Source of the DNA: Gallionellaceae bacterium
GTDB lineage: Bacteria > Pseudomonadota > Gammaproteobacteria > Burkholderiales > Gallionellaceae
Reading direction: 5' to 3'
Length of the DNA stretch: 44,751 nt
Assembly (NCBI GenBank): GCA_030834965.1
Contig: JAUQWW010000005.1
Span: 1 to 44,751, forward strand
Part shown: positions 1-44,751 of the stretch, piece by piece
Layout of the letters: the number at the start of each line of letters is the position of its first letter
Numbering within the stretch: the stretch's first letter is position 1
Notes under the pieces: generated by a model
What the model was told of the DNA's origin: nothing
What the model saw: the letters and a program-made list of their open reading frames with translations, nothing else
Databases searched by the model: none
Made by a program: the position numbers and the translations under genes

Positions 1-13
1 AGAGAGGCCGCTG

Positions 14-2851
<2,838 letters not shown>

Positions 2852-3289
2852 GGCAGCGGACTCCGGGGCAATCACGAGGAAACGTGATTATAGCGCGGCA
2901 AAACCAGCCTAAGTGCATCTCCTGACTTAATTAAATTACTTCGGCCGGGCTGCATTCTGGCATCGGATGCCTTACTTGCGTTGCCATGGCCGCCGTTGCT
3001 ATAGAGACCGTCCAGAAACCCTGTGTCCACTTTGTCGCCGTCAAGATCATCCTTCCTCTACGTATTGATTCAAGGTTGAAATATGTCCGCCAAGGCAGTG
3101 TGGTGCAGTAAGGTTGCAAAGAATTAACCTTGGTTACAGAGAGTTAACTATTGCATTCCCGCATCGAGTGGTTAAATGCTTTCCAGCAACTGCCTTACGG
3201 GATTTTTTTTACAGTCGAGGCTGGAACTAAGGTTTCCGTGATGCAAGTTGTATTTACTCAATCTGTTTAATCTTTAAAAGGAAATCATT
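2852..3289. other. Intergenic region between acnA and small secreted protein gene
   Basis: About 440 bases without a convincing gene. It must carry the promoters of acnA (minus) and of the secreted-protein gene (plus). A good Shine-Dalgarno (AAAGGAAA) lies at the right edge. A T-run (around 3206-3212) follows GC-poor sequence, but no stable hairpin precedes it. The short minus-strand frame at 2931-3119 has no recognisable features. Confidence 0.5.
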
Positions 3290-3769
3290 ATGCTTAAAAA
3301 CACAGAAGTTGCATTAGCTATCAGTCTTGGGTTGTTGGTGGGCAGTGTCGGTGTGGTACAAGCGTCTGGCTATGAAGGCTATGAAAGAAGCGGCTATGAA
3401 GGTCATGAGCGTCCCGGTGCGCTGCCCGGCATAGCCCGCGACGACGACGGTTCGGGCAGCTACTATTTAGAAACCAAGACGCAACTTTTTGAAAGCACTA
3501 ACATCCGCGAAGCTTCAGAATCTTCTGCAGCAAAGGCAAGCACTGAACTTTCGATCGAGGAGCGGTATTCCGGTACGTTGCCCAGCGTAACCCGCGATGA
3601 CTATGGTCTGGGCAGCTACTATGTCGAGAGCAAGCCGCAAGCTGCATGCACACAGTACGATCTGAATCCATTGAGCATTATTTACCCCGAGCAGCGTGAC
3701 AGCGTGAGCTTCTATCTGGTTCCGCAGTCCTCTCATGTCGTGTGCTTGAGAAGCACCGTTCGCGGATAA
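3290..3769 (+). CDS. Small secreted protein with repeated DDYGLGSYY motif, family unknown
   Basis: A 159-residue protein of unrecognised family. The N-terminus is a Sec signal peptide with likely cleavage after VQA (about residue 25), so the mature protein is periplasmic or secreted. A Tyr/Gly/Glu-rich stretch (GYEGYERSGYEGHE) follows. Two copies of a motif come next: LPGIARDDDGSGSYYLE (about 44-60) and LPSVTRDDYGLGSYYVE (about 100-116). The C-terminal part has two cysteines, in a DLNP context and in HVVCLR, suggesting one disulfide. The start has a good Shine-Dalgarno (AAAGGAA). The next gene on the same strand is a shorter paralog carrying one motif copy, so the pair comes from tandem duplication with an internal repeat in this member. 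Function cannot be assigned. Confidence 0.8.
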   Translation: MLKNTEVALAISLGLLVGSVGVVQASGYEGYERSGYEGHERPGALPGIARDDDGSGSYYLETKTQLFESTNIREASESSAAKASTELSIEERYSGTLPSVTRDDYGLGSYYVESKPQAACTQYDLNPLSIIYPEQRDSVSFYLVPQSSHVVCLRSTVRG

Positions 3770-3820
3770 ATGTGCACGCCTCATGGCGCATTGGCGTCTG
3801 AGCAGTATGAATGTGCATCA

Positions 3821-3843
3821 AATTTTTAAAAATTGTTTTTTTT
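3821..3843 (+). terminator. AT-only palindrome followed by T-run
   Basis: AATTTTTAAAAATT (3821-3834) is a perfect 14-base palindrome followed by G and eight T. It could act as a weak terminator between the two small secreted-protein genes. The stem is only A/T, so this is tentative. Confidence 0.3.
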
Positions 3844-3945
3844 AAGGCTCAGTTAATAACAGTTTGAAAAAATGCAATCGCTGGTTAGGTTAAGGTCCGG
3901 CTGAAAAATCTTAACGAGCTTGAATTCAAATAAAGGAGTCATATC

Positions 3946-4239
3946 ATGAAAGCACGTATTTTTGCAGGCATCATTACCGTAGCGCTGGCATCTTCGGCGG
4001 CACAGGCTGGTACTACGCTTTCGACAGAGGAAATGTATTCCACTACGCTGCCCAGCATCACTCGTGATGACTATGGTCTGGGAAGTTACTATGTAGAGAA
4101 AAGCTTGCAACCGGGATGTCGCCAGTTCGATCTTGACCCGCTGCGCGAGTATTTTCCAATAAAAGACGATGTCGTGAACAGCTACCTGGCTCCTCAGCCC
4201 ACGCATGTAGTATGTTTGCGAGAGGCTTCACGCGGTTGA
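3946..4239 (+). CDS. Small secreted protein, paralog of the preceding gene
   Basis: A 97-residue exported protein. The signal peptide is cleaved probably after AQA (about residue 21). The mature part, about 75 residues, aligns with the C-terminal half of the upstream protein: LS-EE-YS-TLPS then TRDDYGLGSYYVE, a cysteine before DLDP, and a terminal HVVCLRE. Strong conservation of the acidic/aromatic motif and of both cysteines points to a small folded periplasmic domain. A clear Shine-Dalgarno (AAAGGAG) supports the start. The gene is convergent with nirK, separated by the nirK terminator. No known family was recognised; a structural, metal-binding or envelope role is possible but unsupported. 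Confidence 0.8.
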   Translation: MKARIFAGIITVALASSAAQAGTTLSTEEMYSTTLPSITRDDYGLGSYYVEKSLQPGCRQFDLDPLREYFPIKDDVVNSYLAPQPTHVVCLREASRG

Positions 4240-4283
4240 TATGCACGCTTCGTGGCACATGTTTCCAGTGAAGTTAATGGCAC

Positions 4284-4318
4284 AAAAAAAAGGAGCAAGG
4301 TCCCTAAACCTTGCTCCT
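4284..4318 (-). terminator. Rho-independent terminator of nirK
   Basis: Perfect 11-bp inverted repeat AGGAGCAAGGT (4291-4301) and ACCTTGCTCCT (4308-4318) with a 6-base loop. Read on the minus strand it is followed by a run of T (the plus-strand A-run at 4284-4291). It lies about 50 bases downstream of the nirK stop codon. Confidence 0.92.
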
Positions 4319-4366
4319 CTGAGCTGCAATCCCTTCCGTGCGGGAAGGGTGAACAGACGCAGCTCT

Positions 4367-5380
4367 TTACTTCAGCTTGCCTTCACGGTAGATATCCGGA
4401 ACTTTGTCACCTTCAGCCAAGATGATGGCAACGTTACCCTTCATCAGGCGGCCCAGCGCATGGTCAACCAGGATGTACTTGGCAGGAACGCGCAGTTTCA
4501 TTTCCACCATGGTGGAGCCTCCAGGAGGCACAACAGTGGTTTGAATGTTATGGTGCGTGTGTTCGAGATCGCCTTCAGGGAAGACCTTGTCGAAGACCGT
4601 GCCAATTGCGTGGAAGGCAGAAGTCAGGTTAGGACCGCCAACACCAAAGAAGATGCGGACAGTTTCGCCAACTTTGGCCTTCATTGGGTTGGCCGCCAAT
4701 GCAGCTGCGGAACCGTTCATGACCACGTGCGTGGGATCCTCGGCCAGCATACGCTCCATGTCGAACTCTTTATGATTGCCGGAGCCCGTTGCATAGATGT
4801 CGCCTTGCATCACGTAGAACTCGCGATCAACTTTCGGCAAACCGCCTGCTGGTTCGATCAGGATCAAGCCATACATGCCGCTGGAAATATGCTGCGGAAT
4901 GACGGGAGTTGCGCAGTGGTAAACATACAGACCAGGGTTCATGGCCTTGAAAACGAACGATTTTGATTCGCCAGGAGGAGTTACAGTTGCTTCTGCGCCA
5001 CCACCTTGACCCCATACTGCGTGCAAGTCAACGTTATGGATCATTGCACTGTTGGATTTATTCGAATGGGTAATCTCTATAGTGTCGCCAACGCGGGCGC
5101 GCAGCATTGGGCCCGGCACCTTGCCGTTGTATGTCCAGTAGGTATAAGTCGTGCCGGCCTTGGCATCCAGAACGCCTTTCAATTCCTCTGCTACCAGATG
5201 AAATTTGAGAGTCGTCGGTCCACGCTTACCTACAGGCGTCCCAACAGCAGTCGGGTCCTGAACGATATTCGCTGCTTCTTCTGCCTGCGCCAGCGAGGCT
5301 GCTGGCAGCAAGGCGGCAGCCAGCAGACCCATTGCCACCTGCTTGGTCAGCATGCGAGTTATTGTATTTACTATACTCAT
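4367..5380 (-). CDS. nirK: Copper-containing nitrite reductase
   Basis: Periplasmic enzyme that reduces nitrite to nitric oxide. The 337-residue precursor has a Sec signal peptide (cleavage near SLAQA-EE) and two cupredoxin domains. Type 1 copper ligands: His115, Cys156, His164 and Met169. Type 2 ligands: His120, His155 and His307. The catalytic pair is Asp118 and His257, by analogy with characterised NirK. The ATG at 5380 has a strong Shine-Dalgarno (AAGGAG) and places the signal peptide at the N-terminus; a 36-residue upstream extension of the open frame has neither. No other denitrification gene is in the window, so the role may be partial denitrification, nitrite detoxification or NO production. 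Upstream DNA contains an 18-base tandem repeat and a distant FNR-like box. Confidence 0.95.
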   Translation of the reverse strand: MSIVNTITRMLTKQVAMGLLAAALLPAASLAQAEEAANIVQDPTAVGTPVGKRGPTTLKFHLVAEELKGVLDAKAGTTYTYWTYNGKVPGPMLRARVGDTIEITHSNKSNSAMIHNVDLHAVWGQGGGAEATVTPPGESKSFVFKAMNPGLYVYHCATPVIPQHISSGMYGLILIEPAGGLPKVDREFYVMQGDIYATGSGNHKEFDMERMLAEDPTHVVMNGSAAALAANPMKAKVGETVRIFFGVGGPNLTSAFHAIGTVFDKVFPEGDLEHTHHNIQTTVVPPGGSTMVEMKLRVPAKYILVDHALGRLMKGNVAIILAEGDKVPDIYREGKLK

Positions 5381-5498
5381 CTTGATTCTCCTTACCTTAG
5401 TTTGCGAGTTATTGAAAACAAAATTCATGTTGCAAGGCATCTGTTGCGTCACCAACAGGCGAGCCTGCGCATGTGCTACAAAAAACACTGAAACAAAC

Positions 5499-5534
5499 GC
5501 TAAACACTACGGATACTACAAGCACTACGGATAC
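5499..5534 (-). repeat. Two tandem 18-base units upstream of nirK
   Basis: On the minus strand GTATCCGTAGTG occurs twice at an exact 18-base period (plus coordinates 5523-5534 and 5505-5516). The copies lie about 125-155 bases before the nirK start codon, so they could be an operator. Chance duplication is also possible. Confidence 0.55.
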
Positions 5535-5596
5535 AACAACAAATCAATGACGGGCTGACTGGCAAAATATGTATGTTGCTAGTTATTTTTTTCCGC

Positions 5597-5621
5597 TGGA
5601 ATGGTGACTACTTCCATTCCA
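5597..5621. repeat. Inverted repeat TGGAATGG/CCATTCCA
   Basis: A perfect 8-bp inverted repeat with a 9-base spacer, in the nirK upstream region. A T-run lies on its left on the plus strand, the wrong side for a plus-strand terminator, and neither orientation makes a standard terminator. It may be a protein-binding site. Confidence 0.4.
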
Positions 5622-5712
5622 CGTAGTATTGCTTCGCCCATCGTTTAATGCCAAAACTTTTTAAACATGTATTGAACAAGCTTAATTCTGGTTGCCCAAC
5701 TGCAAAATTTCT

Positions 5713-5726
5713 TTGACTTGTATCAA
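5713..5726 (-). promoter_or_regulatory. FNR-type box, probable nirK upstream activator site
   Basis: TTGACttgtATCAA matches the FNR/ANR/DNR consensus TTGATnnnnATCAA at 9 of 10 positions. If its centre is at -41.5 for minus-strand transcription, the predicted -10 falls exactly on CAGAAT (5685-5690, minus), a 4/6 match. This would give a leader of about 300 bases before nirK. It could instead serve the plus-strand lipoprotein gene. Confidence 0.45.
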
Positions 5727-5812
5727 CCTTGATGAAGATAAGGGTACTTAAGCTTGCTCAACTTGAAGCTTACCGGAAATTCGCTGATAATTCCAACAAG
5801 CACGGCGTTCCA

Positions 5813-5840
5813 TAAATTATCCCAATTAAATTATCCCAAT
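5813..5840. repeat. Perfect tandem duplication of TAAATTATCCCAAT
   Basis: Two adjacent identical 14-base copies, followed by a partial third (TAACCCA). It looks like a replication-slippage duplication in the intergenic region; no function is apparent. Confidence 0.7.
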
Positions 5841-6050
5841 TAACCCATTTTGCCCGTCATTTCGGCACCGGCGGGAGTTCAGCAAGGAAAAAACATCACG
5901 CGAAGCGGACAAGAACGCGAAAATTGTTTCGCTTAGCGGAGTTTCTTATCATCTGGTTTTCGGCGTGAGCGTGAATGACGCAGATTTGTGCTTACGGATT
6001 ATTCAGATTGGGTTGAGACTTATAACTCGAGCAACATACAGGGCCACATT

Positions 6051-6731
6051 ATGTCAAAAGCATTGAAATATTCTATCTCTACTGCAGTTCTCTCTTCATT
6101 AACGTTGCTTACCGGGTGTGACGACATTCTTCCTAGATATGTGTTTGATATGACGCTATTCTCGGCGGACGGTAGCGAATACAAAGGCAACAAAAACTTC
6201 TCGGAGCAGCCATGGGCATGCGCACGGGATAACAAATCCGGACTCACTTGGGAAGTCAAAACTGCCACCCCCGGCTTGCATGCCAGTAGCCATACTTACA
6301 CTTGGTACAGCAGCAATGAAAAGAAAATAAGTGTTTTGGAAGGGAAACAAGATGGCGGTATGGGTAAACAAAACGGCGGTATCTGCAACGGCAGCAGCTG
6401 CGATACCGAAGCTTTTGTTGCCGCTGTAAATGCAGAACGCCTGTGCGGCTATGGTGACTGGCGCCTGCCCAGCAAGGATGAGTTGGGCACTATTGTAGAT
6501 GCAACGGTACGCATTCCTGGACCAACGGTTCCTAAAGAATTGGCCAGCATGCAAAATGCAAAATCAGGCTATTGGACCAGCACCAATTTCCGCATGCTCA
6601 ACAGCAGCGCTTGGGTATGGCGGTTTGACCACGGTGCTGACTTCATCGCGGAGAAAAGCGAGCCGCGCTATGTCACCTTGGTACGTGGGACTGCCAAAAC
6701 TCCCGAGGATCAAAAACCGCCACAAAAATGA
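6051..6731 (+). CDS. DUF1566 (Lcl C-terminal domain) lipoprotein
   Basis: A 226-residue exported lipoprotein. The signal peptide ends in a lipobox (LLTGC, Cys about residue 22), so it should be membrane-anchored and processed by Lgt and LspA. The second half has the DUF1566/Lcl-type signature: a cysteine-containing CGYGDWRLPSKDEL segment, then SGYWTSTNF and a WVWRFDHG strand near the end. Domains of this type resemble C-type-lectin-like folds and are often found in surface proteins. The ATG at 6051 is chosen because it puts the signal peptide at the N-terminus; the open frame runs 21 residues further upstream without export features. Substrate and role are unknown. It stands alone, divergent from nirK. 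Confidence 0.8.
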   Translation: MSKALKYSISTAVLSSLTLLTGCDDILPRYVFDMTLFSADGSEYKGNKNFSEQPWACARDNKSGLTWEVKTATPGLHASSHTYTWYSSNEKKISVLEGKQDGGMGKQNGGICNGSSCDTEAFVAAVNAERLCGYGDWRLPSKDELGTIVDATVRIPGPTVPKELASMQNAKSGYWTSTNFRMLNSSAWVWRFDHGADFIAEKSEPRYVTLVRGTAKTPEDQKPPQK

Positions 6732-6843
6732 CGGCAAGGCTGCGCTTCATGTGCCGGAAAAAATGTAGGGGAGAGGCGCGTCTCTTTGGATGGATGGACC
6801 AACAAGACCGATACAATCATTACGTCGTTAGTGTTTGATTGTT

Positions 6844-6920
<77 letters not shown>

Positions 6921-6922
6921 AA

Positions 6923-7891
6923 TCAAAATTGCCGAGTAGCGGCAAAGTCTGCCAATTGTAACAGGGATTGTTTGTAATTCGTATCGGGCAATACCGCCAG
7001 AGCTTCACACGCGGCATCCGCCTCGCGTTGAGCTTGCTGCCGGGCGTACGTCAGCGCCCCGGTCTGATTGATCACCTGCAACACGTCTGCAAAACGCACG
7101 ATGTCGCCCTGCTCGATTGCCTGGCGCACGATGGCAACCTGGCTTGCATCGCCATGCTGCATTGCATAAATCAGCGGCAGCGTCGGCTTGCCTTCGGCCA
7201 GATCGTCCCCAAGGTTCTTGCCAGTTTCCTGCTCGTCGCCGGAATAATCCAGCACATCGTCCACCAGCTGGAAGGCTGTCCCGAGATGCATGCCGTATTT
7301 TGCAGCAGCCTGCTCTTCGGCAGCATTTGCCCGCGCCAGAATCGCCCCCAAGCGCATGGCAGCCTCGAACAGTTTTGCAGTCTTGCAGTGAATCACATGC
7401 AAATAACTGGCTACATCCACATCCGCGTTATGGCAGCTCAATAATTGCAGCACCTCACCTTCGGCAATGGTGTTGGTCGCGTCAGCCAGCGTCTGCATCA
7501 CGCGCATGTCGTTCACTTCCACCATCATCTGGAAGGCACGCGAATACAGAAAGTCGCCAACCAGCACGCTGGCGGCATTGCCGAACAATGCGTTGGCAGT
7601 GGCATGTCCCCGGCGCAGCTCCGACTCATCCACCACATCGTCATGCAACAGCGTAGCGGTATGTATGAATTCAACCACTGCCGCCAGGTCGTGATGATGC
7701 GCCCCTTGATAAGCAAAGGCCTTGGCGGAGAGAATCACCAATGCCGGGCGCAAGCGCTTGCCGCCGTTATTGATGATGTACTCGGCCACCTGGCTGACCA
7801 GCGCCACTTCAGAGTGCAGGCGCGCCCGTATCACACCATCTACGGCGGACATATCCGGAACAAGCAATTCTCTTATGGCTTCGAACGACAC
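6923..7891 (-). CDS. ispB: Octaprenyl (polyprenyl) diphosphate synthase
   Basis: Trans-prenyltransferase that extends farnesyl diphosphate with isopentenyl units to make the ubiquinone side chain. It shows GGKRLRP near residue 45, a first aspartate-rich motif (LLHDDVVDE, near 82-90), the GNAASVLVGDFLYSRAFQ segment, and a second aspartate motif (QLVDDVLDYSGD). The frame opens at a TTG at 7903. The GTG at 7891 is preferred: it has GGGA about 6 bases upstream and gives 322 residues, the usual IspB length. tRNA-Pro lies 2 bases downstream on the same strand. The rplU/rpmA genes often found near ispB are not adjacent. Confidence 0.92.
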   Translation of the reverse strand: MSFEAIRELLVPDMSAVDGVIRARLHSEVALVSQVAEYIINNGGKRLRPALVILSAKAFAYQGAHHHDLAAVVEFIHTATLLHDDVVDESELRRGHATANALFGNAASVLVGDFLYSRAFQMMVEVNDMRVMQTLADATNTIAEGEVLQLLSCHNADVDVASYLHVIHCKTAKLFEAAMRLGAILARANAAEEQAAAKYGMHLGTAFQLVDDVLDYSGDEQETGKNLGDDLAEGKPTLPLIYAMQHGDASQVAIVRQAIEQGDIVRFADVLQVINQTGALTYARQQAQREADAACEALAVLPDTNYKQSLLQLADFAATRQF

Positions 7892-8003
7892 GACAAATCC
7901 CAAAAAGGCGGCGATGTTATGGAGGATGCAGGCACGGTGTCAAGCAGGCGGTAATTTAAGGTAGCATTGTCGCATAAATATTTCCTGCTTAAAGTGCTAC
8001 GCC

Positions 8004-10076
8004 ATGAATAAAAAGTTTCTCAGTGTCTTTGTCTGGATTGCCATTGCTTTGCTCGGTGCCGCTGCGCTGGGAGGCATCGCGCTGAACCGCGGCGAATCGA
8101 TCAACGCAATGTGGCTCATCACCGCCGCGCTGTGCGTCTATGCGATTGCCTACCGCTTCTATGCCGCCTGGATCGCAAGCAAGGTGCTGCTGGTCGACCC
8201 TACGCGCGCCACACCCGCAGAACGCCTGGACAACGGCCGTGATTATGTTCCGAGCAACCGCTGGATTGTATTCGGCCACCATTTTGCCGCCATCGCCGGG
8301 CCAGGGCCGCTGGTCGGACCGACACTCGCTGCGCAGTTCGGCTATTTGCCGGGAACGCTGTGGATACTGATAGGCGCCGTGCTGGGCGGCTGCGTACAGG
8401 ATATGGTCACACTGTTCTTTTCCACGCGGCGCAATGGAAAAAGCTTGGGTCAAATGGCGCGCGACGAGCTGGGCGCCATTGGCGGTATCGCCGCGCTGAT
8501 CGCCACGCTGTTCATCATGATTATCCTCATCGCAGTGCTCGGACTGGTAGTGGTGAATGCCATGAAGCACAGCCCGTGGGCCACCTCCACAGTGGCCGCA
8601 ACCATACCGATCGCGATGCTGGTCGGCCTCTACATGCGCAGCATCCGGCCCGGGCGCGTGCTGGAAGGCTCGCTGCTCGGCGTGGTGCTTTTGCTGCTGG
8701 CGGTCGCGGGCGGAGGCTGGATCGATCATCAGCCAGTCTTGCGCGAACTGTTTAACCATCCCGGCCTGCCGCTGGCCTGGGCGGTGATCGGCTATGGTTT
8801 CGCCGCCGCAATCTTGCCGGTATGGCTACTGCTCGCGCCGCGCGACTACCTGTCCACGTACATTAAGCTGGGCACGGTCATCCTGCTTGCGCTGGCCATC
8901 ATCTGGCTGCAACCGATGATCAAGATGCCCGCGCTGACGCAGTTCATCGACGGCACCGGCCCGATCTTCGGCGGCAAGTTGTTTCCCTTCGTGTTCATCA
9001 CCATCGCCTGCGGCGCCATTTCCGGCTTCCACGCACTGATCGCCTCCGGCACCACGCCCAAGCTGCTCAGCAACGAACGCGACATTCGCATGATCGGCTA
9101 CGGCGGCATGGCGTTGGAGTCGTTCGTCGCGATCATGGCCATGATCGCCGCCACCGTGCTCGATCCCGGAATATTCTTTGCAATCAACTCTCCTGCCGGA
9201 GTCGTCGGCAAGGAGGCGGCCGCAGCCGTCGCCAAGATTTCCTCGTGGGGCTTTCCGGTCACGGTCGAGCAAATGGCCCTGCTGGCGCAGCAGATGGGCG
9301 AGACCACGCTGTTCGCACGCACCGGCGGCGCGCCTTCGCTGGCGGTGGGGATGGCCAGCATACTGGGCAGTGCGTTTGGCGAGGGTATGCTCGCGCTGTG
9401 GTATCACTTCGCCATCATGTTCGAGGCCATCTTCATCCTTACCACGCTGGATGCAGGCACGCGCGTCGGACGCTTCATGCTGCAGGACATCCTCGGGAAC
9501 ATCTGGCCGAAGCTGGGCGAAACCTCGTGGTATCCCTCGGTGCTGCTTTCCAGCGCCATCGTCGTCGCGGCGTGGGGCTACTTCCTGTATATCGGCGTGA
9601 TCGATCCCAACGGCGGCGTCAACATCCTGTGGCCGCTGTTCGGCATTTCCAATCAGATACTCGCCGCTATCGCGCTATGCGTGGCCACCGGCATCCTGGT
9701 CAAATGCGGCAAGCTGAGACATGCCTGGATCACCGCTCTGCCGCTTGCCTGGCTGGTCATCATCACCAGCAGCGCGGTGTGGGAAAAGATCACCAGCCCC
9801 GATGTGCGTATCGGTTTTCTTGCCGCTGCCAACGACCTCGCCAGCAAACTCGCGGCAGGCACGCTGCCGCCGGAAAAGGCCGCGGTCGCACCGACGCTGA
9901 TATTCAACCAGCGCCTCGATGCGCTGCTGGCCTTATTTTTCATCTGCCTGTTGTGGCTGATCGTGCTTGATATGCTGCGTGTCTGCGCGCGCCACCTCAA
10001 TGGCAAGCCCGTTCCGCCACTTTCCGAAGTGCCGCATCAGGTCACAAGACTGGAGGAAGCATGGCAAAGAGATTGA
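8004..10076 (+). CDS. cstA: CstA/BtsT-family carbon starvation transporter
   Basis: A 690-residue polytopic inner-membrane protein of the CstA family, whose studied members import pyruvate or peptides under carbon limitation. The family segments are clear: NRWIVFGHHFAAIAGPGPLVGP (near 82-103), LGGCVQDMVTLFFSTRRNGKSLGQ, ITIACGAISGFHALIASGTTPK, and TTLDAGTRVGRFMLQD. Many hydrophobic helices span the protein, starting with one at residues 5-27. The length matches CstA and BtsT. It overlaps the start of the small YbdD gene by 16 bases, which supports the assignment, because cstA and ybdD/yjiX are habitual partners. The exact substrate cannot be read from sequence. Confidence 0.93.
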   Translation: MNKKFLSVFVWIAIALLGAAALGGIALNRGESINAMWLITAALCVYAIAYRFYAAWIASKVLLVDPTRATPAERLDNGRDYVPSNRWIVFGHHFAAIAGPGPLVGPTLAAQFGYLPGTLWILIGAVLGGCVQDMVTLFFSTRRNGKSLGQMARDELGAIGGIAALIATLFIMIILIAVLGLVVVNAMKHSPWATSTVAATIPIAMLVGLYMRSIRPGRVLEGSLLGVVLLLLAVAGGGWIDHQPVLRELFNHPGLPLAWAVIGYGFAAAILPVWLLLAPRDYLSTYIKLGTVILLALAIIWLQPMIKMPALTQFIDGTGPIFGGKLFPFVFITIACGAISGFHALIASGTTPKLLSNERDIRMIGYGGMALESFVAIMAMIAATVLDPGIFFAINSPAGVVGKEAAAAVAKISSWGFPVTVEQMALLAQQMGETTLFARTGGAPSLAVGMASILGSAFGEGMLALWYHFAIMFEAIFILTTLDAGTRVGRFMLQDILGNIWPKLGETSWYPSVLLSSAIVVAAWGYFLYIGVIDPNGGVNILWPLFGISNQILAAIALCVATGILVKCGKLRHAWITALPLAWLVIITSSAVWEKITSPDVRIGFLAAANDLASKLAAGTLPPEKAAVAPTLIFNQRLDALLALFFICLLWLIVLDMLRVCARHLNGKPVPPLSEVPHQVTRLEEAWQRD

Positions 10077-10252
10077 TCGCTTGGCTGGCGCACGCCTGGC
10101 GCAACATTCGCCAACTCAGCGGTGATGATGCTTACGAACGCTATCTGGCACACCATGCTGCCCGCCATGCGGGGAGCGCACCGCTGTCGCGCAGAGAATT
10201 CTTCCATCAGCACCAGCAGCAGAAGTGGAGCGGCATCAAGCGTTGTTGCTAG
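10061..10252 (+). CDS. YbdD/YjiX family small protein
   Basis: A 63-residue basic, cytoplasmic protein with the YbdD/YjiX signature: an Arg/Trp-rich N-terminus, then a GDDAYERYLAHH core and a SRREFFHQ segment. The start lies inside the 3' end of cstA with a strong Shine-Dalgarno (GGAGGAAGC), so translation is coupled. Proteins of this family accompany CstA/BtsT transporters and some are needed for transport activity. The C-terminus ends KRCC; the meaning of the cysteines is unknown. Confidence 0.88.
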   Translation: MAKRLIAWLAHAWRNIRQLSGDDAYERYLAHHAARHAGSAPLSRREFFHQHQQQKWSGIKRCC

Positions 10253-10255
10253 CGC

Positions 10256-10285
10256 TTGACCGGCCAGCATGCGCGCCAGTAAAAT
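10256..10285 (+). promoter_or_regulatory. Sigma-70 promoter for grxD
   Basis: TTGACC (10256-10261) and TAAAAT (10280-10285), each a 5/6 match, are separated by 18 bases. The grxD start codon lies about 40 bases downstream. Confidence 0.6.
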
Positions 10286-10324
10286 ATCCGACTTAATTAC
10301 TCAACAAAATTTAGGGGCAATAGC

Positions 10325-10633
10325 ATGGACGTGCAAGAACGCATCAAGCAACAAGTCACCAGCCATCCCGTGGTGCTGTACATGAAAGGCTCACCCAGCT
10401 TCCCGCAATGCGGATTTTCCGCCAATGCAGTGCGCATCCTGAATGCGCTTGGGGTAAAAGAGTTCTTCAGCGTGGATGTGCTGCAAGATGCGGAGATTCG
10501 CCAAGGCATCAAGGATTACGCCAACTGGCCAACCATTCCACAGCTTTACATTAACGGCGAGTTTGTCGGCGGCTCGGACATCATGACCGAGATGTACCAA
10601 AGCGGCGAGTTGCAGAAGCTGCTCCAGGCCTAG
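10325..10633 (+). CDS. grxD: Monothiol glutaredoxin (Grx4 type)
   Basis: A 102-residue single-domain glutaredoxin with the monothiol active site CGFS (Cys29), preceded by KGSPSFPQ. The glutathione-binding segments WPTIPQLYING and GGSDIM follow. Family members bind a [2Fe-2S] cluster as a glutathione-ligated dimer and hand clusters to Fe-S proteins, often with BolA. It has its own promoter and a Shine-Dalgarno (AGGGG), and converges on argH with a 7-base gap. The length is typical. Confidence 0.95.
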   Translation: MDVQERIKQQVTSHPVVLYMKGSPSFPQCGFSANAVRILNALGVKEFFSVDVLQDAEIRQGIKDYANWPTIPQLYINGEFVGGSDIMTEMYQSGELQKLLQA

Positions 10634-10640
10634 ACCGGAA

Positions 10641-12032
10641 TCATCCCGCCAGATAATGCCGCGCGCGCGCGATCGCGGCTTCCACCTGCTGCGGCGCCGT
10701 GCCGCCGGTGTGATTGCGTGCTGCCAGCGAACCTTCCAGCGTCAGTACGCCGTAAATGTCGTCTGCAATGAGGGACGAGAACTGCTGTAATTCTTCCAGC
10801 TTGAGTCCGCTCAAGTCGCAGCCACGCTGTTCGGCAAAGCGCACCGCCAGCGCCACTGCTTCGTGCGCATCGCGGAATGGCAGGCCCTTCTTCACCAGAT
10901 AGTCAGCCAGGTCGGTGGCCGTGGCGTAGCCCTGCAAAGCAGCGCTGCGCATGGCTTCCGGCTTGACGGTGATGCCGCCTATCATGTCTGCGTAGATGCG
11001 CAGCGTCTGGGTCAGCGTGTCTACCGTATCGAACAGCGGTTCCTTGTCTTCCTGATTATCCTTGTTGTAAGCCAGCGGCTGACCTTTCATCAGGGTCAGC
11101 AGCGCGACCAGATGGCCGTTTACGCGCCCGGTCTTGCCGCGCACCAGTTCCGGTACGTCGGGATTTTTCTTCTGCGGCATGATGGAAGAGCCGGTGCAGA
11201 AGCGGTCGGCGATGTCGATGAAGCCGAAGCGCGGGCTCATCCACAAGATGAGTTCCTCCGACAGCCGTGAAAGATGGGTCATGATCAGCGCTGCGGCGGC
11301 CGTGAATTCGATCGCAAAATCGCGATCGGATACTGCATCCAGCGAGTTCTCGCATACGCCGTCAAAGCCCAGCAGCTCAGCCACCATCTCGCGTTTGATC
11401 GGATAGCTGGTGCCGGCCAGCGCCGCCGCACCCAGAGGCAGGCGGTTGACGCGGCGGTGTGCATCTGCAAGGCGCTCCGCATCGCGCTTGAGCATCTCGA
11501 AATAGGCCATCAGATGGTGCGCGAAACTCACCGGCTGTGCCACCTGCAAGTGGGTGAAGCCGGGCATGATGGTGTGCGTATGATGCGTGGCCAGATTGAC
11601 CAGCGCCATCTGCAATGCCTTGACCAGTTCAATCAGCTCATCAATCGCGTTGCGCAGGTACAGGCGCACATCGGTCGCCACCTGGTCGTTGCGCGAGCGC
11701 CCGGTGTGCAGGCGCTTGCCTGCATCGCCGACCAGCGCGGTCAAGCGCTTCTCGATGTTGAGGTGCACATCCTCCAGATCCAGCGACCAGACAAAGTCCC
11801 CGCTGATGATTTCATTCTCGATCTGCGCCATGCCGCGCCGGATGTCGTTCAAATCCTGGGACGTGATGATGCCGCACGCCTCCAGCATCTGGGCATGGGC
11901 CAGCGAGCCCTGGATGTCGAACAGCGCCAGCCGCTGGTCGAACTCCACCGAGGCGGTATAGCGCTTCACCAGCTCCGCCACCGGCTCGTTAAAACGTCCC
12001 GACCAGGCTTGTTTGTCTTGCATCATCATCAT
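10641..12032 (-). CDS. argH: Argininosuccinate lyase
   Basis: Last step of arginine synthesis: splits argininosuccinate into arginine and fumarate. The 463-residue protein belongs to the fumarase/aspartase superfamily. It carries the signature loop [12 protein letters not shown], the early [14 protein letters not shown] segment, and [14 protein letters not shown]. Four consecutive ATG codons open the frame. AAGAG touches the first, so initiation at the third (12026) or fourth (12023) gives better ribosome spacing. It is divergent from algZ with a gap of only about 40-50 bases, so the two promoters must be packed together. The argH-algZR neighbourhood is common in beta- and gammaproteobacteria. 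Confidence 0.95.
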
Positions 12033-12071
12033 CTCTTGTCCAGAATGTGCGGCATATAGAAATCATCAGCC

Positions 12072-13124
12072 ATGCCGAGAGCGCAAATTATAAATCAAAA
12101 CCCTCTGCCCGAAGTGCTGCCCAACTTTCGCAGCATGGGCGTTATCCTGCGTATCGTGTTGCTGGTCAACGGCATGGCGCTCATGCTGGCGCTGGTTGAG
12201 GCAAGGTCATGGCAGGATATTGTGCAACGCCTGTTTGATATTTCCACCCTACTGCAGCCGGTGCTGCTGTCAAGTTTGCTGCTGCTGTTTGCAACGAATG
12301 CATTGCTTGCACGGCTGACCTACTGGCAAGGGTCTGCTGTCGTCTTGCTGATGGTGGCGGCGATTACACTGGCGATCTATCAACTGGGCGGCGAGTTGTA
12401 TTCCTTGCCAGCCACTGACGCCAGCTATTTTAATCCGTGGCGTTACGCCTTGCTGGGCAGTGCCGGCGCCGCGCTGCTGCTGGCTTATTTCCGGCTGCGC
12501 GCACAAGCGTTTTCCCCGGCCCTGCATGAAGCGCGCTTGCAGGCCTTGCAGGCACGCATCCGTCCGCACTTTCTGTTCAACTGCATCAATGCCGTGCTCG
12601 GCATCGTGCGCGCTGACCCCAAGCGCGCCGAGGCCGCGCTGGAAGACATGGCCGACCTGTTCCGCATGGCGATGGCACACAGTGGTGATCTGGTCACCAT
12701 GCGCCAGGAAGTGGCGCTTGCGCGCCACTATCTCGCGCTGGAACAATTGCGTCTGGGTGACCGGCTCAGCGTGAACTGGCATACCGAGAACATGCCGGAG
12801 GACGCGCTGCTGCCGCCGCTGATGTTGCAGCCGCTGCTGGAAAATGCGGTATACCACGGTATCGAGCCGCTGACGGAGGGCGGGACGGTAGACATCAGGC
12901 TGTATCGCAGCGGCAAAGAAATGCATCTTGAAATATATAATCCACGTCAGGAAGAGGGGGGGCAGCATGATGGCAACAGGATGGCACTGTCCAATATTCG
13001 CGAACGGCTGGCCATGCAATTTGATCTCGAAGCACGTTACACGGTGGAAATGGGCAAGGATTTTTATCGCGTGCACATCATGCTGCCATATGTGCCGAAC
13101 GCAAGGAGAGAGGAGCAGCAATGA
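12072..13124 (+). CDS. algZ: LytS/AlgZ-family sensor histidine kinase
   Basis: A 350-residue membrane kinase with about four N-terminal transmembrane segments (residues 25-140). It then has a His_kinase domain with phospho-acceptor motif RPHFLFNCIN (His166), and a C-terminal ATPase domain with N-box LLQPLLENAVYHGI and LSNIRERL. This LytS-type layout differs from classic HisKA kinases. The stop overlaps the start of the response regulator by 4 bases, so the two form a pair. In Pseudomonas the homologous pair FimS(AlgZ)/AlgR governs alginate and type IV pilus functions; the output here is unknown. No strong Shine-Dalgarno precedes the chosen ATG, and an internal Met at residue 22 is possible. 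Confidence 0.88.
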   Translation: MPRAQIINQNPLPEVLPNFRSMGVILRIVLLVNGMALMLALVEARSWQDIVQRLFDISTLLQPVLLSSLLLLFATNALLARLTYWQGSAVVLLMVAAITLAIYQLGGELYSLPATDASYFNPWRYALLGSAGAALLLAYFRLRAQAFSPALHEARLQALQARIRPHFLFNCINAVLGIVRADPKRAEAALEDMADLFRMAMAHSGDLVTMRQEVALARHYLALEQLRLGDRLSVNWHTENMPEDALLPPLMLQPLLENAVYHGIEPLTEGGTVDIRLYRSGKEMHLEIYNPRQEEGGQHDGNRMALSNIRERLAMQFDLEARYTVEMGKDFYRVHIMLPYVPNARREEQQ

Positions 13125-13918
13125 GCATCGTTGAACTTCCGCTTGCCGTGTTTGTGGTCGATGACGAGCCGCCTGCCCGCAACCGCATCAAGGAGCTGCT
13201 TAGCGATTGTGCCGCGCAGCTGTCGCTGGAAATTGTCGGTGAGGCCGGAAACGGACGCGAGGCGCTGGATAAATTGTCCGAAGTGCATGCGGATGTGGTG
13301 CTGGTGGACATACGCATGCCGCAGATGGACGGTATGGAGTTGGCGCGGCATCTCAACAAATTGCCCAAGCCGCCGGTGGTTATTTTCACCACCGCGTATG
13401 ATGCTTACGCCATCAAGGCGTTCGAGTTGCATGCCATCGACTACCTGCTCAAGCCTATCCGTCTGGGGCGGCTGTTTGACGCCCTTTCCCGCGCACGCAC
13501 CGCGGTTCCGCTGCGTACCGAGGAATTGCAGGAACTCCTTCCCGAACCACGCAAGAATCTATCCATCCACGAACGGGGCAAGATCCACCTCATTCCGATC
13601 GAGAGCGTGCTCTACCTGCGTGCAGAACTGAAATACGTCACGGTGCGTACGATGGAACGCGAATACCTCATTGAAGAACCGCTTTCCGCGCTGGAGAATG
13701 AATTTAACGCGCGCTTCGTACGCATACACCGCAACTGCCTGGTGGCAAAAAGCGAGATCGAAGGCTTTGAAAAAGTCGCCGATGAGGAAAGTGGAGAGCC
13801 ACGCTGGACGGTCAAGCTCAAGGGGTTGGACGAGCGTCTGCCGATCAGCAGACGGCAGCAATTCGTCCTGAAAATCGCAGTTGACCGGCGAAAAGTGGCG
13901 GTCGAGCGGCGGAAATAA
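13121..13918 (+). CDS. algR: LytTR-family response regulator, AlgR-like
   Basis: A 265-residue cytoplasmic transcription regulator. The N-terminal receiver shows VVDDEPPAR, phospho-acceptor Asp63 in LVDIRMPQMDG, and a Lys in YLLKPI. The C-terminal LytTR DNA-binding domain (from about residue 145) has FVRIHRNCLV and RLPISRRQQF. It overlaps the kinase gene by 4 bases. The last residues are a short basic repeat (DRRKVAVERRK). In related genomes hemC often follows directly; here the SEC-C/TPR/methyltransferase gene and ppc lie between. Confidence 0.9.
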   Translation: MSIVELPLAVFVVDDEPPARNRIKELLSDCAAQLSLEIVGEAGNGREALDKLSEVHADVVLVDIRMPQMDGMELARHLNKLPKPPVVIFTTAYDAYAIKAFELHAIDYLLKPIRLGRLFDALSRARTAVPLRTEELQELLPEPRKNLSIHERGKIHLIPIESVLYLRAELKYVTVRTMEREYLIEEPLSALENEFNARFVRIHRNCLVAKSEIEGFEKVADEESGEPRWTVKLKGLDERLPISRRQQFVLKIAVDRRKVAVERRK

Positions 13919-14036
13919 CACGCCAGGAGCTGCAGTGTGCCGCTGCCCGATGTCCAATGGCGATTTCAATAAATGTGATCTGATAACTTCAGATTTGTAG
14001 AGGATGTTCCGCAAGAATCATTCAGGTTTGACGGAC

Positions 14037-15671
14037 ATGAAACCAGGAAGAAACGATCCGTGCCCCTGTGGCAGCGGAAAGAAATACAAGAAATGTTGCC
14101 AGGAAACTTCTGAGTTCATTCCGCCAGCGCCTAAACATTCCCGGAAGAGTGCGGTTCCAACAGCTGCGGAATGTAACCAGCTTGTTGCCTTGTTTAACGC
14201 CGGCCATCTCGCGGAATTGGAAACACAGACGCGTTTGTTGCTTGACCGGTGTCCCGATTCCGGATTTGCCTGGAAGGCACTAGGCGCAGCTCTTCAGATT
14301 CAAGGTAAGGATAGCCTGTTCGCTTTACAGAAAGCGACGGAATTCCTGCCAAATGATGCTGAAGCGCATTACAACTTGGGCAATACCCTGCATGAGATGA
14401 GACAACTGGACGAGGCCGAGGCGAGCTACCGGCGGGCCTTGCGGATCAATCCGGATTTTGCTGCTGCGCATTACAACTTGGGCTTCACCCTCCAGGAGCG
14501 GGGCAGGCTGAATGAAGCTCAGGCCAGCTATCGGCGGACCCTGGAAATCAAGCCTGATTATGTTGAGGCACACAGGCAACTTGGCGTCACACTGCATGAT
14601 ATGGGTCGGCTGGAAGAGGCTGAGGCCAGCTTACGACGGGCGCTGCAGATCAGGCCTGACTATGCTGAGGTGCACAGCAACCTGGGAATAATCCTGCAGA
14701 ATATGGGCCAGCTGGACGATGCGGAAGCCAGCCTTCGGCGAGCGCTACAGTTAAAACCGGATTACGCTGAGGCGCACTACAACCTGGGTAATATCCTTGC
14801 TGACCTGCATCGGTTAGACGACGCAGAGGGCAGTTTTCGAGCGGCGTTGCAAATCAAGCCGGATTATGCAGACGCGTATGGCAATCTGGCATACGTGCTG
14901 CGCGAGCTCGGCAAATTGGACCAGGCCTTGGCCTGTTATCAACATCAGCTCAGATTAATGCCGGACAATGAGGTGGCGCGGCATCATATTGCATCATTGA
15001 CTGGAAGCGATACTCAACGTGCGCCTGTCCAATACGTCGAGAGCATATTCGATGACTACGCTGATCAGTTTGACACACATTTGCAGCAAGTATTGAGGTA
15101 TGACGCTCCAGAAAAATTGGTGGCATTCGTTACGAAACACGCGACACCATCATCCAAGAAATGGAACGTTCTGGACCTAGGGTGCGGAACAGGACTGGTT
15201 GGCTCAGTCATTCAGCCATTAGCACAGCAACTGGTGGGGGTCGATCTTTCCGCAAGGATGCTGGAAAAAGCGCAGGCACGCAACATATATCAGCGGCTGG
15301 AGCGTCAGGACGTGTTGACGATGATGCGTGCTGAAAAGGCATCAAGCTACGATGTAATCATTGCCGCGGACGTGTTCACATATTTGGGCAGGCTCGATGA
15401 GATTGCCAGCGAGGTACAAAGGCTGCTTTGTCCAGGCGGAGTCTTTGCATTCTCTATTGAGGCACTTGAGGTATCGCCAAATGAAGAATCAAGTCAAGCC
15501 GCTCAGCGGGAATATAAGCTGGGGAATACCGGCCGCTATTCCCATTCCATTGACTACATGACCAGACTTGCTTCTGCTAACGGCTTCCTGGTCCGTGAAA
15601 TGGCAGAGACAACGCTACGCAAAGAACGTGACAAGGAGATTAATGGTTATCTGGTGCTGTGGAAAAGCTGA
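14037..15671 (+). CDS. SEC-C zinc motif, TPR array and SAM methyltransferase fusion protein
   Basis: A 544-residue protein with three parts. The first 20 residues carry a SEC-C zinc-binding motif (PGRNDPCPCGSGKKYKKCC). Residues of about 70-310 form roughly seven tetratricopeptide repeats of 34 residues (AEAHYNLGN...LDEAEASYRRAL...PDY pattern). Residues of about 330-540 form a class I methyltransferase with motif I VLDLGCGTGLVG (near 380), a VGVDLSARMLEKA segment and a DVIIAADVFTYLG motif. TPR-linked methyltransferases of this kind are known, but the target is not evident. The ATG at 14037 gives the canonical MKPGRNDPCPCGSG start. An in-frame ATG at 14004 has its purine-rich sequence directly against it. 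The gene interrupts the usual algR-hem neighbourhood, which suggests later insertion. Confidence 0.82.
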   Translation: MKPGRNDPCPCGSGKKYKKCCQETSEFIPPAPKHSRKSAVPTAAECNQLVALFNAGHLAELETQTRLLLDRCPDSGFAWKALGAALQIQGKDSLFALQKATEFLPNDAEAHYNLGNTLHEMRQLDEAEASYRRALRINPDFAAAHYNLGFTLQERGRLNEAQASYRRTLEIKPDYVEAHRQLGVTLHDMGRLEEAEASLRRALQIRPDYAEVHSNLGIILQNMGQLDDAEASLRRALQLKPDYAEAHYNLGNILADLHRLDDAEGSFRAALQIKPDYADAYGNLAYVLRELGKLDQALACYQHQLRLMPDNEVARHHIASLTGSDTQRAPVQYVESIFDDYADQFDTHLQQVLRYDAPEKLVAFVTKHATPSSKKWNVLDLGCGTGLVGSVIQPLAQQLVGVDLSARMLEKAQARNIYQRLERQDVLTMMRAEKASSYDVIIAADVFTYLGRLDEIASEVQRLLCPGGVFAFSIEALEVSPNEESSQAAQREYKLGNTGRYSHSIDYMTRLASANGFLVREMAETTLRKERDKEINGYLVLWKS

Positions 15672-15804
15672 TCTCACAATCTTGCCGCGTAACTCTGTCT
15701 TTCAGGAGGGCAGGAGGGTTGCCCTGTATCGAAGCTGGTGATGTGCCGCTTCTTGCATGCCTCCTCTTTCCCATGCACTCCGCCGGGCTGTTGTTGGTGT
15801 AACC

Positions 15805-18585
15805 CTAACCGCTATTTCTCAGACCTGCCGCAATGCCGTTGATCGTCAGATGTATTGCGCGCTTCACCAGCACGTCGTTGTCGCCCGCACGGTGGCGGTG
15901 CAGTAGCGAGACCTGCAGGTGGTTGAGCGGGTCGATGTAAGGTGTGCGCGTCGTGAGGCTGCGCGCCAGCGTGGGGTTGTCCTGCAGCAGAGTGGTGGCG
16001 CCGGTGATGGCGAACAGCATTTCCACGGTGCATTGCCATTCCGCTTCCAGCATGCCGAAGATGGAGTTGCGCAAGGTTTCGTCCGGCACCAGTTCGGCAT
16101 AGCGCGAGGCGATGCCCATGTCCGTCTTGGATAGCACCATGTCCATGTTGGAGAGCAGGCCGCGGAAGAACGCCCAGTTCTTATACATGGCCTGCAATTG
16201 CCTGAGCCCGGCCTCGCCCTCGCGTTCGACAAACTGCTTTACGGCGCTGCCGAAACCGTACCAGCCGGGCAGCAGCACGCGGTTCAGGCTCCAGCTGAAC
16301 ACCCAGGGAATCGCGCGCAAATCCTCGATCTTGTCGCTTGCCTTGCGCGAGGAAGGGCGGCTGCCGATGTTGAGCTCGGCAATTTCGCGGATCGGTGTGG
16401 CAACGAAAAAATAGTCGGTGAAGCCTGGCGTTTCGTATACCAGCTTGCGGTATGCGTCGAAGGCATCCAGGCTGAGCGCTTCCACGATGCGGTGAAATTC
16501 CGGCATGGTGCTGTCGTCGCCGTGGTGGTGCACCAATGTGGCTTCCATGGTGGCGGCGATGAGAATTTCCAGGTTGCGCCGCCCGATCTCCGGGTCGGAG
16601 TATTTGCTGCCGATGACTTCGCCCTGCTCGGTGATGCGTATCTGCGCATTCACGCTGCCCGGCGGCTGTGCCAGGATGGCCTGGTAGCTGGGGCCGCCGC
16701 CACGCCCGACGGTGCCGCCGCGGCCATGGAACAGGCGCAGTTCGATGCCATGCTTTTCGAATACTTTCACCAGCTCGATCTCGGCCTTGTACAGTTCCCA
16801 GTTGGCGGTAACGTATCCGCCATCCTTGTTGCTGTCGGAATAGCCCAGCATCACTTCCTGCGTGTTGCCTCGGCTGGCCAGCAATGCGCGGTACCAGGGG
16901 ATGGAGAACAGTTCATCCATGATGGGGCCGCAGCCGCGCAGGTCGGCGATGGTTTCGAACAGCGGAATGATGTTGATGTGCAGTGCAGGGCGGTCACCGG
17001 CTTCGAGTAGGCCGGCCTGTTGCAGCATCAGCGCTACCTCCAGCATGTCGCTCACACCATCGGTCTTGGAGATGATGTAATTGGGCAGCGCGGCGCGGCC
17101 AAAGCAGCGATGGATGTTCGCCGCCGCATGCATAATGCGCAATTCCCCCTGTACGGTATGGGAAAAATTCCCCATTTCCGTAGCGAGTAGTTTGCCTGCC
17201 TGCAAGGCAGTGAGCAGCGCGGCGCGGCGCGCGGTTTCATCCATTTGTGCATAACCTGCCTGCCCGGCAACTGCCAGAAGTTCGCCCACAACCTGCTCGT
17301 GTATCGCGCTGTGCTGGCGCATGTCCAGCGGGGCCAGGTGGAAGCCGAACACTTCCGCTGCCCGGCGCAGGTTGGCGATGCGCCCACGCGCCAGATAGAG
17401 CGCATGGTGATGGTAGAGCGAGTTGATGAGGATATCGAGATCGCTGATGAATTCCTGCGAGTCAGCGTAGGGGCGCGCGTCGGGATCCACCGGGCGCAGG
17501 TGTTCCACACGATGGTCCAGTTCCTTTGCGGTAGCCGCCAGTCGTGAATAGATTGCAATCAGTGCGCGGCGGTACGGTTCGTCTTCGCGGCTGGCCGCCT
17601 CGTCTGGCGACTGCGCGGCGAATGCTTCGAGTTCCTCGCTGACTTCCACCAGGCGTGTAGACAAGGAGAGGCGCGTGCCGAGGAGGTGAGTTTCCGACAG
17701 ATAGTGTTCGAGTATCAATGAAGAATGGCGCTCGGCCGCGTTCTGCATGACCTCGTGCGTGACAAAGGGATTGCCATCGCGGTCGCCGCCGATCCAGCTG
17801 CCGACGCGCAGGAACGGCGGGATATGCATGCGTCTCCCAAAGCGCCGCTCCAGTTGCTTTTCCAGGTCCGCGTAGATCTTGGGAATTTCGCTGAGGAAGG
17901 TATAGGTGTAATACGCCAGCCCGTTTTTGATTTCATCCGGCACCGTCAGCTTGGAAGTGCGCAACATGCGTGTGTGCCACAGGATCAGCACAAAGCGGTG
18001 CAGCGCTTCTTCGTTATCGGCCAGCTCATCCGGCGTCATGTCGATGCGATCGCGCTCGGCCAGCAGGCTGGAAATGATGAGCTGGCAGTCGAGTATGCTC
18101 TTGCGCTGCACCTCGGTAGGATGCGCCGTCAGCACAGGCGAAATCAGCGCCTTGTTGAGGAAGGTTTGCAGCGTGTCGGCGTCGATGTGCTTCTCCTGCA
18201 CGCGATCCAGCGCGAGCTGCATGCTGCCGTCCTGCGGCGGCGAGCCCGCCTTGAGATGCGCGCGACGGCGGCGATTATGGTGCAGATCTTCGGCAATGTT
18301 GGAAAGCTGCGAAAAATAGCTGAAGGCGCGCACCACGGACAGCGTATCGCGTGGCGACAACGCATCCAGCACCTGCTCGAGCTGGTTACGGTCGCGTTCA
18401 TCCTGGGTCTTGCGGAAGCGCACGGCGGAGCGGCGCACGTTTTCGACGAGCTCGAAAGTCTGTTCACCTTCCTGCTCGCGCAGGGTGTCGCCGAGGATGC
18501 GCCCGAGCAGGCGGATGTCCTCACGCAGGGGCACATCTTTACTGGAAATATTTGCGGGCGCAGCAAGCAAGTTCATCATGTTCAT
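15805..18585 (-). CDS. ppc: Phosphoenolpyruvate carboxylase
   Basis: Carboxylates phosphoenolpyruvate with bicarbonate to oxaloacetate, feeding the TCA cycle. At about 926 residues it is of normal length. Catalytic motifs are intact: [11 protein letters not shown] (His near residue 154), the glycine-rich [11 protein letters not shown] (near 580), the [16 protein letters not shown] loop, and the C-terminus [11 protein letters not shown]. The open frame begins with TTG at 18591; the ATG at 18585 has AGAAG at a suitable distance and is preferred. It is divergent from hemC with about 90 bases between. The gene is commonly found beside hemC in betaproteobacteria. Confidence 0.95.
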
Positions 18586-18626
18586 CTTCAACTTCTACAA
18601 GGCGAAACGCGCGCGCAACAGGCTCA

Positions 18627-18635
18627 TGCTAGAAT
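18627..18635 (+). promoter_or_regulatory. Extended -10 element for hemC
   Basis: TGCTAGAAT fits an extended -10 (TGnTATAAT) 40 bases before the hemC start. No good -35 is present, as is usual for extended -10 promoters. Confidence 0.4.
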
Positions 18636-18675
18636 GCGCCGCGACGGATTTAACCAAACTTATTCAGGAAAACCA

Positions 18676-19626
18676 ATGAATCAGACACACAGAGCGCAGA
18701 CCGCCCCAGCCAGGCTGGTAATTGCATCGCGCGAAAGCGCGTTGGCAATGTGGCAGGCAGAATTTATCCGCGATCGGCTGCGCGCATTATACCCACAAAC
18801 CGAGGTCAGCATATTGGGCATGACCACGCAGGGAGATCAGATTCTGGATGTGACGCTGGCCAAGATCGGCGGCAAAGGCCTGTTCGTGAAGGAGTTGGAA
18901 ACCGCGCTGGAAGAGGGGCGCGCCGACATCGCCGTGCATTCATTGAAGGACGTGCCGATGAATCTGCCGCATGGTTTCATGCTGGCATGCGTCGGTGAAC
19001 GCGAGGATCCGCGCGATGCGTTCGTCTCCAACAATTTTGCCAATCTGGAAGCCTTGCCGGCAGGCAGCGTGGTGGGCACCTCCAGCCTGCGCCGCGAAAG
19101 TCAGCTGCGCGCGCGTTTTCCTCACCTTAAAATCGAGCCGTTGCGCGGCAACGTGCAAACCCGGCTGCGCAAGCTGGATGAAGGGAAGTATGCGGCGATC
19201 ATCCTTGCCGCTGCGGGCTTGAAACGTCTGGGGCTGGGCGATCGCATCCGTGCCGTGATTTCCAGTGACGACAGCCTGCCTGCGGTGGGGCAAGGCGCGC
19301 TGGGCATCGAATGCCGCGCCGACCGCACCGACCTGGTTGGCGTGCTTGCACCGCTGCATCATGCTGACACTGCCGCGTGCGTGCTGGCGGAACGTGCGAT
19401 GAGTCGGGCGCTGGCGGGCAGTTGCCAGGTGCCGCTGGGCGGCTTTGCCGAGGTCACCGGCGACAAGCTGCGCATGCGCGGATTTGTCGCTACCCCAGAC
19501 GGTGCGCGCTTGCTGCGTGCCGAACATGCTGGTAGCGTGCGCGACCCTGAAGCGCTGGGTGATGCGGTAGCACAAGATCTGCTGGCGCAAGGTGCGGGCG
19601 AAATTCTCGCCGCACTGGCTCTATGA
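18676..19626 (+). CDS. hemC: Porphobilinogen deaminase (hydroxymethylbilane synthase)
   Basis: Joins four porphobilinogens into hydroxymethylbilane, on the way to heme. The 316-residue protein shows the N-terminal [14 protein letters not shown], the TQGDQILD and [11 protein letters not shown] segments, HSLKDVPM, and [11 protein letters not shown]. The dipyrromethane cofactor cysteine lies in [11 protein letters not shown]. The ATG at 18676 has AGGAA upstream. The same frame is open far upstream, across the antisense of ppc, but that part is a shadow. It is first of the hemC-hemD-hemX-hemY run. Confidence 0.96.
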
Positions 19627-19649
19627 CATTGGAAAAGCAACACGTTGCA

Positions 19650-19710
19650 GGGATACAGAGGCACAGAGAAAACCGCTTGGGGTTTCATGCTTACCCTTTG
19701 TCTCTGCGGT
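19650..19710. repeat. Degenerate CAGAGA-type palindromic element between hemC and hemD
   Basis: The left arm (GGATACAGAGGCACAGAGAAAACC) and right arm (TTTGTCTCTGCGGT) are imperfect inverted copies of a CGCAGAGA/TCTCTGCG pattern, with a short spacer. From general knowledge, similar intergenic palindromes are scattered in many bacterial genomes. It fills most of the hemC-hemD gap. Confidence 0.5.
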
Positions 19711-19723
19711 AGGCGTTTTTAAA

Positions 19724-20482
19724 ATGGACGCTCCACTTGCTGGGTTAAACATTGTGGTGACCCGCCCGCGCGAGCAGGCGGCGCAACTGGTGCAGCGCAT
19801 CGAGCAGGCGGGAGGAAAAGCAATATTGTTTCCTTTGCTGGAAATCAGTCCGGCAGCCGATCCGCAGTCCTTGCGCGCGCTTGTATCACGCCTGCATGAG
19901 TTCAATCTCGCCATTTTCATCAGTCCCAACGCGGTGCGCTACGCCATGGAGGCCATCCGTGCCGTTGGCCCGCTGCCGGCTGAATTGAAAATTGCAACCG
20001 TGGGTCAAGGCAGCGCCAAGGCGTTACGCGATCTGGGCGTGCGCGAAATCATTGCGCCGCATGATAGATTCGACAGCGAGGCGCTGCTGGCATTGCCCGA
20101 ATTGCAGCAGGTTGCGGGTTGGCGCGTGGCGATATTCCGCGGCGATGGCGGGCGTGAATTGCTGGGCGACACCCTCAAGGCACGCGGTGCCACAGTCGAG
20201 TATGCTGCCTGTTATCAGCGCGCCTGGCCGCAACAGGACGCGAGTACCCTGCTTGCTGCAGACCCGCATGCCATCACCGTAACCAGCAGCGAGGCGCTGG
20301 GTTATCTTTGGGAGATGCTGAACAGCGCAGAGAAGGAGCAGCTTGCCGACGTGCCGCTGTTTGTGTCGCATGCACGCATTGCCGAGGCAGCGCAGCGGCT
20401 GGGCTGGCGCAATGTGAAGGGAACTGCCGGGGGAGATGACGGTTTGCTCTCAGGTTTGATAGCATGGGCAAACAAACGGTGA
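19724..20482 (+). CDS. hemD: Uroporphyrinogen-III synthase
   Basis: Cyclises hydroxymethylbilane with inversion of ring D to uroporphyrinogen III. The 252-residue protein opens with the family pattern VVTRPREQAAQL. It has FISPNAVRYAME (about 61-72), VGQGSAKAL, a FRGDGGRELL loop, and TVTSSEAL near 185. HemD is poorly conserved overall, but these segments and its place after hemC make the call safe. The ATG at 19724 is chosen because the family N-terminus begins there. No good Shine-Dalgarno is present, perhaps because a repeat element occupies the upstream gap. Confidence 0.93.
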   Translation: MDAPLAGLNIVVTRPREQAAQLVQRIEQAGGKAILFPLLEISPAADPQSLRALVSRLHEFNLAIFISPNAVRYAMEAIRAVGPLPAELKIATVGQGSAKALRDLGVREIIAPHDRFDSEALLALPELQQVAGWRVAIFRGDGGRELLGDTLKARGATVEYAACYQRAWPQQDASTLLAADPHAITVTSSEALGYLWEMLNSAEKEQLADVPLFVSHARIAEAAQRLGWRNVKGTAGGDDGLLSGLIAWANKR

Positions 20483-20483
20483 T

Positions 20484-20546
20484 TCGTGACAGGTTGCGGG
20501 TGATGCAAAACCCGGCTTCGTCACCCATTACTCATCACTCATCACC
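20484..20546. repeat. Degenerate GTGATGA/CTCATCAC repeat cluster between hemD and hemX
   Basis: The gap contains GTGAC and GGGTGATG followed, in inverted sense, by CGTCACCC, ATTACTCATC, ACTCATCACC. This is a run of 7-9-base degenerate units plus an imperfect inverted repeat. It looks like an expanded low-complexity filler rather than a regulator site. Confidence 0.5.
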
Positions 20547-20555
20547 CCAAAGATC

Positions 20556-21629
20556 ATGACCGAACAAACAACATCTCCGGAGCAAAGCCAGCCAAGTGCG
20601 CCCCCTGTGGCTGCGCCCCGCCATTCAGTGGCGAACTTCATCTCGCGCATGAACATCATGCAAATGACGCTGGCCGTGGTGCTGGTGGTGTTCCTGTGGC
20701 AGTGGTTCGATGCGCATCGCCAGATCAACAGCATGCAGCAGGAACTGGCGCGCCGCCTGGCCGAGATGGACGGCAACAACAAGGCCAACCAGATGCTGGT
20801 TGCACAGGGGCAGGAAGCAACGCGCGAACTGTCCGCCAAGGTGGCGCTGCTGGAAGCGCATTATGCCGAGGCGCAGAACCAGCGTGCGGCGCTGGAGGCG
20901 CTGTACCAGGAATTGTCCGGAAGCCACGACCAGACGGCGCTGGCCGAAGTGGAGCAGATATTGTTGATCGCCGGACAGCAGTTACAGCTTTCAGCCAACG
21001 TGAAGGCCACGCTGATTGCCATGCAGCAGGCCGACGAACGCCTCAAGCGCATGGACAGCGCCGCCCTGAGTGGTTTGCGCAAGGCCATCAGCAACGACAT
21101 GGACAAGCTGCGCGTGCTGCCCACCGTGGATGTGCACGGCATCAATTTCCGTCTTGACAGTCTTATCGCCGCAGTGGACGCGTTGCCGCTGGTGCAGGAT
21201 CTTCGCATCACGCAGAAAGCCGCAGCGGCATCGCCTGCCGCTTCCACAGGGTCCGCTTGGCAGCAGATGCTGCGTGAAATCTGGGGGGAAGCCAAAACAC
21301 TCGTGCGCATCGAGAACACAGAGAAACGCGAGTTACCCTTGCTGTCGCCCACGCAGGCTTTTTTCCTGCGCGAGAACCTGAAGCTGCGCCTGCTTTCGGC
21401 GCGCCTCGCGCTGCTGGCACGCGACGAAACAAGCTTTCGTCATGAGCTGCAAGCGGCGCAGCAGTGGATCGTGCGCTACTTCGACACAAAATCCGCGCAA
21501 GGTGAGCTGGCCGTCACTACCATCCAAAAATTACGCGAATCCAGCATCACCATCGAGCTTCCGGACATCAACGCCAGCCTGGAGGCCGTGCGCAATTACC
21601 GCATTTCGCGCGAGAAGGCGGCGCGATGA
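20556..21629 (+). CDS. hemX: HemX-like membrane protein
   Basis: A 357-residue inner-membrane protein of the proteobacterial HemX family (once annotated as uroporphyrinogen-III C-methyltransferase, though it lacks that enzyme's motifs). A short Pro/Gln-rich cytoplasmic tail precedes one transmembrane helix (about residues 35-52). A coiled coil (about 55-115) and an all-helical periplasmic domain follow, with AEVEQILLIAGQQLQLSANV and FFLRENLKLRLLSARLALLARDE, both typical of HemX. It overlaps hemY by 4 bases. The role in heme synthesis is unproven; it may be a scaffold for late enzymes. Confidence 0.9.
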   Translation: MTEQTTSPEQSQPSAPPVAAPRHSVANFISRMNIMQMTLAVVLVVFLWQWFDAHRQINSMQQELARRLAEMDGNNKANQMLVAQGQEATRELSAKVALLEAHYAEAQNQRAALEALYQELSGSHDQTALAEVEQILLIAGQQLQLSANVKATLIAMQQADERLKRMDSAALSGLRKAISNDMDKLRVLPTVDVHGINFRLDSLIAAVDALPLVQDLRITQKAAAASPAASTGSAWQQMLREIWGEAKTLVRIENTEKRELPLLSPTQAFFLRENLKLRLLSARLALLARDETSFRHELQAAQQWIVRYFDTKSAQGELAVTTIQKLRESSITIELPDINASLEAVRNYRISREKAAR

Positions 21630-22804
21630 AACTGCTGCTGTGGCTGCTGGGGCTGTTCGCGCTGGCCGTCGCGGTGACGCTGGCCGCGCGCAATCCCGGC
21701 TACGTGGTGATATTTTATCCGCCGCAGAAGATCGAAATGTCGCTGACGCTGTTTGTGGCGCTGCTGCTCGCGCTGTTTGTACTCGCCTATCTGGCGTTGC
21801 AGCTGATATCCGCCGCGCTGCGCCTGCCTTCCTATGTGCGCCAGTTCCGCGCCGAACGCGCCAAGGCAAAGGGGCAATCAGCCATGATGGAAGGATTGGG
21901 CGCGTTCTTCGAAGGACGCTACGCGGCAGCCGAACAAGCGGCGGTGCGCGCGATGGAGCTGGGCGAGCAATCGGGGATCAACCCCATAATCGCGGCGCGC
22001 GCCGCACACGAGTTGCGTGAATTCGACAAGCGCGATGCCTACCTGGCGGCGGCCGATGGCAAGACGGTGGGCGATTCCACGATGCGCCTGATGGCTCAAA
22101 CCAAATTCAATCTCGACCAGCACCAGCCGCAGTCCGCGCTGAACTCGCTCCAGGAACTGCGCGAGGCAGGCGTAAAAGGCCATGTTGGCGCACTGCATCT
22201 GGAGCTGAAGGCGCAGCAGCAGGCATGCAACTGGGATGCGGTGCTGGACATCGTGAGCCAGCTGGAAAAACGCAGCGCGATTGATGTAACGGCTGCTGCG
22301 CAGATGCGCCAGCAGGCATGGCTGGAAAAAATCCGTGCACAACGAATGGATGCGGCGCAGCTGCAGGCAGTGTGGAGAAGCATCCCCGGCGACTTCAAGC
22401 GCCGCGCCAAAATCGCCGCAAGCGCGGCGCGCGCCTTTATTCATCTGGGCGATTGCGCAAGCGCGCAGCAGTTACTTACCGAAAGCCTGGATGCGCAGTG
22501 GGACAGTGAGCTGGTCACACTGTATGGCGACTGTCGTGGCAACAATATTGTGGCGCAGATCGAGCAGGCCGAGCGCTGGCTCAAGCAGCATACGGCTGAT
22601 GCCGGGCTGCTGTTGACGCTGGGCAAGCTGTGCCTGCATCAGCAGTTGTGGGGCAAGGCGCAGAGCTATCTGGAAGCCAGCATCAGCGTGGCGCCCAGCC
22701 GTGCAGCTTATACTGCGCTGGGGCAATTGATGGAAAAATTGCAGAAGCCGGACGAGGCGTTCAAGCATTATCAGAAGGCGATGGAGCTGGCGCAGGAAAG
22801 TTGA
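21626..22804 (+). CDS. hemY: HemY-like TPR membrane protein
   Basis: A 392-residue protein with two N-terminal transmembrane helices (about 2-20 and 40-62), typical of proteobacterial HemY, which is not the Bacillus protoporphyrinogen oxidase of the same name. RNPGYVVIFYPPQKIEMSL lies between the helices. The rest is helical with TPR-like repeats (for example RAAYTALGQLMEKLQKPDEA). Its ATG overlaps the hemX stop by 4 bases, so translation is coupled. It converges on lgt with an 8-base gap. The biochemical function is not established; it travels with hemC, hemD and hemX. Confidence 0.9.
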   Translation: MKLLLWLLGLFALAVAVTLAARNPGYVVIFYPPQKIEMSLTLFVALLLALFVLAYLALQLISAALRLPSYVRQFRAERAKAKGQSAMMEGLGAFFEGRYAAAEQAAVRAMELGEQSGINPIIAARAAHELREFDKRDAYLAAADGKTVGDSTMRLMAQTKFNLDQHQPQSALNSLQELREAGVKGHVGALHLELKAQQQACNWDAVLDIVSQLEKRSAIDVTAAAQMRQQAWLEKIRAQRMDAAQLQAVWRSIPGDFKRRAKIAASAARAFIHLGDCASAQQLLTESLDAQWDSELVTLYGDCRGNNIVAQIEQAERWLKQHTADAGLLLTLGKLCLHQQLWGKAQSYLEASISVAPSRAAYTALGQLMEKLQKPDEAFKHYQKAMELAQES

Positions 22805-22812
22805 GCGTCTTC

Positions 22813-23598
22813 TTAGGAGCTTTTTCTATACGCCCACACCATCATTACCATTCCTGCCGCCACCATCGGCAGGCTGAGCCATTGGCCCATGCTGATGCCG
22901 AAAGTCATCAGGCCGAAGATGCCGTCGTCCGGGTTGCGCGTGAATTCTGCAAGAAAGCGGAAGCTGCCATAGCCGATGAGAAAAAGACCAGATACTGCAC
23001 CTGCGGGGCGCGGTTTTTTCGAGTACAGCCATAGCAGCGCGAAAAGCGCGAGACCTTCCAGCGCGAATTCATAAAGCTGCGAGGGATGGCGCGGCAGGTT
23101 GTCCACGTTCGGGAAGATCATGCCCCAGGGCACATCTGTAGGACGCCCCCACAATTCGGCATTGATGAAATTGCCGATGCGCCCCGCGCCCAGGCCCAAC
23201 GGCACTAGCGGGGCGATGAAATCCATCAGTTGCAGCCACTGAATTCGGCGCTGGCGCGCGAACAGCGCCATTGCCGCAAGCACGCCGAGAAACCCGCCAT
23301 GAAACGACATGCCGCCCTGCCATACGGCAAAAATTTCCAAGGGGTGGGATGCATAGTAACCGGGGTTATAAAACAGCACCTCGCCCAGCCTTCCGCCCAG
23401 CACCACGCCCAGCACACCGTAGAACAGCAGGTCGTCCAGCATCTTGTCGTCCCAGCCGGAACGGCCAAGTGAACGGATGCGTTTCCTGCCCAGCCACATG
23501 AACGCCGCGAAGCCGAGCAGGTACATCAATCCGTACCAATGCACCGCAAGCGGGCCAAGATGGACAGCGACCGGGTCAAATTGAGGGTGGATAAGCAT
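22813..23598 (-). CDS. lgt: Prolipoprotein diacylglyceryl transferase
   Basis: Moves diacylglycerol from phosphatidylglycerol to the lipobox cysteine of prolipoproteins, the first step of lipoprotein maturation in the inner membrane. The 261-residue polytopic protein has the Lgt signature [19 protein letters not shown], the early [23 protein letters not shown] and the RHPSQLYEF segment. At least two lipoproteins with lipobox motifs are encoded in the window. It is divergent from ilvD across 88 bases; the gene is not in an operon here. Confidence 0.96.
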
Positions 23599-23647
23599 TC
23601 TGCCAAGGTGGAAGTTGAGTTAAAATCCATTATACGTGATTCGATTA

Positions 23648-23675
23648 CGCGCCTATCCGGCGCGGTTTTTGTTTT
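23648..23675 (+). terminator. Terminator-like hairpin in the ilvD leader
   Basis: CGCGCC (23648-23653) pairs with GGCGCG (23659-23664) over a 5-base loop, followed by GTTTTTGTTTT. It ends only about 12 bases before the ilvD start codon and touches the GAGGAAA ribosome site. It could be an attenuator; no leader peptide rich in Ile, Leu or Val codons was seen. Confidence 0.55.
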
Positions 23676-23686
23676 GAGGAAATGCC

Positions 23687-25537
23687 ATGCCCGTTTATCG
23701 TTCCCACACCACCACCCGCGGCCGTAATATGGCCGGTGCACGCGCCTTGTGGCGCGCAACCGGCATGAAAGATGCCGATTTTGACAAGCCCATCATCGCC
23801 ATCGCCAATTCATTCACGCAGTTTGTGCCGGGGCATGTGCACCTGAAGGACATGGGGCAACTGGTGGCGCGCGAGATCGAAAAAGCCGGCGGGGTAGCCA
23901 AGGAGTTCAACACCATTGCGGTGGATGACGGCATTGCGATGGGGCACGATGGGATGCTGTATTCGCTGCCCTCGCGCGAGCTTATCGCCGACAGCGTGGA
24001 ATATATGGTCAACGCGCATTGCGCCGATGCGCTGGTGTGCATTTCCAATTGTGACAAGATTACGCCTGGCATGTTGATGGCGGCGATGCGGCTGAATATT
24101 CCGGTGGTGTTCGTTTCCGGTGGGCCGATGGAAGCGGGCAAAGTGACCTGGGGCGGCAAGACCGTCATGCTGGATCTGGTGGATGCAATGGTGTCTGCCG
24201 CCGACGATAAATATAGCGATGCAGAAGTGTCAGAGCTGGAACACTCCGCCTGCCCGACCTGCGGTTCCTGCTCCGGCATGTTCACCGCGAATTCGATGAA
24301 CTGCCTGACCGAGGCGCTGGGCTTGTCACTGCCCGGCAACGGTTCGATGCTGGCCACCCACGCCGACCGCAAGGAGCTGTTCCTGCGCGCCGGGCGCGTG
24401 GTGGTGGATCTGGCGCGGCGCTATTACGAACAGGGTGACGAGAGCGCTCTGCCGCGCAATATTGCTACCAGGCAGGCATTCGAGAACGCGATGAACCTGG
24501 ACATCGCCATGGGTGGATCGACCAACACCGTGCTGCATCTGCTGGCTACTGCACGCGAAGGCGGCGTGGACTTCACCATGCATGACATCGATCGCCTGTC
24601 GCGCCTCGTGCCGCATCTGTCCAAGGTGGCGCCCAGCGAGCAGAAATATCACATGGAAGATGTGCATCGCGCCGGCGGCGTGATGGCCATCCTCGGTGAG
24701 TTGGACCGCGCCGGGCTGCTGCACCGCGATTTGCCCACTGTGTACAGCAAGACCCTGGGCGAGGCGCTGGAAAAATATGACATCATGCGCACCAATGATG
24801 AAGCGGTAAAAACCTTTTTCCGTGCAGCTCCCGGAGGGATTTCCACCACCATCGCATTCTCGCAATCCATGCGCTATCCCACGCTGGATGACGACCGCGC
24901 CAACGGCTGCATTCGCGACAAGGCGCATGCCTATTCGCAGGACGGTGGGCTGGCGGTGCTGCATGGCAACATTGCGGAGAACGGCTGCATCGTCAAGACG
25001 GCCGGAGTGGATGAAAGCATACTCAAGTTCAACGGGCGTGCACGCGTTTTCGAGAGCCAGGACAGTGCGGTGGAGGCCATCCTAGCTGACCGGATCGTGG
25101 CGGGCGACGTGGTGGTGATCCGCTATGAAGGCCCCAAGGGAGGGCCGGGCATGCAGGAGATGCTGTATCCCACCTCGTATCTGAAATCAAAGGACATGGG
25201 CAAAGTGTGCGCGCTGCTCACCGACGGGCGTTTCTCCGGCGGCACTTCAGGTCTGAGCATAGGCCACGTTTCGCCGGAAGCGGCGCAGGGCGGGGCGATA
25301 GGGCTGGTAGAGGAGGGCGACGCCATCGAGATCGACATTCCGAAACGCAGCATCCGCCTGGCTGTTTCCGATGAGGAGCTGGTGCGCCGCCGCGCAGCGA
25401 TGGAAGCCAGAGGCAGGCAGGCGTGGAAACCGCTCAAGCGCGAGCGGCATGTGTCCGCGGCACTGCGCGCCTACGCCGCGATGACCACTTCCGCAGACCA
25501 GGGTGCGGTGCGTGATGTATCGCAGGTGGAACGATAA
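23687..25537 (+). CDS. ilvD: Dihydroxy-acid dehydratase
   Basis: Third step of valine and isoleucine synthesis: dehydrates dihydroxy acids to 2-keto acids, using an Fe-S cluster and Mg2+. The 616-residue protein has cluster cysteines in [11 protein letters not shown] and [19 protein letters not shown], plus [10 protein letters not shown] and the C-terminal [20 protein letters not shown]. It matches the [4Fe-4S] type in length, a cluster sensitive to oxygen and NO. It starts with a good Shine-Dalgarno (GAGGAAA) behind a terminator-like hairpin. The TAA stop overlaps the ATG of the next gene by one base, which is unusual for ilvD. Confidence 0.96.
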
Positions 25538-25929
25538 TGCGCCGCTGCGATGCACTTCGTGCGCTGTCCAGCGAGCACCATCATGGGTTGGTTATAACGG
25601 TGAAGGTGAAGCGGGCGATCGGTACGGCGGAGGCGGAACGGGTGTGGCAGGAAGTCCGCGAGCGCTTTGTTACCGAGCTGGAGCCACATTTTCAGGAAGA
25701 GGAAGTGGGTCTCCTCCCCGCGCTGGAACGGGTTGGCGAGACCGAGCTGGTACGGCGCACTCACGCCGATCATGCCGAGCTGCGGCGCATGATCCGTGAA
25801 GGGGGCATGCAGAACATGGCCGATTTTGGTGAATTGTTGTCGCAGCATATCCGCTTCGAGGAGCGCGAGCTGTTCGAAGTGGCGCAGCAAAAAATATCGC
25901 TAGACGACCTGGCTGCACTCATGAAGTAA
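25537..25929 (+). CDS. Hemerythrin-like HHE domain protein
   Basis: A 130-residue all-helical protein of the hemerythrin/HHE cation-binding class. The candidate di-iron ligands are spaced over four helices: SSEHHHGLV (N-terminal His), LEPHFQEEE, RTHADHAEL, and SQHIRFEERELFE. Family members bind O2, NO or iron, and some (YtfE/RIC type) repair Fe-S clusters. The start shares one base with the ilvD stop (TAATG), so the two are translationally coupled. That makes protection or iron supply for the ilvD cluster a reasonable guess. There is no signal peptide, so it is cytoplasmic. The substrate is not known. Confidence 0.82.
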   Translation: MRRCDALRALSSEHHHGLVITVKVKRAIGTAEAERVWQEVRERFVTELEPHFQEEEVGLLPALERVGETELVRRTHADHAELRRMIREGGMQNMADFGELLSQHIRFEERELFEVAQQKISLDDLAALMK

Positions 25930-25963
25930 GCGCTGTTTTTGCACACACTGACATGAGGCGGAC

Positions 25964-26587
25964 ATGCGTGCCATTCTGATAGCCAACCCCAAGGGCGGGA
26001 GCGGAAAAACCACGCTGTCGACCAACATTGCCGGCTATCTGGCGGCACGCGGCCAGCGTGTCCTGATGCTCGATCTCGACCGGCAGAAGTCTGCCGAACA
26101 ATGGCTGGCCAGCCGCCCTTCCATTTTGCCAAAGATAGGTGTGCTTCGCGCCGCAGCGGGGAAATCTACTGAAGCGGACTGGCTGGTGATCGATTCCCCG
26201 GCCGGCCTTCACGGCAAGAATCTCGAGCATGCGCTGAAGCTGGTGCACAAGGTGATTGTGCCCATTGCGCCATCATTGTTCGATATTCAGGCCAGCCGGG
26301 AATTTCTGGAAACCCTGAGCCAGGAAAAGGCGGTGCGCAAAGGAAAAATTTTCGTCGGTGTGGTCGGGATGCGCATGGCGCCTCGCACCCGTGCTGCGAT
26401 CACGCTGGAGCAATTCATTGCCGGTCTGGACCTGCCTGTTCTGGCCTATCTGCGCGAAACACAGGCTTACGTCAATGCCGCATTCGAGGGCAAAACCCTG
26501 TTCGATCTTCCTCATCATCTGGCCGAGCGTGAGCTGGAGCAGTGGGCTTATTTGCTGAACTGGCTGGAACATGCAACCGATGACTGA
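25964..26587 (+). CDS. ParA/MinD-family ATPase, orphan
   Basis: A 207-residue deviant Walker ATPase: KGGSGKTT (residues 10-17) with the signature lysine, LMLDLDRQKSAEQW for the Walker A' region, and VIDSPAG for Walker B. It is short and has no N-terminal DNA-binding domain, like the small ParA/Soj and cargo-positioning ATPases. No ParB or centromere-like repeat lies next to it, so a partition role is not supported. Positioning of a protein cargo such as a chemoreceptor or carboxysome-like body is possible. The start has GAGGCGG upstream. It lies 34 bases after the hemerythrin-like gene and could be co-transcribed with it. Confidence 0.82.
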   Translation: MRAILIANPKGGSGKTTLSTNIAGYLAARGQRVLMLDLDRQKSAEQWLASRPSILPKIGVLRAAAGKSTEADWLVIDSPAGLHGKNLEHALKLVHKVIVPIAPSLFDIQASREFLETLSQEKAVRKGKIFVGVVGMRMAPRTRAAITLEQFIAGLDLPVLAYLRETQAYVNAAFEGKTLFDLPHHLAERELEQWAYLLNWLEHATDD

Positions 26588-26690
26588 CCCACTGTTGCGG
26601 GGTTGTCTCAGGGCGCCGGTAAAATTTATTCTGTCATCGAGGTAAAGCAGGTCAACCGCTGGCACCTGACAAGCGTTAATCGCTATATTA

Positions 26691-26719
26691 ATTAACTATC
26701 ATGTTAGTTAATTATCATG
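26691..26719. repeat. AT-rich inverted and direct repeat upstream of cytochrome c gene
   Basis: ATTAACTA (26691-26698) and TAGTTAAT (26705-26712) form an 8-bp inverted repeat. TTAACTATCATG and TTAATTATCATG also repeat in direct orientation 16 bases apart. The cluster lies about 40 bases upstream of an FNR-type box and may be part of the same control region. Confidence 0.45.
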
Positions 26720-26752
26720 TGTTAAAAGTACAAGTTTGAATTTAGCCGTCTG

Positions 26753-26766
26753 TTGATTAGAATCAA
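26753..26766 (+). promoter_or_regulatory. Perfect FNR-type box upstream of the small cytochrome c
   Basis: TTGATtagaATCAA matches the FNR consensus TTGATnnnnATCAA at all ten defined positions. Its centre is 72 bases before the start codon of the cytochrome. With a class II layout the -10 would be TATGCC (26789-26794), which is weak. ANR, DNR and similar regulators share this site. Confidence 0.6.
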
Positions 26767-26831
26767 TACGGCTTCATTGCAAAGCGTGTATGCCAATTCG
26801 AAAACTTGATTAAATATATGGGGAGAACTAA

Positions 26832-27158
26832 ATGAAATCCATCATCGCAAGCATGTTCGCAGCAGCAGGTTTGATGGTTGCAGGGGGAGCGGTGGCAGCT
26901 GAAATGCCGGCACTGGCGAAGAAGCATAATTGTACAGCTTGCCATGCAATTGACAAGAAAGTTGTGGGCCCTTCCTGGGAAGATGTTGCCAAGAAGTACA
27001 AGGGCGATGCGAAAGCAGAAGCCAATCTGCTCACCAAGGTGTCCAAGGGTGGCTCCGGTGTGTGGGGCACGATGCCTATGCCGGCAAATGATGCTGCCGG
27101 CACAAAGCAGGATGATATGAAAGAGCTCGTTAAATTTATTATGAGCTTGGCGAAGTAA
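26832..27158 (+). CDS. Small class I cytochrome c (c551/c552 type)
   Basis: A 108-residue precursor. The signal peptide is cleaved after about residue 23 (VAA-EM), giving a periplasmic monoheme protein of about 85 residues. Heme attaches at CTACH (Cys34, Cys37, His38). The likely sixth ligand is Met83 in TMPMPAN. The GPSWEDVAKKY segment is typical of the c551/c552 family. Such proteins carry electrons between the bc1 complex and terminal reductases or oxidases. It has a good Shine-Dalgarno (GGGGAGA), its own terminator and a perfect FNR-type box, so it is a single-gene unit induced probably under low oxygen or NO. An electron partner such as NirK is plausible but unproven. Confidence 0.93.
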   Translation: MKSIIASMFAAAGLMVAGGAVAAEMPALAKKHNCTACHAIDKKVVGPSWEDVAKKYKGDAKAEANLLTKVSKGGSGVWGTMPMPANDAAGTKQDDMKELVKFIMSLAK

Positions 27159-27178
27159 GTTAAGGATCTATTCCTGAA

Positions 27179-27215
27179 ACAGTGGCCGGCGTAAGCCGGC
27201 CACTGTTTTTTTTTT
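27179..27215 (+). terminator. Rho-independent terminator of the small cytochrome c gene
   Basis: A perfect 12-bp stem, ACAGTGGCCGGC with GCCGGCCACTGT, around a GTAA loop, followed by a run of nine or ten T. It lies about 20 bases after the stop codon. Confidence 0.95.
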
Positions 27216-27348
27216 CGATGCGAATTCGTAGCAAGCAGACAGGTATTGCCCTGGCGCCAGAGAGTCGGCACCGAGGGTGTGTAAATTGACAAGCATGGAG
27301 GGGCTGCGGATAATTCGGCATCTTTTTTCCCAGTGCAATAATCCCCCT

Positions 27349-28554
27349 ATGCCGCATAACAAAACATGGTTGCTTCTTGCAGCATTGTGCGCCGCTACGC
27401 TTTCGGCTTGCGGCAAATCAGGGGGGCCGGCTGCCGGTTCCGACACGCCGGTTGCAGGTGCTGCACCGGAGCTGGTCGTGAAAATAGGTGCATCCGCCCC
27501 GCTCACCGGGCCGCAAGCGCACATCGGCAAGGACAACGAGAACGGCACGCGCATGGCGATCGAAGATGCCAACGCCAAGGGCATCACCATAGGTGGCAAG
27601 AAGGTGCGCTTCGAATTGCTTAGTGAAGACGACCAGACCGATCCCAAGACTGCGACCATCGTGGCGCAGAAACTGGTGGATGCAAGAGTGAACGGCGTAA
27701 TCGGACACCTCAATTCAGGCACCACCATTCCCGCATCGCGGATTTACAGCGACAATGGCATCCCGCAGATTTCGCCTTCGGCCACCGCCGTCGGCTACAC
27801 TGCGCAGGGGTTCAAGACGACTTTCCGCGTGATGGCAAATGATGGGCAGCAAGGCAAGGTGCTGGGCGAATTTGCCGCAAAGAACCTGGGCGCAAAGAAA
27901 ATTGCGGTGCTGGACGATCGCACAGCCTACGGGCAGGGATTGGCGGATGAATTCGCCAAGTCCGCGCAGGCCAGCGGTGCGCAAATTGTGGCGCACGAAT
28001 ACACCACCGACAAGGCGGTGGATTTCACTGCAGTGCTGACTTCGATCAAGGGCAAGAAACCGGATCTGGTGTTCTTTGGCGGCATGGATCCGCAGGGTGC
28101 GCCCATGCTCAAGCAGTTGAAGGCGCTGGCCCTCGATGTGAAATTCATGATGGGCGACGGCGGTTACACGCCCAAGCTGATCGACAATGCCGGTGCAGCA
28201 GCGGAAGGCGCTTATGCCTCGCTGCCCGGCGTGCCGCTGGATCAGATGCCGGGCGGCAAGGATTTCTCGCAGCGCTACGAGGCGAAATACAAGCAACCTA
28301 TCCAGTTGTATGCCCCCTATTGCTACGACGCGGTGAACGTTATGATTACCGCGATGCAGCAGGCCGATTCTGCGGAGCCGGCAGAATATTTGCCCATGCT
28401 GGCAAAGATTGCATATGACGGCGTAACTGCAAAAATCACCTTCGACGATAAAGGTGACCTCAAGGGCGGTGCTGTGACGCTGTATCAGGTGCAGCAAGGC
28501 AAGTGGCAGCCGCTGCAAACCATGGGCGGGGAAGCGCTTGCGGAAGCACGCTGA
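27349..28554 (+). CDS. livK: Branched-chain amino acid ABC transporter, substrate-binding lipoprotein
   Basis: A type I periplasmic binding protein of the LivK/LivJ family, about 401 residues. From the chosen ATG a lipoprotein signal peptide with lipobox LSAC (Cys near 20) is at the N-terminus, so it is tethered to the membrane. The mature part begins with VVKIGASAPLTGPQAHIGKDNENGTRMAIEDAN and has the family's hinge segments, for example HLNSGTTIPASRIY and DRTAYGQGLADEF. No strong Shine-Dalgarno precedes this ATG, and an ATG at 27295 is in frame but spoils the signal peptide. It is the first gene of livKHMGF. The ligand may be Leu/Ile/Val, another amino acid, or a urea-like compound. Confidence 0.92.
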   Translation: MPHNKTWLLLAALCAATLSACGKSGGPAAGSDTPVAGAAPELVVKIGASAPLTGPQAHIGKDNENGTRMAIEDANAKGITIGGKKVRFELLSEDDQTDPKTATIVAQKLVDARVNGVIGHLNSGTTIPASRIYSDNGIPQISPSATAVGYTAQGFKTTFRVMANDGQQGKVLGEFAAKNLGAKKIAVLDDRTAYGQGLADEFAKSAQASGAQIVAHEYTTDKAVDFTAVLTSIKGKKPDLVFFGGMDPQGAPMLKQLKALALDVKFMMGDGGYTPKLIDNAGAAAEGAYASLPGVPLDQMPGGKDFSQRYEAKYKQPIQLYAPYCYDAVNVMITAMQQADSAEPAEYLPMLAKIAYDGVTAKITFDDKGDLKGGAVTLYQVQQGKWQPLQTMGGEALAEAR

Positions 28555-28575
28555 TGGAGTGGCACATGCATAACC

Positions 28576-28604
28576 AAAGCGACACGCAATGTGTCGCTTT
28601 TCAT
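28576..28604 (+). terminator. Hairpin with short T-run between livK and livH
   Basis: AAAGCGACAC (28576-28585) pairs perfectly with GTGTCGCTTT (28591-28600) over loop GCAAT, then TCATTTG. It may act as a partial terminator lowering permease expression against the binding protein, or protect the livK mRNA 3' end. A GTG that could be read as a livH start lies within its right arm. Confidence 0.6.
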
Positions 28605-28617
28605 TTGTAGGCAACCT

Positions 28618-29541
28618 TTGGATATTCTGCTGCAACAAATCGTCAATGGCCTGGTGCAGGGCAGCGTGTATGCGCTGGTCGCGCTGGGCTACACCATGGT
28701 GTACGGCATACTCGGCCTGATCAATTTTGCGCACGGCGAAGTCGTGATGGTGGGCGCGATGGTGGCGCTGACCATGACGCAACTGCTTGCTGCATCCGGC
28801 CTGCCCCCGCTGGTGATCCTGCTAATCGCGTTGATGACTTCGGCTGGTGTGTGCATGGCGCTTGGCTATGGTATCGAGCGCATTGCCTACCGCCCGTTGC
28901 GCAACGCGCCACGCCTGGCCCCGCTGATCACGGCGATCGGCGTGTCCATCGTGCTGCAAAATCTCGCGATGATGTTCTGGGGGCGTGAATACCATGCCTT
29001 TCCAGCTTTGCTCCCGCATAGCACGCACATGCTGGCCGGTGCGGTCATCAACGATGTGCAGATCATCATTGTGCTGGTCGCGCTGGCTGTGATGGCGTGC
29101 TTGCTTCTGTTGGTGCACCGCACGCGCCTGGGCCGTGCGATGCGCGCCGTGGCGGAAAATCCATCCGCCGCGGCACTGATGGGCGTGAACATCAACGGCG
29201 TGATCTCCGTCACCTTCATGCTGGGCTCCGCGCTGGCGGCGGTGGCGGGCATCATGGTGAGCGCCAATTACGGCATCGTGCACTACTACATGGGCGCCAT
29301 TCTCGGGCTCAAGGCATTCACTGCCGCCGTGCTGGGCGGCATCGGGAACCTGCGCGGCGCAATGCTGGGCGGCTTGCTGCTGGGTTTGATCGAGAGCCTC
29401 GGCGCAGGTTACATCGGCGACCTCAGCGGCGGCTTCTTTGGCAGCAATTATCAGGATGTATTCGCGTTCTTCGTGTTGATCATCGTGCTTATTTTCCGGC
29501 CATCCGGGTTAATGGGAGAGCGTGTTGCGGAACGTGCCTGA
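28618..29541 (+). CDS. livH: Branched-chain amino acid ABC transporter permease LivH
   Basis: Inner-membrane permease subunit of the high-affinity branched-chain amino acid importer. It shows the LivH N-terminal pattern LLQQIVNGLVQGSVYALVALGYTMVYGI, LINFAHGEV, and the EAA-like loop RAVAENPSAAALMGVNIN. About eight transmembrane helices are visible. The TTG at 28618 is proposed as the start: it gives 307 residues, beginning MDILLQQ as in other LivH proteins, and has AGG six bases upstream. The GTG at 28591 lies in the arm of a hairpin. The 3' end overlaps livM by 20 bases. Confidence 0.93.
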   Translation: MDILLQQIVNGLVQGSVYALVALGYTMVYGILGLINFAHGEVVMVGAMVALTMTQLLAASGLPPLVILLIALMTSAGVCMALGYGIERIAYRPLRNAPRLAPLITAIGVSIVLQNLAMMFWGREYHAFPALLPHSTHMLAGAVINDVQIIIVLVALAVMACLLLLVHRTRLGRAMRAVAENPSAAALMGVNINGVISVTFMLGSALAAVAGIMVSANYGIVHYYMGAILGLKAFTAAVLGGIGNLRGAMLGGLLLGLIESLGAGYIGDLSGGFFGSNYQDVFAFFVLIIVLIFRPSGLMGERVAERA

Positions 29542-30652
29542 TAGCCTGCTGCGCCACGACAAACGTCACGCATGGATCGCGTTTGCAGCCCTGGCCATCA
29601 TGCTGCTGGCTTTGCCTTTCGCCACCGATGCGTTGCTCGGGCGCGGCTGGGTGCGCATTGTGGATTTTGCGCTGCTCTACATCATGCTGGCATTAGGTCT
29701 GAATATCGTGGTCGGCTATGCCGGCTTGCTCGATCTGGGTTACATCGCCTTCTTCGCGGTCGGGGCGTATTGCTACGCGCTGCTCGGCTCGCCGCAATTC
29801 GGGCTGCATTGGCCGTTCTGGATCGTGTTGCCGCTGGGTGCGCTGCTGGCCTGCGTGTTCGGCGTGCTGCTGGGCGCGCCCACGCTGAAGTTACGCGGTG
29901 ATTACCTCGCCATTGTCACGCTGGGTTTTGGCGAGATCATCCGCATCTTCCTCAACAACCTGAATGCGCCGGTCAATATCACCAACGGCCCGCAGGGCAT
30001 CAGCATGATAGACCCGGTCCGGATTGGCGGTTTTTCTCTGGGCAGCACGCACGAATTGTTCGGGCTCACCTTCCCATCCGTACATCTCTATTACTACCTG
30101 TTCCTGTGCGTCACCCTGCTGGTGATCTTCGTCTCGCTGCGCCTTGAGGACTCGCGCATCGGCCGTGCATGGATGGCGATACGCGAAGATGAAGTGGCTG
30201 CCGAAGCGATGGGCATCAATACCAGAAACATCAAGTTGCTCGCCTTTGCGATGGGCGCGACTTTCGGTGGGGCGGCGGGCGGACTGTTCGCCGGTTTTCA
30301 GGGCTTCATCAGCCCGGAGAGCTTTGGCCTGACCGAATCGGTGATGATCGTGTGCATGGTGGTGCTGGGCGGAATGGGCAACATCCGCGGCGTGGTGCTG
30401 GGGGGCGTGCTGCTGGTGCTGCTGCCGGAAGCGCTGCGCCATGGAGCGGGACCGGCGCAGCACGCGCTGTTCGGCAAAACTTTGATTGACCCGGAAAGCC
30501 TGCGCATGCTGCTGTTCGGTCTGGCACTGATCGTCGTCATGCTGGTGCGTCCCGCCGGGCTGTGGCCATCCACGCAGCGCCGCCGCGAACTTTCGCCGGA
30601 TGAAGATGTGGTGCATCAGGAACAGGATACGGTGTATGACAGCAGCAAATAA
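29522..30652 (+). CDS. livM: Branched-chain amino acid ABC transporter permease LivM
   Basis: Second permease subunit, 376 residues, with about ten hydrophobic helices. Family features: LNIVVGYAGLLDLGYIAFFAVGAY, the cytoplasmic loop RLEDSRIGRAWMAIREDEVAAEAMGIN, and FAGFQGFISPESF. The GTG start at 29522 has GGGAG just upstream and lies inside livH, a coupled arrangement. It is shorter than the E. coli protein, lacking part of its N-terminal extension. The 3' end overlaps livG by 17 bases. Confidence 0.93.
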   Translation: MLRNVPDSLLRHDKRHAWIAFAALAIMLLALPFATDALLGRGWVRIVDFALLYIMLALGLNIVVGYAGLLDLGYIAFFAVGAYCYALLGSPQFGLHWPFWIVLPLGALLACVFGVLLGAPTLKLRGDYLAIVTLGFGEIIRIFLNNLNAPVNITNGPQGISMIDPVRIGGFSLGSTHELFGLTFPSVHLYYYLFLCVTLLVIFVSLRLEDSRIGRAWMAIREDEVAAEAMGINTRNIKLLAFAMGATFGGAAGGLFAGFQGFISPESFGLTESVMIVCMVVLGGMGNIRGVVLGGVLLVLLPEALRHGAGPAQHALFGKTLIDPESLRMLLFGLALIVVMLVRPAGLWPSTQRRRELSPDEDVVHQEQDTVYDSSK

Positions 30653-31415
30653 TGTCCTGCTCGATCTTTCCGGCGTGGGCAAACGCTTCGGCGGCCTGGC
30701 TGCGCTGTCCGATGTGTCGCTGCACATACGGCGCGGGGAGATTTACGGACTGATCGGCCCAAACGGCGCGGGCAAGACCACGCTGTTCAACGTCGTCACC
30801 GGCCTGTATCAGATGGACGATGGGCAGTTCACTTTCGACGGCATTGCCTATGACCGCTGTAAGCCGCATGTGCTGGCGCAGGCAGGCATTGCGCGCACCT
30901 TCCAGAACATCCGCCTGTTCGCCAATATGAGTGCGCTGGAAAACGTCATGGTCGGGCGCCACCTGCGCACGCGCGCTGGCATCTGGGGTGCGCTCACGCG
31001 CAACGCCGGCGCGCGTGCCGAGGAGCGCGCCATTGTGAAGCGCGCACGTGATTTGTTGCACTATGTCGGCATAGCCAGCCCGCATCAGACCTTGGCCAAG
31101 CACCTGTCGTATGGTGAGCAGCGCCGCCTGGAAATCGCGCGGGCGCTGGCCACCGATCCCAAGTTGCTGGCGCTGGACGAACCAGCGGCAGGTATGAACG
31201 CCACCGAAACCGAAAGTCTGAAAGCGCTGCTGCAAACCATACGCGCCAGCGGTGTCACCGTGCTGCTGATCGAGCACGACGTGAAGCTTATCCTCGGCCT
31301 GTGCGACCGCGTGGCGGTGCTGGACTACGGCAGGAAAATCGCCGAGGGTGTGCCCGAGGAAGTGCGCCGCAACCCGGCGGTGATTGCGGCTTATCTCGGA
31401 GGCGAAGCCGCATGA
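30636..31415 (+). CDS. livG: Branched-chain amino acid ABC transporter ATPase LivG
   Basis: A 259-residue ABC ATPase. Walker A is GPNGAGKTT (near 40-48), the Q-loop is ARTFQNIRLF, the signature motif is the degenerate LSYGEQRRLEIARAL, and Walker B is LLALDEPAAGMN. LSYGEQ instead of LSGGQ is normal for LivG. It energises LivHM with LivF. The ATG at 30636 (MTAANN) lies inside the livM 3' end with AGGA upstream. The open frame starts 36 bases earlier without a good ribosome site. It overlaps livF by 4 bases. Confidence 0.95.
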   Translation: MTAANNVLLDLSGVGKRFGGLAALSDVSLHIRRGEIYGLIGPNGAGKTTLFNVVTGLYQMDDGQFTFDGIAYDRCKPHVLAQAGIARTFQNIRLFANMSALENVMVGRHLRTRAGIWGALTRNAGARAEERAIVKRARDLLHYVGIASPHQTLAKHLSYGEQRRLEIARALATDPKLLALDEPAAGMNATETESLKALLQTIRASGVTVLLIEHDVKLILGLCDRVAVLDYGRKIAEGVPEEVRRNPAVIAAYLGGEAA

Positions 31416-32125
31416 GCGCCTTGCTCGAAGTGCGTGATTTGAAAGTCGCGTATGGCGGCATTCAGGCACTGAAAGGTGTCAGCCTCGATGTTGCTCCCGG
31501 CGAACTGGTTGCACTCATCGGCAGCAACGGCGCAGGCAAGACCACTGCGCTCAAGGCGCTCGCCGGCCTGCTGCATCCCGCAGCCGGCAAGGTGCACTAT
31601 GCCGGAAAGTTGCTGAACGACTGTGCCGCGCACCGGCGCGTGCGCGGCGGTCTGGCCCTTGTGCCGGAAGGGCGCGGCGTATTCGCACGATTAACCGTCG
31701 AAGAGAACTTGCTGATGGGCGCATACACCCGCAACGATAGGGCAGGAACGGGCGTCGACCTCGAACGCATGTACACGCTGTTCCCGCGCCTCGCCGAACG
31801 CCGCACGCAACTGGCCGGCACGCTCTCCGGAGGCGAGCAGCAGATGGTCGCGATGGCGCGCGCGCTGATGTCGCGCCCCAAGCTGCTGATGCTGGACGAG
31901 CCGAGCATGGGGCTTGCGCCGATGATGGTGGCAAAAATTTTCGAAACCATACGCGATATTTCCGCACAGGGTGTTTCCATCCTGCTGGTGGAACAGAACG
32001 CCAAGCTTGCGCTTGAAGCGGCACAGCGCGGCTATGTGCTGGAAAGCGGCCTGATTACGTTATCGGATAACGCCGCGAATTTGCTGGGGAGCGATGAGGT
32101 AAGGAGAGCTTACCTGGGTGGGTAA
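31412..32125 (+). CDS. livF: Branched-chain amino acid ABC transporter ATPase LivF
   Basis: A 237-residue ABC ATPase, the partner of LivG. Walker A is GSNGAGKTT, the Q-loop region is LVPEGRGVFARLTVEENL (a LivF hallmark), the signature is LSGGEQQMVAMARAL, and Walker B is LLMLDEPSMGLAPM. The ATG overlaps the livG TGA (ATGA), a coupled start. It is the last gene of the operon; a convergent hairpin lies just downstream. Confidence 0.95.
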   Translation: MSALLEVRDLKVAYGGIQALKGVSLDVAPGELVALIGSNGAGKTTALKALAGLLHPAAGKVHYAGKLLNDCAAHRRVRGGLALVPEGRGVFARLTVEENLLMGAYTRNDRAGTGVDLERMYTLFPRLAERRTQLAGTLSGGEQQMVAMARALMSRPKLLMLDEPSMGLAPMMVAKIFETIRDISAQGVSILLVEQNAKLALEAAQRGYVLESGLITLSDNAANLLGSDEVRRAYLGG

Positions 32126-32153
32126 AGCGGATTGCGGGGATATATTTTGAAGG

Positions 32154-32181
32154 CGGTCACGGCGTGTCATCGCCGTGACCG
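32154..32181. terminator. Convergent hairpin between livF and the lipoprotein propeller gene
   Basis: A perfect 11-bp inverted repeat, CGGTCACGGCG and CGCCGTGACCG, with loop TGTCAT, placed in the 67-base gap where the two genes converge. T-runs are poor on both sides, so it may be a weak bidirectional terminator or a 3' stabilising structure. Confidence 0.6.
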
Positions 32182-32192
32182 TTGGGGTGTAG

Positions 32193-33401
32193 CTAGTTTG
32201 CGGACGGTCGCAGCAAGGTCACGCCCCCGTAGCTGCCGATCCACTTGCTGCCGTCTTCCGACGTCGCCATGGTGAACACATCATCGGCATATAATCCGTC
32301 AGCGCGGGTCAATACCTTGAACTTGCCGTCCTGCCACATGGCCAGGCCCTTGTTCGTGCCGATCCAGAGTTGTTGGTTGGCGTCTTCGTGCAGCATGAAT
32401 ACATGGTCGCCGGGCAGCCCTTCGGCGGTGCTGTAGTTCGTCCAGCGCTTTCCATCGTAGCGCGATACGCCGCCGCCCCATGTCCCCGCCCAGACTTGTC
32501 CGTTGTGGTCAACCACGAGGGAAACAATATAATTCGGGTTGTACGCCACATCGACGTTCTCCAGGCCCATCTCTTTCTTTTGCTTCGCATGGTGATCGGA
32601 AACCTTGCCCATATCATTGCGGAACGTGATTGCGCTTTTCACTTTTTCATATGGAGCGCCTACGCCGCCTTTGGCATGGTTCCAGTTTTCCCATTTCCCG
32701 TTGGCAAACAGCGCCATGCCACCTTCGGTGGCAAGCCATATATCGCCGTTCCTGCCTTCAGCCAGGCCATATACCCAATCGTTGGGCAAGCCGCCATGGG
32801 TATTTTCGACCGTAAAGAGATCCCACTTGCTGATGTCATCCAGCGCGCCACCGCGCACACGATTGACGCCTGACCAAGTGGCAATCCAGATGTCGCCGTT
32901 CTTTGCTTCGAGCACGCCATAGACGAAGGAGTCGCCGACCCCTTCCGGGATGTTGTAATTCTTCCAGGTCTTGCCATCTTCCTTGAGGACCGACAGTCCG
33001 CCGCCGTAGGTACCGACGGTGATAAGGCCCTTTATTCGGCCGACATAAAAAGATCCGTTGGAAAGCAGCCCGTTGCTCGTATCGAACATCTTGAAAGAAT
33101 CGTCGCGGGTGTCATAGCGGATTACGCCGCCCGAAGTGCCAACCCATATCACCTTGCCATCTGCATAGATGGATTTGACGTTTTTCTCGCCGACGCGGAA
33201 ATGGGTGAATTTTTGCGTCGGATCGACCTTGACCTTGCCTTCATGCGCCGGGCTTGCAGCCTGTGGGGCGCTCGCTGGCGCTGTAGATGCCGCAGGGGGC
33301 TCCGCAGTGTTTGTTGTGGTGCCACTCTTGCCGCAACCACTCGCTGCGAGCCCGGTGATCACGATAATGGCTGCTGCCAACGACTTGCTGTTAATTTGCA
33401 T
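32193..33401 (-). CDS. Seven-bladed beta-propeller lipoprotein (Reg_prop type)
   Basis: A 402-residue exported lipoprotein. The signal peptide ends in lipobox AASGC (Cys near residue 23), then a Pro/Ala/Thr-rich linker leads into the propeller. Seven blade motifs of the W-x-G-T type are visible in order: IWVGTSGG, ITVGTYGG, IWIATWSG, IWLATEGG, VWAGTWGG, LWIGTNKG and KWIGSYGG. These resemble the two-component regulator propeller repeats of sensor proteins, but here the propeller stands alone with no kinase fused. A long insert (HHAKQKKEMGLEN to YNPNY) separates blades 4 and 5. It is the last gene of the minus-strand module and a paralog of the next gene upstream, 48 bases away. The start at 33401 has AGGAAA upstream. 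Probably a periplasmic sensor or scaffold. Confidence 0.85.
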   Translation of the reverse strand: MQINSKSLAAAIIVITGLAASGCGKSGTTTNTAEPPAASTAPASAPQAASPAHEGKVKVDPTQKFTHFRVGEKNVKSIYADGKVIWVGTSGGVIRYDTRDDSFKMFDTSNGLLSNGSFYVGRIKGLITVGTYGGGLSVLKEDGKTWKNYNIPEGVGDSFVYGVLEAKNGDIWIATWSGVNRVRGGALDDISKWDLFTVENTHGGLPNDWVYGLAEGRNGDIWLATEGGMALFANGKWENWNHAKGGVGAPYEKVKSAITFRNDMGKVSDHHAKQKKEMGLENVDVAYNPNYIVSLVVDHNGQVWAGTWGGGVSRYDGKRWTNYSTAEGLPGDHVFMLHEDANQQLWIGTNKGLAMWQDGKFKVLTRADGLYADDVFTMATSEDGSKWIGSYGGVTLLRPSAN

Positions 33402-33449
33402 GATTTTCCTATTAATCTGGTTCTTTATTGAAAGCAATCTGTTATGGGA

Positions 33450-34553
33450 CTATGGCTTTGCCGCCGGCACGCCAATCCGTGTTACGCCGCCCTTGGTTCC
33501 TGCCCATATATCGCCACTGGGTGATATCGCGAGTGCATAGACGTTATTGTTAAGCAGTCCTTCTTTTTTCCCGAACTTGCGCCAGGTCTTGCCATCGTAG
33601 CGTGTCACGCCGTTATCTGTGCCAAACCAGAATACGCCTTTTGTGTCGCGGGCGATTGCATAAACCATATTTCCGGAGAGCCCGTCCTTGACGGTAAAGT
33701 TCTGCCACGTCTTGCCGTCGAACCGCGCTACGCCGCCGCCCCAGGTGCCTGCCCAGATGGTGCCGTCCGGTGCGGCAACAAGGGAGAACACATAGTTCGG
33801 GTTATAGGTCAGCGCACCACCTGCAAGCGTGGTGAGATCATGGCGCGAGCGCGTACCAAGCCCTGTATTCGGGCTGGCCTGCAAGCCATCTGCATTGGGC
33901 GCGCCCATGCCATCCTTGTGGGTCCATGACTTCCATGTTTTGCCGTCAAACATGGATACGCCGCCTTCAGTGCCAAACCACACACGTCCCTGGCTGTCCA
34001 CATCCAACCCGTAGACCCATTCGTTCACGAGTTCCTTGACGTAGGTCGTGAATTTTTTGGTCTTGACGTCGAAATGATTGGCGCCCGCCCAGGTGCCGAT
34101 CCACAGGTTACCCTTCTTGTCGTTGGCAAAAGAGTAAATCCAGTAGTCGGCAAGGCCGTGCATCGGAAAATAAGTTTTCCACTTGCCGTTCTTGTAGCGT
34201 GACGCACCACCAGCGTTGGTACCAAACCACTTGTAGCCCTCGGTATCAACGCCAATGCCAAAAACATACTCGTTGGCCAGCCCATCCTTTCTGGTGAAGG
34301 TGTTGCGCGGCTTGAACGTCTTAAGGTCGATTTCATGCACCCCGGCAGAAGTGCCTATCCACAGCGTGCTGTTTGGTTTTTCGACTGCCAGTGCACGCAC
34401 ATAGACGTTGGCGCCAACATCAAATGTATCTAGGACACGCTCGCCCGCATTGCGCACCGGAGGTGCGTTATCTGCGGCTGCGACGGTGGAGGTGAAAGCA
34501 AGGGTGAAGGCGGCGATCGAGATCGCCGCCGCAGTTCTGAATACAGTAAACAT
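33450..34553 (-). CDS. Seven-bladed beta-propeller protein, soluble periplasmic paralog
   Basis: A 367-residue precursor with a Sec signal peptide (cleavage near VAAA-DN) and no lipobox, so it is free in the periplasm or secreted. Seven blades are visible: LWIGTSAG, KWFGTNAG, LWIGTWAG, VWFGTEGG, IWAGTWGG, FWFGTDNG and IWAGTKGG. Several end in DGKTW. As in the lipoprotein paralog, an insert ending in YNPNY lies between blades 4 and 5. The ATG shares one base with the stop of the cytochrome c gene (TAATG), so both are made together. The coupling suggests that propeller and cytochrome act in one complex. Ligand unknown. Confidence 0.86.
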   Translation of the reverse strand: MFTVFRTAAAISIAAFTLAFTSTVAAADNAPPVRNAGERVLDTFDVGANVYVRALAVEKPNSTLWIGTSAGVHEIDLKTFKPRNTFTRKDGLANEYVFGIGVDTEGYKWFGTNAGGASRYKNGKWKTYFPMHGLADYWIYSFANDKKGNLWIGTWAGANHFDVKTKKFTTYVKELVNEWVYGLDVDSQGRVWFGTEGGVSMFDGKTWKSWTHKDGMGAPNADGLQASPNTGLGTRSRHDLTTLAGGALTYNPNYVFSLVAAPDGTIWAGTWGGGVARFDGKTWQNFTVKDGLSGNMVYAIARDTKGVFWFGTDNGVTRYDGKTWRKFGKKEGLLNNNVYALAISPSGDIWAGTKGGVTRIGVPAAKP

Positions 34554-34891
34554 TAGCGCAAGTTTCTCACGTAGCTGATTACATCATAAAACTCGTTTTC
34601 CTTCAGAATGCCAAGGAACGGAGGCATTGCATTGCTGCCGGTGCGTAACTTGTCAACCAGAACGGGATCAGGCTGGTTGAGGCTCTGGCTGCGCACAAGA
34701 TTTGGCGCATTCGGCATGGTGCTGCGGCCACTCTCGCCGTGACAGCCTGCGCAATGAGCAAGATATATTCTCTGGCCGTTGGCCGCGTCAGCAGCAAGCG
34801 CCGGTTGCGCTAACATGGCCAACGCTGCAGCCAGGCAAGTCGAAAACAGGGTCAGGCGCAGAGCCCCAGAGGTTTGATTGGTTGTGTTCAT
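34553..34891 (-). CDS. Monoheme cytochrome c coupled to a propeller protein
   Basis: A 112-residue precursor: signal peptide to about residue 33 (ALA-AD), then a class I cytochrome of about 80 residues. Heme site CAGCH (Cys47, Cys50, His51). The likely axial Met is Met89 in NAMPPF, as in single-domain c-type subunits of dehydrogenases. A strong Shine-Dalgarno (AAGGAGG) precedes the ATG at 34891. The stop is coupled to the downstream propeller gene (TAATG). It may pass electrons to or from the propeller's ligand or partner, or serve as the redox sensor of the system; neither is shown. Confidence 0.9.
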   Translation of the reverse strand: MNTTNQTSGALRLTLFSTCLAAALAMLAQPALAADAANGQRIYLAHCAGCHGESGRSTMPNAPNLVRSQSLNQPDPVLVDKLRTGSNAMPPFLGILKENEFYDVISYVRNLR

Positions 34892-34943
34892 TGTGCGTCC
34901 CTCCTTAATAATAAATTACTATATTAAACGTGCTGGATCCCCA

Positions 34944-35672
34944 TTATTTCGATTTCTTCTTGCCACCTTTTGCAGTTATCCCCCGCATCTTGTTCGCCTT
35001 GGCAACCAAAACCTCGGCTTTCTTCGGATCCGGTGTGAGTCCGTACTGCCCTGACAGATAAGCAGCAGCCAGTGCATCGATCGACGGGAGATCGTCGTTG
35101 TCAGCGGAGCGCTTGATCCAGGCCAGCGCCTCAGGGCTCTGCCTTGCTGCTTCGTCCAGGCCCAGTCCCCCGTTGATATAGGCTTGCGCCATTACGTTGA
35201 CAGCTTCCTTGTGCCCTTGCTCTGCGGCTTTAATGATCAATCTGCGCGCTTCGCCGAAATCCTGTTTCACGCCTGAGCCTTCCGAGTACATCACGCCCAG
35301 GCCATATAGGCCGTCGGGGTTAGATTGTTCGACGGCCTTGCGGTAATACGCCACCGCATCATCGTAAAACAGCGACTTGTCGAGTATGAAGCCGAGCATT
35401 GCCTGGGAAGGTGCATGGCCAGCGTCTGCAGCTGGTTTGAGTAACGACATAGCCCCCGCTGCATCCCCTTGTTTATAGGCCTTGGTGCCTGCCTCGTAAG
35501 CCTTTTCCAGGTCAGCAGGTTTTGCTGGCTCCGGCGCCTTTGGCGCAACATCCTTCATCTCGCCCGATATCTTGAGCGGAGCCTTCCCGGACGAATCAGC
35601 AAGTGCCTCCGCCGAGCAGGACAAACAATACGGCAATGCCAGCAGCCACAACCAATTCATACGTCCGCGCAT
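34944..35672 (-). CDS. Sel1-repeat (TPR-like) exported protein
   Basis: A 242-residue protein with a Sec signal peptide (to about ALA-DSS). A Pro/Ala/Lys-rich segment and four or so Sel1-like repeats follow (for example SQAMLGFILDKSLFYDDAVAYYRKAV and GLYGLGVMYSEGSGVKQDFGEARRLI). The C-terminus is very basic (GGKKKSK). Sel1 repeats mediate protein-protein contacts. It is the first gene of the group encoding the cytochrome c and two propellers, and lies 128 bases after the sigma-54 regulator. A second ATG at residue 5 is possible. A -10-like TATAAA and two CATTGCAT repeats lie upstream. Confidence 0.8.
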   Translation of the reverse strand: MRGRMNWLWLLALPYCLSCSAEALADSSGKAPLKISGEMKDVAPKAPEPAKPADLEKAYEAGTKAYKQGDAAGAMSLLKPAADAGHAPSQAMLGFILDKSLFYDDAVAYYRKAVEQSNPDGLYGLGVMYSEGSGVKQDFGEARRLIIKAAEQGHKEAVNVMAQAYINGGLGLDEAARQSPEALAWIKRSADNDDLPSIDALAAAYLSGQYGLTPDPKKAEVLVAKANKMRGITAKGGKKKSK

Positions 35673-35760
35673 ATTTTACTCCATAATTTCTTGAATTCTT
35701 TGCGGCCCGCACAATTTGTCGTACGGGTAATCATTTGCTCAATAATTGAATTTTATACAA

Positions 35761-35788
35761 CATTGCATTTTTTAGCGATGCATTGCAT
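35761..35788 (-). promoter_or_regulatory. Direct repeat CATTGCAT x2 at the Sel1/cytochrome/propeller operon promoter
   Basis: Plus-strand CATTGCAT occurs at 35761-35768 and 35781-35788, exactly 20 bases apart (about two helical turns). A minus-strand -10-like TATAAA lies at 35752-35757. The distal copy sits near the expected -35. This geometry fits an activator or repressor site; no sigma-54 -24/-12 element was found nearby. Confidence 0.4.
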
Positions 35789-35800
35789 GGGAAAACGGCA

Positions 35801-37180
35801 TTACATGCCGCGCGTTATCCCCAAGTCCGCCAATTCCTCCAGTTTGCGATACAGGCTGGATAGGCCAATGCCGAGCTTTTGCGCGGCTGCCTTCCGGTCT
35901 CCTCCCGCTTCACTGATCGCCTTGGCGATCAGTTCGGCTTCACGATGCCGTAACTGATCACGCAGGCTCCCTTCTTCTCCGGCAACAAATTTACCATGAT
36001 TTTGGGGTGCGCCCTGGTTCGAGATTTCCGGCGGCAGATCGGCCAAGGTGATACGACCCCCGTCGGCCAGGATATGGACGCGGTTAATGACATTTTCCAA
36101 CTGCCTGACATTGCCAGGCCATTTGTATGACAGCATGACTTCCTCGGCCTCCGGATCCATTTCCAGCATTCCGCCTGAAGAATCCAGCCCGGCATTGTGA
36201 ACCAGATACCGGATCAGCCCGCTAATGTCGCTGCGGCGTTCGCGCAGCGGCGGCATGTGGATGTTGAACATGCTCAAGCGGAAATAAAGATCCTCGCGGA
36301 ACTTGCCTTCCTTCACCATTTCTTCCAGATTGCGGTTGGTTGCGGCAATGATGCGCACATCCACGCTGCGTGCTTGCTCGCTGCCGACCGAGCGTATCTG
36401 TTTGTCTTCGATCACATGCAACAGTTTGGTCTGCAAATTCAGCGGTAGTTCCCCGATTTCATCAAGAAAAATGGTGCCGCGGTCGGCTTCGGTGAACAAT
36501 CCCTTGCGTGCCCTGTCGGCTCCCGTGAACGCTCCCTTGGTGTGGCCGAAAAATTCGCTCTCGAGCAGGTTTTCGGGAATCGCGCTGCAATTGACCGGAA
36601 TAAACGGGAAGGCGGCACGCGGACTCTGCTCGTGGATGGAACGTGCGGCAACGCCTTTGCCGGTGCCGCTTTCCCCGGTGATAAGCACGGTGCTGTTGGT
36701 TACCGCAACCCTGCTTATCAGCCGGTCGATCTGTTGCATGGCAGGCGAATTGAATTTGTACAACCCACGGCCCCCTGTAACCAGGTTGCGCAGTGCCTTG
36801 TTTTCCGCGCGCAGGCCGCACATTGCTTCGATCTGGGCCAGCCTGTGCAGCAACTCTTCATTGTGCACCGGCTTGACAATATAGTCTGTTGCGCCTGCCC
36901 GCAGCGCTTCCACCGCCGTCTCCATGGAGGCAAACGCCGTAACCATGATGAACTGGGTGTCGATTACCGTGCCGGAAGCCTTGAAGCTGCGCACCAGTTC
37001 GATTCCATCGCCATCGGGCAGGCGCACGTCGCACAACGCTACATCAACATCGCCGCGCACCAGCTTGGCCGTGGCCTCGACTACGGTTGACGCCACATCG
37101 ACCGAATAACCGGCGCGGCTGACAAGATTCGAAAGAATCTGGCGGAGGGCGGCCTCGTCGTCAATTACCAGCACGTGCAT
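35801..37180 (-). CDS. NtrC-family sigma-54-dependent response regulator
   Basis: A 459-residue three-domain regulator. The receiver has phospho-acceptor Asp51 in LCDVRLPDGDG. The AAA+ domain has Walker A GESGTGKG, the sigma-54 contact loop GAFTGA, and Walker B TIFLDEIGEL. The C-terminal Fis-type helix-turn-helix is GGDRKAAAQKLGIGLSSLYRKLEEL. It should activate sigma-54 promoters when phosphorylated by the kinase just upstream, whose stop is 3 bases from this start. A strong Shine-Dalgarno (AAGGAGG) precedes the ATG. Targets are not shown; the adjacent Sel1/cytochrome/propeller genes are the natural candidates, though no clear -24/-12 element was seen there. Confidence 0.93.
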   Translation of the reverse strand: MHVLVIDDEAALRQILSNLVSRAGYSVDVASTVVEATAKLVRGDVDVALCDVRLPDGDGIELVRSFKASGTVIDTQFIMVTAFASMETAVEALRAGATDYIVKPVHNEELLHRLAQIEAMCGLRAENKALRNLVTGGRGLYKFNSPAMQQIDRLISRVAVTNSTVLITGESGTGKGVAARSIHEQSPRAAFPFIPVNCSAIPENLLESEFFGHTKGAFTGADRARKGLFTEADRGTIFLDEIGELPLNLQTKLLHVIEDKQIRSVGSEQARSVDVRIIAATNRNLEEMVKEGKFREDLYFRLSMFNIHMPPLRERRSDISGLIRYLVHNAGLDSSGGMLEMDPEAEEVMLSYKWPGNVRQLENVINRVHILADGGRITLADLPPEISNQGAPQNHGKFVAGEEGSLRDQLRHREAELIAKAISEAGGDRKAAAQKLGIGLSSLYRKLEELADLGITRGM

Positions 37181-37183
37181 ATG

Positions 37184-38761
37184 TCATGCCTCCTTAAGTG
37201 CATTTAAATCATCCTTTGCAATGGGAAGTCGCAAGGTCACTACGGTTCCGCTGCCCAGTTCGGACTCGATGCCTATATCACCGCCATCAGATTCTATCAG
37301 CGACTTCGAGACCGCCAGCCCGATCCCGCTTCCCTTGCCCAGCGGTTTGGTGGTGAAGTATTCCTCGAATACACGCTCAAGCGTGCTCCTGTTCATGCCG
37401 GTGCCATTGTCGGTAACCGTCACCACGGCGTATTCCTCGCGGAGGCGGGTCGATATGGCGATGCGGGGTTTTGAGTCGGCCCTGCCCTCCATCGCATCTG
37501 CAGCATTGACCAGCAGATTGATGATCACCTGCGTGATGTGGTCGCCCACTGCGTACACTGCAGGAAGCTGCGCGTCGAGGTCAAGCACCAATTCTATGGT
37601 TCCGAAGCGCCGGTCAAAACTGATGAACTTGGCTGTGCTGCGAATCAGGTTGTTGAGATCCAGGAATTCCGGCTCATTCGATTGGGGCGTCGAGAATTCG
37701 GAGATCTGCCGGGTGATGTTCATGACCCGCCTGGCCTGTTCGATGATCATATCAGGGTGGTTGGTAGAACGGCGGTCGCCCCTCCCGTGCGCAATGCGCT
37801 GGTCCACCATCGCCTGCGCCGCCCCCACGATCGCAGACAGCGGGTTGTTGAGTTCGTGCGCCACGACGGCGGCGAGCGAGCCGACCGCCGCCATCTTTTC
37901 CTTGTGGAAACGCTGTTGCCGGATGAGCTCCATCTGCATCTCATTTTGGCGCAGCTCGAGCTGCATCTTGTTGACCGCATTCATGAGCGAGCCTAATTCG
38001 TCCCGGCGCGTCACCTTCAGCGGTTTGCCGCGGTATCCCTCGATAATTGCCAACGCACGATCCTGAACGCGCCGGATGTCCCAGGCGAGCCGGGTGACAA
38101 AAATCATCACCAGGCTGCCGATGAATACGATGCCGACAGCCGCTGTGAACGACCATATCAGGGAAATGCTGTCAAATGCTCTGTGGTACTGTTCCAGCAA
38201 GACTTGTTTGCGTTTGCGCATCTGGTTGGTAACCTGGTCCAGATCGACGACAAGCACGTGCAGGCTGTCCCTGACTCTGCCGATGGCTTGCCGGCTTGCC
38301 GGTTTGCCCGCCAAATCCTCAAGGTTCGCCTGCAGCGTAACAATATTGTCGGACAGGACGGGATAGAGCTGGGCAGCCCTGCCCAGATTCACCAATACGG
38401 TATTGGTCTGCACGGCGATGGTGCGCACGGCGGACTTCAGGTCTGGCAAATTCTTTTCATTCAATGAATAGTAATTATCGTTCACGATAAGAATGGCGCG
38501 CGTCACCAGCATGTTGAGGGCGAACTGCCGTTCTTCCTCTGCATGCACTGCCTCGAGCTGCTGCAGGTCCTGATAGAGAACATTGCGTTCCCGGGCCATG
38601 ATGAGTCCGGCAAATAAGGTGTAGATCAGGAAAAGTATCATCAGCCCGATACCTTTTGTCCGTACAGACATGCCGCCGAGCAGCTTCGGATGGCTGACAG
38701 GCACGGAAGTCTCCGTGTGCGTCTCCTTGTCTGCCTTGTCATGCACTTGATTCGTGTCCAC
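37184..38761 (-). CDS. Membrane sensor histidine kinase, partner of the sigma-54 regulator
   Basis: A 525-residue kinase. Transmembrane helices lie at about 37-56 and 199-223. A periplasmic helical sensor of about 140 residues (four-helix-bundle-like) lies between them, followed by a HAMP linker. The HisKA phospho-acceptor is His302 in VVAHELNNPLSAIVGAAQ. The ATPase domain has NLLVNAADAM, DNGTGM and GSGIGLAVSKSLIESDGG. The frame starts at GTG (38761); an internal ATG at 38671 (MSVRTKG), just before the first helix, is also a credible start. The gene lies 89 bases after the thioredoxin-like gene. The periplasmic sensor could contact the exported propellers or cytochrome encoded downstream; this is inference. 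Confidence 0.92.
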   Translation of the reverse strand: MDTNQVHDKADKETHTETSVPVSHPKLLGGMSVRTKGIGLMILFLIYTLFAGLIMARERNVLYQDLQQLEAVHAEEERQFALNMLVTRAILIVNDNYYSLNEKNLPDLKSAVRTIAVQTNTVLVNLGRAAQLYPVLSDNIVTLQANLEDLAGKPASRQAIGRVRDSLHVLVVDLDQVTNQMRKRKQVLLEQYHRAFDSISLIWSFTAAVGIVFIGSLVMIFVTRLAWDIRRVQDRALAIIEGYRGKPLKVTRRDELGSLMNAVNKMQLELRQNEMQMELIRQQRFHKEKMAAVGSLAAVVAHELNNPLSAIVGAAQAMVDQRIAHGRGDRRSTNHPDMIIEQARRVMNITRQISEFSTPQSNEPEFLDLNNLIRSTAKFISFDRRFGTIELVLDLDAQLPAVYAVGDHITQVIINLLVNAADAMEGRADSKPRIAISTRLREEYAVVTVTDNGTGMNRSTLERVFEEYFTTKPLGKGSGIGLAVSKSLIESDGGDIGIESELGSGTVVTLRLPIAKDDLNALKEA

Positions 38762-38774
38762 CGGCCTGTTGATC

Positions 38775-38807
38775 TGCCCCGATTCGTTTATATATGCCCC
38801 GGATTCG
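38775..38807 (-). promoter_or_regulatory. Direct repeat flanking a -10-like box upstream of the kinase gene
   Basis: TGCCCCGATTCG (38775-38786) and TGCCCCGGATTCG (38795-38807) repeat 20 bases apart. A minus-strand TATATA (38789-38794) lies between them. This could be an operator around the promoter of the kinase-regulator pair. A third GCCCCGAT occurs near 38844. Confidence 0.35.
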
Positions 38808-38850
38808 CCATTTCCCGGGCTGCGCTATTACTCAATCCGTCAAGCCCCGA

Positions 38851-39423
38851 TCAAACCGCAGCAATGCGCTGCACTGCCAGCTGCTGTTCGATCTCATCGA
38901 CCATCTTTGGTTCTGCCCATTCACGCGCGCCGATAATGATGCTGGCAATACTATGGTCGCGCCTCAGTAAGTAGGTTGTGGGAAAGCCGGTAATGCGCAG
39001 AGCACTGTTTGACAGCGCCTGGTTGCTATCCGACAGCAGAGGGAACGTGAGCTTGAGGCGCATGCCAAATTCGCGCGCAAGGTTGGCATCGCTATCGACC
39101 GTAATGCCGATGACCCGCAAATCTTCGGGGCGGAACAGCGCATTCAGTTTTTCCAGGTCGGGCATCTCGCGCCGACACGGTTCGCACCATGTCGCCCAGA
39201 AATTCACGACCAATGCGACATTGGCATAAGCCGAGAGTGGCGCTACGCGCCCATCCAGGCCGGGCAGCACGATATCCGGGAAGTGGTCGCCCTGTGCCGG
39301 TGCTTCTTCGGGCGTGGTATCACTGCAAGCGGGAAGCAAAGCGGCTGCCGCGCCAATCGCCGCAAGCTGCAATAGGCGCCGCCTGGGCAAGCTGGCCAGC
39401 GCGGTTTTTTTCGGCAACAGCAC
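38851..39423 (-). CDS. TlpA-like thioredoxin-fold lipoprotein
   Basis: A 190-residue thioredoxin-fold protein outside the cytoplasm, active site WCEPC (Cys80, Cys83) in NFWATWCEPCRREMP, with the cis-Pro in GFPTTYLL. The N-terminus has a twin-arginine-like motif (PRRRLLQL) and a lipobox (LPAC, Cys33), so it is probably a Tat- or Sec-exported lipoprotein. The GTG at 39423 is chosen because it lies one base after the ccmI stop (TAA-A-GTG) with AGAGG nine bases upstream. The open frame extends 16 residues into ccmI. Position after ccmI suggests a thiol-reducing role in cytochrome c assembly, parallel to CcmG. Confidence 0.85.
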   Translation of the reverse strand: MLLPKKTALASLPRRRLLQLAAIGAAAALLPACSDTTPEEAPAQGDHFPDIVLPGLDGRVAPLSAYANVALVVNFWATWCEPCRREMPDLEKLNALFRPEDLRVIGITVDSDANLAREFGMRLKLTFPLLSDSNQALSNSALRITGFPTTYLLRRDHSIASIIIGAREWAEPKMVDEIEQQLAVQRIAAV

Positions 39424-39424
39424 T

Positions 39425-40672
39425 TTATTTGACCTCTGTATCGATCTTGATGGCGATGCCGCTCGCGCCAATTTTCACCGGTTGCGAAAGCCCTTCCAGA
39501 TCTCCGGGACGGGTAGTCGCATTTCCAGCCTTTGATATGCGCGCACCAACCACAACCCGGGATGCCGAAGACAGTTTCATGTTGGGCATGATCGCCATGC
39601 TGTCATCCATCGTGAAGGTAAGCGGCAGATCCTTTACAGTCTTGCGCAAGGTTGCCAGCGGGGGGCCATGCAGTACGGCCGCATCGCGCGCGAAAACAAA
39701 GACCGTGTCGGTATCTGCAACGCGCGCCCTAAAGCCAGGGTCAAGATTCACGGTTCCGCTTACCGTTGCATTCCCGGACGCTGGCTGGTTTTGAACCTGG
39801 CTGGTTGCCGCCTCCGCGCCTGCAGGAGTTAGTCCGGCCAATTTCTGCGCCTGAGTGATGCTGCCGTTGACCGAGCGCAGGAAGTCGGAATCAGCCGGCA
39901 GCAGTTTGACGAGGTTTTGCCAGTAATTGATGGCGGCATTGTAGTCTTTGCGCTGAAAAGCCGCGGAGCCCGCCAGCGCCAGCGCCTTGATATTGGCGGG
40001 ATCTGCTTTCAATGCCTGCTGGATGATTGCTTCCGGCTCGCCCTGGAAATTCTTGCCTTGGGCCATTGCCAGCACGTCGGCATAATCGGCCAGCAACTGG
40101 GCGTTGTCGGGTGCCAGCGCTGCAGCGCGCCCATAGGCAGCGGCGGAAGCATTGAAGCGGCCCAGCACGCCATAGGAATTGCCCAGCATGGCCCATCCCT
40201 TGGCATCGTTCGGCTGGGCCTTGAGCTTTTGCTCCAGTCCCGACACCATCGCCTCAATCTGCGCTTGCGTGGCTCCTTGCGATTGACCCACTTCCGCTGT
40301 CTGGAGGTGCGGCTTCAGGCCTTCCGGCTTTCCCAGCAGCCAATAGAGCGAGATCGTCAGTGCCGGCACCGTAATCAAGGCCGCAATGATCATCCAGCGT
40401 CCGCTTGACGGCGTCGCTTCTTCCTCGCTTGCGCTGGAATCTTCCAGCAAGCGGCCTTCGAGCTCGTTCCGCGCTTCCTGATATTGCTCCTGGTTCAGCG
40501 TGCCTGCGGCCAAATCCGCATCCAGTTCACGCAGCTGATCGCGGTAAATTGACAGGTTGGCCTCAGAACGGCTGGAGGATCCGTCTCGCCTACTGCGCCC
40601 AAGCAGGGTAGGCAAGATGAACAGCAAGGCAATGGCAATCAGCAGCACGGCAATGATCAGGAATGTTGTCAT
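39425..40672 (-). CDS. ccmI: Cytochrome c maturation protein CcmI (CycH)
   Basis: System I assembly factor that holds apocytochrome for heme ligation by CcmFH. The 415-residue protein has an N-terminal transmembrane helix, the CcmI pattern NLSIYRDQLRELDADLAAGTL with an EARNELEGRLLED continuation, and a second helix near residue 100. A periplasmic TPR array (for example GWAMLGNSYGVLGRFNASAAAYGRA) and a C-terminal beta domain follow. Its ATG overlaps the ccmH stop by 4 bases. Confidence 0.92.
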   Translation of the reverse strand: MTTFLIIAVLLIAIALLFILPTLLGRSRRDGSSSRSEANLSIYRDQLRELDADLAAGTLNQEQYQEARNELEGRLLEDSSASEEEATPSSGRWMIIAALITVPALTISLYWLLGKPEGLKPHLQTAEVGQSQGATQAQIEAMVSGLEQKLKAQPNDAKGWAMLGNSYGVLGRFNASAAAYGRAAALAPDNAQLLADYADVLAMAQGKNFQGEPEAIIQQALKADPANIKALALAGSAAFQRKDYNAAINYWQNLVKLLPADSDFLRSVNGSITQAQKLAGLTPAGAEAATSQVQNQPASGNATVSGTVNLDPGFRARVADTDTVFVFARDAAVLHGPPLATLRKTVKDLPLTFTMDDSMAIMPNMKLSSASRVVVGARISKAGNATTRPGDLEGLSQPVKIGASGIAIKIDTEVK

Positions 40673-41148
40673 GATTGCGCCTTCTTGTTTGATTCAGACA
40701 GCAGCGCCGCCACGCGAGCCCGGTCTTCCGCGCTGAGCGCCGGCGCCTGCTGCATCGCCCTGCGCCGCTGACGCAACTTGACGACCAGTACGCCGAACGC
40801 CAGCACCAGCAAAGCGAACGGCCCGAACCACAGCAGCCAGGTGGTGGATTTCACCAATGGCCGGTACAGCACAAAATCACCGTAGCGCTTCACCATGTAA
40901 TCCACTATTTCCTGTTCAGACATGCCCTGGCGCAGCTTCTCGCGTACCTGATTCTTCAGGTCAATCGCAAGATCGGCATGCGAATCGGCGATCGTCTGGT
41001 TCTGGCAGACCAGGCAGCGCAGTTCTGCTGACACCGCCATGACACGTTTTTCCAGTGCGTCATCTTCAGCAACAGATGTCGCCTCGCCCGCATGAGACAG
41101 CGGCCAAGCCAGGGTGAGCAGGATGAAGAAGATTAATTTGCTATGCAC
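40669..41148 (-). CDS. ccmH: Cytochrome c maturation protein CcmH
   Basis: A 159-residue periplasmic thiol protein anchored by a C-terminal helix. A signal peptide is followed by the LRCLVCQNQTIADSHADLA motif (Cys45, Cys48), which reduces or holds the apocytochrome CXXCH thiols. YGDFVLYRPL and a transmembrane helix (about residues 105-125) follow. The start is GTG at 41148, eight bases inside ccmG. This is the short CcmH (CcmL-type); the CcmI part is a separate gene here. Confidence 0.93.
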   Translation of the reverse strand: MHSKLIFFILLTLAWPLSHAGEATSVAEDDALEKRVMAVSAELRCLVCQNQTIADSHADLAIDLKNQVREKLRQGMSEQEIVDYMVKRYGDFVLYRPLVKSTTWLLWFGPFALLVLAFGVLVVKLRQRRRAMQQAPALSAEDRARVAALLSESNKKAQS

Positions 41149-41668
41149 GATTCAGTTCCTTGATAAGCGGAATGAGCTTGTTTCTGAGGGCATCCGGCGT
41201 CACCGGCCCGGTATGCTTGTAACGGACGACCCCCTGCTTGTCGATGACGAAGGTTTCCGGCACGCCATACACGCCCCAGTCTATGCCGACATTGCCTTCG
41301 AGGTCATAGGCCGATACGAGATACGGATCGCCGCGTTCTGCCAGCCAGGCAAGGCCAGCTTCGCGCTTGTCCTTGTAATTGAGTCCGATGATGGGCACCA
41401 GGTTCTGTTGCGCAAATTCTACCAGCACAGGATGCTCCTCGCGGCAGGATACGCACCATGAGGACCACACGTTGAGCAGCCAGACCTTGCCGCGCATATC
41501 CTCCGGCGCGATGGTGCTGTTCTCCGCTTGCAGTTGTGCAATCCGGAATGCCGGTGCCGGTTTGCCGATCAGGGGCGAGGGCACCTCCTTGGGATTGAGC
41601 GTCAGCCCAACCGCCAGAAAGGCAAGGAGGACAATAAAACCTACCAATGGCCACAAAAAGCGGTTCAT
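41141..41668 (-). CDS. ccmG: Thiol:disulfide interchange protein CcmG (DsbE)
   Basis: A 175-residue membrane-anchored thioredoxin-fold protein that keeps apocytochrome or CcmH cysteines reduced. An N-terminal helix (residues 5-23) and the PLIGKPAPAF entry are followed by active site WCVSC (Cys72, Cys75). GVYGVPETFVIDKQGVVRYKHTG then follows, typical of CcmG. The ATG at 41668 is chosen for its Shine-Dalgarno (GAGGA) and family N-terminus; the open frame runs 14 residues further into ccmF. It lies 7 bases after ccmF and overlaps ccmH. Confidence 0.93.
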   Translation of the reverse strand: MNRFLWPLVGFIVLLAFLAVGLTLNPKEVPSPLIGKPAPAFRIAQLQAENSTIAPEDMRGKVWLLNVWSSWCVSCREEHPVLVEFAQQNLVPIIGLNYKDKREAGLAWLAERGDPYLVSAYDLEGNVGIDWGVYGVPETFVIDKQGVVRYKHTGPVTPDALRNKLIPLIKELNRA

Positions 41669-41675
41669 CGCATCC

Positions 41676-43664
41676 TCAACTTGTCTTTGCTGCTGCCATC
41701 GCCAATGCACCGGCCTCCGGCTGCCTGCGCCGTGAAGGCACGCGGTAGCGGCGATCGCTCACCGCCAGCATGCCGCCAAACGCCATGATCAGGCAGCCGA
41801 CCCAGATCCAGTCCACCATGGGCTTGTGCTGAATGCGCACCACCCATTCGTCGAGGCTCCTTGCTTCGCCGAGCGCAACATACAGATCGCGGAACAGCCC
41901 GGTGTCGATGGCGGATTCGGTCATGTTCATGGTTTGCACGTTGTAGATGCGCTTTTCCGGATAAAGCGTCGTCACACGGGTGCCATTCTGTGTGACCTCC
42001 ACTGCGACGCGCACCCCTCTATAGTTCGGCCCGGTCACTTCCTGAGCATTGATGAAGCGGAACGTGTAGCCGCCCACCGTCGTCATGTCTTCCGGACGCA
42101 TGACGACTTCGCTGGTGGTTTCATAGCCTTTGACCAGAGTCACGCCGAGAATGAATATGCCGATCCCGAAATGCGCCAGCAGCATGCCGTAGGTGGAGCG
42201 CGTCGTTCCGCGCAGTTTTGCCCAGACACCGGACGCGTTCTGCTCGCGTACCCGCATGACCAGATAGGCCAGGCTGGAAAGCAATGCCCAGAACCCGAGC
42301 GTGACGCCGCCGACGATGGGTGCTGTCCAGTGCCTGAATGCGAATATCACGATCACGGCCAGCGCCACGCTGGCCAGGAGCCAGCCCCACAATTTTTTCA
42401 GCAATTCGGTTGCGCTGGACTGCTTCCAGCGCGCAAACGGGCCGGCGCCCATCAGGAAAACGGCCAGCGCCATGATGGGCGCAAACACCGCATCAAAATA
42501 CGGTGGCCCGACGGAAAGCTTGCCGAACCCCAGTGCATCCATGAACAAAGGATAGAGCGTGCCCAGAAACACCGAAGCCGCAGCCACCATCAGCAGCACA
42601 TTGTTCACCAGCAGCATCGATTCGCGCGAAATGATGTCGAAACCGCCACCCAGCCCCACCTGCGGGCCGCGCCAGGCAAACAGTACCAGCGAGCCGCCCA
42701 CCACGATGCCGAGAAAGGCCAGGATAAATACCCCGCGCGCCGGATCAACCGCGAAGGCGTGCACGGAGGTCAGTACGCCGGAGCGCACCAGGAAGGTGCC
42801 AAGCAGACTTAACGAGAACGCGACGATGGCCAGAAGCACCGTCCAGTTCTTGAATGCGCCGCGCTTTTCCGTCACCGCCAGCGAATGCACCAGCGCAGTC
42901 GTGACCAGCCACGGCATGAACGAAGCATTCTCCACGGGGTCCCAGAACCACCAGCCGCCCCAGCCCAGTTCGTAATAGGCCCACCAGCTTCCCAGCATGA
43001 TGCCCAGCGTGAGAAATATCCATGCCACCGTGGTCCACGGCCGCGACCAGCGCGCCCAGGCGGCATCCAGCTTGCCGCCAAGCAAGGCGGCGATGGCGAA
43101 GGCAAAGGCCACGGAAGTGCCCACGTAGCCCATGTACAGCATGGGGGGATGCAAGATCAGGCCGGGATCCTGAAGCATTGGCGTCAGATCGCGTCCGTCC
43201 AGCGCAGCGGGCAGCAGCCGGTCGAACGGGTTGGAGGTAAACAGCATGAACAGCAGGAAACCGACAGAAACCAGGCCCATCACGCCGACCACGCGTGCCA
43301 GCATCTCTTCCGGCAGCTGCTTGCTGAACTGCGTTACCGCTACGGTCCAGATCGTCAAAATGAACGTCCACAGCAGCAGCGAGCCTTCGTGCCCGCCCCA
43401 GATTGCGGCAAAGCGAAAATGTGCGGGCAATTGGGAATTGGAATGTTGCGCCACATACAGCACGGAAAAATCATTGCCCAGAAAAGCCTGAGCCAGACAG
43501 GCAAAGGCAAGCGCAACAAACACGAACTGGCCTCGCGCTGCGGGCCGCGCCAGCGCCATCAATGCGGCGTTCCCGCGCGCTGCGCCGATGATGGGCAGCA
43601 CACCCTGCACCAGTGCCAGTGCCAGTGCCAGAATGAGGGCGAGATGGCCGATTTCAGGAATCAT
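41676..43664 (-). CDS. ccmF: Cytochrome c-type biogenesis heme lyase CcmF
   Basis: Core of the system I heme ligation complex, joining heme to apocytochrome c. The 662-residue polytopic protein has the tryptophan-rich WWD domain (GWGGWWFWDPVENASFMPWL) in the periplasm. Flanking histidines lie, for example, in LHPPMLYMGYVG, and the usual NSQLPAHFRFAAIWGGHEGSLLLW segment is near the N-terminus. The ATG at 43664 has GGAGG. It is first of a ccmF-ccmG-ccmH-ccmI-tlpA run. ccmABCDE are not in this window; they must be elsewhere. Confidence 0.95.
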   Translation of the reverse strand: MIPEIGHLALILALALALVQGVLPIIGAARGNAALMALARPAARGQFVFVALAFACLAQAFLGNDFSVLYVAQHSNSQLPAHFRFAAIWGGHEGSLLLWTFILTIWTVAVTQFSKQLPEEMLARVVGVMGLVSVGFLLFMLFTSNPFDRLLPAALDGRDLTPMLQDPGLILHPPMLYMGYVGTSVAFAFAIAALLGGKLDAAWARWSRPWTTVAWIFLTLGIMLGSWWAYYELGWGGWWFWDPVENASFMPWLVTTALVHSLAVTEKRGAFKNWTVLLAIVAFSLSLLGTFLVRSGVLTSVHAFAVDPARGVFILAFLGIVVGGSLVLFAWRGPQVGLGGGFDIISRESMLLVNNVLLMVAAASVFLGTLYPLFMDALGFGKLSVGPPYFDAVFAPIMALAVFLMGAGPFARWKQSSATELLKKLWGWLLASVALAVIVIFAFRHWTAPIVGGVTLGFWALLSSLAYLVMRVREQNASGVWAKLRGTTRSTYGMLLAHFGIGIFILGVTLVKGYETTSEVVMRPEDMTTVGGYTFRFINAQEVTGPNYRGVRVAVEVTQNGTRVTTLYPEKRIYNVQTMNMTESAIDTGLFRDLYVALGEARSLDEWVVRIQHKPMVDWIWVGCLIMAFGGMLAVSDRRYRVPSRRRQPEAGALAMAAAKTS

Positions 43665-44031
43665 TTATTGTCCTCCAGGTTTGCAGCAATCCCGCTGCAG
43701 CGTAGTGTCCGGCGCCAGTCGGCGCCATTAATGCCCAGTAACTTGTTTCCAGCTTCCGATGCTGTGCGGTATGCAACAACGCCCGGAACTTGACAGCCCC
43801 GGAACTTAACAGCATAGACACATATGGCCAAAAACCGCCGGATTGTACCAGATCGATTCGCCCTTTCGCATATGCGCAAGCGCGGGTTGTTGCCTGCCCA
43901 GCCTTGCGGGCCAAACACAAGCAGCGCATAGGCTGGATCTGCATTTTGGCAAAACTGTTCTTTCAAGCCGAGCCGTTCTTCACTAGAATTGGGCTCATTC
44001 AGCACAGCTTATTGCCGCAAAGGAGACAGCC
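43665..44031. other. Divergent intergenic region between ccmF and ridA
   Basis: 367 bases without a credible gene. It holds GGCGCC-AGTC-GGCGCC (43711-43726), a 16-base tandem repeat (43782-43813) containing a perfect plus-strand TTGACA, and a -10-like TAGAAT (43984-43989) about 43 bases before ridA. The minus-strand frame covering most of it shows no domain. Confidence 0.5.
43782..43813. repeat. Tandem 16-base repeat in the ccmF-ridA intergenic region
   Basis: CCCGGAACTTGACAGC (43782-43797) is followed at once by CCCGGAACTTAACAGC (43798-43813), with one mismatch. The first copy includes TTGACA, and a weak -10 (CATAGA) lies 17 bases after it on the plus strand. Confidence 0.7.
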
Positions 44032-44418
44032 ATGCCCTACAAGATCGTGATTCAAACCCCGGACGCACCCGCCGCCATCGGCACCTATTCCCAAGCCGTG
44101 CGCGTAGACGACACGGTATACCTCTCTGGCCAGATCGGGCTGGATCCCATCACCATGCAGATGGTGGAAGGCATAGACGCGCAGATTCATCGCGTGTTCC
44201 AGAATCTGCGCGCCGTGGCCACTGCAGCCGACAGCAGCCTGAACGATGTGGTCAAGCTGAACGTTTACCTCACCGACCTTAGCAATTTCTCCCGGGTGAA
44301 CGAAATCATGGCTACCTACTTCCACATGCCTTATCCGGCACGTGCGGCGGTGGGCGTGTCGGCGCTGCCGCGCGGGGCACTGGTGGAGATGGATGGCGTG
44401 CTGTGCATGCAGGACTAG
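44032..44418 (+). CDS. ridA: RidA-family enamine/imine deaminase
   Basis: A 128-residue cytoplasmic protein of the YjgF/YER057c/UK114 family, which hydrolyses reactive 2-aminoacrylate released by PLP enzymes such as threonine dehydratase. Family features: [25 protein letters not shown], the NLRAV segment, [12 protein letters not shown], and the C-terminal [19 protein letters not shown] with the conserved Arg. It has a clear Shine-Dalgarno (AAAGGAGA). recG begins 22 bases later and is probably co-transcribed. Confidence 0.95.
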
Positions 44419-44440
44419 ACAGGATATCCAGCACACCAAC

Positions 44441-44751
44441 GTGATTCCTGGTCCCATACCTAAAGCCACACTCGACAAGCTCGCCAAACTCGGCATCCGC
44501 CAGCGCTTCGATCTGGTGCTGCACCTGCCGCTGCGCTACGAAGACGAAACCCGCCTGCAGCCCATTGCCGAGCTTGTGCCCGGCATGGCGGCGCAGGTTG
44601 AGGGCGAGATCATCCACAGCGAGGTTGCGTTTCGCCCGCGCCGCACGCTGGTGTGCCAGCTACAGGATGAGAGCGGCATACTGCACCTGCGCTTTCTGCA
44701 CTTCTATCCCAGCCAGCAGAAGCAGCTCGCCGTGGGCAAGAAAATCCGCGC
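44441..44751 (+). CDS. recG: ATP-dependent DNA helicase RecG, 5' part
   Basis: The first 103 codons of RecG, cut by the window end. The helicase remodels stalled forks and branched DNA. The visible N-terminus has LAKLGIRQRFDLVLHLPLRYEDETRL, then the start of the wedge (OB) domain with VEGEIIHSEVAFRPRRTL, the typical RecG pattern. The start is taken as GTG at 44441, because no ATG is in frame nearby. An AGGA lies rather far upstream (about 17 bases). The helicase domains lie beyond the window. Confidence 0.9.
   Translation, partial: MIPGPIPKATLDKLAKLGIRQRFDLVLHLPLRYEDETRLQPIAELVPGMAAQVEGEIIHSEVAFRPRRTLVCQLQDESGILHLRFLHFYPSQQKQLAVGKKIR

Follow-up and report, generated by a model that had tools for sequence, protein, structure and literature searches.

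Pilin genes driven by PilR/PilS place a surface protein under sigma-54 control, and small exported proteins of the DUF4148 type are short, with a signal peptide similar in style to that of the family described here. The Gallionellaceae, the source of this DNA, are mostly known as iron oxidisers. They include nitrite oxidisers as well as iron oxidisers (PMC10734462). PEP-CTERM genes were described by Haft et al. as carrying a TTTACA-bearing enhancer together with a sigma-54 site (PMC1569441), and in Aquincola the start of pepA has been mapped, with TGGCAC at -24 and CTGCTT at -12 (PMC9850573). Here we describe a pair of genes for small exported proteins in a Gallionellaceae contig, and the family, promoter, and candidate activator to which they lead.

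Structure of the W1/W2 locus

The window is the whole stretch of DNA that was analysed, 44,751 nucleotides of contig JAUQWW010000005.1 (C98 below). Two adjacent genes, W1 and W2, sit in it between acnA and a copper nitrite reductase gene:

17-2875, minus strand: flanking aconitate hydratase gene, AcnA
3072-3357, plus strand: promoter and leader region of W1, 81% identical to contig C96 21704-21990
3124-3148, plus strand: class-2 box of W1, TTAACCTTGGTTACAGAGAGTTAAC, of a pattern taken from three places
3276-3283, plus strand: ribosome-binding site of W1, AAAAGGAA, read directly
3290-3769, plus strand: W1, a chimeric exported protein of 159 aa (leader in common with another locus, followed by a partial copy of the motif and by a family copy)
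3290-3364, plus strand: signal peptide of W1, different from the family's own, cleavage judged by eye
3368-3415, plus strand: Tyr-rich octapeptide repeat GYEGYERS/GYEGHERP, read directly
3414-3484, plus strand: first motif copy in W1, LPGIARDDDGSGSYYLE, with 79% DNA identity to 3570-3640
3473-3538, plus strand: what appears to be the decayed signal peptide, now internal, of an ordinary copy of the family (TKTQLFESTNIREASESSAAKA compared with MKTRIFAGIIVAAVLASSAAQA)
3570-3640, plus strand: second (ordinary) motif copy in W1, LPSVTRDDYGLGSYYVE
3932-3938, plus strand: ribosome-binding site of W2, AAAGGAG, read directly
3946-4239, plus strand: W2, an exported protein of 97 aa, ordinary member of the family with two Cys
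4370-5488, minus strand: flanking copper-containing nitrite reductase gene, nirK (313.8 bits, cut-off 296.3)

Both proteins start with a Sec-type signal peptide (judged by eye) and have LPS[VI]TRDDYGLGSYYVE, DL[ND]PL, HVVCLR, and two cysteines in common; W2 as query matches the core of W1 with an E value of 7.3e-29 and 60% identity over query residues 10-97. A sequence-only reading had described two neighbouring exported proteins with these motifs, a second motif copy within W1, and a Tyr-rich repeat. Both open frames and the motifs are present, the two copies in W1 align over 71 bp, and the repeat reads as listed above. That reading also called both ribosome sites strong, which suits AAAGGAG of W2 and is less apt for AAAAGGAA of W1.

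To judge from the comparison of loci, W1 is a chimera whose promoter and leader match those of another locus, on C96, where the frame similar to the W1 leader runs into a stop after 27 codons (by eye). In the alignment, residues 62-83 of W1 look like the decayed signal peptide of an ordinary family copy. A parallel duplication is found in two copies of a relative, G033, where an inner SAAQAG resembles the last residues of a signal peptide.

Copies, selection, and distribution of the family

Searching the 3.07 Mb genome of the window with W2 returned nine stretches, which are eight copies plus the extra motif in W1. The eight copies are arranged as four tandem pairs, one each on C98 (the window), C5, C73, and C96, and the neighbouring genes differ among the four loci. 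The C73 pair lies between phoB and phoR (L040, region 7071 to 8552), both of which score above their NCBIfam (TIGRFAM-type) cut-offs.

Among these copies, with W1 taken from residue 62 on, differences per codon amount to 0.37 at position 3 versus 0.21 and 0.17 at the other positions, and pairwise dN/dS lies between 0.04 and 0.42. Because this holds for all 28 pairs, the sense frame is, on codon-level evidence, the selected coding frame and under purifying selection, and the earlier suggestion that the genes are real is borne out. The frame is kept in relatives as well as in the own copies. Antisense coding was considered and rejected: long antisense frames overlap the copies, yet the most open one is interrupted by a stop in five of the eight stretches, and its position 1 coincides with sense position 3, the most variable.

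An 11-member profile found the family in 8 of 158 Gallionellaceae genomes, the own genome included (E <= 0.05). With a profile of 15 members, the own genome was the sole carrier among 399 sampled from the order, a search of limited reach, with no more than 12 first-look candidates scored in each genome and with the other known carriers absent from the sample. Named genome contigs, when scanned, yielded three loci: a Nitrosomonadales MAG has two and Ca. Ferrigenium bremense one. A single-protein search returned a row at E <= 1 for 44 of 199 genomes, treated as chance except for the own genome, G033, G073, and G095. Within the genomes searched, the family appears to be fast-changing and has been found so far in Gallionellaceae only. 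With hhalign, the mature parts give 21% for own versus G033, 94.7% for G033 versus genus g12, and 7.5% for own versus g12, and the same comparisons reach 98-99% when signal peptides are kept; the mature parts therefore seem to diverge beyond the own genus.

Invariant in the 15-member alignment are Y-S after the signal peptide and both cysteines, the second at or near the C-terminus. All 15 short members have a mature pI of 4.5-5.6 and exactly two Cys, consistent with one probable disulfide. In G033, a few kb from a member with two motifs, there is a highly repetitive ORF (LTGNISPDLTGSVSGLTGRIS..., L044:6910-7875, minus strand).

Searches for described relatives

The sequence-only reading recognised no family, and none of the libraries searched (Pfam, NCBIfam, PHROGs, PDB, plasmids, and viral contigs) held a described family that matches this tandem set of small secreted proteins. 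Pfam and NCBIfam returned no family for W1 or W2 at a maximum E of 10, a range in which the HMMER filters drop most matches above about 0.1. The PDB search gave one chance-level row (an antibody chain, E 0.36) and PHROGs one weak row for W1 (E 0.06). Plasmids searched with W2 gave no match, and of 69 stretches in viral contigs that fit a pattern, none was confirmed as a relative. A phage or plasmid origin was rejected on these results. The AlphaFold model, built on a five-row alignment, was uninformative (mean pLDDT 39.7). We found no paper on the W1/W2 family in one library of open-access literature.

An RNA-family search of nine sources matched only a tRNA gene in the window (6847-6920, minus strand, 63.1 bits) and a c-di-GMP-I riboswitch on own contig C96 (L039:590-672, minus strand, 56.3 bits, gathering score 35), which precedes an ORF beginning MEVIMHAIKPNTIVIL.

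A predicted sigma-54 promoter and an upstream palindrome

The pairs on C5, C73, and C96 have TGGCACGGTTAGTGCTTAT upstream, a -24/-12 site (GG-N10-GC) 121-125 bases before the start, and a comparable site stands before members of the family in G033 (C48 and C1) and in five g12 genomes. A palindrome, GTTNA-N2-3-TGRAC, lies 65-104 bases further upstream. Promoter (GG-N10-GC, TGGCAC...TGC) and palindrome are found at three of the four own pairs and at seven of nine tested loci of relatives. Across the upstream regions of this family (family 1), the sigma-54 site occurs in 10 of 14 (0.76 expected from mononucleotide shuffles) and the palindrome, a pattern derived from the very sequences scored, also in 10 of 14 (0.07 expected); in a second family introduced below (family 2), both the site (0.52 expected) and the palindrome (0.02 expected) occur in seven of eight regions. 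These counts exclude the second copies C5b, C96b, and C73b, as well as G073 C14, where the copy is spread across two frames; G018 C54, at a contig edge; own C87, which matches family 2 in part only; and G098 C92, with promoter and part of the gene the same as in C44. Exact matches to the 19-mer TGGCACGGTWANTGCTTAT number 12, spread over 9 of 158 genomes (one for the reversed control), and all 12 lie upstream of exported genes, seven of family 1 and five of family 2.

Neither the sigma-54 site nor the palindrome was found before W1 or W2 (176 bases examined for W2), G033 C68 and C60, or the own C96 family-2 gene. W1 has a class-2 box, a pattern with three matches genome-wide at up to three mismatches, which are its source boxes only (control 0). 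One is that of W1; the other two, both on C96, precede the truncated leader and two-component genes and the family-2 gene, respectively. The C96 two-component proteins are nearest to heavy-metal regulators, with scores below the cut-offs. By these sequence comparisons the window pair is atypical and off the proposed sigma-54 switch, the W1 promoter is common to the two-component locus, and the C96 two-component system may drive W1.

A PAS-domain activator next to the promoter

Divergent from the C5 pair and adjoining it is a gene for an activator with PAS, Sigma54_activat (1.2e-72), and HTH_8 (Fis-type) domains. The same divergent arrangement with an exported gene recurs in other genomes at five family-1 and six family-2 loci. 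Its PAS domain has the cysteine spacing C-x8-C-x3-C-x5-C and as a query finds matches in 24 of 158 genomes at E <= 1e-8; 27 of 29 fit the PAS pattern, which itself required four Cys and is no independent count. GAFTGA is present in 20 of 27 activator rows; of the seven that lack it, six have no AAA+ part and one is the own C49 copy. The activator has the features of a bEBP, a Sigma54_activat domain with GAFTGA and a Fis-type HTH. With none of the 25 NCBIfam models listed, the best of which include NorR and NifA, does it reach the curated cut-off, and against the PrsR model TIGR02915 it scores 316.6 bits (cut-off 502.6) over profile positions 133-444 only, outside the PrsR family as curated.

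No activator is adjacent to the pairs on C73 and C96. None was detected in G033, a 73% complete genome, though members sit behind the promoter there, and G013, G018, G021, and G219 have the activator with no exported gene found beside it. In G230, G116, G091, and G231 (L081, L085, L086, and L089), a variant sigma-54-like site, TTGGCATGGTTGTTGC, lies upstream of the activator; no exported ORF is evident after it, nor is there an Rfam match at gathering scores. These loci could hold a decayed payload or a sigma-54-dependent non-coding RNA.

Other genes carry related domains. On own contig C49 (L122:1966-3330, minus strand, and 4087-5805, plus strand), a second PAS activator has GAFSGA for GAFTGA and lies in the neighbourhood of a gene for a PEP-CTERM protein. 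Open frames of 123-154 aa that lack the AAA+ part (L095, L096, and L101-L104) also carry the four-Cys PAS domain, and four of these are near an ORF resembling an FAD-dependent oxidoreductase (by eye).

Different payloads behind one proposed switch

The proteins of family 2 are acidic secreted repeat proteins with ASFERDLYR and ADPL, five of the six without Cys, which is also lacking in the two two-motif copies of G033. Within genus g12, the gene divergent from the activator belongs to family 1 in G073, G095, G232, G212, and G061 and to family 2 in G107, G211, G089, G208, and G217; G098 (genus g2) also has family 2. Across the 25 g12 pairs that span the two families, DNA identity is 0.81 for the activator gene (shuffled 0.55) and 0.65 for the activator-to-promoter stretch (shuffled 0.53), and falls to 0.59 for the leader and 0.61 for the CDS (shuffled 0.57 for each). 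Within families, leaders are 0.73-0.75 and CDSs 0.68-0.78 identical. Cross-family identity of the promoter is 0.86, but the promoter was chosen by pattern and this value proves little. The gene beyond the payload, a putative transport gene, is 82-87% identical to that of G073 at the three family-2 loci that reach it, and is by this measure orthologous at all four. Sequence comparison within this one genus thus finds an orthologous activator with a different protein behind its promoter.

In the activator tree, which left out eight of 29 loci (L095, L096, L098, L099, and L101-L104), the five family-1 genomes group with G217, a family-2 genome, with support of 96/94, among family-2 carriers and with no resolution inside the group. 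From this placement we infer that family 2 was probably replaced by family 1 in that clade. The two families may be remote relatives: the best cross-family BLASTP E value is 0.013, and hhalign gives 38% with signal peptides and 0.7% for the own mature parts.

In several genomes (L069, L070, L071, L072, L073, L044, and L157), the payload gene, whether of family 1 or family 2, is followed by one for an exported His-rich protein with LTL[DN]xG[KR]KxxTD; the one such protein tested scored above the cut-off of no Pfam model.

PEP-CTERM genes of the same genome

The own genome has PrsR (760.5 bits, cut-off 502.6) and 16 PEP-CTERM (TIGR02595) matches; none of the eight family copies is among these, and their C-termini have no PEP tail. 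Upstream regions were compared for 12 of the 16 PEP-CTERM loci (L145, L148, L152, and L154 were left out; one of two C58 genes, L144, was counted). A PrsR-like box, TGTC[GA]G-N2-7-TTTAC, again a pattern derived from the sequences scored, was found in 6 of these 12 regions, in 0 of 14 regions of family 1, and in 0 of 8 of family 2. The GTTNA-N2-3-TGRAC palindrome has the reverse distribution, 0 of 12 PEP-CTERM regions versus 17 of 22 of families 1 and 2 together. It therefore seems that two sigma-54 export regulons, distinct in their enhancers, operate in one genome.

Discussion

Our main reading, to which we give a probability of roughly 0.4, is that these are acidic Sec-exported proteins of the envelope or matrix, made on a redox- or metal-type signal via sigma-54. 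An envelope or extracellular-matrix role is suggested by analogy with the PEP-CTERM proteins, which are also driven by sigma-54. The one-component activator, with its four-Cys PAS, AAA+ sigma-54 domain, and Fis-type HTH, would bind the GTTNA-N2-3-TGRAC palindromes and, once bound, would fire the TGGCACGGTTANTGCTTAT-type promoter, upon which the exported protein would be made. Because the PAS domain has four cysteines, the activator may sense redox state, oxygen, NO, or a metal. In the sister species the same switch would lead to an acidic repeat protein that has no confident alignment with family 1, so that the conserved need would be the export of some acidic protein under that condition, with no single fold. 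The window pair would have left the sigma-54 switch, with W1 on a promoter shared with the locus that encodes a two-component system.

We also propose, as tentatively as the main reading itself, that the locus is a regulatory socket: a redox- or metal-sensing sigma-54 switch would be fixed at one chromosomal position, its non-homologous acidic payload (perhaps a non-coding transcript in one clade) would be swapped, and extra copies elsewhere would be rewired to a second sensor.

The same sensors would also fit a different product. The proteins could work in the periplasm as factors that handle metals or redox chemistry (iron, copper, or nitric oxide), their expression being switched on once stress is sensed by the Cys-PAS activator or by the two-component system of C96. 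The four cysteines of the PAS domain, the sub-threshold likeness of the activator to NorR and NifA and of the C96 two-component pair to heavy-metal regulators, the nirK neighbour in the window, and the His-rich exported protein at five g12 family-1 loci all point this way. The products themselves are less suited to such a task, having just two Cys in the short members and none in most family-2 proteins or the two-motif copies of G033, no metal-site motif was seen by eye, and the neighbours of the four own loci differ; we regard this reading as unlikely, though worth keeping in view. Membership of the PEP-CTERM/PrsR regulon, by proteins that lack the sorting tail, would account for a sigma-54 promoter like that reported for pepA (TGGCAC, CTGCTT; PMC9850573) in a genome with PrsR and PEP-CTERM genes. 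The opposite distributions of the PrsR-like box and the palindrome, together with the missing tail, make it very improbable.

Two further explanations were considered. If the proteins were antagonistic, or partners in a conflict, diversification through that conflict could have put different payloads behind one switch and produced the tandem duplications and internal repeats. Against this, dN/dS is purifying and not diversifying, and no immunity or export gene was seen by eye among the neighbours, which leaves the idea improbable. Tandem pairs that move as selfish or mobile cassettes with their own promoter would explain four pairs with different neighbours, among them one lodged between phoB and phoR. 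We think this somewhat less probable still: no transposase was recognised among the ORFs read near the pairs, plasmids and viral contigs gave no match, and the activator locus is syntenic in genus g12 where compared.

An orphan family thus gains a regulatory context that can be tested. The results suggest that one genome has, next to PEP-CTERM, another sigma-54 export regulon that uses a separate enhancer code, and they offer a natural example of a regulator and a promoter that seem to persist longer than the protein under their control. If the socket reading is true, it would describe a modular system of swappable surface proteins in the Gallionellaceae. Because little is, to our knowledge, known about the surface proteins of this family, a defined switch with a list of targets would be a useful handle.

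Comparison with known systems

Pilins driven by PilR/PilS differ from the W1/W2 family, in which no prepilin features were seen by eye, and DUF4148-type proteins differ in that no Pfam match is listed for W1 or W2 up to E 10. NtrC-family sigma-54 activators (the NorR, NifA, and AtoC models) have in common with the activator described here the AAA+ sigma-54 domain with GAFTGA and the Fis-type HTH; it differs from them by its N-terminal four-Cys PAS domain and by scores below the cut-offs listed. PEP-CTERM genes under PrsK/PrsR and sigma-54 likewise encode exported proteins and have a -24/-12 promoter, an upstream enhancer, and a dedicated activator (PMC1569441 and PMC9850573), and both systems have several genes per genome. 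Compared with PEP-CTERM, the W1/W2 family has short proteins with two Cys and no C-terminal PEP tail, another putative enhancer, and a one-component PAS activator in place of a response regulator.
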